Below, piece after piece: positions 1 through 52,346 of a DNA stretch of 52,346 nt (within the stretch, counting starts at the first letter, position 1; every line of letters begins with the position of its first letter). A program made the position numbers and the translations under genes. Origin of the DNA: Candidatus Yanofskybacteria bacterium CG10_big_fil_rev_8_21_14_0_10_46_23 (GTDB lineage Bacteria > Patescibacteriota > Minisyncoccia > 2-02-FULL-40-12 > IGHO2-12-FULL-4); the NCBI GenBank assembly GCA_002771135.1, contig PCXO01000012.1, positions 21,694 to 74,039 of the forward strand, written 5' to 3'. A model generated the notes under the pieces. The model was not told the DNA's origin. It did no database searches and was given only the letters and a program-made list of their open reading frames with translations.

Positions 1-51
1 CAGGTTATTTCGACGTTTACTTTTTTGAACTCCGCGTTTAACTCTTGGCAT
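1..51 (-). CDS. rplT: Ribosomal protein L20 (bL20), N-terminal part, runs off the window
   Basis: Reverse-strand translation MPRVKRGVQKSKRRNNL, the typical L20 N-terminus; downstream of infC-rpmI. Confidence 0.85.
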   Translation of the reverse strand, partial: MPRVKRGVQKSKRRNNL

Positions 52-55
52 GATA

Positions 56-244
56 TTAAATTATCGCTTTAAGGTCTTTAGTTTGATTGTTATCCATTCC
101 GACGAGTCCTCGTTTTTCCCGCGTTTCGTTGCCGTTGGCGCGAGCGTTAAAATGATTCTGCCGGGGCGGGCGATGAAGTAATTTATTTTTGCCCGTAATC
201 TTGACACGTTTTTGGGCCGATCGATTGGATTTTCGTTTGGTCAT
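56..244 (-). CDS. rpmI: Ribosomal protein L35 (bL35)
   Basis: Small basic protein with KRVKITGKNKLLHRPPRQNH; located between infC and rplT. Confidence 0.85.
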   Translation of the reverse strand: MTKRKSNRSAQKRVKITGKNKLLHRPPRQNHFNARANGNETREKRGLVGMDNNQTKDLKAII

Positions 245-245
245 T

Positions 246-785
246 TTATTTTGCCGGGCGGATAATAAAGGCGAAGCCCCGGGGGCTGGGTTTTACTTTT
301 CCGTCAATGACGTAAGACTGAGATATAAAATTGGGGAAGTGCTCAATTCGTTTGCGCGCTTCATCTTGCATCCCTCGTTCGCGACCTTTGAGAAAGATTT
401 CTAGCCGGACGGGGTGGCCTTTCTTCAAAAATCGATCCGCTTGTTGGGCTTTGACCTCCAGATCATGGTCACCCGTTCGAAGGCCAATTCGAACCGTTTT
501 CATCTCTTGGGCGGGGGTACTTTGTTTTTGGCCCTTTTCTTTCTGGCCCTTATCGTACATGTACTTACCGTAGTCGGTAATTTTGACGATGGGGGGGCGA
601 TTGGTCGGGGCAATCTCGACAAGATCGAGGCCTTTCTCGCGAGCCAATTTTAAAGCTTTTGCTGTTTCCATAATCCCCACCTTTTTACCCAATTCATCAA
701 CAACTTGGACTTGGGGGATGCGGATCGACTCATTGACCCGGATAAATTCGCGTTTAAGCTTTTGCTTATATTTTCTTCGTTTCAT
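246..785 (-). CDS. infC: Translation initiation factor IF-3
   Basis: RVNESIRIPQVQVVDELGKKVGIMETAKALKLAREKGLDLVEIAP...RPPIVKITDYGKY. Confidence 0.96.
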   Translation of the reverse strand: MKRRKYKQKLKREFIRVNESIRIPQVQVVDELGKKVGIMETAKALKLAREKGLDLVEIAPTNRPPIVKITDYGKYMYDKGQKEKGQKQSTPAQEMKTVRIGLRTGDHDLEVKAQQADRFLKKGHPVRLEIFLKGRERGMQDEARKRIEHFPNFISQSYVIDGKVKPSPRGFAFIIRPAK

Positions 786-841
786 CTAATACGAGTTCAA
801 ACCTTAACACAGATTATTTAAAAAATAAAGGGGTTTTAGCT

Positions 842-1318
842 TTAGAGCGAGATACTTTCATCGAGATGGAGATGCCAATAAAATGTCTCTATTTTTCGAG
901 CCGACCTATCCTTATCGTTACTCCCAAAGTTTAAGCTGTGAATGATCGGCGTTCTTGTTTGATCGCTATGACTGATGGCCTTATCGGTATCGATATAAAA
1001 CCCGAGATGATGGTGGGGCTGACCATCTGTCTGGATTTTTTTCTCCCAGAGAATCACGGCTCCGGGTTGGGGGGTATCGATTTTATACCAGCCCGAAGCG
1101 CGCATATCTTTTAGGGTACTTTCGACGGTGGCGTGGGGGTTTTTGATTAGGCCTCTGAACTCAGCTAATTTTCGACTAACAAAGATAGCGCAAGCGACTT
1201 GGCCATCGCGGGCAACATCGATCCAGCGGTTATCTTTTTTCAAATAAAAATGCTGGAAGTCTTTTGAGCCAGCAGAGTTAAGCACAGTTTCAACTAATTT
1301 GTCCTTAAGAGTTAGCAT
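842..1318 (-). CDS. Conserved hypothetical protein, possibly a CHAP/NlpC-P60-like cysteine peptidase fold
   Basis: 158 aa with a possible Cys (VACAIFVS) and His (HHHLGFYI); weak motif-level similarity only. Confidence 0.5.
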   Translation of the reverse strand: MLTLKDKLVETVLNSAGSKDFQHFYLKKDNRWIDVARDGQVACAIFVSRKLAEFRGLIKNPHATVESTLKDMRASGWYKIDTPQPGAVILWEKKIQTDGQPHHHLGFYIDTDKAISHSDQTRTPIIHSLNFGSNDKDRSARKIETFYWHLHLDESISL

Positions 1319-1326
1319 CAGGCGGG

Positions 1327-1359
1327 CCCGGGGAGACGACTTCTCGTCGTCTCCCCGGG
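1327..1359. terminator. Strong perfect hairpin (14-bp arms), terminator-like but without a clear T-tract
   Basis: CCCGGGGAGACGAC-TTCTC-GTCGTCTCCCCGGG, located 3' of ORF 1361-1675(-). Confidence 0.5.
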
Positions 1360-1360
1360 G

Positions 1361-1675
1361 TTAGTCTTGTCGATAAGGGGGCCAAGGTCGTCTCCGGTGG
1401 AGACCGCGAGGGATGGTCTCCAGAAGGTTCAGAAGGGTAACCCGAATCTTCTCATGTTCTGGTCGCTGGGCGTTCAGAACCCAACGGAGAAGATTGTCGA
1501 GCCAGACGCACAAAATTTTCTGGCTTTGGCCGGGTTCGACTTCTTCGAAATCCAACACGAAGTCGAGGATGCCCCGGCAAAATCGACATTGACAAGGATT
1601 GGCTTCCAGTCGAGCCCGGAAGCCGAGAATCCTTTCGGGCAGATCGGGAGGCGAGTGAATCGCTTGCAACTCCAT
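1361..1675 (-). CDS. Hypothetical 104-aa protein with strong SD
   Basis: GAAAGGAGACCGGCCATG start context; hairpin immediately 3'; opposite-strand ORFs lack such a start. Confidence 0.6.
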   Translation of the reverse strand: MELQAIHSPPDLPERILGFRARLEANPCQCRFCRGILDFVLDFEEVEPGQSQKILCVWLDNLLRWVLNAQRPEHEKIRVTLLNLLETIPRGLHRRRPWPPYRQD

Positions 1676-1830
1676 GGCCGGTCTCCTTTCTTTGAACTAT
1701 CTAATCTTAATTTTTTAAATATTAAATTCAACCCCAACTTATGAAGGTTTGACCCCGTCTTACTAAGGGGCTAGAATATTCCCAATAATCACCAATTGTT
1801 TGAACAAAATAATCATGATTGGTTTTAAGT

Positions 1831-2001
1831 ATGAAGGAATTAACTTGTATGTGCGGGCACAAGACTTCCGGCGAGGATCGTTATATGGTTGAAGCTCAGA
1901 TGTGGTATCACGCCATGAGCGAGCATCTTGAGATCATGAAAGACATGTCCGTTGAAGATATTGCCAAGTGGTTGAAAGACAAAGACGAGAAACTAGCCTA
2001 A
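1831..2001 (+). CDS. Small DUF1059-like protein
   Basis: MKELTCMCGHKTSGEDRYMVEAQMWYHAMSEHLEIMKDMS; internal start preferred over 1819. Confidence 0.6.
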   Translation: MKELTCMCGHKTSGEDRYMVEAQMWYHAMSEHLEIMKDMSVEDIAKWLKDKDEKLA

Positions 2002-2015
2002 GTCAGTTGTCTAAC

Positions 2016-2696
2016 CTAAAACCCGGGATCAGGAAGCGTCTGGTCTTGCCAGTCAGCGATCGTGTCGGTATCGATTTTAGGGTCAATTCGACCCAATGAG
2101 TGACCCTCAATTACCCCCGGCAGGCTGGGGTCAAAGACGGCCGAGTTTGCGCCCCAACTGAGTGAATCGACAACTTCTCCAATCGGATTTTTTAAATAGA
2201 GGGCATCGCCAGAATTGCTGAGACCGTTGCCGATCGGGTTGTTTAAAATAATCAATAAAGTCTCGCCGGGCCAACCCCAAAAGCCAGCCGTTGAGCCACT
2301 CTTGGTGATGAGGGCATATTGCCCGGAAGCGAGGAGCAATTCGGGGAGGGTATCGGTTAGGCTCGAGTCGGCGATCTGCCAGTCTTTTAGATTGATAATT
2401 TGATCGGTGCCGTTGTAGAGTTCGACCCACTCATTGTCGGCCTCAGTGCCATGGGTCGAGTCAACATCATAGTAAACCTCGGTAATTAAAAGTTTGCCAT
2501 CTGGTTCCGGGTTCGGCTCGGGCTCAACCGAAAGGCAACGAGCTGGCAAGTTTAAAAGATGCTGGTTGGTCATGACTCGACAGAACAAATTTTGACCGAA
2601 GGCCGATTTTAGGAGGGGAGTCTCAAAAACTTTGGCCTGGCTAATGAGAGGCAGAGCGAGGAGCGTAAGAAAGCTAAGGATAATTTTCTTTTTCAT
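2016..2696 (-). CDS. Secreted lamin-tail-domain (LTD) protein
   Basis: Signal peptide MKKKIILSFLTLLALPLISQA; LLITEVYYDVD...NEWVELYNGTDQIINLKDWQIAD. Confidence 0.8.
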   Translation of the reverse strand: MKKKIILSFLTLLALPLISQAKVFETPLLKSAFGQNLFCRVMTNQHLLNLPARCLSVEPEPNPEPDGKLLITEVYYDVDSTHGTEADNEWVELYNGTDQIINLKDWQIADSSLTDTLPELLLASGQYALITKSGSTAGFWGWPGETLLIILNNPIGNGLSNSGDALYLKNPIGEVVDSLSWGANSAVFDPSLPGVIEGHSLGRIDPKIDTDTIADWQDQTLPDPGF

Positions 2697-2787
2697 ATAA
2701 ACATTTTATCAAACTGAGCCGAGGCAGATTAAGTTGACTAGTCTCAAATTATTCAGTATTCTATAGCCAGTAGACAGGAGGTGCTCT

Positions 2788-3234
2788 TTGAAAATCAAAA
2801 ATGTTTTTCTTGCTGGAGCGATGTTCTTCTTTTTTTGGGCCTGTCCCCTGGTGGCTCAAATTGAGTCAGGCGACAGTGCCTATGACCGTTTTGTTTGTTA
2901 TCGATTCGAGAAAAAAACTCGGATCGAAAAGGAGATGGTTATTCGGCACTATGCCGAAAAGATCAAGGAAAGATTCTTCAAACTTCCGCGACTCAAGCCG
3001 AGTCAGGAAGCCAAGAGAATCGAGGAGCGGAAGTGTCTTAAAAGCAATCCGGAGTTTTGGCCGATCCTGATTGCGGAGCTTGAGAAGTGGGTTGGAACAC
3101 TGGATCAAGCCAGTATCAGCCCGACTAGCTTTATCTCATTAGGTCAGCGAGACGAGCTGTCTCAAGTGGCGGCCCGACTCGATTTATTGGTGGTCATTTT
3201 AAGAACGGCCGAGCCACCAATTTCGAAGAACTGA
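2788..3234 (+). CDS. Hypothetical secreted protein
   Basis: TTG start after AGGAGGTG; hydrophobic leader; terminator 3'. Confidence 0.7.
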   Translation: MKIKNVFLAGAMFFFFWACPLVAQIESGDSAYDRFVCYRFEKKTRIEKEMVIRHYAEKIKERFFKLPRLKPSQEAKRIEERKCLKSNPEFWPILIAELEKWVGTLDQASISPTSFISLGQRDELSQVAARLDLLVVILRTAEPPISKN

Positions 3235-3256
3235 ATCCGAACAGTCTTGGTTCTTT

Positions 3257-3281
3257 ACCGAGGGTTCATCCTCGGTTTTTT
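3257..3281 (+). terminator. Rho-independent terminator
   Basis: ACCGAGG-GTTCAT-CCTCGGTTTTTT. Confidence 0.85.
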
Positions 3282-3377
3282 GTTGCAAATAAAAACCTCC
3301 GGTGGGATTTAACCGCTAGGGATTTATAGAAACCTAAGCGAAGAGTTCGAAGTAAATAAATTTTTATCCCGTTGCCC

Positions 3378-3413
3378 AAAATCAAAGGCCCCCGCGCGGG
3401 GGCCTTTGATTTT
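3378..3413. terminator. Bidirectional terminator
   Basis: AAAATCAAAGGCCCCC-GCGC-GGGGGCCTTTGATTTT, abutting the tmRNA 3' end. Confidence 0.85.
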
Positions 3414-3766
3414 GGTGGAGATGGTGGGAGTCGAACCCACGTGTAATAGGGCTATCAACGATGATCTACACGCTTAGTCATATCTGATTTCGACACAGCT
3501 AGGGATACGACACCATCACTGCGACGCTACTTTTTGTTTTTCAGCTCAGATTTGGAAAGCATTGGAAACAAATCGGAGATATAACTCGCTGATTGGCGCT
3601 CTGTTAGCGTAGTGAGTATCGGCTAGAGAGCGAAGAGTTAAGCGTAAGCTAACCCTTGGTTGTAGTTACTGTTTGCAACTAAAATTTTGAATCTTGTTTA
3701 AAGTGAGGGACTCTCTCACTGCGTGCCCATCTGTTAATTTGCTATTATCGAATCCGGGACATCCCC
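3413..3766 (-). ncRNA. ssrA: tmRNA, predicted tag ANSNYNQGLAYA*
   Basis: 5' GGGGATGTCCCGGATTCGA, 3' GGGTTCGACTCCCACCATCTCCACCA with pairing acceptor arms; tag frame GCA AAC AGT AAC TAC AAC CAA GGG TTA GCT TAC GCT TAA at 3676-3638; smpB adjacent. Confidence 0.95.
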
Positions 3767-3800
3767 GATAACATGCATTATAGCATATTTCTTATTAAAA

Positions 3801-4247
3801 TCAATCGATTTCGACAGTTTGACGAATCGTTCTTTCCGCTTCCCGTTTTTTAATGGCTTCACGCTTGTCGTGCTTTTTCTTGCCTCGACCTAAGCCGATT
3901 TCTAGTTTTATGAGGCCCCGCTTGCTGTAGAGAGACAGTGGGACAATACTCATGCCCGCTTCCTGCGCGCGACCGACGAGGCGGTTTAACTCTTGGGCCC
4001 GCAGAAGGAGTTTTCGAGAACGCTGGGCATCGTAAGCGTTGGTTATATTCTGGGGTTGATAGGGGGGGATGGTCGCCCCAATTAACCAGAGTTCATTGTC
4101 GACAGCCTTAATAAAGGTTCCACGGATGGAACCCTTCCCCGTCTTGATCGATTTGACCTCATGGCCTAGAAGCATAACCCCCGCCTCAAAGCGCTCTAAA
4201 ATTTCAAAATCGCGTAAGGCCTGAGGATTTTTGGCGTAACTGGGCAT
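3801..4247 (-). CDS. smpB: SsrA-binding protein
   Basis: KNPQALRDFEILERFEAGVMLLGHEVKSIKTGKGSIRG... Confidence 0.96.
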   Translation of the reverse strand: MPSYAKNPQALRDFEILERFEAGVMLLGHEVKSIKTGKGSIRGTFIKAVDNELWLIGATIPPYQPQNITNAYDAQRSRKLLLRAQELNRLVGRAQEAGMSIVPLSLYSKRGLIKLEIGLGRGKKKHDKREAIKKREAERTIRQTVEID

Positions 4248-5303
4248 CTACTTTCGTTCGGTTAGGCGAACGTTAATCTTCTGTTTTTTACCGCTTCGGA
4301 GAGTGGTTAGGCTGATCAAGTCGCCAACGTCATGTTTTTGAATCACCTCTGAGAAATCAGATTTTTCGTCGAGCGTTTCGTCATTAATAGCTAAAATTAT
4401 ATCGTGTTGTTTAATACCGGCGCGATCAGCGGGAGAATGGGGGGCAACGGCGTGGCTTCCGGGAATATGGTCTTGAATTACCAGTGCCCCCTTGTCGCTA
4501 GCTAGGCTGTATCGTTCTTTTATTTCGGGGCTGAGCATGACGTAACGGATACCGATGTAGGGTTGGATGATCCGGCCGAACTTTTCTAAATCTGTTAAGT
4601 CTTTATGAGCGCGTTCAATCGGGATAGCAAAGCCAATGTTCTGAGCGCCAAAAATCACGGCGGTGTTGATGCCGATAACTTCGCCCGCCAAGTTCAGAAG
4701 TGGTCCCCCCGAGTTGCCCTGATTAATGGCCACATCGGTTTGGATTACCCCTCGGAGGCGCTCCATCTCCTGTTGGGGCCCCTCGCCAAGAGCGGCGGAG
4801 ATTTGACGGGACAGGCCGGAGACAACCCCCTTGGAGACCGTATTAGAAAAAAGTCCCAAGGCATTGCCAATGGCAATGACAGTTTGACCGGGCTGGACTT
4901 GGGCGGTCGTGCCTAATGGGATTGTTGGCAGGTTCGTCGCCTTGATCTTCAAGATGGCAATATCATTGACCGGGTCGCGGGTCAAAACTTGAGCGGGATA
5001 TTTTTTGTCGTCGCTGAGAGAGACGATAAAATCAGCCTGAGCGTCAAAAACAACATGTTTATTGGTCAAAATTAGGCCGTCTTTTCGAACCAAAAAACCC
5101 GAACCGCCCCCGACCGTGACCCTTTGATTTTTGCCGACATCTAAGGTTGGCCCCCCAAAGTCGGGCGGGACAACTCCTTGGAGTGTTGGCTCGAAGGGAT
5201 TGTCTTTTTTTATTTGAGAGGCGAATTTAGAGGCAATAACGCTGACCACGGCCGGGGAATATTTTTTGACGACGCGGATAGTCGATTGTTCTTGGCTGTC
5301 CAT
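4248..5303 (-). CDS. HtrA/Deg-family serine protease with PDZ domain
   Basis: GSGFLVRKDGLILTNKHVV, DIAILKI, GNSGGPLLN and C-terminal PDZ. Confidence 0.92.
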   Translation of the reverse strand: MDSQEQSTIRVVKKYSPAVVSVIASKFASQIKKDNPFEPTLQGVVPPDFGGPTLDVGKNQRVTVGGGSGFLVRKDGLILTNKHVVFDAQADFIVSLSDDKKYPAQVLTRDPVNDIAILKIKATNLPTIPLGTTAQVQPGQTVIAIGNALGLFSNTVSKGVVSGLSRQISAALGEGPQQEMERLRGVIQTDVAINQGNSGGPLLNLAGEVIGINTAVIFGAQNIGFAIPIERAHKDLTDLEKFGRIIQPYIGIRYVMLSPEIKERYSLASDKGALVIQDHIPGSHAVAPHSPADRAGIKQHDIILAINDETLDEKSDFSEVIQKHDVGDLISLTTLRSGKKQKINVRLTERK

Positions 5304-5364
5304 AATCTTTGCCTAAGTATATCGCATATAGAAAAATGTGCCTAGAATAGTATACTGGAGAGCG

Positions 5365-7023
5365 ATGTTTTCTTTTCGAGAAAAAATTCAGACCTTTTTA
5401 AAGCCCTTAAGCCAAGGGGTTGATTTCGAGGTAACCTATCCTCGACCCGAGTTCGGCCATTACGCAACCAATGTGGCTTTTCTGCGGGCGAAACAAGGGG
5501 GGGGCGCGCCGAATGAGATCGCTCAGGAAATTATTACCGCTTTGCGGGCGGATCCAGTCTCACAGAATTTTTTTGGGGAACTTTCCGTGGCCGGCCCCGG
5601 GTTTATTAACATGAAGCTTGCCCAGTCGGCTTTAAACCAAGGGCTGAAGGATTTGGTTCTTGGAGACTTGGCTAATTTTGGTCAAAATAATTTTGGTGGA
5701 GGGAAGAAAGTTAATTTGGAATTCATCTCCGCCAACCCGACCGGGCCCTTGGTGGTTGTCGCGGGTCGAGCCGCGGCCTATGGCGATGCCCTTGCTCGAA
5801 TCTTGGATTTTTCCGGCTTTAAAGTTACTCGGGAATATTTTATTAATGATGCCGGTCGGCAGGTGGATATTTTAGGCCGATCGGTAGCGCGTCGCTATCA
5901 GGAGTCGGCCGGATTAAAAGTTGATTTTCCAGATGATTTTTACCAGGGTGACTATGTTGTCCAAATTGCTAAAGACCTCCAAGAGTCCGGAATTTTTTCA
6001 GGCTCAGTCGAGGATTTTGAGGACCTAGCTAAGGTGGCCCAAGATTTTGCGATAGAGAAAATCATTAACCAAATTAAAGAGACGACGGAAAAGTTTGGAA
6101 TCAAATTTGACAATTGGTTTTCAGAAAGGAAAGAGCTTCAAGACTCGGGCAAAGTGACGGCAGTTTTAAAGGAACTGACGGCGGCGGGTCATACGTATGA
6201 AGAGGGGGGGGCGGTTTGGTTTACCGGAACAAAATTTGGGTTAGAACAAGATATTGTCGTCCGGCGTTCAGGTGAGACTCAAATGACCACTTATATCGCT
6301 TCTGATTTTGCTTACGCCAAAAGCAAGGCGGAACGCGGGTTTGATTTAAATATTTATCTTTTTGGGGCCGATCATCACGGCGATGTGCCGCGGGTCTATG
6401 CGGGGGTTGAAGCTCTTGGTCTTGGTCGGGAGAAATTTAAAATTATTTTACATCAGATGGTTCTTTTGAAGAAGGGCGAGACCTTGGTGCGGATGTCTAA
6501 GCGAAAAGGGGAGGTTATTTTTTTAGCGGATCTTCTTCAGGAAGTGCCGGTTGATGTTGTGCGTTTTTTCTTTTTAATGCAATCATTGGACACGCAAACC
6601 GAGTTTGATCTGGATTTGGCTAAGGAGCTGTCAAACAAAAATCCGGTTTATTATGCCCAATATGCTCAGGCGCGGGTCCGAAGTATTGAGAAAAAGATTG
6701 TCGCGGGCGGACTCTCTTGGCGGGATCAGGTTCTCGGAGAGCTAGATCAGCCCGGTCAAGAATTGGTTGTGGAGATTTATCGATTTCCCGAGGTCATCGA
6801 GGCTATCGCCAAGGATTTGCAGGTTCATCGGCTGACAACTTATATTTCCGAATTGGCGGGGAAAGTGCACCACTTCTATGACAATCATCGAATTTTAACC
6901 GGTCGAGAGGAAGTTGTTTTTGAGACTGATGGTCCCGGCAACATGGCGGTCCTTTGGGCTAGCGCCGAAGTTTTGAAAAAAGCCCTAACGCTTCTGGGGG
7001 TTTCGACGCCGGAGCAGATGTAG
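5365..7023 (+). CDS. argS: Arginyl-tRNA synthetase
   Basis: NLEFISANPTGPLVVVAGRAAAYGDALARIL and C-terminal DALR-like domain. Confidence 0.95.
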   Translation: MFSFREKIQTFLKPLSQGVDFEVTYPRPEFGHYATNVAFLRAKQGGGAPNEIAQEIITALRADPVSQNFFGELSVAGPGFINMKLAQSALNQGLKDLVLGDLANFGQNNFGGGKKVNLEFISANPTGPLVVVAGRAAAYGDALARILDFSGFKVTREYFINDAGRQVDILGRSVARRYQESAGLKVDFPDDFYQGDYVVQIAKDLQESGIFSGSVEDFEDLAKVAQDFAIEKIINQIKETTEKFGIKFDNWFSERKELQDSGKVTAVLKELTAAGHTYEEGGAVWFTGTKFGLEQDIVVRRSGETQMTTYIASDFAYAKSKAERGFDLNIYLFGADHHGDVPRVYAGVEALGLGREKFKIILHQMVLLKKGETLVRMSKRKGEVIFLADLLQEVPVDVVRFFFLMQSLDTQTEFDLDLAKELSNKNPVYYAQYAQARVRSIEKKIVAGGLSWRDQVLGELDQPGQELVVEIYRFPEVIEAIAKDLQVHRLTTYISELAGKVHHFYDNHRILTGREEVVFETDGPGNMAVLWASAEVLKKALTLLGVSTPEQM

Positions 7024-7410
7024 TCCCGCGACGGTTAATCCCCCAAGGGTATCCATCAGGAGATCTTCAATGGTGTCGGCCAAGTTTCCAATAAATTGAG
7101 CCTTAATCTGGAAAAAATTTTGGAATGGTTGAGCAAGGGTTTGGCTGGCGATGAACTCGCCAAACTCCCAAAGAACCCCGATGCCCATGGTCATCCCCAA
7201 AAGAGCAAAGAATTGAAACGGTTGAGAATTTTTAGCAAACTCGCTATCGTAATAGGATAAAAGGAGCAGGGCGATGAAGAGGCCGCCTAAATAGTGAAGG
7301 AGGGTATCAAACCAATCGAATCGAAGATACCAACCGAAAGTCCAGCCGAGGATGACGTTGAGACTGAAAATAAGGGCAAGTCCGATAATGGCAACAAAAG
7401 TTAAACGCAT
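6985..7410 (-). CDS. Multi-TM membrane protein (DUF2238/YjdF-like)
   Basis: Several TM helices; WFDTLLHYLGGLFIALLLL...LWEFGEF...DTIEDLLMDTLGG. Confidence 0.65.
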   Translation of the reverse strand: MRLTFVAIIGLALIFSLNVILGWTFGWYLRFDWFDTLLHYLGGLFIALLLLSYYDSEFAKNSQPFQFFALLGMTMGIGVLWEFGEFIASQTLAQPFQNFFQIKAQFIGNLADTIEDLLMDTLGGLTVAGLHLLRRRNPQKR

Positions 7411-7431
7411 GAAGCTATCTTAGGGGTTTAT

Positions 7432-10323
7432 ATGTATGATTTCAAGAAAATTGAAGAAGAAATTTTAGAATTCTGGGAAGCTAACCAAATTTTTAAAAAA
7501 ACCTTGGAGAAAAAAAGCCCCAAGGGTGACTTTGTTTTTTATGATGGCCCGCCTACCGCCAATGGCCGGCCGGCCATCCACCATTTTCTGGGCCGAACTT
7601 TTAAGGACATTATTCCCAGATTCAAAACCATGCAAGGTTATCATGTGCCTCGAAAGGGTGGCTGGGATACCCATGGCCTGCCGGTAGAAATTGAAGTTGA
7701 GAAAGAGCTTGGGTTTACGAATAAGGAGCAAATTGAAGCCTATGGGATTGCTCAGTTCAACCAAAAGGCCAAGGAAAGTGTTTGGAAATATAAGACCGAG
7801 TGGGAGGAATTTACTCGAAGAATCGGATTTTGGTTGGACATGGATGAACCCTATATCACCTATGACCGAAATTATATTGAATCACTCTGGTGGATTATCA
7901 GTCAGTTTGACAAAGCGGGGTTGCTTTATAAAGGGCATAAAGTTTTACCGTGGTGCTATCGTTGCGGGACGGCTCTCTCCAGCCATGAGGTCGCCCAAGG
8001 CTACAAGGTGGTCGAGGACACCTCGGTTTTTGTAAAATTTAAATTAAAATCGGGCCAAAGAATCGGTAACTGGGAGGTCAGGGAAGACACTTTCGTTTTG
8101 GCTTGGACGACGACCCCGTGGACGCTTCCGGGGAATGTTGCTTTAGCGGTTGGGGCGGAGATTGATTACGTGACGATAGCCAGCGGGGAAGAGACCTTTA
8201 TTCTGTCCGGAGATTTAAAAAATTTAATTCCGGAGGGACAAATTGTTGATGAATTAAAAGGCCAAGATCTGGTGGGTTTAGAGTATCAGCCCCTTTTCGA
8301 GGTTGCGGCCTTAAAGTCAGATAAATCTTACAAAATCTATTTGGCTGATTTTGTAACGACCAACGAGGGCACCGGGGTGGTTCATACGGCGGTGATGTAT
8401 GGTGAGGACGATTATGAGCTAGGGGAAAAACTTGGTTTGCCAATGTTTCATACCGTTGACCCGCAAGGGAAGTTTACGGCGGATGTTTCGGAGTTGGCGG
8501 GGCAAGGGGTAAAAGACCCTGAAACCGAGAAAAAGATTATTACCCATTTGAAGGACAAGGGTGCTCTTTTCCAAGTCGAGCAACACGAGCATGAATATCC
8601 ATTCTGTTGGCGGTGCAAGACCCCCCTGCTCTACTATGCCAAGACCTCATGGTTCGTGGCAATGTCAAGGCTGAGAAAAGAGCTTCAGGCCAATAATGAA
8701 AAGGTAAATTGGATTCCGGAGCATCTAAGGCTAGGTCGGTTTGGGGAGTTTATCAAAGAGGCCAAAGATTGGGCGTTTTCTCGAGAACGATACTGGGGCA
8801 CGCCGTTGCCAATTTGGGAGTGCTCTGAATGTGATAAATATAAAGTTATGGGGAGCTACGCAGAGCTTCTAGAAAATAGTTTGGGGAAAACTGACTTAGA
8901 TAAATTTTTACCCGACCCGCATCGCCCCTTTGTCGACGAGATTTCAGTTCAGTGTAATTGTGGTCGGGCCATGGGCCGAGTTTCAGAAGTCGTTGACGTT
9001 TGGTTTGATTCGGGAGCCATGCCTTATGCCCAGCACCACTATCCTTTTGAGAACAAAGAAATGGTTGATGGGGGAGAACAATTTCCGGCGGATTATATTG
9101 TCGAGGGGATTGATCAGACTCGAGGTTGGTTCTATACCCTTTTGGCGGTGGCTACAGCCTTGGGACGGGGGGTACCCTACAAGAATGTCTACTCCTATAA
9201 TTTGGTTTTAGATGAAAAGGGAAAGAAAATGTCAAAGAGTGTCGGGAACGTCATCGACCCTTGGACTGTGATTGAGGCTGTGGGCGTGGATGCTATCCGC
9301 TGGTATTTTTATACGGTTAATAATCCGTCCGAACCAAAACTATTTTCCTTGACCGATGTGCAGGCTCGGCTCCGAGGCTTCTTAATGACTTTTTGGAGCT
9401 CAATTCGATTTTTGGAGCTATATAAGAGAGACGGCCTAGTCTTGGACTTGGAGCCCGGGCCTCAAACCGAATTGGATCGATGGCTTTTTTCAACCCTCAA
9501 CTCGACCCTTGCGGGTATAACTTCGGGATTGGAGGCCTTTGACTTTTTGAAAGCCAGTCGATTATTGGAGGATTTTACTGTCACCAACCTTTCTAACTGG
9601 TGGATTCGACGTTCCCGCGAACGCTTTCAGCGGCCGCAAAGCGAGACGGAACTTAAATCCGTCTTGAGTATCTTAAATTTTGTACTTCTACAGACTTTTA
9701 AAATGATGGCGCCTTTTACGCCCTTTATTGCCGAGGCGGGTTATCGAAAACTTCGAACCGCAGAGATGCCGGAAAGTATCCATTTAGAATCATGGCCGGA
9801 AGTTGACCGCAAGAAAATTGATAAGGAGATAGAGGGGGAGATGGCCAAAGTTAGGGAGATTGTCGCCCAAGGGTTGGCACTTAGGAAAAAAGAAGGGATA
9901 AAAGTTCGCCAACCCTTGGCTCAAGCTCAAATCAAATCAACCCTATCGGCCGAACTGCAGGAATCCTTGAAGGATGAACTGAATATCAAAGGGATTAAAA
10001 TTGAGGCGGGCCAAGCTGAGCTGATTCAACTGGATTTGAAAATTACCCCGGCTTTAGCCCGGGAGGGCTACGCTCGAGAGATAATCCGAAAAATTCAGAC
10101 TCTGCGCCGTCAGGCCGGCTATGAGCTGGATCAACGCGTCCAAGTTTTTTGGGAAAGCGCGGACGTCGAGATTACCCAAACTTTATCGGAATTCCACCCG
10201 TTGATAAAAGAACACACCCTTTTGTCGGCGTTAACCCAAGCCGGCTCGGAGCAATTTGATGTTGAGGAAGAATTTGAAGTTGACTCAGGCAAAATTATCA
10301 AACTTGGTTTAGTAAAAAAGTAA
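7432..10323 (+). CDS. ileS: Isoleucyl-tRNA synthetase
   Basis: Class I signature PPTANGRPAIHHFLGRTFKD; KMSKSVGN; 963 aa. Confidence 0.97.
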   Translation: MYDFKKIEEEILEFWEANQIFKKTLEKKSPKGDFVFYDGPPTANGRPAIHHFLGRTFKDIIPRFKTMQGYHVPRKGGWDTHGLPVEIEVEKELGFTNKEQIEAYGIAQFNQKAKESVWKYKTEWEEFTRRIGFWLDMDEPYITYDRNYIESLWWIISQFDKAGLLYKGHKVLPWCYRCGTALSSHEVAQGYKVVEDTSVFVKFKLKSGQRIGNWEVREDTFVLAWTTTPWTLPGNVALAVGAEIDYVTIASGEETFILSGDLKNLIPEGQIVDELKGQDLVGLEYQPLFEVAALKSDKSYKIYLADFVTTNEGTGVVHTAVMYGEDDYELGEKLGLPMFHTVDPQGKFTADVSELAGQGVKDPETEKKIITHLKDKGALFQVEQHEHEYPFCWRCKTPLLYYAKTSWFVAMSRLRKELQANNEKVNWIPEHLRLGRFGEFIKEAKDWAFSRERYWGTPLPIWECSECDKYKVMGSYAELLENSLGKTDLDKFLPDPHRPFVDEISVQCNCGRAMGRVSEVVDVWFDSGAMPYAQHHYPFENKEMVDGGEQFPADYIVEGIDQTRGWFYTLLAVATALGRGVPYKNVYSYNLVLDEKGKKMSKSVGNVIDPWTVIEAVGVDAIRWYFYTVNNPSEPKLFSLTDVQARLRGFLMTFWSSIRFLELYKRDGLVLDLEPGPQTELDRWLFSTLNSTLAGITSGLEAFDFLKASRLLEDFTVTNLSNWWIRRSRERFQRPQSETELKSVLSILNFVLLQTFKMMAPFTPFIAEAGYRKLRTAEMPESIHLESWPEVDRKKIDKEIEGEMAKVREIVAQGLALRKKEGIKVRQPLAQAQIKSTLSAELQESLKDELNIKGIKIEAGQAELIQLDLKITPALAREGYAREIIRKIQTLRRQAGYELDQRVQVFWESADVEITQTLSEFHPLIKEHTLLSALTQAGSEQFDVEEEFEVDSGKIIKLGLVKK

Positions 10324-10324
10324 G

Positions 10325-10876
10325 ATGCGGACTCAAGGAATTGTTGCCAAACGAATTGAGGTGGGCGAATATGACCAACTGGTCATTTTCTATACCCAAG
10401 ATTTTGGTAAGATTACGGCCAAGGCGAAGAGCCTCTCCAAGCCGATTTCAAAACAGGCCAGTCACCTCGATCTTTTTAACGTAGTTGATTTTTCCCTGAT
10501 TAACGGGCGAAATCATTATCCGATTGTCGTTAGCGCGCAGAGCCGCCAGACCTACTCAAATTTAAAGAAGTCACTCCCGGCCATCGCCCTGGGCCTTTTT
10601 TTGGCCGAAACCATCGATAAGATTATTTATGATTATGATCCGGACGAGGCGCTCTGGAATTTTTTCAAGACGGCCTTTGACTATCTTGATTCTCGAGCGC
10701 CCTCAATCGACCGGTCCGGGGCGCTGGCAATTTTAGACAACTTTCAAGATAAGCTTCTGGCAACCTTGGGCTATGCCCCCAAAGTCAGAGACGCCAGCGC
10801 CTTAATGAAAACCTTAGATCAAATTAGCCATCGCCAGTTTAGCTCGTTACAGCTTATCCGGGACGTGTTAAAATAG
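10325..10876 (+). CDS. recO: DNA repair protein RecO (short form)
   Basis: MRTQGIVAKRIEVGEYDQLVIFYTQDFGKITAKAKSLSKPIS. Confidence 0.8.
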   Translation: MRTQGIVAKRIEVGEYDQLVIFYTQDFGKITAKAKSLSKPISKQASHLDLFNVVDFSLINGRNHYPIVVSAQSRQTYSNLKKSLPAIALGLFLAETIDKIIYDYDPDEALWNFFKTAFDYLDSRAPSIDRSGALAILDNFQDKLLATLGYAPKVRDASALMKTLDQISHRQFSSLQLIRDVLK

Positions 10877-10880
10877 GAAA

Positions 10881-12719
10881 ATGGATTTTGAAAGTACGCC
10901 GATTTCAGATGGAGAGAAAAAGCCTCAATCAGTCTCGCCTTTTAGGGAAGTCGCTCCACCAGTCATAAATCGATACCAATCCGGGGAAAATGATAAATTG
11001 CCCAAGTTTAGTTTAGATAAAATTATAAGGTGGCTGATTGTTTTGAGCGTTTTATTGCTCTCGTTTGCGGTCATCTTTTTTCTGCAACGGACGCCGTTTA
11101 ACCCGCTTGGCTTAGAAATAAATTTGGACGGCCCCGAAGAGGCCTCGGCCGGAGAGGAGCTGACTTATCGGTTGACCTATAAGAATAATACCGAGGCGGT
11201 TATCAAGAACTTGAACATAAATTTATTCTACCCTCAAGACGCCATTGTTCTGGTTGAGGGTCAGACCCAAACCCCGAGAAAGAAGGAGTTGATAATTGAG
11301 AATCTAGTGCCCGGGCAGGAGCAAGAAGAAGAGTTCCCATTCTTTCTAGTGGGCGATCGAGGTGATATAAAAACAATTCGAGCGGTTTTTTCTTTTCGAC
11401 CGCAAGGGGTTAGCTCTGATTTTGAGCGAGAGATTGAGGTGCCAATCTCAATAACCAAGGTACCGGTCCAACTCTCTTTAGTCTCGCCCCCCTCGGCCGT
11501 TTCGGGGGAGACTATTACTTACATTCTCGATTACCAAAATATTTCCGGGGACGATATCGTCGATGCTCGATTTAAGGTGACCTATCCAGACGGCTTTAAC
11601 CCAACCTCGTTCTCTCCTCAACCCGATGAGGGCAACTCGGTTTGGAAGATCACTAGTCTTGCTGAGGGTCGGAAGGATCGAATCCAGATTTCGGGCCAAC
11701 TTCACGGGGAAGAACGGGAGGCTAAAATTGTCTCCGTTGAGCTTCAGCGGGAATTTCAAAATGCTTTTATCACTTACACAAAGGCCGAGACAACCACGAT
11801 TATCGGTAACCCCGCCTTGAGTGTTCGAACCGGGGTATCGGGCTTTGTCGGCAATAACGCTCAGCCCGGTGACGTTCTGGATTATTCGATCAATTACGCC
11901 AACGACTCGGGCGAAACCCTCTTTGGCGTAAGTATTAGCGCCAAACTTGAGGGGCTAATGTACGATTTGGCCGGCTTAACAACAGACGGCTTTTTGAGCA
12001 GTAGTGACCAGACAATTGTTTGGAATGCTTCTTCCGTTCCCAAGCTTGGCACTTTGCGTTCGGGGGAGGGGGGAACGGTTACTTTTCGGATTCCCCTTAA
12101 GCGTCAGTTCCCGACCGGTGGTCTCGGTTCCAGCGCCTTTTCGGTCAAAGCGACGATAACCGCTCAAGCGAATGAGTCCTCGGGTGGGGCCAATCCGGCT
12201 CAAATTAGTACGACAGACTCGGTTGTCACAAAACTAAAGAGTCAGCCCACTTTTGTTCAGCAGGGCTATGTCAGCCAAACTTTGGGGGGCCAAGGGCCGA
12301 TCCCGCCTCGAGTGGGTGAGAAGACTACCTATGTAATCAACTGGGAAATAACCAATCCGGGGGCGGATGTGACGCAAGCCCGAGTCAGCGCTATTTTGCC
12401 CCCGGGCGTTGAGTGGGAAAGCGAGACCAAGATTCAGGGCACAACCACAGCTTTGAGTTTTAATAAAAATAATCGTCAGGTTAGCTGGGATCTAAATAAT
12501 ATTCCCGCTCGGACCGGAACAACTTTTCCTAAACTAGCGGGTTACTTCAAGATTTCAATTACACCCGCTCAGAATCAAATTGGCCAATCCCCCGATTTAA
12601 TCGGCGGAGCGCAACTGGGCGGGGCGGATAGCTTTACAGGCGAGACGATTTCCCTTAATGTCGGAGGAATTAACACCTCGACCTTGGTTGATGGTGTAAC
12701 GGGGCAAGTTCAACCGTGA
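10881..12719 (+). CDS. Membrane-anchored protein with repeated DUF11/Ig-like domains
   Basis: N-terminal TM (IIRWLIVLSVLLLSFAVIFFL); repeated GEELTYRLTYKN / GETITYILDYQN / GDVLDYSINYAN / GEKTTYVINWEITN. Confidence 0.75.
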   Translation: MDFESTPISDGEKKPQSVSPFREVAPPVINRYQSGENDKLPKFSLDKIIRWLIVLSVLLLSFAVIFFLQRTPFNPLGLEINLDGPEEASAGEELTYRLTYKNNTEAVIKNLNINLFYPQDAIVLVEGQTQTPRKKELIIENLVPGQEQEEEFPFFLVGDRGDIKTIRAVFSFRPQGVSSDFEREIEVPISITKVPVQLSLVSPPSAVSGETITYILDYQNISGDDIVDARFKVTYPDGFNPTSFSPQPDEGNSVWKITSLAEGRKDRIQISGQLHGEEREAKIVSVELQREFQNAFITYTKAETTTIIGNPALSVRTGVSGFVGNNAQPGDVLDYSINYANDSGETLFGVSISAKLEGLMYDLAGLTTDGFLSSSDQTIVWNASSVPKLGTLRSGEGGTVTFRIPLKRQFPTGGLGSSAFSVKATITAQANESSGGANPAQISTTDSVVTKLKSQPTFVQQGYVSQTLGGQGPIPPRVGEKTTYVINWEITNPGADVTQARVSAILPPGVEWESETKIQGTTTALSFNKNNRQVSWDLNNIPARTGTTFPKLAGYFKISITPAQNQIGQSPDLIGGAQLGGADSFTGETISLNVGGINTSTLVDGVTGQVQP

Positions 12720-14062
12720 TGACCGATAAAAATGAAACAACTTTAGATAAAATCGTTTCGTTGGCTAAGCGCCGGGGGTTTGTTTTACCCGGAAGCGAGA
12801 TCTATGGCGGTTTGGCCAATAGCTATGATTATGGCCATCTGGGCGCGGAGTTGTTTCACAATATCGCTAAGGCCTGGTGGAAACGTTTTGTTCAAAGGCG
12901 CGATGATATCTACGGCGTGCGAGGTCCGATAATTATGAATCCGAAAGTTTGGGAGGCCTCGGGTCACACGAAACACTTTGCCGACCCGTTAATTGAGTGC
13001 AAAATTTGTCACAGCCGATTCCGACAAGACAAAGAGGAAGAAGTTAAGGAGCACGAGAAAAGCCACAAAGAGGCGGTTACCTGGACTGAGCCAAAGAATT
13101 TTAACCAACTTTTTAAAACCCATATTGGGCCAGTTGAAGATGAAAAAGCCACTGTCTATCTTCGCGGAGAAACTGCCCAGACAATGTTTACGGATTTCCG
13201 ATCGTATCTAGATACTACTCGAACTAAGATCCCATTTGGGATTGCCCAGATCGGCAAGGTCTTTCGAAACGAGATAACTACGGGAAACTTTATTTTCCGG
13301 ATGCGAGAATTTACCATTGCTGAATTTGAATATTTTGTGAAACCCGGGACCGACGAAGAAATTTTTGAAGAATTGGCCAAAGAGCAGATGAAATTTTTAG
13401 TCGAAGATCTAGGCCTTAAAGAAACAAATTTAAAACCGGTTGATCTTTCCAAGGAAGAACTTGCCCACTACTCAAAACGAACCATTGATACTTATTTCAA
13501 TTTTCCCTTTGGCTGGGATGAAATTACGGGGATTGCCAATCGGACCGATTTTGATTTGAAAAATCATATCGAGGCCTCCGGAGAGGATCTTCGATATAAA
13601 GACCCCGAGACCGGAGAGGAGTATATCCCTTTCGTGGTAGAGCCGACTTTTGGTCTAGATAGAATATTTCTGGCGGTTTTAGTTAATGCTTACACTGAGG
13701 TCGAGGCTCGTTCGGGCAAAGACGTGACAACGCATGAAACCGAGGTGGTACTAAAACTTCCTAAGAGCTTAGCCCCTTACAAAGTCGCTATCTTGCCACT
13801 CTCCAAAAAGGCAGAATTAACCCAGCCGGCTAAAGAATTGGCTCAAAAACTCCGAAAAGAGTTCATGGTAGTTTATGATGAAACCCAATCAATTGGAAAA
13901 CGCTATCGGCGTCAAGATGAGATCGGGACACCCTATTGCTTGACATTCGATTTTGATTCATTGCAAGATAAGATGGTGACGATCCGGGATCGTGATTCGA
14001 TGGCTCAAGATCGGGTCGCCATTGAGGCAGTCTCGGGTTATTTGAGGGAACATTTACAATAA
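12719..14062 (+). CDS. glyS: Glycyl-tRNA synthetase (dimeric type)
   Basis: DKIVSLAKRRGFVLPGSEIYGGLANSYDYGHLG; FGIAQIGKVFRNEI. Confidence 0.95.
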   Translation: MTDKNETTLDKIVSLAKRRGFVLPGSEIYGGLANSYDYGHLGAELFHNIAKAWWKRFVQRRDDIYGVRGPIIMNPKVWEASGHTKHFADPLIECKICHSRFRQDKEEEVKEHEKSHKEAVTWTEPKNFNQLFKTHIGPVEDEKATVYLRGETAQTMFTDFRSYLDTTRTKIPFGIAQIGKVFRNEITTGNFIFRMREFTIAEFEYFVKPGTDEEIFEELAKEQMKFLVEDLGLKETNLKPVDLSKEELAHYSKRTIDTYFNFPFGWDEITGIANRTDFDLKNHIEASGEDLRYKDPETGEEYIPFVVEPTFGLDRIFLAVLVNAYTEVEARSGKDVTTHETEVVLKLPKSLAPYKVAILPLSKKAELTQPAKELAQKLRKEFMVVYDETQSIGKRYRRQDEIGTPYCLTFDFDSLQDKMVTIRDRDSMAQDRVAIEAVSGYLREHLQ

Positions 14063-14080
14063 CTGGAGAGGGGGTTTCAA

Positions 14081-14386
14081 ATGACAGTTTCCACTGCGGG
14101 TTTAGGTATCTTAGGAGCAGGCCTGGCGCTTCTGGGTTCGATGACTCTTCTCGGCTTTGCCGAGGAGATCCGGTTGAAAATCCGAAAACAAATTGCGTCA
14201 ATCGGCCTTTTTCTTATTCTCGTCGGCTTTTTCTTTTTTCTCGTCTTCCAGAAGGTGGAGGCGGCTGGAGGAGATCCCACCGAGTCGCCGACCCAGAAAC
14301 CAGCTAAGGCAGCTTTCTGGCCTCTTCGGTCCGAAAACCGCTGGCCGACAACCTTGCCGGTGAAACGATTGCCGGCCAAGAGTTAG
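14081..14386 (+). CDS. Hypothetical small membrane protein with SD
   Basis: GGAGAGGGGG upstream; two TM helices; terminator 3'. Confidence 0.55.
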   Translation: MTVSTAGLGILGAGLALLGSMTLLGFAEEIRLKIRKQIASIGLFLILVGFFFFLVFQKVEAAGGDPTESPTQKPAKAAFWPLRSENRWPTTLPVKRLPAKS

Positions 14387-14408
14387 GCGATCACGTTCTT
14401 TTTTCCAA

Positions 14409-14444
14409 CCCCGCCCTTCGACAAGCTCAGGGCGGGGTTTTTAT
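14409..14444 (+). terminator. Rho-independent terminator with CTTCGACAAGCTCAG loop
   Basis: CCCCGCCC-TTCGACAAGCTCA-GGGCGGGG + TTTTT. Confidence 0.85.
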
Positions 14445-14528
14445 TTATAAACATGACAAAATTATGTTTTTATGGCATTTTGAGAGTGAAGGAGATCTTT
14501 AATAACTAAACAAACGGGGAGAAGCGAG

Positions 14529-15080
14529 ATGTCCATCAAAAGTTTCTTTGCGGGGTTGAGATCACATATTGATGCCCCCACTTTTGGCTCTAGTTTAGCC
14601 AAAATTCCGATGGAGTGGGTCTATGACAGTTTTTTTCGAACGCCGGCCGGGCGAGAGATACACCAACATCTCAAGCCTCACGCGAAAACGACCGTGGTTT
14701 TTATGGCTCTGCTTGTTGCGCTTGTCGATAAAAAGATTTCCCCCGATTCAATCCTTGGGAAAATTTTTCTCGATTTAGCCAAAGATGCCGGGCCGGAATT
14801 GGCCAAGCGATTTCTCAACGGGGAACGCTGGGTCAAGGATCTGGCGGTTGAATTGGAGGTCACGGCTCAGACGCCCGAGCAGGAAGATTTTGCTCAGCGA
14901 CTGGGCAAGGCTTCGCCCCAAGAGGCGGCGAAGATGATCTTTGGTGCCGTTTCAGGGGTTTCGAGAGAAGGGGTTGCCTCTTCCGAGGGTCTATCGAATG
15001 GCCCGCATAGGGAAAAGCTTCAGGAGTTGAGAGATCGCCTTCGTAGGCGCACAGAAGAAATCAAAGGAAGGAGAAGATAA
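14529..15080 (+). CDS. Hypothetical protein (183 aa)
   Basis: ACGGGGAGAAGCGAGATG start; overlaps the next ORF by 1 nt. Confidence 0.7.
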   Translation: MSIKSFFAGLRSHIDAPTFGSSLAKIPMEWVYDSFFRTPAGREIHQHLKPHAKTTVVFMALLVALVDKKISPDSILGKIFLDLAKDAGPELAKRFLNGERWVKDLAVELEVTAQTPEQEDFAQRLGKASPQEAAKMIFGAVSGVSREGVASSEGLSNGPHREKLQELRDRLRRRTEEIKGRRR

Positions 15081-16570
15081 TGCTGATCGAATACTTGGAG
15101 TTGTTTTGGGAGATATTGGTTCACGCCCAGACAGTGGCCTTTGACAAAGTCAAACGTTACCTTTGGGCCACACTCGCTTTGGGGTCGGGCGGTCTCTTGC
15201 TGGTACTTCTAGCCGCTGTCTTGGCTATCAATTGGCCTAGTCAGGCGGGGACCTTTGCACTTTTGGGCTTTGCCGTCGTCATTGTTTTGACGGTGATCTT
15301 CTCGCCGATTTTGCTAATCATGCGATACCTCCATGAGGCGGTTGAGCCGATTCGCTGGTTGGTTAGAATCATCAGCTTTGAACTGATGCTGGGGTTCTTC
15401 GTATCTTTGTATCTCTATGTCGTTCCGGTCCCCGAACAGGGCATGCTCTCGCTTTTGGCCTTTTGTGGTCTTTTAGCCAGTGTGACTCTTTTCTGTGGGG
15501 TTGGCGTGACCAAGCGCTTTGTCGCCCAACGCTTGGGGATAATTTTCTTTCTCTTGTCGGCCTCGTTCCTTTTGGCTACCTTTCTGCCGGCCGAAGTGGT
15601 TTTGGCGGCGGGGAAGTTGCCGGGCAAGGCCGGTCATCTGATCGCTAATGTTTTAGATTGGCCGGCCGGCGAGGTCCATTATCAAATGGGGATGGATCTC
15701 TTTGATAGCAAGACCGGCCAGCCCCTCTATACTTTCCACGAGTTCAAAAATGGTAACGAAGTTATCTTTGAACTTTGGGACAAGATGGGGGTTTGTCCGC
15801 GTCACGGGGTGGCCTTGAAGTGGCTTGACCACGAGGCTCTATCCCGACTGGAAGCTTGGTATAAAAAAATCCAAGCGTCCGAAGTAGCCAAGGCCGAGGC
15901 GCTCGCTCAAGAAGCCCAGAGGCTTCGAGAGGTTGAGCACCAAAAACATGTCGAAGTCGAGGCCGAGGCGTTAAAAAAAACCCAAGAGGCCCAGGAGAGG
16001 CTTCAAGGCCTAGAACACCTAAGACAGGTGGAGGCCAAGGCCAGAGAAGTCAGAATGGCCCGGGAAGCGGCGGCGGAAAGTCAGCCGACCGCAACGGTGG
16101 CGCCCTCCCAGCGCAATTCTTACCCCCAGCCGACTTGGGTTGAAGTACCGGCCGGGACAGCTTTTATGATTCAGGCCAAAACCAGTGTGCCCGCTGAGCA
16201 TCTCCAGCTCGGCGAGGTGATTAAGGCCGTCTCTCTCGGTGCTTTCGATACCGGGAGCGGGTATATTCCCCAAGAGCTGGTGGAGTTCCGTGTTCGGGTG
16301 GCTCCTAAAAAGAAAAAGCTAGAGCTTCAAGTTCTATCCATCGGGATAAAACTTCAGGGCTCTTACAGTTTCGACCACTACCCCTTCGTAACGGAAATTG
16401 TCACCTTGAAGGGGGAGTCGACCGGCAAGAGAATTGCCAAAGAGATTCTCGGGGATCTAGTCCGGTCATCCGGGTACCCCGTGGGCTATTCTCCGAATGT
16501 CTATCGGGGCGCGGAGCTCAAACCGTTAAGGTTCACTTTGCGGAGCCCGGCTCGGGTACCGATCCCGTAG
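15080..16570 (+). CDS. Hypothetical multi-TM protein with coiled coil and C-terminal beta-rich domain
   Basis: AAGGAAGGAGAAGATAATG start; N-terminal TMs; long Ala/Glu/Arg coiled coil; terminator 3'. Confidence 0.75.
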   Translation: MLIEYLELFWEILVHAQTVAFDKVKRYLWATLALGSGGLLLVLLAAVLAINWPSQAGTFALLGFAVVIVLTVIFSPILLIMRYLHEAVEPIRWLVRIISFELMLGFFVSLYLYVVPVPEQGMLSLLAFCGLLASVTLFCGVGVTKRFVAQRLGIIFFLLSASFLLATFLPAEVVLAAGKLPGKAGHLIANVLDWPAGEVHYQMGMDLFDSKTGQPLYTFHEFKNGNEVIFELWDKMGVCPRHGVALKWLDHEALSRLEAWYKKIQASEVAKAEALAQEAQRLREVEHQKHVEVEAEALKKTQEAQERLQGLEHLRQVEAKAREVRMAREAAAESQPTATVAPSQRNSYPQPTWVEVPAGTAFMIQAKTSVPAEHLQLGEVIKAVSLGAFDTGSGYIPQELVEFRVRVAPKKKKLELQVLSIGIKLQGSYSFDHYPFVTEIVTLKGESTGKRIAKEILGDLVRSSGYPVGYSPNVYRGAELKPLRFTLRSPARVPIP

Positions 16571-16591
16571 CGAAGTACTGCTCTTTATACT

Positions 16592-16636
16592 GTCCCGATC
16601 GCTAACGGCGTTAAGCCAACAGGGTCGGGATTTTTG
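16592..16636 (+). terminator. Terminator-like hairpin
   Basis: TCCCGA...TCGGGATTTTTG. Confidence 0.65.
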
Positions 16637-16673
16637 TTTGAATAAATACCGTTGCTTTGGCATACTTAGGATT

Positions 16674-17963
16674 ATGGAAAAAAGAAGCCTCGATTATGAA
16701 TTAGAAAAATTGGAAAGTGGCCTCCAGTTGATTACCGTTCCGATGACCAGCACTAATACAGCGACTATCTTGGTTTTGGTCGGCACCGGTTCGCGACATG
16801 AAGCGAAAGAGGTCGCCGGCATCTCTCACTTTTTAGAGCACATGATGTTTAAGGGGACAAAGAAGCGTCCGGGCACGATGGATATTACCAAGGAATTGGA
16901 TGGCATCGGGGCTAGCTATAACGCCTTTACTAGTCACGACTACACGGGCTATTACATAAAGTCGAGTGTCGAAGATTTTGATTTGAGCCTCGACGTGATC
17001 AGTGATATTTTTTTAAACTCGGTTATTTTAGAGGAAGAAGTCCAAAAAGAACGGCACGTTATTGTCGAAGAGATGAATATGATTCGCGATGTCCCCCAGC
17101 AATATGTCCACGATCTTTTTCAAAGTCTTTTGTATGGCGACCAGCCCCTTGGCCGAGATATCATTGGGACTAAAGAGACCGTTTTGGGCATGAAGCAGAC
17201 TCAATTTCGGGATTATTTTAATTCGCACTACGTGGCCGAAAACACTATCGTCGTTGTGGCGGGGAATATTGACTCCGCCTCGGTTCAAGCCAAATTGAGG
17301 GGAGTCTTCAGCGGGGTTCGCCATGGCCAGGCGCTCGAGCCGGCTAAGGTAGTGGAAAATCAAGCTCGGCCGATGATAGAATCAGACTATCGAAAAACCG
17401 ATCAAACCCATTTTATCTTAGGTTTTAAGAGTTTTGGCTGGTTCGATGATCGGGATCATATCGCCAGTGTTTTGGTTAACATCTTAGGCGGGGGAATGAG
17501 TTCGAGGCTTTGGAGTGAAGTTCGAGAAAAGCGCGGTTTGGCCTACTATGTTCGAGCGGAGGAATCCAATCATGCCGATACGGGTTCAATTATGGCTTCG
17601 GCCGGGGTAAACAACGAGCGCTTTCACGAAGCTATTGAGGTGATCTTAAATGAGTTTAAGAGACTGAAAGAACAGCCGGTAGGTGAGGCGGAGCTTCAAA
17701 AGGCCAAGAGTTCCATCCGTGGTCGCCAGGCAATCGGATTAGAGGGTTCGCAAAGTGTCGCGAGTTACTTTGCTGATCAGCAACTTCTCCAGAAAAAAAT
17801 TGAGACGCCTGAGGCCCTGATAGGGCGAATTAACTTGGTCACCGCGCGAGACATTCAAAAGTTGGCTCAAGAAATCTTTGTGCCAGAAAAACTTAATCTT
17901 GCCCTCATCGGTCCGTTTAAGGCGGGGGATCTTCGCCTTAACGAAATTCTCCAAGCGTGGTAA
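16674..17963 (+). CDS. M16-family zinc metallopeptidase
   Basis: HFLEHMMFKGT (HxxEH); GGGMSSRLWSEVREKRGLAYYV. Confidence 0.93.
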   Translation: MEKRSLDYELEKLESGLQLITVPMTSTNTATILVLVGTGSRHEAKEVAGISHFLEHMMFKGTKKRPGTMDITKELDGIGASYNAFTSHDYTGYYIKSSVEDFDLSLDVISDIFLNSVILEEEVQKERHVIVEEMNMIRDVPQQYVHDLFQSLLYGDQPLGRDIIGTKETVLGMKQTQFRDYFNSHYVAENTIVVVAGNIDSASVQAKLRGVFSGVRHGQALEPAKVVENQARPMIESDYRKTDQTHFILGFKSFGWFDDRDHIASVLVNILGGGMSSRLWSEVREKRGLAYYVRAEESNHADTGSIMASAGVNNERFHEAIEVILNEFKRLKEQPVGEAELQKAKSSIRGRQAIGLEGSQSVASYFADQQLLQKKIETPEALIGRINLVTARDIQKLAQEIFVPEKLNLALIGPFKAGDLRLNEILQAW

Positions 17964-17972
17964 AATTTTAGT

Positions 17973-19040
17973 GTGGCTTCACGTCAACCCAATCGACTGA
18001 GTCTTGATATCCCGACTGCGACTATTTTTAAAGTCATCATTGTCGGCGTTTTGTTTTACGTTGCTTATGTTCTGATTGATGTTTTTATCATCCTCCTCTT
18101 TTCTGTAATTGTTGTCGCGGCGATTAGTCCTTTTGTCGACTGGGTCAATAGCAAAGGGGTTCCCCGTCTTGTCGCGATCACCGCCCTCTATTTGGTTTTC
18201 TTTGGATTGTTAGGATTGTTTTTGTCGCTGGTTATTCCGATCATCACGGTGGAGGTCAACCAATTGATTCAAGACCTGCCGAACTTTATCAGTAGCTTGG
18301 CCAGTTCATTGGAACAGGCCCAATCTACCTCGAGCACTCGGTACTTCGATTTTTTCAATGACATTCTTAATGTCTTAGACACCTTCTCCAACTATCTGGC
18401 GACAACCTCCCAGTCAATTGTCGGTTTTGTGGTCGGTCTCTTCGGGGGCGTTATTTCTTTTGCGGCGATAGTGGTTATTTCTTTCTATCTCTCCTATATG
18501 AAAAATGGGGTTGATAACTTCATTCGCGCGGTCATTCCCGATAAGTATGAGCCGGCGTTTTTACGAGTTTGGCGACGGTCTGAGAAGAAACTGGGTCGTT
18601 GGGTTCAGGGCCAACTCCTCTTGGCGTTGATTGTGGGCTTGGCGGTTTATGTCGGACTTTCGCTCTTGGGGATTCCTTTCGCTCTGGTCTTGGCAATTTT
18701 GGCCATGGTTTTGGAGTTAGTCCCAAATGTCGGGCCGGTTTTGGCCGCCGTGCCGGCGGTTATTCTCGGTTTCGCCCAGAGTTCCGGCTTGGGTTTTTCC
18801 GTTATCGTCCTTTATCTTATAATTCAACAAATTGAGAATCATGTTTTGGTTCCCGTCGTTTTGGGGCGAACTCTTGGCCTAAATCCGGTTATTGTGATAG
18901 TCTCGCTTTTGATTGGCGCCAAGTTGGCCGGTTTGATCGGGGTAATTATCGCCGTGCCGGTGGTGGCTATCATTATTGAGATTTTTGACGAATTTTCTCG
19001 TCAGCAAAACTATAAAAATTCACGGAACTTATCCGGTTAG
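17973..19040 (+). CDS. AI-2E family transporter / PerM-like permease
   Basis: GTG start; multi-TM; conserved C-terminal QQIENHVLVPVVLGRTLGLNPVIVIVSLLIGAKLAGLIG. Confidence 0.9.
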   Translation: MASRQPNRLSLDIPTATIFKVIIVGVLFYVAYVLIDVFIILLFSVIVVAAISPFVDWVNSKGVPRLVAITALYLVFFGLLGLFLSLVIPIITVEVNQLIQDLPNFISSLASSLEQAQSTSSTRYFDFFNDILNVLDTFSNYLATTSQSIVGFVVGLFGGVISFAAIVVISFYLSYMKNGVDNFIRAVIPDKYEPAFLRVWRRSEKKLGRWVQGQLLLALIVGLAVYVGLSLLGIPFALVLAILAMVLELVPNVGPVLAAVPAVILGFAQSSGLGFSVIVLYLIIQQIENHVLVPVVLGRTLGLNPVIVIVSLLIGAKLAGLIGVIIAVPVVAIIIEIFDEFSRQQNYKNSRNLSG

Positions 19041-19046
19041 CGGTTT

Positions 19047-19712
19047 ATGTTTGGAAATTTTTTTATTGTTGCCACCCCAATTGGCAATTTAGATGATATT
19101 ACAGTTCGAGCCGTCGAGACCCTGAAGGGGGTTGATTTAATTTTGGCCGAAGATACGCGCGTGACGCGAAAATTACTGGACCACTATAAAATTGAGTCCC
19201 CCCTAGAAAGCTTTCATGAACATAGTGATGAGATTAAATATCAGAAAATCTTTAACCTTTTAAGACAAAATAAGAATTTGGCTTTGGTCTCCGACGCTGG
19301 AACCCCGGCGATCAATGATCCGGGGGCTTTCTTGGTTCAGCGAGTAACGATTGAACTGCCGGAAGTCAGTATCATCCCAATCCCGGGCGCTTCTGCCCTT
19401 ACGGCTTTTCTGAGCATTGCCGGTTTGAAGTCGGACCAGTTTTTATTTCTTGGTTTTCCGCCCCACAAAAAGGGCCGGCGAACTTTTTTTGAGAAAATTC
19501 GGAACGCTGAGTATCCGGTGATTTTCTTCGAATCAACTCATCGGATCGTTAAAGCCCTGGAAGCTTTAAAAGAATCAGATAAGGAAATTGTGATTGGGCG
19601 CGAGCTAACCAAAAAATTTGAGACTATTTATCGAGGCTCGGCTCAGGAGATTTTAGAAAAGTTGCCTCCCGATCAAACTCGGGGCGAATTTGTTGTTGGG
19701 GTTTATAAATAA
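19047..19712 (+). CDS. rsmI: 16S rRNA (cytidine-1402-2'-O)-methyltransferase
   Basis: FIVATPIGNLDDITVRAVETLKGVDLILAEDTRVTRKLLDHY. Confidence 0.95.
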   Translation: MFGNFFIVATPIGNLDDITVRAVETLKGVDLILAEDTRVTRKLLDHYKIESPLESFHEHSDEIKYQKIFNLLRQNKNLALVSDAGTPAINDPGAFLVQRVTIELPEVSIIPIPGASALTAFLSIAGLKSDQFLFLGFPPHKKGRRTFFEKIRNAEYPVIFFESTHRIVKALEALKESDKEIVIGRELTKKFETIYRGSAQEILEKLPPDQTRGEFVVGVYK

Positions 19713-19713
19713 C

Positions 19714-19741
19714 TTGACGAATTTTTTAATCTGGCTATCAT
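19714..19741 (+). promoter_or_regulatory. Candidate sigma-70 promoter
   Basis: TTGACG-N16-TATCAT upstream of ORF 19785. Confidence 0.55.
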
Positions 19742-19784
19742 AGAATACGCATTAAATTGCTATTTTTATCTTGGAGGCAGAAAA

Positions 19785-20291
19785 GTGATCGTTAAAATTT
19801 GGCTTAATGAAAATTTGAACCCGATTATTTTGGGAGAAGAGTTAACTGAAAATTTTCGGGGGTTATTAAAAGAACTCGGGCTATCAGATAGCCAAATCAA
19901 CTCTCTGGAGATAGAAATTTGTCTCTCAGAAATAGCTGATTTTGCCGGCTATTATGCTGGCTCCAAGGGCGATATCTACTGGATAGAGATAAACAAAAAG
20001 CTAGTTTTAGCCAACTCGGATCTTTCTAAAAGATACGGGGGGAGCCATGCTTTTAACGCAACCCTTATCCATGAGATGGCTCATCTTGTTTGTGATGTCT
20101 TAGAGCCGGGCCCGAAGGACCGCCACGGATTTTCAAGGAGGCCTATTTCGGGAAGACAAAAGGAGGAGAAGTTTTGCGAGGAAATCGCAGAAAAATATGC
20201 TTCTAGGCTCATTCTTCTCGACTCGTTTAGAGTCGAGCACATTATGAAATTCCATTTAGAGTGGCCGAAGACTCAGCTAGCTCTTTTTTAA
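19785..20291 (+). CDS. HEXXH-containing putative zinc metallopeptidase-like protein
   Basis: GTG start after TTGGAGGCAG; ATLIHEMAHLVCD. Confidence 0.65.
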   Translation: MIVKIWLNENLNPIILGEELTENFRGLLKELGLSDSQINSLEIEICLSEIADFAGYYAGSKGDIYWIEINKKLVLANSDLSKRYGGSHAFNATLIHEMAHLVCDVLEPGPKDRHGFSRRPISGRQKEEKFCEEIAEKYASRLILLDSFRVEHIMKFHLEWPKTQLALF

Positions 20292-20292
20292 T

Positions 20293-20315
20293 AAGCCCTC
20301 TTCGGGCTTTTTTTA
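20293..20315 (+). terminator. Rho-independent terminator
   Basis: AAGCCC-TCTTC-GGGCTTTTTTT. Confidence 0.8.
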
Positions 20316-20348
20316 TAAGGTCTGCCTTGCTATATTAAAGTTACAACT

Positions 20349-21818
20349 ATGAGTAAAGAGCGGTTTTATATTACGACAACACTGCCCTATGTAAATGCCG
20401 AACCGCATATTGGTTTTGCTTTGGAAATTGTTCAGGCTGATGTCTTGGCCCGATTTGCCCGATCTCAAGGCAAAGAAGTTTTTTTCAATACGGGCACGGA
20501 CGAACACGGTTTGAAGATTTATCGCAAAGCTCAAGAAGCCGGGCAAGAATCTCAAGCTTATGTTGATGAATACGCAGTGAAATTTGATGAGCTGAAGACA
20601 ACACTCAATGTTAGTTACGATCACTTTATCCGGACTACCGCCCCCCAACATATAAAGGCTGCTCAAGAAATCTGGCGCCGGGTTGCGACCAAGGGGGATA
20701 TCTATAAAAAGAATTACAAAATAAAATATTGTGTTGGCTGTGAGTTGGAAAAAACCGACTCCGATCTGGAAAATGGCTGTTGCCCGATTCACCCCAATCA
20801 GCCGATTGAGATTATCGAAGAGGAGAATTATTTTTTTCGATTCTCAAAATATCAGAGCAAGCTTCTGGAGTTATATGAGAAACAGCCTGATTTTATCTTG
20901 CCGACCAAGCGACTAAATGAAATCAAGAAATTTGTCGCGGGGGGACTGGCTGATTTCAGCATCTCTCGCCTAAGGGCCAAGATGCCTTGGGGGGTACCGG
21001 TTCCGGATGATGCGGAGCATGTCATGTACGTCTGGTTTGATGCCTTGGTCAGCTATATCTCTACTCTCGACTGGCCGGAGAATGAGGATAGATTTAAACA
21101 ATTTTGGCCCGGCCTCCAGATTGCGGGCAAGGACAATCTCCGTCAGCAGGCGGCTATTTGGCAAGCCATGCTCCTGTCCGCCGACCTGCCTTCCTCAAAG
21201 CAGATTTTGATCCACGGTTTCATCACGAGCGAGGGCCAGAAGATGTCAAAGAGTCTTGGCAATGTTGTTTCTCCCAAGGCACTAGTTGATCAGTTTGGAG
21301 TTGATCCGGTTCGATATTTCTTATTGCGCGAGATTCCTTCCGATGAGGACGGGGACTTTTCTTTGACTCGATTGAAAGAGCGCTATACCAGTGATTTGGC
21401 TCATGGCTTGGGCAACTTAGTCCAGCGGGTTAGCACTCTAATCACGGACGACCTTGGGGGCCAATTTATCTTGAGTTCTCCCGGAACGGCGGTTGAAGAA
21501 AAAATTGCGTCAGTCTCGCGAACCGTCGAGGTAGCAATTAAAAATTTTCGGCTTCATGAGGCTTTAGCTCAAATTTGGACCTTGATTGATTCGGCCAATA
21601 GTTTGATTAGCGATCGTAAGCCCTGGGAGTTTAAAGAAGAATCGGAGAAGTTTGCCCGAGCCTTAAACGATATTGTCGCGCTGATTAAAGCCACCAATGA
21701 TCTTTTAGCCCCGTTTATTCCCGAGACGACAGAAAAAATAGAGAAAGTTTTCAATTTTAATCAGGGCGCGGAGATCAAAGTTTCGAAGGGAAAGGCGATC
21801 TTCCCGGCTTTGGAATAA
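20349..21818 (+). CDS. metG: Methionyl-tRNA synthetase
   Basis: FYITTTLPYVNAEPHIGFALEIVQADVLAR; GQKMSKSLGNVV. Confidence 0.96.
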   Translation: MSKERFYITTTLPYVNAEPHIGFALEIVQADVLARFARSQGKEVFFNTGTDEHGLKIYRKAQEAGQESQAYVDEYAVKFDELKTTLNVSYDHFIRTTAPQHIKAAQEIWRRVATKGDIYKKNYKIKYCVGCELEKTDSDLENGCCPIHPNQPIEIIEEENYFFRFSKYQSKLLELYEKQPDFILPTKRLNEIKKFVAGGLADFSISRLRAKMPWGVPVPDDAEHVMYVWFDALVSYISTLDWPENEDRFKQFWPGLQIAGKDNLRQQAAIWQAMLLSADLPSSKQILIHGFITSEGQKMSKSLGNVVSPKALVDQFGVDPVRYFLLREIPSDEDGDFSLTRLKERYTSDLAHGLGNLVQRVSTLITDDLGGQFILSSPGTAVEEKIASVSRTVEVAIKNFRLHEALAQIWTLIDSANSLISDRKPWEFKEESEKFARALNDIVALIKATNDLLAPFIPETTEKIEKVFNFNQGAEIKVSKGKAIFPALE

Positions 21819-21819
21819 A

Positions 21820-22599
21820 ATGATTAACTTGAAACTAATAGATTCCCACTGTCATCCGCAGTTCCCACAGTATGATGAAGATCGAGCCGAGGTTCTGAAT
21901 CGAGCCCTTGAAGCGGGCGTTGGTTTAGTTTGTGTCGGGACTGATTTTGAGACTTCTCGCCAAGCGATTGAACTGGCCGAGGAACGAGAAAATGTTTGGG
22001 CCTCGGTCGGCTTACACCCAACCGATATTGATTCTGATTTTGACTTTGCCAGCTTTGCCGATTTATTCGAATCAAATAAAGTTGTGGCGATTGGAGAAAT
22101 CGGCCTAGATTACTACCGTATCAAAGAAGCTGAGGCTCAGGACCAACAGCGCCTAATTCTGAGGCAATGGCTAAGGGAAGTTGAACATCGCGACTATCCG
22201 CTGATCCTCCATTGTCGAGATGATAAACAAGTTAAGGCCTATGAGGATCTGCTCGAAATCTTAGATCAGTACGGTGACTGTCGAGGGGTGATCCACTCTT
22301 TCACGGGCTCGGCCGACTTAGCCCGAGAGTTTATCGACCGCGGTTTCCATATCGGCTTAAATGGAATCGTAACCTTCTCCGAAGAATATATGGAATTGAT
22401 TGAGGCAATTCCGCTCGAGCGCCTACTCTTGGAAACGGACGCACCCTTTTTAAGCCCGGCCCCCTATCGGGGTCAGCGGAACGAGCCTTTCAGAATTACG
22501 AATATAGCGGAATATATTGCTAAAATAAGGGGGGAGGGATTAGATGAAATTCAAAGAGTAACCAAAGAGAATACGCTGAATCTCTTTAATCTAAAATAG
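21820..22599 (+). CDS. tatD: TatD-family deoxyribonuclease
   Basis: LIDSHCHPQF; GEIGLDYYR; LETDAPFLSP. Confidence 0.92.
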   Translation: MINLKLIDSHCHPQFPQYDEDRAEVLNRALEAGVGLVCVGTDFETSRQAIELAEERENVWASVGLHPTDIDSDFDFASFADLFESNKVVAIGEIGLDYYRIKEAEAQDQQRLILRQWLREVEHRDYPLILHCRDDKQVKAYEDLLEILDQYGDCRGVIHSFTGSADLAREFIDRGFHIGLNGIVTFSEEYMELIEAIPLERLLLETDAPFLSPAPYRGQRNEPFRITNIAEYIAKIRGEGLDEIQRVTKENTLNLFNLK

Positions 22600-22600
22600 G

Positions 22601-22708
22601 ATGAAAAAATATAATCCAAACAAGGTGGAAAAAAAGTGGCCCACCTCCGTCGAACCTTCGGCGGGCGAGCATTATCATTTTGTCAGCTATCTTGGATTAT
22701 CACGATGA
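22601..22708 (+). pseudogene. Mini-ORF (35 aa) duplicating the LeuRS N-terminus, ATGA-overlapping leuS
   Basis: MKKYNPNKVEKKWPTSVEPSAGEHYHFVSYLGLSR* versus LeuRS MKKYDPSKTEKKW; stop TGA 22706-22708 overlaps leuS ATG 22705. Confidence 0.7.
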
Positions 22709-25131
22709 AAAAATACGACCCCAGTAAAACTGAAAAAAAGTGGCAGGAGGCTTGGAAGAAAGCGGGGATTTATAATACGCCGGATCAAATTGAGGCTAAA
22801 AAGAATCAGTATATTCTAACCGAGTTTCCCTATCCCTCGGGCAATCTCCATATTGGTCATTGGTATGCTTTTAGTATCCCGGATATTTATGTTCGGTGGC
22901 TGAGGATGCAAGGTCGTTATAACGTTTTATACCCGATTGGCTTTGATGCTTTTGGTCTGCCGGCGGAAAATGCGGCGATCAAGTATGGCAAGTCACCCAA
23001 GGCCTGGACCCGCTCTAATGTCGAATACATGACCAAGCAACTCGAGACGATGGGGGCGACTTTTGATTGGTCGCGAGTTATCGATACAACCGATCCAAAA
23101 TATTACCATTGGACGCAGTGGCTTTTTCTCCAACTTTTTAAACAAGGCTTGGTCTATCGGGCCAAGGCTTTGGCTAATTGGTGTCCGTCTTGTAAAACCA
23201 TTCTGGCGAACGAGCAGGTAATCCAAGGGCATTGTGACCGCTGTAATACGGAAGTAGTCCAAAAGGAGGTCGAGCAGTGGATGTTTAAGATCACGGATTT
23301 TGCCGATGATTTAATTGATGAGCTGGAATATTTGGATTGGCCGAAGCCAACCAAAACGGCTCAAGAGAATTGGATTGGTCGAAGCCGAGGGGCTAAAATA
23401 AAATTTAAGGTAAAAGACACTGATAAAGAAATTGAAGTTTTTACTACTCGACCCGAGACTATTTTCGGGGCAACTTATTTAGTCGTCGCGCCGGAGCATC
23501 GCTTACTGAAGCAACTGGAGTCTAAAATAGAAAACAAAGCTGAAGTCCAAGAGTATATTGATAAAACTTTAGCCAAAACAGAACGAGATCGAATCAGCGA
23601 GGCGGGCGTGGAGAAGACTGGAGTGAGATTAGAGGGGCTAAAGGTCGTCAATCCCTTAAGTAACAAGGAAATTCCGGTCTGGATTGCTGATTATGTTTTG
23701 GGGAGCTACGGTACGGGAGCCATCATGGCCGTTCCCGGCCATGATGAACGAGATTTTGAATTCGCCACTAAATTTAAATTGGAAATAAAATCGGTTATTA
23801 AATCGCCGACCGGCGAATTACCCTACTTGGGCGGGGGTGAGTTGGAAAACTCGGGACCGTATAATGATCTGAGCGCGGGCGAAGCAATCTCGGAGATAAT
23901 TAAAATTTTAGAGAAGAATAATCAAGGTCGAGCTACTACGATCTATCGACTACGCGACTGGTCGATTTCCCGGCAACGCTATTGGGGCGTGCCGATCCCG
24001 ATGGTTAGGTGTGAAGCGTGCGCTCGCCTTGATCCGTCGGGCCAAGGTTATCAACCAATTGACGAAGAGAATTTACCCGTGGAGTTGCCCGATCTAGAAG
24101 ACTTTAAGCCGTCAGACGACGGTCAGCCACCGTTGGCTCGAGCGGGGGATTGGCTAAAGGTTAAATGTCCAAAATGCGGGGGAACAGCGGAGCGAGAAAC
24201 GGATACCATGGACACTTTCGTTGATTCGTCTTGGTATTTTTTGCGCTACCTTGACCCCCAAAATGATCAACGTTTTGCTGAGGAAAACCGGATCAAAAAC
24301 TGGTTGCCGGTTGATCTTTATATCGGCGGAGCTGAGCACAACACGATGCACCTTCTTTATTCGCGCTTTATTACGAAGGCTCTTCAGACCGCCGGACTAT
24401 TAAGTTTCAGCGAGCCTTTTACACGGCGGCTCAATCACGGGATTATTTTAGGCCCTGACAATCAGAAGATGTCTAAATCGCGGGGCAACGTTATTGATCC
24501 GGACGAAGTTGTGATTGAGCATGGAGCGGATGCGGTGCGAATGTTTCTAGCCTTTATGGGTCCCTACGCGCAAGGCGGACCTTGGAGCAAAACCGGTATC
24601 AATGGTATCAGCCGATTTATCAAGCGGGTTTGGACCTTAGCCCACACTCTTTCTTCTCAAACTAACCCGGTTTCACTCCAAACTTTGCACCAGACGATTC
24701 GAGCGGTTGGCGAGGATATCGGCGAGTTGGCTTTTAACACGGTTGTCAGTGAGTTAATGAAAGCCTTGAATGTTTTTGAAGAACAGGGCGTGGCTCAGTC
24801 CGAGTTTGAAAAATATCTAAAACTCCTTGCCCCTTTGGCACCCCACTTGACGGAGGAAATTTGGCAGACGGTTCTGGGGCATAAAAATTCAATTCATTTG
24901 GAAAACTGGCCCGACTATGATCCGGATATTGCCAAAGTTAATTCGATCCGGCTAATTCTTCAAGTAAACGGTCGCGTTCGAGACTCCATTCCGGTCGCTC
25001 CGGGGGTCTCCCAGATCGAGGCGGAAAGAATTGCTCAAGAATCGGAGAAGCTCTCGCCCTACCTAAAAGACAAAAAAATTATCAGAGTCATCTTTGTCCC
25101 CGACAAGTTAATTAACTTGGTGGTGGGGTAA
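22705..25131 (+). CDS. leuS: Leucyl-tRNA synthetase
   Basis: MKKYDPSKTEKKWQEAWKKAGIYNTPD; FPYPSGNLHIGHW; KMSKSRGN. Confidence 0.96.
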   Translation: MKKYDPSKTEKKWQEAWKKAGIYNTPDQIEAKKNQYILTEFPYPSGNLHIGHWYAFSIPDIYVRWLRMQGRYNVLYPIGFDAFGLPAENAAIKYGKSPKAWTRSNVEYMTKQLETMGATFDWSRVIDTTDPKYYHWTQWLFLQLFKQGLVYRAKALANWCPSCKTILANEQVIQGHCDRCNTEVVQKEVEQWMFKITDFADDLIDELEYLDWPKPTKTAQENWIGRSRGAKIKFKVKDTDKEIEVFTTRPETIFGATYLVVAPEHRLLKQLESKIENKAEVQEYIDKTLAKTERDRISEAGVEKTGVRLEGLKVVNPLSNKEIPVWIADYVLGSYGTGAIMAVPGHDERDFEFATKFKLEIKSVIKSPTGELPYLGGGELENSGPYNDLSAGEAISEIIKILEKNNQGRATTIYRLRDWSISRQRYWGVPIPMVRCEACARLDPSGQGYQPIDEENLPVELPDLEDFKPSDDGQPPLARAGDWLKVKCPKCGGTAERETDTMDTFVDSSWYFLRYLDPQNDQRFAEENRIKNWLPVDLYIGGAEHNTMHLLYSRFITKALQTAGLLSFSEPFTRRLNHGIILGPDNQKMSKSRGNVIDPDEVVIEHGADAVRMFLAFMGPYAQGGPWSKTGINGISRFIKRVWTLAHTLSSQTNPVSLQTLHQTIRAVGEDIGELAFNTVVSELMKALNVFEEQGVAQSEFEKYLKLLAPLAPHLTEEIWQTVLGHKNSIHLENWPDYDPDIAKVNSIRLILQVNGRVRDSIPVAPGVSQIEAERIAQESEKLSPYLKDKKIIRVIFVPDKLINLVVG

Positions 25132-25256
25132 GACTGCCCCAAAAACCGCATCTCGCCTTTTAACGGACCGAATTTTTTATAGTCTAAGAGGACGTTTTTG
25201 TTTTATAAATAAAACAAAAAGGCACCAACATTGGCGCCCGAAGGTTCAAAATTTAT

Positions 25257-25547
25257 CTATTCGTAGAAGCCGGCCTGATCGGCTCTTTCTTCGAGCCACT
25301 GCTTATGATCATCAGACCGCCTCTTCTCCAGGATTAGGTGATCAAAGACTTCTCGGTGGAACACAAGTTGCCCGATTTTGCGGAGGGCCTTCTCTTTCAG
25401 GCCCCATTGGAATATCAAGGCATCGTGGTTGCCATCTACCCTGCTCTTTAGGATGAGACGGCCAAGTATAACCAAGATTTCATCCGAGCCGGGTTCTCGG
25501 ATGTTTTCCTCTAGATTTTTCCAGATACTCTCTTTGGTTTCCGTCAT
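25257..25547 (-). CDS. Hypothetical protein (96 aa) with strong SD
   Basis: AAAGGAAGGAGCTCATTAACATG start context. Confidence 0.6.
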   Translation of the reverse strand: MTETKESIWKNLEENIREPGSDEILVILGRLILKSRVDGNHDALIFQWGLKEKALRKIGQLVFHREVFDHLILEKRRSDDHKQWLEERADQAGFYE

Positions 25548-25623
25548 GTTAATGAGCTCCTTCCTTTAAAAATTTAAGCCATTTTTATTTATTTGTAAAC
25601 ATAATTTATAGAGTTCAAAACCA

Positions 25624-25651
25624 CCCCGCCCCGCTATTTAGCGGGGCGGGG
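25624..25651. terminator. Strong hairpin, probable terminator
   Basis: CCCCGCCCCGC-TATTTA-GCGGGGCGGGG. Confidence 0.6.
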
Positions 25652-25891
25652 GGTAGATAAGAGTAAGGGGAGGTACAATATGTTACGGGGTGGAGTTTTA
25701 TCAGGTGTCCTCCGGCCCGGCCCGGATCAAGGGAATGTCGAACAAATAAGTTATCATCACCCTCTAAGACGCAGATTCTTTGGCTGGGGTTTCGAGAAAC
25801 CTTTTCGGGGGTCTTTCCGTCTTAATAAGCAATCGAGGTGTTTACCATTTTTATTTTTAGATGTTAAAATAGAAAGTAAATACACCGACTT

Positions 25892-26443
25892 ATGAACAAA
25901 GAAGCTATCCAATCTTTTCAATCGATTGTTGAACAATACGAGCGGAGGATTATAAATTTTCACTATCGTTTTGTCGGCAATCGTCAAGACGCGGAGGATT
26001 TGGCCCAAGAAACTTTCATAAAGGCTTATAAAAAGCTGGATACTTTAAAGGACAAGGCGAAATTAAGAAGCTGGCTTTTCCAGATTGCGCGTAACATTTC
26101 CATCGATCACTTTCGAAAACACAAAGACCGTGAGGTTGCCTTGGAAAATGAAGCGCTTCAGCATTTCGCCCAACTTGCTTTTGTTGATTATAAGACCCAA
26201 GAGACCCAAAATGCTCTGAAAGAGGAACTTGACGCTTGTCTAAAGCGTCTTAGTGACCAAGATCGCCGTATCATCAAGTTACTTTACTACGAGGGCTTTT
26301 CTTATAAGGAGATCAGCCAGACTCTGGGGATTAACCAGAATACCCTGAAGAGTCGGCTTCATCGAGTTCGCCAAGCCCTTTTAGCCGTGATAAGAAAAAA
26401 CGAATATATAAATGAGACTATTGCCCCAAATTATAGAGCCTAA
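25892..26443 (+). CDS. RNA polymerase sigma factor, sigma-70/ECF family
   Basis: QDAEDLAQETFIKAYKKLDTL...RSWLFQIARNISIDHFRK; C-terminal region-4 HTH. Confidence 0.93.
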   Translation: MNKEAIQSFQSIVEQYERRIINFHYRFVGNRQDAEDLAQETFIKAYKKLDTLKDKAKLRSWLFQIARNISIDHFRKHKDREVALENEALQHFAQLAFVDYKTQETQNALKEELDACLKRLSDQDRRIIKLLYYEGFSYKEISQTLGINQNTLKSRLHRVRQALLAVIRKNEYINETIAPNYRA

Positions 26444-26858
26444 CCTCAACCCGGAAGCCAAGATTGATGCCTATATCCAATCTCGGATTCAAGAAATTGG
26501 TTGTTCTCACGGCGAGATTGAACCCTCGCTCCGTTTCGTTGAGAAAACGATGAGACGGGTTCAGCGGGTTCAACGCCAGCAGGATCTTCTGCGTGATTTT
26601 TATTTCGTCCTCTTGGCCTTGTTACCTTTTATCTTGTATCAAATTTGGATGAGCCTTCGCCGTGACTATTTCTCAGTTTCGGAGATGCCTTTTGGTCAGA
26701 TTATCTCTCAAATTTATGGCTATGCCTTGGCTCCGGTGGCAACCTTTGTAGTGTTTTCTCTCAGCCTGTTTTTAGTCATGGCTTATCTGATTAGAACCAA
26801 AGCTATCTTTGAGTCGGCTTTTATTCGACGCTTTCGTCGACATCCCGAAACTCTCTAA
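26412..26858 (+). CDS. Two-TM protein overlapping the sigma factor gene, candidate anti-sigma
   Basis: Overlaps sigma ORF by 32 nt; cytosolic N-terminus plus 2 TM helices. Confidence 0.6.
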   Translation: MRLLPQIIEPNLNPEAKIDAYIQSRIQEIGCSHGEIEPSLRFVEKTMRRVQRVQRQQDLLRDFYFVLLALLPFILYQIWMSLRRDYFSVSEMPFGQIISQIYGYALAPVATFVVFSLSLFLVMAYLIRTKAIFESAFIRRFRRHPETL

Positions 26859-26905
26859 CCCGGCAGTGCCCTTGACCAGACCCCGTTTAACTAAAAACGG
26901 TTTTT

Positions 26906-27700
26906 TTGTATGATAAGGCCCAGATGATTATCGACGGCAACAGTTTGGCCCAGATTTGGCTCAAAGATTTAAAACACCAAATTACCCGGCTTTCCCCGCT
27001 GAGTCTGGGGATAGTTTTAGTTGGTGATGATCTTGGCTCAAAAATCTTTATTCAAAAGAAGAAGGCGGTTGGCGAATCTCTTGGCGTTGCCATCAAAATC
27101 TATAGTTTTGATAAAAATATTTCAATCCGGGATCTTCAAAAAGAGATTAAAATTATCGTTGCCTCCGTGTCCGGTTTGATTATTCAACTCCCCCTTCCGG
27201 GTTTTGAGGCGGAAGATATTGTTAACTTAATTCCAGTCCAGAAAGATGTTGATGCGCTGGGTGCTCAGCCAATAGTTTTAGCACCAGCCGTTTTGGTGGT
27301 CGAACGATTGATGAAAGAATTTGGCTTTAGTCGGCCGGACCTCAAAATAGCGGTCTTTGGGCAGGGCCAACTTATTGGTCAACCCGTAACCAAATGGGCC
27401 AAATCTAAAGGCTGGCAAGTCTCTCCAATTGATATTGATACGCCTCACCCGGAGGCACTTAGCGTTGAAGCGGACGTCGTTATCTCCGGTGTTGGCCAAC
27501 CGAATTTAATCACGGCGAAGATGATCAAAGCGGGGGCCTTGGTCATTGATTTCGGTTTTTCTCGAGAAAATAATCAAATAAAAGGTGATGTTGATTTCCA
27601 AGCTATTGAGTCAAAGGCGATAGTCACGCCGACACCGGGGGGAACGGGGCCATTGGTTGTGGCCGCGGTTTTCCAAAATCTCATTAATCTGAACAAATAA
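26906..27700 (+). CDS. folD: Methylenetetrahydrofolate dehydrogenase/cyclohydrolase
   Basis: GLIIQLPLPGF; PVQKDVDALG; VTPTPGGTGPLVVAAVFQN. Confidence 0.92.
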   Translation: MYDKAQMIIDGNSLAQIWLKDLKHQITRLSPLSLGIVLVGDDLGSKIFIQKKKAVGESLGVAIKIYSFDKNISIRDLQKEIKIIVASVSGLIIQLPLPGFEAEDIVNLIPVQKDVDALGAQPIVLAPAVLVVERLMKEFGFSRPDLKIAVFGQGQLIGQPVTKWAKSKGWQVSPIDIDTPHPEALSVEADVVISGVGQPNLITAKMIKAGALVIDFGFSRENNQIKGDVDFQAIESKAIVTPTPGGTGPLVVAAVFQNLINLNK

Positions 27701-27738
27701 AAACCCCCGGGGGGGCAAGATAATTTTTTGAGAAGGGC

Positions 27739-28149
27739 TTAGTCCTTCCAGCGCCCTTCTCTTTTGAATCTTTCTATTAAGGCCTTATGAAAAGAAAAGT
27801 CTGGATCAATCTCGTTAACCCCTTGGTCGATTAGTAGGTGAGCTAATTTTCCGGGCGCGCTTTCTTTCAAGACGTCCATAAGATTCAAGTTGAAGAACAT
27901 CAGACAGGATGCTCTTTTTTCAAGCTCTTCCGCCCTTTCTTCGAGCTTACTTATCTTGATAAAAAGGATTTCTAAGGCCAGCAGTCTTCCTTTTCGGACA
28001 AGAGAATATAGCTCCGGATCATGAGATAGAAGATCGAAGTCCAGCCTCAATTCGTCCTCGGTCAAGACGGGGCCATTCTCAAAGAAATGACCAAGGTCGA
28101 AGTTTCTTGGAATCCACCCAAACTCCTCTAAAATTTCTTCTTTTGTCAT
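27739..28149 (-). CDS. Hypothetical protein
   Basis: 136-aa ORF with AAAGGGCG upstream. Confidence 0.5.
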   Translation of the reverse strand: MTKEEILEEFGWIPRNFDLGHFFENGPVLTEDELRLDFDLLSHDPELYSLVRKGRLLALEILFIKISKLEERAEELEKRASCLMFFNLNLMDVLKESAPGKLAHLLIDQGVNEIDPDFSFHKALIERFKREGRWKD

Positions 28150-28270
28150 TTGCCAGCGCCCTTTCTTTTTTGTTGAGGAACAGTTTAGTCTTTTTAGTAT
28201 ATATTTCGTTTATTGTCAAATTTAACAGCTCTGTCTAAAACAGGGCTGTTAAATGGATACCATTCTGTCT

Positions 28271-28669
28271 TTACATCCAGATTGCCAAGATACCACCGGC
28301 GATAACTAGCCCGATGACATTGTAAATGTTATTCAACCACCAAAGGGCTCCGGGCTTTCGCTCCCAGAGCGTCGCCCCAAGGCTGTAGGTGCCAACAAAA
28401 CCGAGCCAGACCCAAAAGCCGAGCTCGGCTCCGCCCCAAAAATCATTTTTCCCCAACATTTGGACAAAATAAGCTAAAACATAAAGCTCCACTAACTTTA
28501 TAATAAAGCCGATTGCGTAACCCTTGCCCGCTCCTTTGGCGGAGTCCATGCTCATGCCGGAAAGCTTCATCCATTTTTTCCCAAATAAGACGGGGGAGTA
28601 CCAAAGAGCGCCAAGACCGTAGACGACAATGGCCACGACTAAAATCGCCAAATAATTTGCTTCAAACAT
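28271..28669 (-). CDS. DUF1761-like membrane protein
   Basis: GALWYSPVLFGKKWMKLSGMS; multi-TM. Confidence 0.75.
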   Translation of the reverse strand: MFEANYLAILVVAIVVYGLGALWYSPVLFGKKWMKLSGMSMDSAKGAGKGYAIGFIIKLVELYVLAYFVQMLGKNDFWGGAELGFWVWLGFVGTYSLGATLWERKPGALWWLNNIYNVIGLVIAGGILAIWM

Positions 28670-28795
28670 ATTAAAAACTTACTCTTAACTTACCGTTTTT
28701 ATTCTAAGCTAATCGCGCATAAAAAGAAAAGACCTCTTAACTTAAACTTTGACATAACCCGGGTGACGTAATACGATCAAGTGACAGCCTTATTT

Positions 28796-30379
28796 ATGAA
28801 AAAAATCATCATTCTTCTTCTAGCCGTGGCTTTTTTGGCAATTGTTTACTATTTTGCCGCCCCCTATCTTTTCCAGCCGAAATCGATTCATTCAGAAGTC
28901 GAGAGTAGCTCTGTCTCTACACCGACGTTTACTGAAATTGGGCTCGACTTTGTTCATAATTACGACAAAGACGACTATGCCTTTGCTGGCTCGGCCCTGA
29001 TTGATATTGATGGAGACGGGCGAGAGGAGGTTTTTATCGGCGGGGGCATTAATCAGATTGATGGGCTTTTTCGCTTTGAAAACGATCGGTTTGTAAATAT
29101 CGCCTCTCAAGCTGGATTCACCAACGAAAATTCATCTGCCGGAGCGCTCTCAATCGATTTTGACAATGATGGGGATGCGGACCTTTTAGTTGCCCGTTTA
29201 GATGGTGTCTATCTCTATACAAATAATCAGGGTCAATTTGCAGAGCAGAAGTTGGGAATTACCCTTGAGAAGGATGCGGTCCCGATGTCTCTATCGGCAA
29301 CGGATTTGAACAAGGATGGTCTAATTGATCTTTATGTCGCGACCTTCAAATCACCAAAAGTTTTTAAGCTGACAACTTTTAATGATCCGGCTAATCGTTC
29401 TAAGAACATTATGCTTCTAAATAAGGGGGGCAATCAGTTTGAAGATATCACGGAGAAATCCGGCCTAGCCTACAATCAGAACACCTTCCAAGCATCTTTC
29501 GTCGATCTTAATAACGATACTTGGCCCGATTTAGTCTTGGCTCCGAACACGGATAAAGTTGTAGTCTACGAGAATAAGAAAAACGGCACCTTTGAGAGCA
29601 AGCCGGCCTTAACGGATTTTGGTTTTTGGATGGGCTTGGCCGTGGGTGATATTGATGCCGATGGTGACCAAGATTTATTTTTCTCCAACATTGGAAACAC
29701 AATCCCGATCACAGCCGCCCGAGGCGATCTTCGCCCGGATCAAATTCTTGACAGTCAGTGGCGCTTACTCCGCAATGATGGCAATTTTCAATTTACTGAT
29801 ATTACGACAGAGCGCGCTTTGGATGACTATGAATTTGGCTGGGGGGCGCTGTTTGAAGATCTAAATCTGGATGGCCGGCTGGACCTGCTTGTGTCCGAAA
29901 ACTATGTTAAGTGGCCCGCCCATAAAATTAATAAGCTCAATGGGCGAGTCTTTCTTCAAGAGAGCGATCAAACCTTTTTGCCGATTACGCAAGTAGCGGG
30001 ATTAAATAATCCCTACTACGGGACGACGCCCCTTCTGGCTGATTTCAACCAAGATGGCTATCCGGACGTAGTCTTCATTAATTTTAACGGACCCAGCAAA
30101 GCTTACTTAAACAGCGGAGGCCCTTCCAATTTTCTGAAAGTCTTTTTGCCGGATATCCCGAAATCTTTAGGAGCTCGGGTTGATGTTGAAAGGCTGAATG
30201 GATCCGTCTCATCAAAACAAGTTATCGGCGTGATGGGGTTGTTGACTGATGTCAGCTCAGAACTTGTTTTCGGCCTAGGCCAAGATTCGGGGGTAAGAAA
30301 GGTGACGGTTACATGGGCTTCAGGTCAAACTCGTGTTTTCAATGATGTCCAAGCCAACACTCGGTTAGCGGTAGATTAG
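28796..30379 (+). CDS. FG-GAP/VCBS-repeat protein with ASPIC/UnbV-like C-terminus
   Basis: N-terminal TM; repeated DIDGDGREEVF, DFDNDGDADLL, DLNKDGLIDLY, DINADGDQDLF-like motifs; VTVTWASGQTRVF at the C-terminus. Confidence 0.85.
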   Translation: MKKIIILLLAVAFLAIVYYFAAPYLFQPKSIHSEVESSSVSTPTFTEIGLDFVHNYDKDDYAFAGSALIDIDGDGREEVFIGGGINQIDGLFRFENDRFVNIASQAGFTNENSSAGALSIDFDNDGDADLLVARLDGVYLYTNNQGQFAEQKLGITLEKDAVPMSLSATDLNKDGLIDLYVATFKSPKVFKLTTFNDPANRSKNIMLLNKGGNQFEDITEKSGLAYNQNTFQASFVDLNNDTWPDLVLAPNTDKVVVYENKKNGTFESKPALTDFGFWMGLAVGDIDADGDQDLFFSNIGNTIPITAARGDLRPDQILDSQWRLLRNDGNFQFTDITTERALDDYEFGWGALFEDLNLDGRLDLLVSENYVKWPAHKINKLNGRVFLQESDQTFLPITQVAGLNNPYYGTTPLLADFNQDGYPDVVFINFNGPSKAYLNSGGPSNFLKVFLPDIPKSLGARVDVERLNGSVSSKQVIGVMGLLTDVSSELVFGLGQDSGVRKVTVTWASGQTRVFNDVQANTRLAVD

Positions 30380-30445
30380 GGGCATTGACTTTTCCTACGT
30401 GGTGCCCGGGGTAGGAGTCGGGCTCGACTCGAGATTCTATAAGAA

Positions 30446-31006
30446 TTATCTTTTGATAGGACCAACCAGATTAATAAACATTTCAACATTTTTAGCAAGC
30501 CTAACATTAAATCTCGCCAATTTTTTAGGTAATTTGACCTTATAAATTCTAGGTTTAAAGCCTAGGGTAGCCATTCCATAAAAAACATCTTTCGAGAGAT
30601 TCTCTATGGTAGAAGTAAAGCCAATCATTTTATAGCCCCTGTCTTTATAGATGCAGCCATCGGTTTCTATCAGTCCCTTTAAGCAATGAGTTAAATATTT
30701 TTTATCAGATTTTATCCAGTTAGGAATCCCTGAAATTTGAGAAGCTTTAGGTCCAGGCTTCCATCCTAATATTTTTGGCCATTTATTTGAGTAGCAACTT
30801 ATATCTAAACACCCCCCATCTCTTTTAATTAGAGATATCTTATTATTTGGTAGAACTTTTTTAATAACTTTTTGGAAATTTTTAATCAGTTGGGGATATT
30901 TTTTGTCGCAGGTAATTCTAAGGCGAATTGCCCTACCATTAGGGTTTGAGAGATTCCCGTCTCCCATACATATACCAATTAGATAAGCTTTCTCTGTTTT
31001 ATTCAA
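30446..31006 (-). CDS. LAGLIDADG-type homing endonuclease (two motifs)
   Basis: YLIGICMGDGNLS and CLKGLIETDGCIY...; TTG start 4 nt after tRNA-Leu CCA. Confidence 0.8.
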   Translation of the reverse strand: MNKTEKAYLIGICMGDGNLSNPNGRAIRLRITCDKKYPQLIKNFQKVIKKVLPNNKISLIKRDGGCLDISCYSNKWPKILGWKPGPKASQISGIPNWIKSDKKYLTHCLKGLIETDGCIYKDRGYKMIGFTSTIENLSKDVFYGMATLGFKPRIYKVKLPKKLARFNVRLAKNVEMFINLVGPIKR

Positions 31007-31010
31007 ATTC

Positions 31011-31096
31011 TGGTGGGCGAGGTGGGATTCGAACCCACATGGTCAAAGACCACACGATTTTGAGTCGTGCGCGTAAGCCAATTCCGCCACTCGCCC
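31011..31096 (-). tRNA. tRNA-Leu (anticodon CAA), CCA encoded
   Basis: GGGCGAGTGGCGGAATTGG..CACGACTCAAAATCGTG..variable arm..GGGTTCGAATCCCACCTCGCCCACCA. Confidence 0.93.
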
Positions 31097-31156
31097 AGAC
31101 CTATTATTTTATCAATTGATAGCTATCTCCATTTAGCTTAGACTGAAGATAATTTT

Positions 31157-31918
31157 ATGGCGCGAATCATCGGTATCATAAATCAAAAAGGGGGAGTTGG
31201 GAAGACAACTTCCAGTTTAAATTTGGCGGCCTATATGGCCGCCAAGGGCAAATACATTCTTTTGGTGGATCTTGATCCTCAAGCCAATACCACCTCGGGC
31301 GCGGGGATCCAACTTCAAGAAGACCATCCGCATCTCTACCATGCCTTAATCGCCAATCAACATCCTGAAGCGGTAATAAGGCGGACCTCACTTTTTGGTC
31401 TGGATATTTTGCCCTCAGGCGCGAGCTTGGCCGGCGCGGGGGTGGAATTAGTCGGTTTGGAGCGGCGCGAACATCGTCTGCGGGAAGCTCTTGAGCCAAT
31501 TCGAACCCGATATGACTATATTCTTATTGACTCGCCCCCTTCGCTCGGCCTTTTGACCATCAACGGCTTAGCGGCTTCCGAAGAGGTGATTATTCCGGTT
31601 CAGTGCGAATACTTCGCCCTTGAGGGTCTGGGCCAATTAATGAAGACAATCGATTTGGTTAAAAATTCAATTAATCTTGATTTGAAAGTGATGGGCGTTT
31701 TACTTACAATGTATGACAAACGTAATCGATTGGCGCGCCAAGTGGTCAAGGAGGTTCAAAATAACTTCCCGGGTCATGTTTTTGAAGCGATTATCCCTCG
31801 ATCCGTTTCTTTGGCGGAGGCCCCCAGCTTTGGCAAAACAATCCTACAATTTGATCCGACTTCAAAAGCGGGGCGCTCCTATCGGCAGTTAGCAGATGAG
31901 GTGATAAACTTAAGTTAG
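31157..31918 (+). CDS. parA: ParA/Soj chromosome partitioning ATPase
   Basis: IINQKGGVGKTTSSLNLAAYMA; LLVDLDPQANTT; IDSPPSLGLLT. Confidence 0.95.
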   Translation: MARIIGIINQKGGVGKTTSSLNLAAYMAAKGKYILLVDLDPQANTTSGAGIQLQEDHPHLYHALIANQHPEAVIRRTSLFGLDILPSGASLAGAGVELVGLERREHRLREALEPIRTRYDYILIDSPPSLGLLTINGLAASEEVIIPVQCEYFALEGLGQLMKTIDLVKNSINLDLKVMGVLLTMYDKRNRLARQVVKEVQNNFPGHVFEAIIPRSVSLAEAPSFGKTILQFDPTSKAGRSYRQLADEVINLS

Positions 31919-31926
31919 AAATTTCT

Positions 31927-32805
31927 ATGAGTACAAATACAAAAAAATTCTTCGGGCTAGGGCGCGGTCTCGGCTCGCTTATCCCAGAAAAGACCGCTCT
32001 CTCGGTCGCAACTCTACCCCAAGAGAGTGTTTTTTATGTCGAGACGGATAAAATCAAGCCCAATTCAAGCCAACCTCGAAAACATTTTGACCAAGGCGCT
32101 TTGGCCAGCCTCTCCAGCTCGATAAAGCGCTATGGCATTCTCCAGCCTCTTTTGGTTACAAAAGTTGAAAAGCCAACAAATCAAGGTTTGGCCGTAGAAT
32201 ATCATCTTCTGGCCGGAGAGCGCCGTTGGCGAGCGGCCCAGCTGGCGAGTCTTCCGCGTGTTCCGGTCATTATCAAAGACGCGTTCAAAGAAGAACAAGA
32301 GCGTCTGGAGATCGCTCTCATTGAGAATGTCCAGCGAGAAGATTTGAATCCCCTCGAAGAAGCTCTAGCGTATCGGCGCTTTTCTGAGGAATTTGGCTTG
32401 ACCCAACAAGAGATTGCTCAAAAAGTTTCCAAGAGTCGAGAAGTCGTCGCCAATGCGCTCAGGCTTCTGGGTCTCCCGCAAGACATTCAAGATAAAATCT
32501 CAGCTGGCCAGATTAGCCGAACTCAAGCCCGAGCCCTGCTCGCCTTTAAAGACCCCAAAGAACAACAAGCCATGCTGGCCAGTTTTATAAGTGGACAGGC
32601 GACGGTTCGCTCGGCTGAAGTGGCGGCCCGAGGACCCCAAGCCAAAAAAGAAGTTTCTAATAAATTTAAAGATTTAGAGTCGAACCTTTCCCAAAATGTT
32701 GGTGCTCCCGTGTTAATTCAAAGTGGTCAGCGGGGTGGCAAAATTGTGATTCGATTTGCCGATCTTGAGGAGCTTAATAAAATTGCCAAAGTCATTTTGG
32801 ACTAA
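31927..32805 (+). CDS. parB: ParB/Spo0J partitioning protein
   Basis: GLGRGLGSLIPE; GERRWRAAQLA; ALIENVQREDLNPLEEA. Confidence 0.95.
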   Translation: MSTNTKKFFGLGRGLGSLIPEKTALSVATLPQESVFYVETDKIKPNSSQPRKHFDQGALASLSSSIKRYGILQPLLVTKVEKPTNQGLAVEYHLLAGERRWRAAQLASLPRVPVIIKDAFKEEQERLEIALIENVQREDLNPLEEALAYRRFSEEFGLTQQEIAQKVSKSREVVANALRLLGLPQDIQDKISAGQISRTQARALLAFKDPKEQQAMLASFISGQATVRSAEVAARGPQAKKEVSNKFKDLESNLSQNVGAPVLIQSGQRGGKIVIRFADLEELNKIAKVILD

Positions 32806-34826
32806 GCCCTTTCTTCCGATGCTTCTTTATCCAAGGGCTTAGTATTCCGACACTTGGGGAAACCGGAGCAGGCCTTAAAGGCACCCCGACGACCGGTTCG
32901 AACAACCATCTTCTTACCACACTTCTCGCACTCCTCATCTAATTCTTTGGGCGGTTCTTTTTGGGGGAGCCCTTCTTGGCCCTCGAGGGGTTTGGCATTT
33001 TTACACTCGGGGAAACCCGAACAGGCTCGGAACTTGCCAAAGCGACCCATTCGAATAATCATTTTTTTTCCGCACTTGTCGCAATCCTCGTCAGTCTCCT
33101 CGATCATGGCTTCTTTGGAGACTTCCTTGTATTTATTTTGGAGATTTTTGTCAAAGGGTTCGTAAAAATCTTTGATAATTTTGCGCCAATCATTTTTGCC
33201 CAAGGCAATGTCGTCAAGTTGCCCCTCCATCTTCGAGGTAAAATCCATGTCAACAATTTCCGGGAAATGCGTGACCAAAAGGTCGTTAACAACCAGGCCA
33301 ATCTCAGTGGGTTCAAAATAACGGTTGGGATTTTTCTGGACGTAGTTTCGCTCTTGGATCGTCGAGATAATTGGCGCGTAGGTTGAGGGTCGGCCGATGC
33401 CGTTCTTCTCCAAAATTTTAATGAGGGAGGCCTCGTTATAGCGGGCCGGAGGGTTGGTGAAGTGTTGCTCAGTTTGCAGTTCTTTTAAGAGTAAAGTCTC
33501 GCCCTCTTTGATGGGCGGTAGAATGCTCTCAGTGATATTGAGCGGATAGACTTTTAGAAAGCCATCGAATTTTAAAGTTTGGCCCGTGGCCCGAAAAGTA
33601 TAATCTTTGGCGGTGATGTCGGCCGAGACCGATTCAAGTTGGGCTTCCGCCATTTGGCTGGCCAGGAATCGCCCCCAGATTAAATTATAGAGTTTGAACT
33701 GTTTGGCATCCAAATATTTTTCTATGTCCTGAGGGGTTAGGGTGGGATCAGTGGGGCGGATGGCCTCATGGGCCTCCTGCGCCGATTTAGCTTTTTTCTT
33801 AAAAACGCGCGAGGTCTTTAGACCGTACTCCGGACCATAATTTTTTTTAATAAAATCGTGAGCGACACTAAGCGCTTCGGCGGAAAGATTTGTTGAGTCG
33901 GTTCGCATATAGGTGATTAAACCAGTTGCCCCCTTTTTGCCTAGTTTTATTCCTTCGTAGAGTTGTTGGGCCAAGACCATGGTTTGTTTGGCGGAAAAGT
34001 GTAAACGCCCCGCCGCCGCTCTTTGGAGGGTCGAGGTGATAAAGGGTGGGGCGGGACTCTTTTTAGTTTGGCGCGCTTCAACCCGGGTAACTCGATAGTC
34101 GGCATCCTCCAGCTCCGCTCTGATTTTTTGAGCGTCAGCCTCATTTTTTATGCTCAACCTATCCAAACTTTCGCTCTTGTGAGCGACAAGGTGAGCTTGG
34201 ATTGAATCTTTGTCCTTAAGAAGTTGAGCGACAACGCTCCAATACTCTTCGGGTTTAAAGGCCTGAATTTCGCGCTCCCGCTCGACAATTAAGCGGACGG
34301 CGACGGATTGAACTCGGCCGGCTGAAAGTCCGCGGGAGATTTTTTTCCAGAGGAAAGGCGAGAGCTTATAGCCCACCAGTCGATCTAAGACCCGGCGGGC
34401 TTGCTGAGCGTCAACCATATCAAAATTTATCTCCCGCGGAGTCGCTAGAGCTTTTTCGATGGCCGTTTTGGTAATCTCGTGGAAAACAATGCGTTCAATC
34501 CGCGGTTCTTTCCCGGCCTTTTTTAATTTTTCTAAACCGATGGCCTGCGTTAAATGCCAAGCAATCGCTTCTCCCTCGCGATCTTCATCCGTTGCCAGAA
34601 TCAAAGTCTCGGCCTTCGGCAGAAGTTTTTTAAGTTCCGCCAGATTTTTCCGAACCCGAGGCGGGATAACATATTTGGGCTCAAAATTGTTCTCGACATC
34701 AATTCCGATCTCCGCCTTGGGTAGATCCCGGACATGGCCGTAGGATGATTTCACCACAAAATCACCGCTGACAAAGCGGGTAATCGTCTTGGCTTTAGTT
34801 GGGGATTCAACAATAATCAGTTTCAT
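32802..34826 (-). CDS. topA: DNA topoisomerase I
   Basis: MKLIIVESPTKAKTITRFV; TYMRTDSTNLS; two C-terminal Cys4 zinc ribbons. Confidence 0.96.
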   Translation of the reverse strand: MKLIIVESPTKAKTITRFVSGDFVVKSSYGHVRDLPKAEIGIDVENNFEPKYVIPPRVRKNLAELKKLLPKAETLILATDEDREGEAIAWHLTQAIGLEKLKKAGKEPRIERIVFHEITKTAIEKALATPREINFDMVDAQQARRVLDRLVGYKLSPFLWKKISRGLSAGRVQSVAVRLIVEREREIQAFKPEEYWSVVAQLLKDKDSIQAHLVAHKSESLDRLSIKNEADAQKIRAELEDADYRVTRVEARQTKKSPAPPFITSTLQRAAAGRLHFSAKQTMVLAQQLYEGIKLGKKGATGLITYMRTDSTNLSAEALSVAHDFIKKNYGPEYGLKTSRVFKKKAKSAQEAHEAIRPTDPTLTPQDIEKYLDAKQFKLYNLIWGRFLASQMAEAQLESVSADITAKDYTFRATGQTLKFDGFLKVYPLNITESILPPIKEGETLLLKELQTEQHFTNPPARYNEASLIKILEKNGIGRPSTYAPIISTIQERNYVQKNPNRYFEPTEIGLVVNDLLVTHFPEIVDMDFTSKMEGQLDDIALGKNDWRKIIKDFYEPFDKNLQNKYKEVSKEAMIEETDEDCDKCGKKMIIRMGRFGKFRACSGFPECKNAKPLEGQEGLPQKEPPKELDEECEKCGKKMVVRTGRRGAFKACSGFPKCRNTKPLDKEASEERA

Positions 34827-35896
34827 TTTTTTAGAGCGTAACGATCACTGCCGATATTTTGGACTCGGCCTTCGAGCTCTAACATAACCAGAGCCGACTG
34901 AATCTCCCCAGCCGTCAGAGAACATCTTTGAATAATAACATCAATATGTGCCGGGGTGTCTTTAATTATTTTTAAAATTTCTTCTTCTACCTCCGAGCCC
35001 ATTGATTGGGAGGGAAGAATATTATTATAGGAAATATTATAGCTTGTCAAAATATCTTCTGCTCCCAGAGCGGGAGTAGCCCCATTTTGGATTAGTCGGT
35101 TAGTCCCTTGCGAGGTTTTGGAAAAGATATCGCCGGGGAGAGCAAAGACATCTCGATTCTGTTCGGCCGCGAGTCGAGCGGTAATGAGAGAACCACTTTT
35201 TTTCTGGGCTTCGATTACTAGGACTCCTCGGGAAAGACCGCTGACAATTCGGTTACGTTGGGGGAAGGTGAAGGCCGAACTATTGGTTTCAAAACTATAC
35301 TCGGAGATAACCGCGCCGGTTTTTACGATTGTTTCGGCCAGTTTTTTATTCTGTGGCGGATAAAGGACCTTGGGGGCTAAGCCACAGCCCAACACCGCGA
35401 TGGTCCGCCCGCCGGCTTCCAGAGCAGTTTGGTGGGCGAGAGTATCAACTCCCAGAGCGAGGCCACTGACAATAGTTAACCCGGCTCGAGCCAGATCTTC
35501 GACGATATGAGGAGTGGCTCGCCGGCCATAGCTGGAAAGACGCCGAGGGCCAACAACCGCGAAACACTCATTTTTCAAAACCGCCTTTTGGCCTTTCAGG
35601 TAGAGTAAAAATGGTGGATCGGAGATTTGTCTTAATATTTTTGGATAAGCCCTATCTTTAACGGAGATAATTTCTATTTCATGGGCCTCTAATTTTTTGA
35701 ATTCTTTCTCGGGATTGATTTGGGATTGACTTAGAGGAAAGTCTTTAGATTGAAATTGTCTTAAGTTTGACCGCCAGGCCTTTTTGAAATCACCGGCGAA
35801 TTTTTGATTTATTTTCTCTAGAGCGCCAATTTTACCGGAAGTTAAGATATTTAGGGCATTTAGATAGATAAGATCCATTAACAATTTATTATTCAA
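34823..35896 (-). CDS. dprA: DNA processing protein DprA/Smf
   Basis: VGPRRLSSYGRRATPHIVEDLARAGLTIVSGLALGVDTLAHQTAL. Confidence 0.95.
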   Translation of the reverse strand: MNNKLLMDLIYLNALNILTSGKIGALEKINQKFAGDFKKAWRSNLRQFQSKDFPLSQSQINPEKEFKKLEAHEIEIISVKDRAYPKILRQISDPPFLLYLKGQKAVLKNECFAVVGPRRLSSYGRRATPHIVEDLARAGLTIVSGLALGVDTLAHQTALEAGGRTIAVLGCGLAPKVLYPPQNKKLAETIVKTGAVISEYSFETNSSAFTFPQRNRIVSGLSRGVLVIEAQKKSGSLITARLAAEQNRDVFALPGDIFSKTSQGTNRLIQNGATPALGAEDILTSYNISYNNILPSQSMGSEVEEEILKIIKDTPAHIDVIIQRCSLTAGEIQSALVMLELEGRVQNIGSDRYALKK

Positions 35897-35948
35897 TAAT
35901 AGGGTTGAGTTGGGGAGGCGCTTTTTGAGAGGCCCTGCCGCCGTCTTC

Positions 35949-36515
35949 CTATTTCATAAGGAGCACCGTTCTTTCCCGAACGATTTTCAGCACCTTTGGT
36001 AGTTCTTTTATTTCGGTGGGGCTGAATTTTTTTAGAACAAACTCGGAAACCTGATCAATTTTGGTCGAGTCATTTTTTTTATCGCGAGCTCGTTTTAGGC
36101 TGGGATTAGCCAGGCCGATTCGAACTCGGTAAAATTTTTTGGTTCGCAGGGTGGCAATGATGGAGGCAATCCCTTTATGCCCCCCGTCATTTTTATCGAA
36201 AGAGTTTTTAACCTTGCCGAAGGGGATATCGAGGTCGTCTTGGATGATAATAATGTGGTCGGGTTTAATTTTGAATTTTTGGGCTATCTTTTTCAGGGCC
36301 TCGCCAGTCTTATTAACGTAAGTCATCGGTTTGGCTAAAATAACCTTGTTTTTGTCAGTTACAATTTCCGCGATCTGGGCTTGAAGTTTCGGGTCTTCCC
36401 GGAAAGAATTAATTTTGTGGTTTTTGGCAATTATTTCCACGGCCATAAACCCGGCGTTGTGCCGAGTGCTTTCATATTTTTTTTCCGGGTTGCCGATCCC
36501 AAGAATTAGCCACAT
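35949..36515 (-). CDS. pth: Peptidyl-tRNA hydrolase
   Basis: MWLILGIGNPEKKYESTRHNAGFMAV; start at 36515. Confidence 0.94.
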   Translation of the reverse strand: MWLILGIGNPEKKYESTRHNAGFMAVEIIAKNHKINSFREDPKLQAQIAEIVTDKNKVILAKPMTYVNKTGEALKKIAQKFKIKPDHIIIIQDDLDIPFGKVKNSFDKNDGGHKGIASIIATLRTKKFYRVRIGLANPSLKRARDKKNDSTKIDQVSEFVLKKFSPTEIKELPKVLKIVRERTVLLMK

Positions 36516-36566
36516 TGGCTGTATAATAGCATAGATTTTTAAATGAAAATAATGCCTTTTGCTTGG

Positions 36567-36594
36567 TTGCAATTCTTTAGTTTAAGGGTATAAT
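36567..36594 (+). promoter_or_regulatory. Candidate promoter for lepB
   Basis: TTGCAA-N16-TATAAT. Confidence 0.6.
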
Positions 36595-36616
36595 AAGGGC
36601 ACTTTTATTATATTTT

Positions 36617-37231
36617 ATGCAAGAAAATCAAACGGACGCCGACTCTCGGGCTGATGAAAAAGATTCCCTGCAACTTCGCCGAGAGGCCAAGGCTTTTATT
36701 TGGGAGACCCTGAAAATTGTTATTATCTCTCTCGCAATTATTATCCCCATCCGTTATTTCGTGGTGCAACCCTTCTTTGTTCGAGGAGCTTCGATGCAAC
36801 CCAATTTTCAAAACAACGATTATATCTTAATCGACGAGATCTCTTATCGATTCAAGAGCCCCAGTCGCGGAGAGGTGGTGGTCTTTCGCTCTCCCGAAGA
36901 CACCGCCCAATTTTTTATAAAGCGAATTATCGGTTTGCCCGGAGAGACGATTCAAATAAGGGATGGCCAGGTAAGAATATTCAATGAGCAAGAGCCTCAA
37001 GGCATTGTTCTTTCTGAAACTTATCTGCCCGATAATCTCCAGACCGACGGGGTGATCACGGTTAAGGTTGACCCGAATGAATACTTTGTAATGGGAGACA
37101 ACCGACCCAATAGTTCCGACTCACGACGCTGGGGACCGGTTAACACGACCCTCATAACCGGTCGGGTTTTAGTTCGAGTTTGGCCCTTATCCGATTTTGG
37201 TCATCCTGGCTTGCCGACGTATAACTTTTAA
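36617..37231 (+). CDS. lepB: Signal peptidase I
   Basis: FVRGASMQPNFQNNDYILI; FIKRIIGLPGETIQI; MGDNRPNSSDSR. Confidence 0.95.
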   Translation: MQENQTDADSRADEKDSLQLRREAKAFIWETLKIVIISLAIIIPIRYFVVQPFFVRGASMQPNFQNNDYILIDEISYRFKSPSRGEVVVFRSPEDTAQFFIKRIIGLPGETIQIRDGQVRIFNEQEPQGIVLSETYLPDNLQTDGVITVKVDPNEYFVMGDNRPNSSDSRRWGPVNTTLITGRVLVRVWPLSDFGHPGLPTYNF

Positions 37232-37240
37232 ATTAAAAAT

Positions 37241-38626
37241 ATGATCAAAAAAAATACCGCAGAAGAAGAGGAAGAAATTCAGAGAACTCGGAAAAGAAAA
37301 CCAAAGATCCAAAGTGTCAAAGGAATGGCGGACATTTTGCCCGAGGAGCAGATTTTTTGGCGGCACCTTCGCCGGAAAGGCCTGAAGGTCTTGGAGGACT
37401 ATGGCTACCGTCAAGTTGAGACCCCGGTTTTGGAGTATACGAAACTTTTTACCGATTCAATCGGAGCGGGAACGGACGTTATTGACAAAGAGCTTTATTC
37501 GCTGAAAACCAAGGGAGGCGATGAGCTCAGTCTTCGACCGGAAGGCACCGCGCCCGTGGTCCGGGCTTATGTCGAAAACGGCATGAATGTTTGGCCCAGC
37601 CCAATTCAGCTTTACTACGACATGCCAATGTTTCGTCACGATCAGCCCCAACAGGGCCGGACCCGCCAATTCAACCAAATTGGAGTTGAACTTTTTGGCG
37701 TGGCCGGACCAATTGGCGATGCCCAAGTTATTTTAATTGCCTTCAAATTTCTTCAGGCGATTGGTCTGAGGAAGATTTTAGTCAAGATCAACTCTATCGG
37801 CAGTGGGGAATCTCGCAAGGAATACATTAAAAAGCTGAAGGATTTTATTCGGCCAAAACTTCGAAAACTTCCGGCGGAAGATCGGCTTCGCTATAAAACT
37901 AACATTCTGCGGATGTTTGACTCGAAGAATGAAAAGACTCAGGAAATTATGGCTGAGGCCCCTCAAATTTTGGATCATCTCGACAAGGCTTCCAAGGATC
38001 ACTTCAAAAAAGTTATTGAATTTTTGGATGATTTAGAGATTCCTTATGTTCTTGATCCAACTCTAGTTCGAGGCCTTGATTACTATACGAAAACGGTTTT
38101 TGAGATTGTCCCCGAGGAGAAACCCTCTAAAAAATCGGATGGCAAAGAAGAAGAGACGAAATCTGAAGACAAAAAGCGGGCCCCTCTCACTTTAATTGCC
38201 GGGGGACGTTATGATCGTTTGGTTGATAAAATGGGTGGTCCCAAAACTCCCGGTGTTGGCTGGGCCGCGGGGGTCGAGCGAATTATCCTGACCTTGAAAG
38301 AGAATAAGATCTCTGTCTCTGAAGGCCGAGCGACCCCGCAGATTTTTGTGGCCCAACTTGGCGACGCTGGCCAGCGCAAAGGGATGTGCCTTTTCGAGCG
38401 CTTGATTCAAGCCAATGTCAACACGGTGACCTCACTGGGTCGGGAAAGCATCAAATCTCAACTTCGCGTTGCGGACAAGGTTGGCGCCCCCTATGCTTTA
38501 ATCGTTGGCCAAAAAGAAGCCCTTGATGAGACGGTTATTTTGCGGGACATGGAGAGTGGCATTCAAGAAGTGTTGCCAATAGACAAGATTATTGATATAG
38601 TCCAAAAACGTTTGAAAAATAAATAA
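37241..38626 (+). CDS. hisS: Histidyl-tRNA synthetase
   Basis: GMADILPEEQIFW; RPEGTAPVVRA; GLDYYTKTVFE. Confidence 0.95.
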   Translation: MIKKNTAEEEEEIQRTRKRKPKIQSVKGMADILPEEQIFWRHLRRKGLKVLEDYGYRQVETPVLEYTKLFTDSIGAGTDVIDKELYSLKTKGGDELSLRPEGTAPVVRAYVENGMNVWPSPIQLYYDMPMFRHDQPQQGRTRQFNQIGVELFGVAGPIGDAQVILIAFKFLQAIGLRKILVKINSIGSGESRKEYIKKLKDFIRPKLRKLPAEDRLRYKTNILRMFDSKNEKTQEIMAEAPQILDHLDKASKDHFKKVIEFLDDLEIPYVLDPTLVRGLDYYTKTVFEIVPEEKPSKKSDGKEEETKSEDKKRAPLTLIAGGRYDRLVDKMGGPKTPGVGWAAGVERIILTLKENKISVSEGRATPQIFVAQLGDAGQRKGMCLFERLIQANVNTVTSLGRESIKSQLRVADKVGAPYALIVGQKEALDETVILRDMESGIQEVLPIDKIIDIVQKRLKNK

Positions 38627-38631
38627 GCCTT

Positions 38632-38958
38632 ATGCCCTCAATTTTTTCCAAGATCGTTGCTCGAGAAATTCCCGCTGAAATCATTGCTGAGGGCGAAGAT
38701 TGGATGGCTTTCAAAGATATTCATCCCAAGGCTCCCGTACATGTTCTCATCATTCCTAAAAAAGAAATCAGGGGCATTCAGTCTGCTGGAGAGACGGACA
38801 AAGAAATCTTAGGCAATCTGATGCTGGCGGTTGGGCAAGTTGCTCAAAATCTGGGTTTGGCCGAGTCGGGTTATCGGGTAATGATAAATCAGGGTCGCGA
38901 TGGGGGGCAAGAAGTCGACCACCTTCACCTCCACCTCTTAGGAGGCAAAAAATTATAA
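38632..38958 (+). CDS. hinT: HIT-family protein
   Basis: IFSKIVAREIPAEIIAEGEDWMAFKDIHPKAPVHVLIIPKK; HLHLHLLGG. Confidence 0.94.
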   Translation: MPSIFSKIVAREIPAEIIAEGEDWMAFKDIHPKAPVHVLIIPKKEIRGIQSAGETDKEILGNLMLAVGQVAQNLGLAESGYRVMINQGRDGGQEVDHLHLHLLGGKKL

Positions 38959-38963
38959 TAATT

Positions 38964-39230
38964 ATGGTAGATGTCAAAAGAAAAAAGAATGAAAGTGTCA
39001 GTAGCCTTTTACGGCGTTTCAGCCGGCTAGTTCAACGCGCTGGCACAATAAAATTAGGCAAGAGCGCTCGTTTTTTTGAGCGCAAGCCCAGTGTTCTTCA
39101 GGAAAAAAACCGAGCGATTATGCGGGAACATCTTCGAGCGCTTCGGAAACGCCTTGATCGCACGGGCCGATTCAATGAAGATCTTTTCCGGGAGGAGAAG
39201 AAGAAATTAAAGCGGACGATTAACCTCTAA
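38964..39230 (+). CDS. rpsU: Ribosomal protein S21-like (bS21)
   Basis: VKRKKNESVSSLLRRFSRLVQRAGTI..RFFERKPS; adjacent to yqeY. Confidence 0.75.
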   Translation: MVDVKRKKNESVSSLLRRFSRLVQRAGTIKLGKSARFFERKPSVLQEKNRAIMREHLRALRKRLDRTGRFNEDLFREEKKKLKRTINL

Positions 39231-39748
39231 TGTCCGAACTCAAAAAGAAAATCCAAGCGGAAGGCATTCAAGCCCTAAAGTCCGGGGATAAGGATAAGCG
39301 GGGGACTTTAAATTTGCTTCTTAACGCGATTAAAAACAAAGAAGTGGAAAAACGTTCCGGTCTTGCCCCCGAGGTGGAAGATCGAGAGACCGCCAGCCAG
39401 TTAACCGATGGAGAAGTTCAGAAGGTAATTCAGGCTGAGGTTAAAAAACGTCGGGACTCGATTGAAGCGTACCGGGTTGCTAACCGAGAAGAGATGGCCC
39501 AAAAAGAAGAGGCGGAGATCGGTTTAATGGAAGTTTATCTTCCGACACCCCTGAGTGATGAGGAGGTGGGTCAAACGATCGATCAAATTATTGACGAAAC
39601 TAATGCCGAGGGGCCACAAGATATGGGGGCGGTTATGGGCCAAGTCATGGCGCGCTTAGGGGGTCGGGCCGATGGGACTAAAGTCAGTCGAATGGTCATG
39701 GAGGCGCTTAACGCTTTGCAAGACGGCGGCGAATCAGCCAAGATTTAA
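39230..39748 (+). CDS. yqeY: GatB/YqeY domain protein
   Basis: RGTLNLLLNAIKNKEVEKR; VIQAEVKKRRDSIEAY; GAVMGQVMARLGGRADG. Confidence 0.92.
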   Translation: MSELKKKIQAEGIQALKSGDKDKRGTLNLLLNAIKNKEVEKRSGLAPEVEDRETASQLTDGEVQKVIQAEVKKRRDSIEAYRVANREEMAQKEEAEIGLMEVYLPTPLSDEEVGQTIDQIIDETNAEGPQDMGAVMGQVMARLGGRADGTKVSRMVMEALNALQDGGESAKI

Positions 39749-39835
39749 ATTCGTTTGTTCCCGTTGACGGATGCCACCGAGAGTGGTATTTTTTTATGGT
39801 TCTTTGAAATTAAAAACTAGTAGAAGGAGACTTCG

Positions 39836-41251
39836 GTGAAACAAAAAAGCAAGGGGTTTTTCATCTTTGTTTGGCTCGTAATTTCGATCTTATGGGCTAT
39901 TCCGTTGGTGAGTCTTCAATCGGTCTTCTCCGAAAATCAGATGCGGATTGAAGAGAAGCATTTCGGTTTCTGGGATGCTATCTCGGAAGAAGCCATTCTG
40001 CAAGAATGGAACCGAGTTCAAGGGCTCATCGCCGAGGCCGATCCGACGGTCCAGCCACCGGAGCATTATTTCAAAGTGATCGAGGCACATCGGCGCTTTG
40101 TCAATGGGTTTTTTCGATTTGATTCTCGAGAAGATATTGATTTTCGAATTCGCTTCAATATTGAGCAATGGGTTTCTTCAATTTTCTCTACGGGTAAGAT
40201 TAATCGTATCCAAGAAGATTTTAGCCGAGTTTATACATTTAAAAAAATGGGTGTGGTGTCTCAAGAGTTCTATGGAGACTCGCGTTCTCTCGGCGACTTG
40301 TCCAAGGAGGGCGTCGATCTTCTCGGGTATGACTCCATTTCGAGGTTGTTTCTCCAAGTTTGGCTGATTACTTCGCTTCTTGCTTTCGGCTTTTTCTTTG
40401 TCCGAGTCGAGAGTTGTGGTCTCAATCCGTGGTTGGAACTGGTGATGCTTCATCTGCCTCTGGCGGCCATTTTGCATCCCATCGCCTGGAAATTTTATCC
40501 CCACTGGGTAGATACTTCCAAGCAGACTCGCCAAGCCTTGGAGCTTGCCAGTTACCTGTTGACCGCTCTCGTCTCCCTAGTGGGGATGGGCGGTCCCCTT
40601 AAGGCTCAACTCAAGGGTCAGACTAGCGGGGGAGAAACCAAAAACTCTCAAACAAAAAAAACCAAGAAAGGGACTCTCACCCCTGCGATGGAGTTTCATC
40701 CTTTTGGTTCAGAAGGGGTCCCTCTTCTAACCAGTCAGTACAGCTGGCGCTGGGGCAGTCAACTCAGTGGCTTTGGTTTCGCCGACACCTTTGATGGCGG
40801 TTGGTTCACCAACCATGCCGTTGATCTGGTTCCTGTCGCGCGAGCCTCCTTCTTGGGCGTCTCTTCCGAACAAGGGGCCGGTCCGGCCGGACCTTTCTGG
40901 AAAGTCGGCCCCAAGGTCGACGTCGGAGGATTGCCCCTCGCGGGTGGGTCTCTTGGTCGCCCCTTCCAGTTTTTGACGGCCAGCTACTACTCGCGCTTGG
41001 CAGGAGCGACCGGTCCCAATGAACTCAAGCTGGTTTGGCAAACCAAGCCTCTTGAATTGGGCCGGGATTGGCAATTGGTGACCGGTGGCTTCTATCGGAT
41101 CCTGGGGACGCCTTGGGGCAGTCGCCCCAATCTGGGCCAACCGCAGATTTGGTTTCGGAATAAGGGGTGGCCACGCTGGCGGTTTCTTGTCGAGATCGCC
41201 ATTGCTGGTCGTGATCTTGAAGTCTCGACCGGGCTGGCCTTCGCGCCATAG
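39836..41251 (+). CDS. Hypothetical membrane protein (471 aa)
   Basis: GTG start after AAGGAGA; N-terminal TM and central TMs; terminator 3'. Confidence 0.7.
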   Translation: MKQKSKGFFIFVWLVISILWAIPLVSLQSVFSENQMRIEEKHFGFWDAISEEAILQEWNRVQGLIAEADPTVQPPEHYFKVIEAHRRFVNGFFRFDSREDIDFRIRFNIEQWVSSIFSTGKINRIQEDFSRVYTFKKMGVVSQEFYGDSRSLGDLSKEGVDLLGYDSISRLFLQVWLITSLLAFGFFFVRVESCGLNPWLELVMLHLPLAAILHPIAWKFYPHWVDTSKQTRQALELASYLLTALVSLVGMGGPLKAQLKGQTSGGETKNSQTKKTKKGTLTPAMEFHPFGSEGVPLLTSQYSWRWGSQLSGFGFADTFDGGWFTNHAVDLVPVARASFLGVSSEQGAGPAGPFWKVGPKVDVGGLPLAGGSLGRPFQFLTASYYSRLAGATGPNELKLVWQTKPLELGRDWQLVTGGFYRILGTPWGSRPNLGQPQIWFRNKGWPRWRFLVEIAIAGRDLEVSTGLAFAP

Positions 41252-41258
41252 TTGTTCT

Positions 41259-41294
41259 GGCCCCGACTCGATGTCGAGTCGGGGCCTTTTGTTT
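41259..41294 (+). terminator. Rho-independent terminator
   Basis: GGCCCCGACTCGATGTCGAGTCGGGGCCTTTTGTTTT. Confidence 0.85.
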
Positions 41295-41529
41295 TCTTTA
41301 ATGTTGACACTTAATTTGAGTCTGATAGAATGACTCCACTAAGTTATGTAGAATATTTCCAAGCCAATGAAATAGCGTGGTGTACCCGCCAGTGGATTTT
41401 ATGGATCTACTGGCGGTTACATTAGGAGATCCAACGTAGCCGTGTATTTTAAAAATTTGAACGTCCAATTTTTTGAACAGTTATAAAAAACAGTATCTTA
41501 CTTGATACTGTTATCCAGTCCTCCTTTTA

Positions 41530-41566
<37 letters not shown>

Positions 41567-41738
41567 TGTGGATAAGGCATGCAAGTCGAGCGAGTCCGCC
41601 TTCGGGCGAGACGAGCGGCAGACGAGTTAGTAACACCTTGGTACGTACCTCGAAGTCGGGCATAACTCCGCGAAAGCGGCGCTAATTCCCGATAGTCTGG
41701 CAACAGTAAAGTTTTTACGCTTCGAGAGCGGCCTAGGT

Positions 41739-41776
<38 letters not shown>

Positions 41777-42789
41777 GATGACGGGTAGGGGGTGTGAGAG
41801 CACGACCCCCAACGATGGCACTGAGACACGGGCCATACACCTACGGGTGGCCGCAGTCGAGAATATTCCGCAATGGGCGAAAGCCTGACGGAGCGACACC
41901 GCGTGCAGGAAGACGGCCTTAGGGTTGTAAACTGCTTTTTTCAGGGAAGAATTTTGACGGTACCTGACGAATAAGGGGCTGCTAACTTCGTGCCAGCAGC
42001 AGCGGTAATACGAAGGCCCCAAGCGTTATCCGGATTAACTGGGCGTAAAACGTGAGCAGCTGGTGATATTAGTCTGATGTTAAATCTTACCGCCCAACGG
42101 TAAGGCCGCATTGGAAACGGTATCACTTGAGTTGGTAAGAGGCATACAGAACGTGCGGTGTAGGGGTGAAATCCGTTGATATTGCACGGAATACCAAAAG
42201 CGAAGGCAGTATGCTGGTGCCAAACTGACGGTCAGTCACGAAAGCGTGGGGAGCGAATGGGATTAGATACCCCAGTAGTCCACGCTGTAAACGTTGCAGA
42301 CTCGCTATCGGGAGCATCGACCCTCTCGGTGGCCAAGCAAACGCGTTAAGTCTGCTGCCTGGGAAGTACGAGCGCAAGCTTAAAACTCAAAGGAATAGAC
42401 GGGGATTTGCACAAGCGGTGGATCATGTGGTTTAATTCGATTATAAGCGGAAAACCTCACCAAGGCTTGAAATCTAGCTGCAAGCTCTGAGAAACCAGAG
42501 CCGCCTTCGAGGGTGCTAGACAGGTGCTGCACGGTTGTCGTCAGCTCGTTCCGTGAGGAGTTCTCTTAAGTGAGGAAACGAGCGCAACCCCTATTGCGTG
42601 TTATACGTGTCACGCGAGACTGCCGAGGATAACTCGGAGGAAGGTGGGGATGACGTCAAATCAGCGTGGCCCTCTGATGCCTTGGGCTACACACATGATA
42701 CAATGGGTGGTACAACGGGTTGCCAAGTCGCGAGACGGAGCTAATCCTATCAAAGCCATCCTCAGTTCGGATTGGAGGCTGCAACTTGC

Positions 42790-42825
<36 letters not shown>

Positions 42826-43229
42826 TCACGCCGCGGTGAATACGTTCTCAAATCTTGTACTCACAAATAAAAGCGCCCGGCCGCTTAATTTTCTAAGTGG
42901 TTAAAGTCCACTCCTCTATTACGTCAATAGAGCGTAGCTGAAGGATAGGCCCAAAACCGCGAGGTTGGGGCCGGAGGATCCGAAAGCAAAAGACAGCCTA
43001 ATTTTCTGTTAGTAAACAGAGGGATAATCGACTCATCGTTGGGTAGTGAGGATGAGGAAGGTTAGAAGTAATCCTATTAGGATGTCTAGAAGAGAAATTT
43101 AAGTAACCCGGGGAGATCTGATGCTGTCTCTTCTATGTTAAAATAGAAGAGTAATGTAACTTATGCAGCATCAGAAGTCAGCTGGTTCGTAGTAACCACA
43201 TTTATGTGGAGAAGGAACCTCCCCAATGT

Positions 43230-43658
43230 ATGATTGACCCAAATTATATAGTCGGTCTGGTAGATGGAGAAGGAAGTTTCACCTCTTATGTGAGGGATCT
43301 CAAGCGATCCAAAGAGGTAAAAAGGAGAAATAGGATAGAGCCGAAGTTTTACCTCACTCTTATCGAGAGAGACAAAGAAATCCTGTATCGGCTAAAAAAA
43401 TATTTTGGGTGTGGAAATGTATATTTCCAAAAAGACTCTAGATTAAATCACCAGAATTGTTATCGATATGAAGTTGGGAGGAGAGAAGATCTTAATCAAA
43501 AGATTATTCCCTTCTTCAAGAAACATCGATTGAAATTGAAGTCAAAATCAAAGGACTTCTCACTTTTCTGCGAGATAATGAAGATGATCTCGAGAGGAGA
43601 ACATCTGGGAGATGAAGGTTTAGAGAAAATTCTAAAGATTAAGCAATCAATGCACTAG
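43230..43658 (+). CDS. Intron-encoded LAGLIDADG homing endonuclease/maturase (single motif)
   Basis: YIVGLVDGEGSFTSYV; ATG at 43230 (GTG alternative at 43206). Confidence 0.88.
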   Translation: MIDPNYIVGLVDGEGSFTSYVRDLKRSKEVKRRNRIEPKFYLTLIERDKEILYRLKKYFGCGNVYFQKDSRLNHQNCYRYEVGRREDLNQKIIPFFKKHRLKLKSKSKDFSLFCEIMKMISRGEHLGDEGLEKILKIKQSMH

Positions 43659-43660
43659 GG

Positions 43661-43695
43661 CTCGTCGTATGCGGGAAATCCGCAGGTACGATGGG
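43661..43695 (+). ncRNA. Candidate group II intron domain V
   Basis: CTCGTCGTA/TACGATGGG lower stem, 2-nt GG bulge, TGCGG/CCGCA upper stem, GAAA-type loop; catalytic triad CGU:AUG-like. Confidence 0.6.
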
Positions 43696-44071
43696 GAAGC
43701 CTCTGTTGTGTTACCAACAAGCCTTTGCCCGTCAAGTCAAGGGAGCCGGGGATACCCGAAGGACCACGATTTCCTGTGGTACGACGGTAGATTCGGTGAC
43801 ATGGACTAAGTCGTAACAAGGCAGGGCTAGCGGAAGCTGGTCCTGGATCACTTACTTACTACTTTTTAAAAGTAGTGTATCGATAGAGCTCGTTGGGTGT
43901 TTGGTTCGGTTCGATAGCCGATCACACCCTACGATCTCTGCCTGACCGAGCTCAGGCTAACAGCCGGGGCTGATCCGAAGCCAACATCGGAGTTCGCTGA
44001 TATAACGAACAAAAATTTTATATTGAGGCACTGGGTAACAGTTTCAAGTTGGATCGATTGGACTACGTTCA

Positions 44072-44110
44072 CCAAAAGCCCCGACCGCGTACGCGGTCGG
44101 GGGCTTTTGG
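44072..44110. terminator. Terminator after the 16S transcription unit
   Basis: CCAAAAGCCCCGACCGCGTACGCGGTCGGGGGCTTTTGG. Confidence 0.75.
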
Positions 44111-44136
44111 TTTCAGGCCGGATTTTATAAAAGGGA

Positions 44137-44430
44137 TTATTTCTTTTCTGTAAGTTCGGCTTTGGCCAGTTCGGCCTCAAGTCGCTCAAGGTCCATTTTG
44201 TGTTGATTCGATTTGGCTTCTAGTATGGAAATCTCGCTCGCTATCTTTTTCTTATTGTTCTCAAAAGTGGTTAAATCTGTTTTCTGTTGATTTAATCTAG
44301 TTTCTAGCGCCGAGATCTCGCTTGCTAACTTTGTTATATTGTCCTCAAGGGTAGCCAATTCGCTTCTCTTTTTGGTCAACTCTTGGGTGTCCCTTCTTAT
44401 CTCATTTTCCAAATTTTGTATGGATGACAT
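44137..44430 (-). CDS. Small coiled-coil protein with internal ~30-aa repeat
   Basis: Repeats ITKLASEISALETRLNQQKTDLTTFE and KKKIASEISILEAKSNQHKMDLERLE. Confidence 0.7.
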   Translation of the reverse strand: MSSIQNLENEIRRDTQELTKKRSELATLEDNITKLASEISALETRLNQQKTDLTTFENNKKKIASEISILEAKSNQHKMDLERLEAELAKAELTEKK

Positions 44431-44518
44431 AGTAAATTATTTTTATAGTATAGATATTATACCATAGTCTATTTTGACCTAAAGATTTCTTATGTTATAA
44501 AAAATTGGGAGGTTCAAT

Positions 44519-44629
44519 ATGGAGTTCTTAGTTTCGTTGGGGGCCATTCTGTTTTTTATCATTCTGGTTGGTGGCGGAATGTTGTTTTTGGCCCATCAAG
44601 AAGCCAAAAACAACAAGCTAATTGGGTAA
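44519..44629 (+). CDS. 36-aa single-TM peptide
   Basis: GGGAGGTTCAATATG; MEFLVSLGAILFFIILVGGGMLFLAHQEAKNNKLIG*; terminator 3'. Confidence 0.55.
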   Translation: MEFLVSLGAILFFIILVGGGMLFLAHQEAKNNKLIG

Positions 44630-44635
44630 TTCCTC

Positions 44636-44661
44636 GGCGGCGCTTCGCGCCGCCTTTTATT
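44636..44661 (+). terminator. Rho-independent terminator
   Basis: GGCGGCGCTTCGCGCCGCCTTTTATTT. Confidence 0.75.
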
Positions 44662-44732
44662 TGACAAAGCTTTAATTTTGTTATAAAAATCAGTTGTTCG
44701 TTGACAATCCTATAATGTGGAAGGAAGGAAAA

Positions 44733-44897
44733 ATGATTTCGACAGTCCTGTTCTTTTTTGGTCTTGTCTCGATGCTTCTTGGGTTATTCATGTTCCTTTT
44801 GAAGTTCCCGTCCGGGAAGCCAACATCTCTTATGCCGGTGTTGACTGGATTTTTGATCGTGATGCTTTCACTCACAATGGGGTTTTTCGGTTGCTGA
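44733..44897 (+). CDS. 54-aa two-TM peptide
   Basis: GTGGAAGGAAGGAAAAATG; MISTVLFFFGLVSMLLGLFMFLLKFPSGKPTSLMPVLTGFLIVMLSLTMGFFGC. Confidence 0.6.
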   Translation: MISTVLFFFGLVSMLLGLFMFLLKFPSGKPTSLMPVLTGFLIVMLSLTMGFFGC

Positions 44898-44913
44898 ATT
44901 GAAAGGAAGGACC

Positions 44914-45429
44914 ATGAAAATCAAAAAAACGAATCCGAACCATTGGCTCGATTGGGTGCTGTGGCCGATTCTTCGGCTTCTTCTCGAGCCCTTTACCGAA
45001 AAACAGTCCCACGGCTGGCACTGGCGGGACTTTGGTTTGGAGCACCGGCTTCCAACACGCGGAGCCATCAAGGTGCTCAAAGATCCAAAGGCCAAACCTC
45101 GCGGCGGCCCTTGGAGCTGGTCAAACTTTTTCCAGACCAATTTTGGCTGGCAAAAAGTCGTTGTTCTCAGGAGACGGTTTTCCGCCTCCCCTGTCCCGTT
45201 TGAGTTTGACTCTCACTACCGAATGGGCTATGAGCTGGCCCAGGATGGTCGGGTTACCCACCGGCAACTTTGCTCTTGCCTAATTCCAACTAACAGCTCG
45301 GTGGCCTTGTTAATTGGGGATGGCGATGTCCAATTTTTCGGCTTTAGGCCGGACTGGGGACTGGTTGACCTCTATTTGGTGGAGATAACCACCAAATCAA
45401 AGCTCGACCCCGACATTCCGCTTATCTGA
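44914..45429 (+). CDS. Hypothetical protein (171 aa)
   Basis: GAAAGGAAGGACCATG start context. Confidence 0.6.
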   Translation: MKIKKTNPNHWLDWVLWPILRLLLEPFTEKQSHGWHWRDFGLEHRLPTRGAIKVLKDPKAKPRGGPWSWSNFFQTNFGWQKVVVLRRRFSASPVPFEFDSHYRMGYELAQDGRVTHRQLCSCLIPTNSSVALLIGDGDVQFFGFRPDWGLVDLYLVEITTKSKLDPDIPLI

Positions 45430-45469
45430 AAGGTCTCTATGAAGAGAAGCTCTTAAAGCGGAGGCGCGC

Positions 45470-45640
45470 ATGTTCCCTTCTTGGGAAGACTTGGCCGGCT
45501 TCTTGGTTCGATACCTTCAAGCCGAGCTCGGCTCTTCAAAAGAGGCCCAAAAGGCTAGAAGTTTGAAGAAATTAGCGCAGGCTCGGAAAGTCCTGACTCA
45601 AGATCAAGCGGTTGGTCTTGGCCTCTGGGGCGTTGATTAG
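45470..45640 (+). CDS. Hypothetical 56-aa protein
   Basis: GCGGAGGCGCGCATG; MFPSWEDLAGFLVRYLQAELGSSKEAQKARSLKKLAQARKVLTQDQAVGLGLWGVD*; terminator 3'. Confidence 0.5.
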   Translation: MFPSWEDLAGFLVRYLQAELGSSKEAQKARSLKKLAQARKVLTQDQAVGLGLWGVD

Positions 45641-45649
45641 TTTCCACCC

Positions 45650-45685
45650 CCCCCGTCCGCCAGCTGGCGGACGGGGGTTTTATTT
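45650..45685 (+). terminator. Rho-independent terminator
   Basis: CCCCCGTCCGCCAGCTGGCGGACGGGGG + TTTTATTTT. Confidence 0.85.
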
Positions 45686-45718
45686 TACTCAAATCTTAAA
45701 ATCGGCTATAAAACCAAC

Positions 45719-46177
45719 ATGAAGAAATATCTAATCGCCCATGATATCCGTAGTGCTTGGAATGTCGGTTCTTTTTTCCGGACGGCGGATGCGGCCGGTT
45801 TTGATAAAATCTTTTTAACGGGCTATACGGCGACCCCCGACCATCCTAAAGTAGCTAAAACCTCGCTTAATGCCGAAGATTTTGTAGCTTGGGAAAAACA
45901 GAAGCAGGCTTGGCGGGTCGTTAAACAATTAAAAAAAGAAGGGGTAAAAATTATTGCCTTGGAACAAACTCCCGATGCTCAAAATATTTTCAAACTTAAA
46001 AAACCAATCAGTCCGCCCACTGGCGGATTTGCTTTGATTGTTGGCAATGAAATCCGGGGAGTTCCGAAGGGCTTGTTAAAATACGCGGATATAAAAACGG
46101 CCATACCTATGTATGGCCGAAAAGAATCCCTAAACGTAGCGGTGGCCTTTGGGGTTGCCGCCTATATTCTCTCTTGA
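45719..46177 (+). CDS. TrmH/SpoU-family RNA methyltransferase
   Basis: IAHDIRSAWNVGSFFRTADAAGFDKIFLTGYTATP; LIVGNEIRGVPKGLL; IPMYGRKESLNVAVAFGVAAY. Confidence 0.9.
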   Translation: MKKYLIAHDIRSAWNVGSFFRTADAAGFDKIFLTGYTATPDHPKVAKTSLNAEDFVAWEKQKQAWRVVKQLKKEGVKIIALEQTPDAQNIFKLKKPISPPTGGFALIVGNEIRGVPKGLLKYADIKTAIPMYGRKESLNVAVAFGVAAYILS

Positions 46178-46425
46178 TTCTGGATGAAGTGTCCGCCCCT
46201 ACTTTGATACACCGGAGCATCTTCTATGAAATGGACCCGTTGCCCGCAACTTATGGTTAAGACGGACTTTCGCTCAAGCGGGTGCCAATTTTTTTTCCGG
46301 CACTCTTTGCAGAGGTGAACTAAAAAGAATTCGCCGCTCCTCTTGGCCGGGATAAAAATTGACTGAATATTGTCGCATTTTAAACAAGCGTGGCAGAAAA
46401 TAGCCACGTTTTGATTTTTGGCCAT
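46162..46425 (-). CDS. Small zinc-ribbon-like protein
   Basis: FCHACLKCDN...LCKECRKK; AAGGAGATGGGAAATG start; 3' end overlaps the trmH-like gene convergently. Confidence 0.65.
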   Translation of the reverse strand: MAKNQNVAIFCHACLKCDNIQSIFIPAKRSGEFFLVHLCKECRKKNWHPLERKSVLTISCGQRVHFIEDAPVYQSRGGHFIQNQERI

Positions 46426-46453
46426 TTCCCATCTCCTTGTTAAGATTCTATTT

Positions 46454-47074
46454 ATGAGCCTACTAGATTCAAGCCTTGAGCGCAATTATCTGCGTAAATT
46501 TGGAAGTCTTATCGCCCTTGATGAAGCGGGTCGGGGCCCTTTGGCCGGACCGGTTGTGGCCTGCGCCGTTTTGGTTACGCCGGAGTTTTTAAAGCATAGA
46601 GTGGCGCGGGTGAATGACTCTAAACTTCTATCCGAAAAACAGCGAGAGGAGATCTTTAGCAAACTATTAGCCCAGCCAAATTTTCAATTCGGCTTAGCGA
46701 AGGTTATGCCGAAAACGATTGATCGAATCAACATTCTTCAAGCCACGCATCAGGCCATGCGCCAAGCGATGAAAAAGGTAAAGATAACCCCCCATCTGGT
46801 TTTGGTTGATGGGAATCAAAAAATTTCTAAAATAAAGTTCCCCCAAAAGACGATTATCAATGGTGACGCCCGAGTCTATTCCATCGCCTGTGCTTCGATT
46901 ATCGCTAAAGTAACTCGTGATCGGATAATGTTACGTTATGCCCGCCGTTTTCCCGAATATGGTTTTGAAAGTCACAAGGGTTACGGCACGCCAGGCCATC
47001 TTATCCAGTTAATTAAGTATGGCCCCTCCGCCATCCACCGTTTATCTTTTGCTCCGGTGGCCCAGTTACGATAA
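46454..47074 (+). CDS. rnhB: Ribonuclease HII
   Basis: IALDEAGRGPLAGPVVACAVL; DSKLLSEKQRE; SIIAKVTRDR. Confidence 0.95.
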   Translation: MSLLDSSLERNYLRKFGSLIALDEAGRGPLAGPVVACAVLVTPEFLKHRVARVNDSKLLSEKQREEIFSKLLAQPNFQFGLAKVMPKTIDRINILQATHQAMRQAMKKVKITPHLVLVDGNQKISKIKFPQKTIINGDARVYSIACASIIAKVTRDRIMLRYARRFPEYGFESHKGYGTPGHLIQLIKYGPSAIHRLSFAPVAQLR

Positions 47075-47085
47075 AATAAGAAGAT

Positions 47086-48096
47086 ATGGCACGAGCAAAA
47101 GTGGCAATCAACGGTTTTGGTCGAATCGGGCGAACCTTCTTTCGCCAAGCCTTTGGGGGGACTGGCTTTGAAGTGGTGGCGGTTAACGATTTAGGCAGTC
47201 TGGAGAATCTCGCCTATCTTTTAAAATACGACTCGGTCTATCGAGAATTTAACCAACCGGTTGAGGCCAAGGGGGATAAATTAATTGTCGGGAAAAAGAA
47301 AATCACTTTTCTGCAGGAAAAAGACCCCGCCAATCTGCCCTGGAAAGATTTGGGCATTGATATTGTCGTGGAGGCCACCGGGGTTTTTCGGACTATAGAA
47401 TCGGCCACGGCTCATTTACAAGCGGGGGCTAAAAGAGTGGTGATTACGGCCCCGGCCAAAGATGATATCATGCCGACCATTACACCCAATGTCGCTGAGG
47501 GTAATTTGAGCCATGGCCAGATAACCTCTAATGCTTCTTGCACTACTAACGCGGTTAACCCGGTTATCGCCATCATGAGTGTTAAGCCGGGGATTGAGGC
47601 CGCGGTTTTAAACACGGTCCATGGCTATACCTCGACCCAAAGTATTGTCGATGGTCCCAACAAAAGTGACTTTCGAAAAGGTCGAGCCGGGGCCGTCAAC
47701 ATCATTCCAACGACCACCGGATCGGCCATTGCCACCACCCGGTCTCTTCCTCACTTGGAGGGAAAGTTCGATGGAATCGCTCTACGCGTCCCACTTATAA
47801 CTGGTTCGCTCATCGACTTAACTTTTATTGCTAGTCGGAAAACCTCGGTCGAGGAAATAAATCAAATTTTTCAAGAGGCGGATCAATCGGGCGATTGGAC
47901 CGGAATCCTCACCACCACGACCGACCCTATCGTCTCTTCCGATATTATTGGCAACCCGCACGGTTCCATTGTTGATCTGGGTTTGACCCGAGTTATCAAT
48001 GGCAACTTAGTTAAAATTCTGGCTTGGTATGACAACGAGTGGGGCTACTGCGCGATGTTAAAAAGACACGTTGAGAGCGTGGCTGATCTACTCTAA
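47086..48096 (+). CDS. gap: Glyceraldehyde-3-phosphate dehydrogenase
   Basis: KVAINGFGRIGRTFFRQAF; SNASCTTNAVNPV. Confidence 0.97.
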   Translation: MARAKVAINGFGRIGRTFFRQAFGGTGFEVVAVNDLGSLENLAYLLKYDSVYREFNQPVEAKGDKLIVGKKKITFLQEKDPANLPWKDLGIDIVVEATGVFRTIESATAHLQAGAKRVVITAPAKDDIMPTITPNVAEGNLSHGQITSNASCTTNAVNPVIAIMSVKPGIEAAVLNTVHGYTSTQSIVDGPNKSDFRKGRAGAVNIIPTTTGSAIATTRSLPHLEGKFDGIALRVPLITGSLIDLTFIASRKTSVEEINQIFQEADQSGDWTGILTTTTDPIVSSDIIGNPHGSIVDLGLTRVINGNLVKILAWYDNEWGYCAMLKRHVESVADLL

Positions 48097-48959
48097 TGTC
48101 TGATCACATTCACGACGATAAGATAAAAGAGCTAGAGATTAAAGCGAATCAGATTCGACAGTCTTTAATTGAATCGCTAGTTTCGGCTGGCAGTGGTCAC
48201 ACCGCCGGCCCTTTGGGCATGGCCGATATCTTTACGGCCTTTTATTTTCATATTTTACATCACGACCCCAAGCGACCGGATTGGGATGAGCGGGACCGCC
48301 TGATTCTCTCCAACGGTCACATCGTGCCAATTCGCTATGCGACGATGGCTCATGCCGGTTATTTTCCCATCGAAGAACTAAAAACTCTCCGAAAATTTGG
48401 CTCGCGTCTTCAGGGCCACCCCGAGCGAGAACGGATGCCTGCTCTGGAAACTACCTCCGGCCCACTCGGTTCCGGTTTAAGCCAGGCCGCGGGCATTGCC
48501 TATGGCGCGCGAATAGATAAAAAAGCTTTTCGAACTTATTGTTTCATGTCTGATGGTGAACACGACGCGGGTAATCTTTGGGAGGCCGCTATGTTTGCCG
48601 GAAAATATAAATTGAGCAACCTGACGGGGATTGTTGATCGAAACAATATTCAAATTGACGGGATGACCGAAGACATTATGCCCTTGGAACCGCTTCGAGA
48701 AAAATACGAAGCTTTCGGCTGGCATGTTATGGATATTGACGGTCACAATATGGAGGCGATCGTTGACGCCGTCCAAGAGGCCAAAGCCATTTTTGAAAAA
48801 CCAACTTTAATCCTCGCCCACACTATCCCGGGGAAGGGAATTGAAAAAATTGAATTTGATTTTTCTTGGCACGGCAAACCTCCGAAACCGGAGGAGGGCG
48901 AACAATTTTTAAACGAGCTCCGCACTCTCGGCGGACAAATTCAATCGGAGCATGAATAA
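48096..48959 (+). CDS. Transketolase, N-terminal subunit
   Basis: SGHTAGPLGMADIFTAFYFHIL; SDGEHDAGNLWEAAMFA. Confidence 0.94.
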   Translation: MSDHIHDDKIKELEIKANQIRQSLIESLVSAGSGHTAGPLGMADIFTAFYFHILHHDPKRPDWDERDRLILSNGHIVPIRYATMAHAGYFPIEELKTLRKFGSRLQGHPERERMPALETTSGPLGSGLSQAAGIAYGARIDKKAFRTYCFMSDGEHDAGNLWEAAMFAGKYKLSNLTGIVDRNNIQIDGMTEDIMPLEPLREKYEAFGWHVMDIDGHNMEAIVDAVQEAKAIFEKPTLILAHTIPGKGIEKIEFDFSWHGKPPKPEEGEQFLNELRTLGGQIQSEHE

Positions 48960-49944
48960 AGCTAAACTCGTCGACAATTTAGCGGATAAAAACAATCTCG
49001 AATCTTTCCCAACTCGAGACGGTTTTGGCAAGGGGTTAGTCCAAGCCGGGGAGCAAGACGAGCGCGTGGTCGTTCTTTGCGCGGATCTAAGTGAGTCCAC
49101 TCGAACCCACTGGTTTAAAGAGAAATTTCCGGAGCGTTTTATCCAAATGGGGGTGGCCGAGCAAAATCTTGCCACCGTGGCCTCGGGTCTGGCGCAGTAT
49201 GGCAAAATTCCTTTTATCGCCTCCTACGCCGCCTTCTCGCCCGGGCGAAATAACGAACAAATTCGAACCACCATCGCTTTAAATAATGTCCCGGTTAAAA
49301 TCGTCGGGGCTCACGCCGGAATTTCCGTTGGGCCCGATGGCGCGACTCATCAACAACTCGAAGATATTGCCTTAATGCGGGCCATGCCCCGGATTGTTGT
49401 CGTTGTCCCCTGTGATATGGTCGAAGCTCGGAAGGCCACTCTAGCCATCGCGATCAACAACCAGCCTAGTTATATCCGGATTGGTCGCTCTAACACCCCC
49501 GTTTTTACCACGGATAAAACACCCTTTGAAATTGGCCGAGCAGAAATTTTCCGCCAGCCGGCGGTCACGGCCGATGTAGCCGTCATCGGTTGTGGCATCT
49601 TGCTCTATAATGCCCTAGTCGCCGCCGAAGAGTTGGCGCGGGAGGGGATTGAGGCGACGGTTGTTAATTCCCATACCGTCAAACCTCTAGATGGGAAAAC
49701 CATTTTGGCGGTGGCCAAAGACGCTAAAGCGATTGTCACCGTCGAGGAGCATCAAATCAGTGGCGGGCTGGGCTCAGCCGTGGCGGAGTTCTTGGCAAAA
49801 AACTACCCGGTCCCTCAAGAGTTTATCGGTGTTCAGGATCGTTTTGGCGAGTCGGGGGAGCCGGAAGAATTAATTGAAGCCTTCGGTCTGGGGGTTGAGG
49901 CAATTAAAACCGCCGTGAGAAAGGTTCTGAAACGCAAGAGTTAG
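48952..49944 (+). CDS. Transketolase, C-terminal subunit
   Basis: RFIQMGVAEQNLATVASGLA; GPDGATHQQLEDIALMRAMP. Confidence 0.94.
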   Translation: MNKAKLVDNLADKNNLESFPTRDGFGKGLVQAGEQDERVVVLCADLSESTRTHWFKEKFPERFIQMGVAEQNLATVASGLAQYGKIPFIASYAAFSPGRNNEQIRTTIALNNVPVKIVGAHAGISVGPDGATHQQLEDIALMRAMPRIVVVVPCDMVEARKATLAIAINNQPSYIRIGRSNTPVFTTDKTPFEIGRAEIFRQPAVTADVAVIGCGILLYNALVAAEELAREGIEATVVNSHTVKPLDGKTILAVAKDAKAIVTVEEHQISGGLGSAVAEFLAKNYPVPQEFIGVQDRFGESGEPEELIEAFGLGVEAIKTAVRKVLKRKS

Positions 49945-50053
49945 CATTTGACTTTAGATAGAATTTAATGTACTGTAGGAATGGTGCAAACGGCACTGTT
50001 TTCTTTTACATGACATTTTTTCCGTCCGCTTAGCGGATAAGGAGGAGCGAGAG

Positions 50054-51103
50054 ATGAGAAAATCTCTGAGTGTGCTCGTTCTGTTTTTGTTTTTTTCGGC
50101 GGCCATTCTGGTCGCCGAACCCCCCGTGGCCGACCTGCAGGGTCGTCTCGGCGTGACCTGCAGTGACTGGGTCGTCCCCGAGACGGAGAGTTTTGTTTTT
50201 TTTCAGCATTCAACCACGACGACCCGGTCGATTGTCTGGACATCCACTGGTCAAAAGGTCTTGAAGGATAAAAACTTCAAGCTGGTCAGCGGGGATCCGA
50301 ACCGGATCCGGGCCGACTACAACCCCCAAACGGGGGTGGTCAAGCTCACTCGGATTGAGGACTGGCCCGGCGTGGTGGATGTGTATTGGACCAGAGATGG
50401 CCGATACTATCCATGTCAAACGGACCCAGTTCGGGTGACTATTCCGGCGCCCCGTTTTTTTGGGGAGAATCTTGACCACCAGGTCATGTTCTTCTCCAGC
50501 AAGCGATTCATCCAGAATGGGGATAAGATCCAGATGGAGCTCGTCTCCCGAGCTTCTCTGGGCAATAAGCCCCGAAAGTTCTGGATCGCGCTGACCGGCC
50601 CTACCGGAGAGACGACCCGGGCGGAAGTCTGGGCCGACCCGCTTAACGGTGGCCGGCGCTTCGAAATCCTGCAATTTCGGTTCCAGGCGACGGACCTGCC
50701 TCCGGGCAAGTACGACGTCCTTCTGGAGACCGAGATCCAAGGGGAACGAGTCGGCTCGGTCGTGGAGCTCTTTTTTGAGAGTTTCAAGTACCGAGACGAT
50801 TTTGACGGTCCCCGTCTCGATTCGGGCCACTATGACCCGTGGACCGACTGTCTTATCTTCACCGGGCGCTTCCCCCGGGAAGATGGTAATCGGGAGGTCT
50901 TGATCCGGATCGGGCGGGAGGTTTTTACCTCCCCCATCTTCAACTCGGCTCCGGCCGGGTTCGATGATGGGGCCAGCTGGGTCCTGCTGATCCCGGCGCG
51001 CAAGTTAGCGCCGGGATCATACGACGTCGGGATCTTTTTCCCCGGGACGGGTTTGACCGTCTCGGCGGTCGAGGTCTTGAAAATCCAAAACCCCATCCCC
51101 TAA
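50054..51103 (+). CDS. Hypothetical secreted protein with two Ig-like repeats
   Basis: AAGGAGGAGCGAGAGATG; signal peptide; LPPGKYDVLLETE.. and LAPGSYDVGIFFPG..; terminator 3'. Confidence 0.7.
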   Translation: MRKSLSVLVLFLFFSAAILVAEPPVADLQGRLGVTCSDWVVPETESFVFFQHSTTTTRSIVWTSTGQKVLKDKNFKLVSGDPNRIRADYNPQTGVVKLTRIEDWPGVVDVYWTRDGRYYPCQTDPVRVTIPAPRFFGENLDHQVMFFSSKRFIQNGDKIQMELVSRASLGNKPRKFWIALTGPTGETTRAEVWADPLNGGRRFEILQFRFQATDLPPGKYDVLLETEIQGERVGSVVELFFESFKYRDDFDGPRLDSGHYDPWTDCLIFTGRFPREDGNREVLIRIGREVFTSPIFNSAPAGFDDGASWVLLIPARKLAPGSYDVGIFFPGTGLTVSAVEVLKIQNPIP

Positions 51104-51142
51104 GCGGGGGGGTCGGGATCGATGTTCTTTTTTGCGGATCAC

Positions 51143-51174
51143 AAAAGGGGCGCCCTCAAGGCGCCCCTTTTTTC
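51143..51174. terminator. Bidirectional terminator
   Basis: AAAAGGGGCGCCCTCAAGGCGCCCCTTTTTT. Confidence 0.85.
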
Positions 51175-51192
51175 GGACTTTTTAGCTAGCGG

Positions 51193-51765
51193 TTAGGCGA
51201 TAACTTTTTTTCGAGCTTTGCGCAGGGCTTTGATTTCTTGAATCATTTCGCCCAGTTTATGAAAGTCTTGACTGGCTTTGGAGTGGAGATTCGGATTTTC
51301 TATAATATTGCCGGGGGAGTAGGTGGCGAAAAGATTCATGTCCCCAAATCGAACTCGGCGCCCCCGAATATTCATCAACGGGAGTTTTACCCCTAATCCT
51401 TTGAGAGCGACCTCGCCCAACGCGATGATTAAATCGGGCTCAACAATTTTAATCTCTTGCTTTAAAAAGAAGGAGGACCGTTTAACTTCTTTGGCTTTGG
51501 GTTTTTCGGTCTTCGGTCGAAACTTGACCGCGGGCGTGATATAAAAATCGGTGGCTTTCAGCTTATGCTCTTTCAAAAGTCGGCGAAAAACTTTGCCATC
51601 TTCTCCGGCAAAAATTCGACCCTTCTCGAGGTCTTTTTTATCGGGGTTTCCCCCTAGAACCATCAGGCCCGTGGTGACCCGACCCTTTCCGGAGATGATT
51701 TTGCGACCCTTAAACTTATCGCGGATGTTCTTATTGAGTTCGGTTAGCTGTTGCAACTTAGCCAT
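51193..51765 (-). CDS. Uracil-DNA glycosylase superfamily protein
   Basis: TTGLMVLGGNPDKKDLEKGRIFAGEDGKVFRRLL; ITPAVKFRP; EPDLIIALGEVALKGL; ATYSPGN. Confidence 0.75.
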   Translation of the reverse strand: MAKLQQLTELNKNIRDKFKGRKIISGKGRVTTGLMVLGGNPDKKDLEKGRIFAGEDGKVFRRLLKEHKLKATDFYITPAVKFRPKTEKPKAKEVKRSSFFLKQEIKIVEPDLIIALGEVALKGLGVKLPLMNIRGRRVRFGDMNLFATYSPGNIIENPNLHSKASQDFHKLGEMIQEIKALRKARKKVIA

Positions 51766-51878
51766 AGAGTGTTAAAATCATAGCAAATTTAACCTTTTTT
51801 GTAAAGGTGGGTTAGATTTCCTTGAAAGCGACCCGATTTTTTTGTTAAAGTAGATGAGCCTTTTATAGGCAATATCTT

Positions 51879-52053
51879 GGGTGTGTACTATAGTCCGCCG
51901 AAGCTTTCTTGTCCGCCGAAATTTTAATGAAGGAGGAAGCGAAGGCGGGGCGAAGGTACTGAGTCTTCAAAATAAAATATTCGAGTGTGTACCAGTCCGC
52001 CGAAGCCTTAGCGAAGGCGGGGCGAAGGTACTGAGTCTTCAAAATAAAATATT
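51879..52053 (+). repeat. Two imperfect tandem units, each starting with a tRNA-Ile 5'-end-like sequence followed by a CCGCCGAAG...GAAGGCGG palindrome
   Basis: GGGTGTGTACTATAGTCCGCCGAAGC..., GAGTGTGTACCAGTCCGCCGAAGC..., both ending GAAGGCGGGGCGAAGGTACTGAGTCTTCAAAATAAAATATT. Confidence 0.9.
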
Positions 52054-52127
52054 GGGTGTGTAGCTCAGCTGGTTAGAGCACTTCACTGATAATGAAGAGG
52101 TCCCAGGTTCGAGTCCTGGCACACCCA
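52054..52127 (+). tRNA. tRNA-Ile (GAT), CCA not encoded
   Basis: GGGTGTGTAGCTCAGCTGGTTAGAGCACTTCACTGATAATGAAGAGGTCCCAGGTTCGAGTCCTGGCACACCCA. Confidence 0.96.
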
Positions 52128-52217
52128 CACAATTTTTACTCAAATTTCAATTTGATTGTAAAAATTAGTGCCCGACCGGATCCGCCTTGGGTGGAGGAGG
52201 CGGGCCGGCATCAAGAG

Positions 52218-52305
52218 ATGAGCTATTTTGTGTATGTCTTAAAGAATGAAAAGGATGGAAGAAGATATATTGATATTTCGACGGACAAAAAATTTACAAA
52301 TTTTT
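52218..52305 (+). pseudogene. GIY-YIG nuclease N-terminal fragment
   Basis: ATG..: MSYFVYVLKNEKDGRRYIDISTDKK, then runs into tRNA-Ala. Confidence 0.7.
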
Positions 52306-52346
52306 GGGCCCTTAGCTCAGCAGGCCAGAGCGCCTCGTTTGCACCG
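52306..52346 (+). tRNA. tRNA-Ala (TGC), 5' part, runs off the window
   Basis: GGGCCCTTAGCTCAGCAGGCCAGAGCGCCTCGTTTGCACCG. Confidence 0.88.

Follow-up and report, generated by a model that had tools for sequence, protein, structure and literature searches.

Directly behind the tRNA-Leu(CAA) gene of a Patescibacteria (CPR) genome lies a LAGLIDADG gene, which is itself followed by the displaced 3' end of another tRNA-Leu. We consider it likely, with a probability of about 0.8, that this is a mobile homing endonuclease gene parasitizing tRNA-Leu(CAA), which inserts within the tRNA gene and supplies a replacement end, without an intron. The window, by which the whole stretch of analyzed DNA is meant, covers 52 kb of the genome, and the locus consists of the following features.

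31011..31096, minus strand: intact, functional tRNA-Leu(CAA) with encoded CCA (ARAGORN; Rfam RF00005, 60.2 bits)
31007..31010, minus strand: 4-nt spacer GAAT between the CCA and the start codon (sequence)
30446..31006, minus strand: predicted single-chain LAGLIDADG homing endonuclease gene, 186 aa, TTG start, motifs with D16 and D116 (ORF list, PF14528, AlphaFold2 model, I-DmoI match, GC content)
30421..30445, minus strand: short tail of the element, from the ORF stop to the displaced tRNA fragment (sequence)
30400..30420, minus strand: displaced 3' end of an earlier tRNA-Leu, CGACTCCTACCCCGGGCACCA, from T-loop to CCA (match to a 3'-end panel; score against shuffles)

The acceptor stem of this tRNA reads GGGCGAG/CTCGCCC, and the junction runs ...CTCGCCC-A-CCA-GAAT-TTG. 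The initial annotation had described a two-motif LAGLIDADG ORF with a TTG start at 31006, on the same strand as the tRNA-Leu(CAA) and 4 nt after its CCA, and this is borne out by ARAGORN, Rfam, and the ORF list. Its statement that the 4-nt gap leaves no room for a promoter or a Shine-Dalgarno sequence holds as well: the promoter-like sites on the minus strand near the junction all lie upstream of the tRNA (the closest at 31131-31103), with none in the gap and none in the ORF. An in-frame TGA within the tRNA (31045-31043) closes the frame upstream and excludes a longer ORF with an ATG, GTG, or TTG start. A start at codon 14, the next ATG in frame, would cost the protein its first LAGLIDADG helix; the TTG is thus the natural start. 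The ORF is AT-rich, with a GC content of 33% versus 47% for the window. Elsewhere in the window, the 16S rRNA (41525-42917) and the next tRNA-Ile(GAT) (52054-52128) are 9 kb apart; the short spacer that usually joins 16S and tRNA-Ile is missing or interrupted, and the 23S rRNA was not found in the window.

The tRNA-Leu is contiguous according to ARAGORN and the Rfam scan returned no intron family, which does not fit a group I intron; the ORF stands alone and without an extein, as a free-standing homing endonuclease gene would. The duplication of a tRNA 3' end behind inserted DNA is a hallmark of tRNA-targeting integrases, and the ORF might on this ground be taken as part of a genomic island with att sites at tRNA 3' ends. 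The inserted unit, however, is only about 0.6 kb long, and the ORF list gives the 186-aa LAGLIDADG protein as the only ORF and no integrase gene between the tRNA-Leu and the fragment, which leaves the island reading hardly credible.

The protein itself matches the Pfam family LAGLIDADG_3 (PF14528) above the cut-off, as do all 49 aligned relatives, and its AlphaFold2 model (pLDDT 95.7, pTM 0.91) contains two LAGLIDADG repeats with I-DmoI as the best fold matches in the PDB (E 2e-9, TM about 0.7). The two motifs retain the catalytic acidic residues of the homing endonuclease fold, D16 being kept in 64 and D116 in 65 of 65 sequences, and dN/dS between close pairs is 0.08-0.16 (about 0.1), indicating purifying selection. 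Taken together, the modeled fold, the conserved aspartates, and the dN/dS values make a single-chain homing endonuclease that is predicted to be active the most likely identity. Matches to BamA in a PDB sequence search were weak, and BamA does not occur among the fold matches listed. Purifying selection would also be expected if the ORF had been domesticated as a WhiA-like regulator or a tRNA-processing factor that resides near tRNA-Leu for a host function, and 41 of the 49 members indeed weakly match the WhiA LAGLIDADG model, while WhiA is found among the fold matches of the AlphaFold2 model. WhiA combines a LAGLIDADG domain that lacks an active site with a C-terminal HTH domain, whereas the 186-aa protein has no HTH domain and keeps the acidic residues, which a protein that only binds DNA would not need. 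Since, in addition, few genomes have the ORF and some copies have decayed, domestication is regarded as very improbable.

The homing endonuclease gene is not confined to the window. An alignment-based scan of GTDB genomes yielded 65 loci (64 Leu-type and one distant), where a scan of genome contigs with the single sequence had given no matches, and the records with Leu-type loci are almost all titled Patescibacteria or CPR lineages. Sixty of the 64 adjoin tRNA-Leu(CAA), and 57 are located downstream of it on the same strand. The distance is at most 60 nt in 56 of these and 268 nt in one; L120 and L131, which are counted among the 57, duplicate the records L003 and L004. Two loci (L104 and L124) lie just 5' of tRNA-Leu(CAA), and one (L105) is inverted and faces the tRNA 3' end. 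Homologues away from tRNAs, which would have spoken against the tie to tRNA genes proposed by the initial annotation, amount to only two of 64 (L123 and L150); two more lie at contig ends, where no judgment is possible. In 40 of 56 loci, the first start codon in frame follows the discriminator base at a distance of 1-7 nt, with a mode of 1 nt (...GGCA followed by CATG or CTTG); this short spacing and the 57 same-strand downstream positions argue that the arrangement of tRNA and ORF is not due to chance. All 57 adjoining tRNAs keep seven of seven acceptor pairs, and the CCA is encoded in only 12. By eye, a promoter-like sequence is visible upstream of L109 and L123, which are members away from a tRNA 3' end, whereas the abutting members have no room for one. 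At L128 (3605-3963), four near-tandem tRNA-Ser copies with the unusual anticodon ACT lie beside the Leu-type element.

The distribution within the phylum is patchy (7 of 380 genomes), and decayed elements are present at tRNA-Leu in G016 (L024) and G008 (L032). In an AU test the enzyme tree did not significantly reject a host-like grouping (p 0.38), so horizontal transfer between hosts is not demonstrated by the phylogeny. No relatives were found in the viral contigs of IMG/VR, and carriage by phages is thus unsupported. The idea that a tRNA-Leu of the GGGCGAG type travels with the element was dropped, this type being found in 18 of 362 genomes that are mostly element-free.

The feature that points to insertion within the tRNA is the displaced fragment at 30400-30420, which makes the insertion junction definable, a check that the initial annotation had suggested. 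When both strands of the 52-kb window were compared with a panel of tRNA-Leu 3' ends, CGACTCCTACCCCGGGCACCA was outmatched only by the real tRNA-Leu and the 3' end of tmRNA, and its score of 16 exceeds the shuffle maximum of 11.5. Such 3' fragments also lie behind the ORF in seven further loci (L004, L098, L142, L107, L132, L092, and L138, of which L092 and L138 were too short for scoring and were read by eye), and all eight fragments start in the T-loop. Among the 58 scored loci, six show a fragment at a score of at least 11.5; L143 also scores high, but the match there is a neighboring tRNA-Pro. As controls, a score of 12 was reached in 2 of 155 other places and in none of 55 reverse complements, with a shuffle maximum of 11.5. 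About 50 of the 58 have no recognizable displaced fragment, which may reflect decay or compact flanks.

Empty sites, which the initial annotation proposed to look for in relatives, were found. The genome G025 belongs to the same genus as the occupied G033 and has the same parA-tRNA-Leu neighborhood without an element, and the fragment of G033 (L004) is identical to the 3' end of the G025 tRNA-Leu at 20 of 20 positions. Within occupied loci, the fit between the acceptor strand of the fragment and the present tRNA is poor in the window (4 of 7 pairs), L004 (4 of 7), L142 (2 of 7), and L138 (4 of 7), and in these four the present tRNA is therefore taken to be a replacement; such a mismatch is absent in L098, and only one of seven pairs is off in L107, L132, and L092. 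Sequence comparison further indicates that the present tRNA differs from the fragment around the T-loop in all eight cases, which is suggestive of a means by which the replacement tRNA could escape cleavage.

A simpler origin of the fragment would be a gene inserted beside or between tandem copies of tRNA-Leu, with the fragment as a decayed duplicate and no cut within the tRNA. CPR do have tandem tRNAs, and short repeats of the tRNA 3' end without an ORF are seen at some empty loci (L040, L042, and L060). Decayed duplicates should, however, begin at varied points instead of in the T-loop in all eight ORF-associated cases, and neither the exact match between the G033 fragment and the tRNA-Leu of an empty genome of the same genus nor the mirror-image 5' fragments at Tyr, Gln, and Ser loci fits this origin, which we thus consider unlikely. 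The second tRNA-Leu 3' ends of L040, L042, and L060 lie 17-150 nt after tRNA-Leu(CAA), and they are possibly scars of lost elements.

Insertion within a tRNA gene also seems to apply to other tRNAs. Distant homologues are located 5' of tRNA-Tyr(GUA), tRNA-Gln(CUG), and tRNA-Ser; the stop codon of the ORF often falls within the tRNA. The ORF is preceded in these elements by the displaced 5' part of a tRNA, which ends in the D-loop. The 5' fragments were detected using the tRNAs of element-free relatives as the reference: a score of at least 10 was reached in 12 of 20 Tyr/Gln/Ser loci versus 3 of 100 control places (p 3e-9). Little was found when the upstream regions were aligned to their own functional tRNA, because the displaced part differs from the replacement. 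As an example, the Tyr fragment of G009 (GGTGGTTGGTAGAGTGGTCAATT) matches the element-free Tyr tRNA of G012, a member of the same family. The window's own genome has a Tyr element as well (L002; G000:C5, 1273-2055). The 260-aa LAGLIDADG ORF of this element has an HTH-like N-terminus, ends with its stop codon inside tRNA-Tyr(GUA) (2041-2126), and is preceded by a weak displaced tRNA-Tyr 5' fragment. In the tree, the Tyr and Gln clades each have a support of 99, and target labels change 9 times versus 38.9 in shuffles, indicating target-specific clades.

In three Ser elements (L011, L013, and L028), the ORF start codon falls within the displaced tRNA-Ser D-arm (GGAGATATGGCTGAGC...), which suggests that translation of the gene now begins in what used to be tRNA sequence. 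In L013, L015, L018, L023, and others, the last codons and the stop of the ORF lie inside the 5' end of the downstream tRNA, and processing by RNase P would leave the mRNA without its stop codon. Another LAGLIDADG family, distinct from the first, occurs 3' of tRNA-Leu(CAA) in G003 and G015 (L033, 821-1491, and L045, 1620-2315), at a spacing of 4 nt in the broken copy of G003, which belongs to the window's taxonomic family, and of 37 nt in G015; its use of the same site suggests that the 3' end of tRNA-Leu(CAA) is a hotspot. Members of this second family found elsewhere mostly abut Leu(GAG), Leu(UAA), Cys, Asp, or Phe tRNAs, and displaced 5' fragments are not clear for most of this family.

The proposal of the initial annotation, a free-standing homing element targeting tRNA 3' ends, therefore stands in so far as the element is free-standing and tied to tRNA-Leu, and falls with regard to the target: the 3' end as such does not appear to be the target, given that the fragments start in the T-loop and that the relatives are placed 5' of other tRNAs and appear to break them in the D-loop. 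From the anatomy, its conservation across CPR, the displaced fragments, the empty site, the decayed copies, and the predicted fold with its conserved active site, we infer the following route. The single-chain enzyme would cut element-free tRNA-Leu(CAA) genes in the conserved T-loop, as the starting point of the fragments suggests. The break would then be repaired from the donor allele, which would copy in the endonuclease gene up to the cut and a tRNA-Leu, usually in full and as a minimum its 3' end. The host would thereby retain a functional tRNA, while the end of the old one, running from the T-loop to the CCA, would stay behind the gene and decay. The replacement 3' end brought by the element would explain why the gene abuts the tRNA 3' end, and would make a splicing intron unnecessary. 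Lacking its own promoter, the gene would be co-transcribed with the tRNA by read-through, and maturation of the tRNA 3' end would free a near-leaderless mRNA that starts a few nucleotides before the start codon, which is the simplest reading of the conserved 1-7 nt spacing of the Leu elements. In the Tyr, Gln, and Ser types, the cut would fall in the D-loop; here too, repair from the donor would co-convert the tRNA, and the displaced end would decay. Findings that stand against this explanation are the normal T-loop of the functional tRNA, which the enzyme would have to spare; the lack of a recognizable fragment at most Leu loci; the positions of L123 and L150 away from tRNAs and of L104 and L124 5' of tRNA-Leu; and the enzyme tree, which does not significantly reject a host-like grouping.

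In its widest form, which we favor only slightly over its negation, the proposal is that intron-less homing endonuclease genes have radiated within the tRNA genes of CPR. Each clade would be specialized for a single tRNA or a small number of them (Leu-CAA through the T-loop; Tyr, Gln, and Ser through the D-loop; Leu-GAG, Leu-UAA, Cys, Asp, and Phe in further clades), would exchange the tRNA during homing, and would obtain its mRNA via tRNA processing. It would show how a selfish gene can persist within an essential RNA gene without splicing, by offering its host a spare tRNA end. If true, such elements would cause tRNA genes of CPR to be replaced, account for many of the orphan LAGLIDADG ORFs that adjoin CPR tRNAs, and amount to a large natural collection of nucleases directed against the D- and T-loops of tRNAs. 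The element is also a clear test case for whether tRNA maturation can create leaderless mRNAs.

The single-chain fold is shared with I-DmoI and other archaeal intron-encoded LAGLIDADG enzymes. I-DmoI is encoded in an archaeal 23S rRNA intron, unlike the tRNA-Leu element of CPR, which has no intron. The rRNA genes of CPR host LAGLIDADG insertion sequences (PMC11270868), which share the hosts and the enzyme superfamily with the tRNA-Leu element and target rRNA; tRNA is not mentioned in the main text of that report. No account of homing endonucleases of tRNA genes in CPR was found in the open-access literature that was searched. The displaced 3' tRNA-Leu fragment behind the ORF is an addition to the initial annotation, and the proposed insertion of a homing endonuclease gene within a tRNA gene has precedents in phage SegB and the fungal mORFs.

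SegB of phages T4 and T6 cuts inside tRNA genes at the motif RAWTSGAAC (PMC13096335). By our reading, this motif would be the reverse complement of the GTTCRA region of the T-loop, where the Leu fragments start. Like the CPR element, SegB is a free-standing homing endonuclease adjoining tRNA genes, but it sits in phage tRNA arrays and is a GIY-YIG enzyme instead of a LAGLIDADG enzyme; for SegB, no report of tRNA-end replacement or of an abutting start codon was found.

The fungal mitochondrial mORFs of Allomyces and Glomus are endonuclease genes inserted in atp6, atp9, cox2, or nad3, which carry a foreign replacement of the host gene's 3' end and leave the native end displaced behind the ORF (PMC3630166). 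The same layout of an endonuclease gene in a host gene, a replacement 3' end, and a displaced native copy is found here: the displaced end lies behind the gene in the window and seven relatives (it is absent or decayed in most others), and a foreign replacement next to a native end like that of close relatives is evident from the G033/G025 identity and the acceptor mismatches in four loci. Unlike the mORFs, which reside in protein genes, the CPR element occupies a tRNA gene of a bacterium, and some CPR families replace the 5' end instead. Moreover, since a tRNA must stay base-paired, the whole tRNA seems to be exchanged, unlike in the mORFs.
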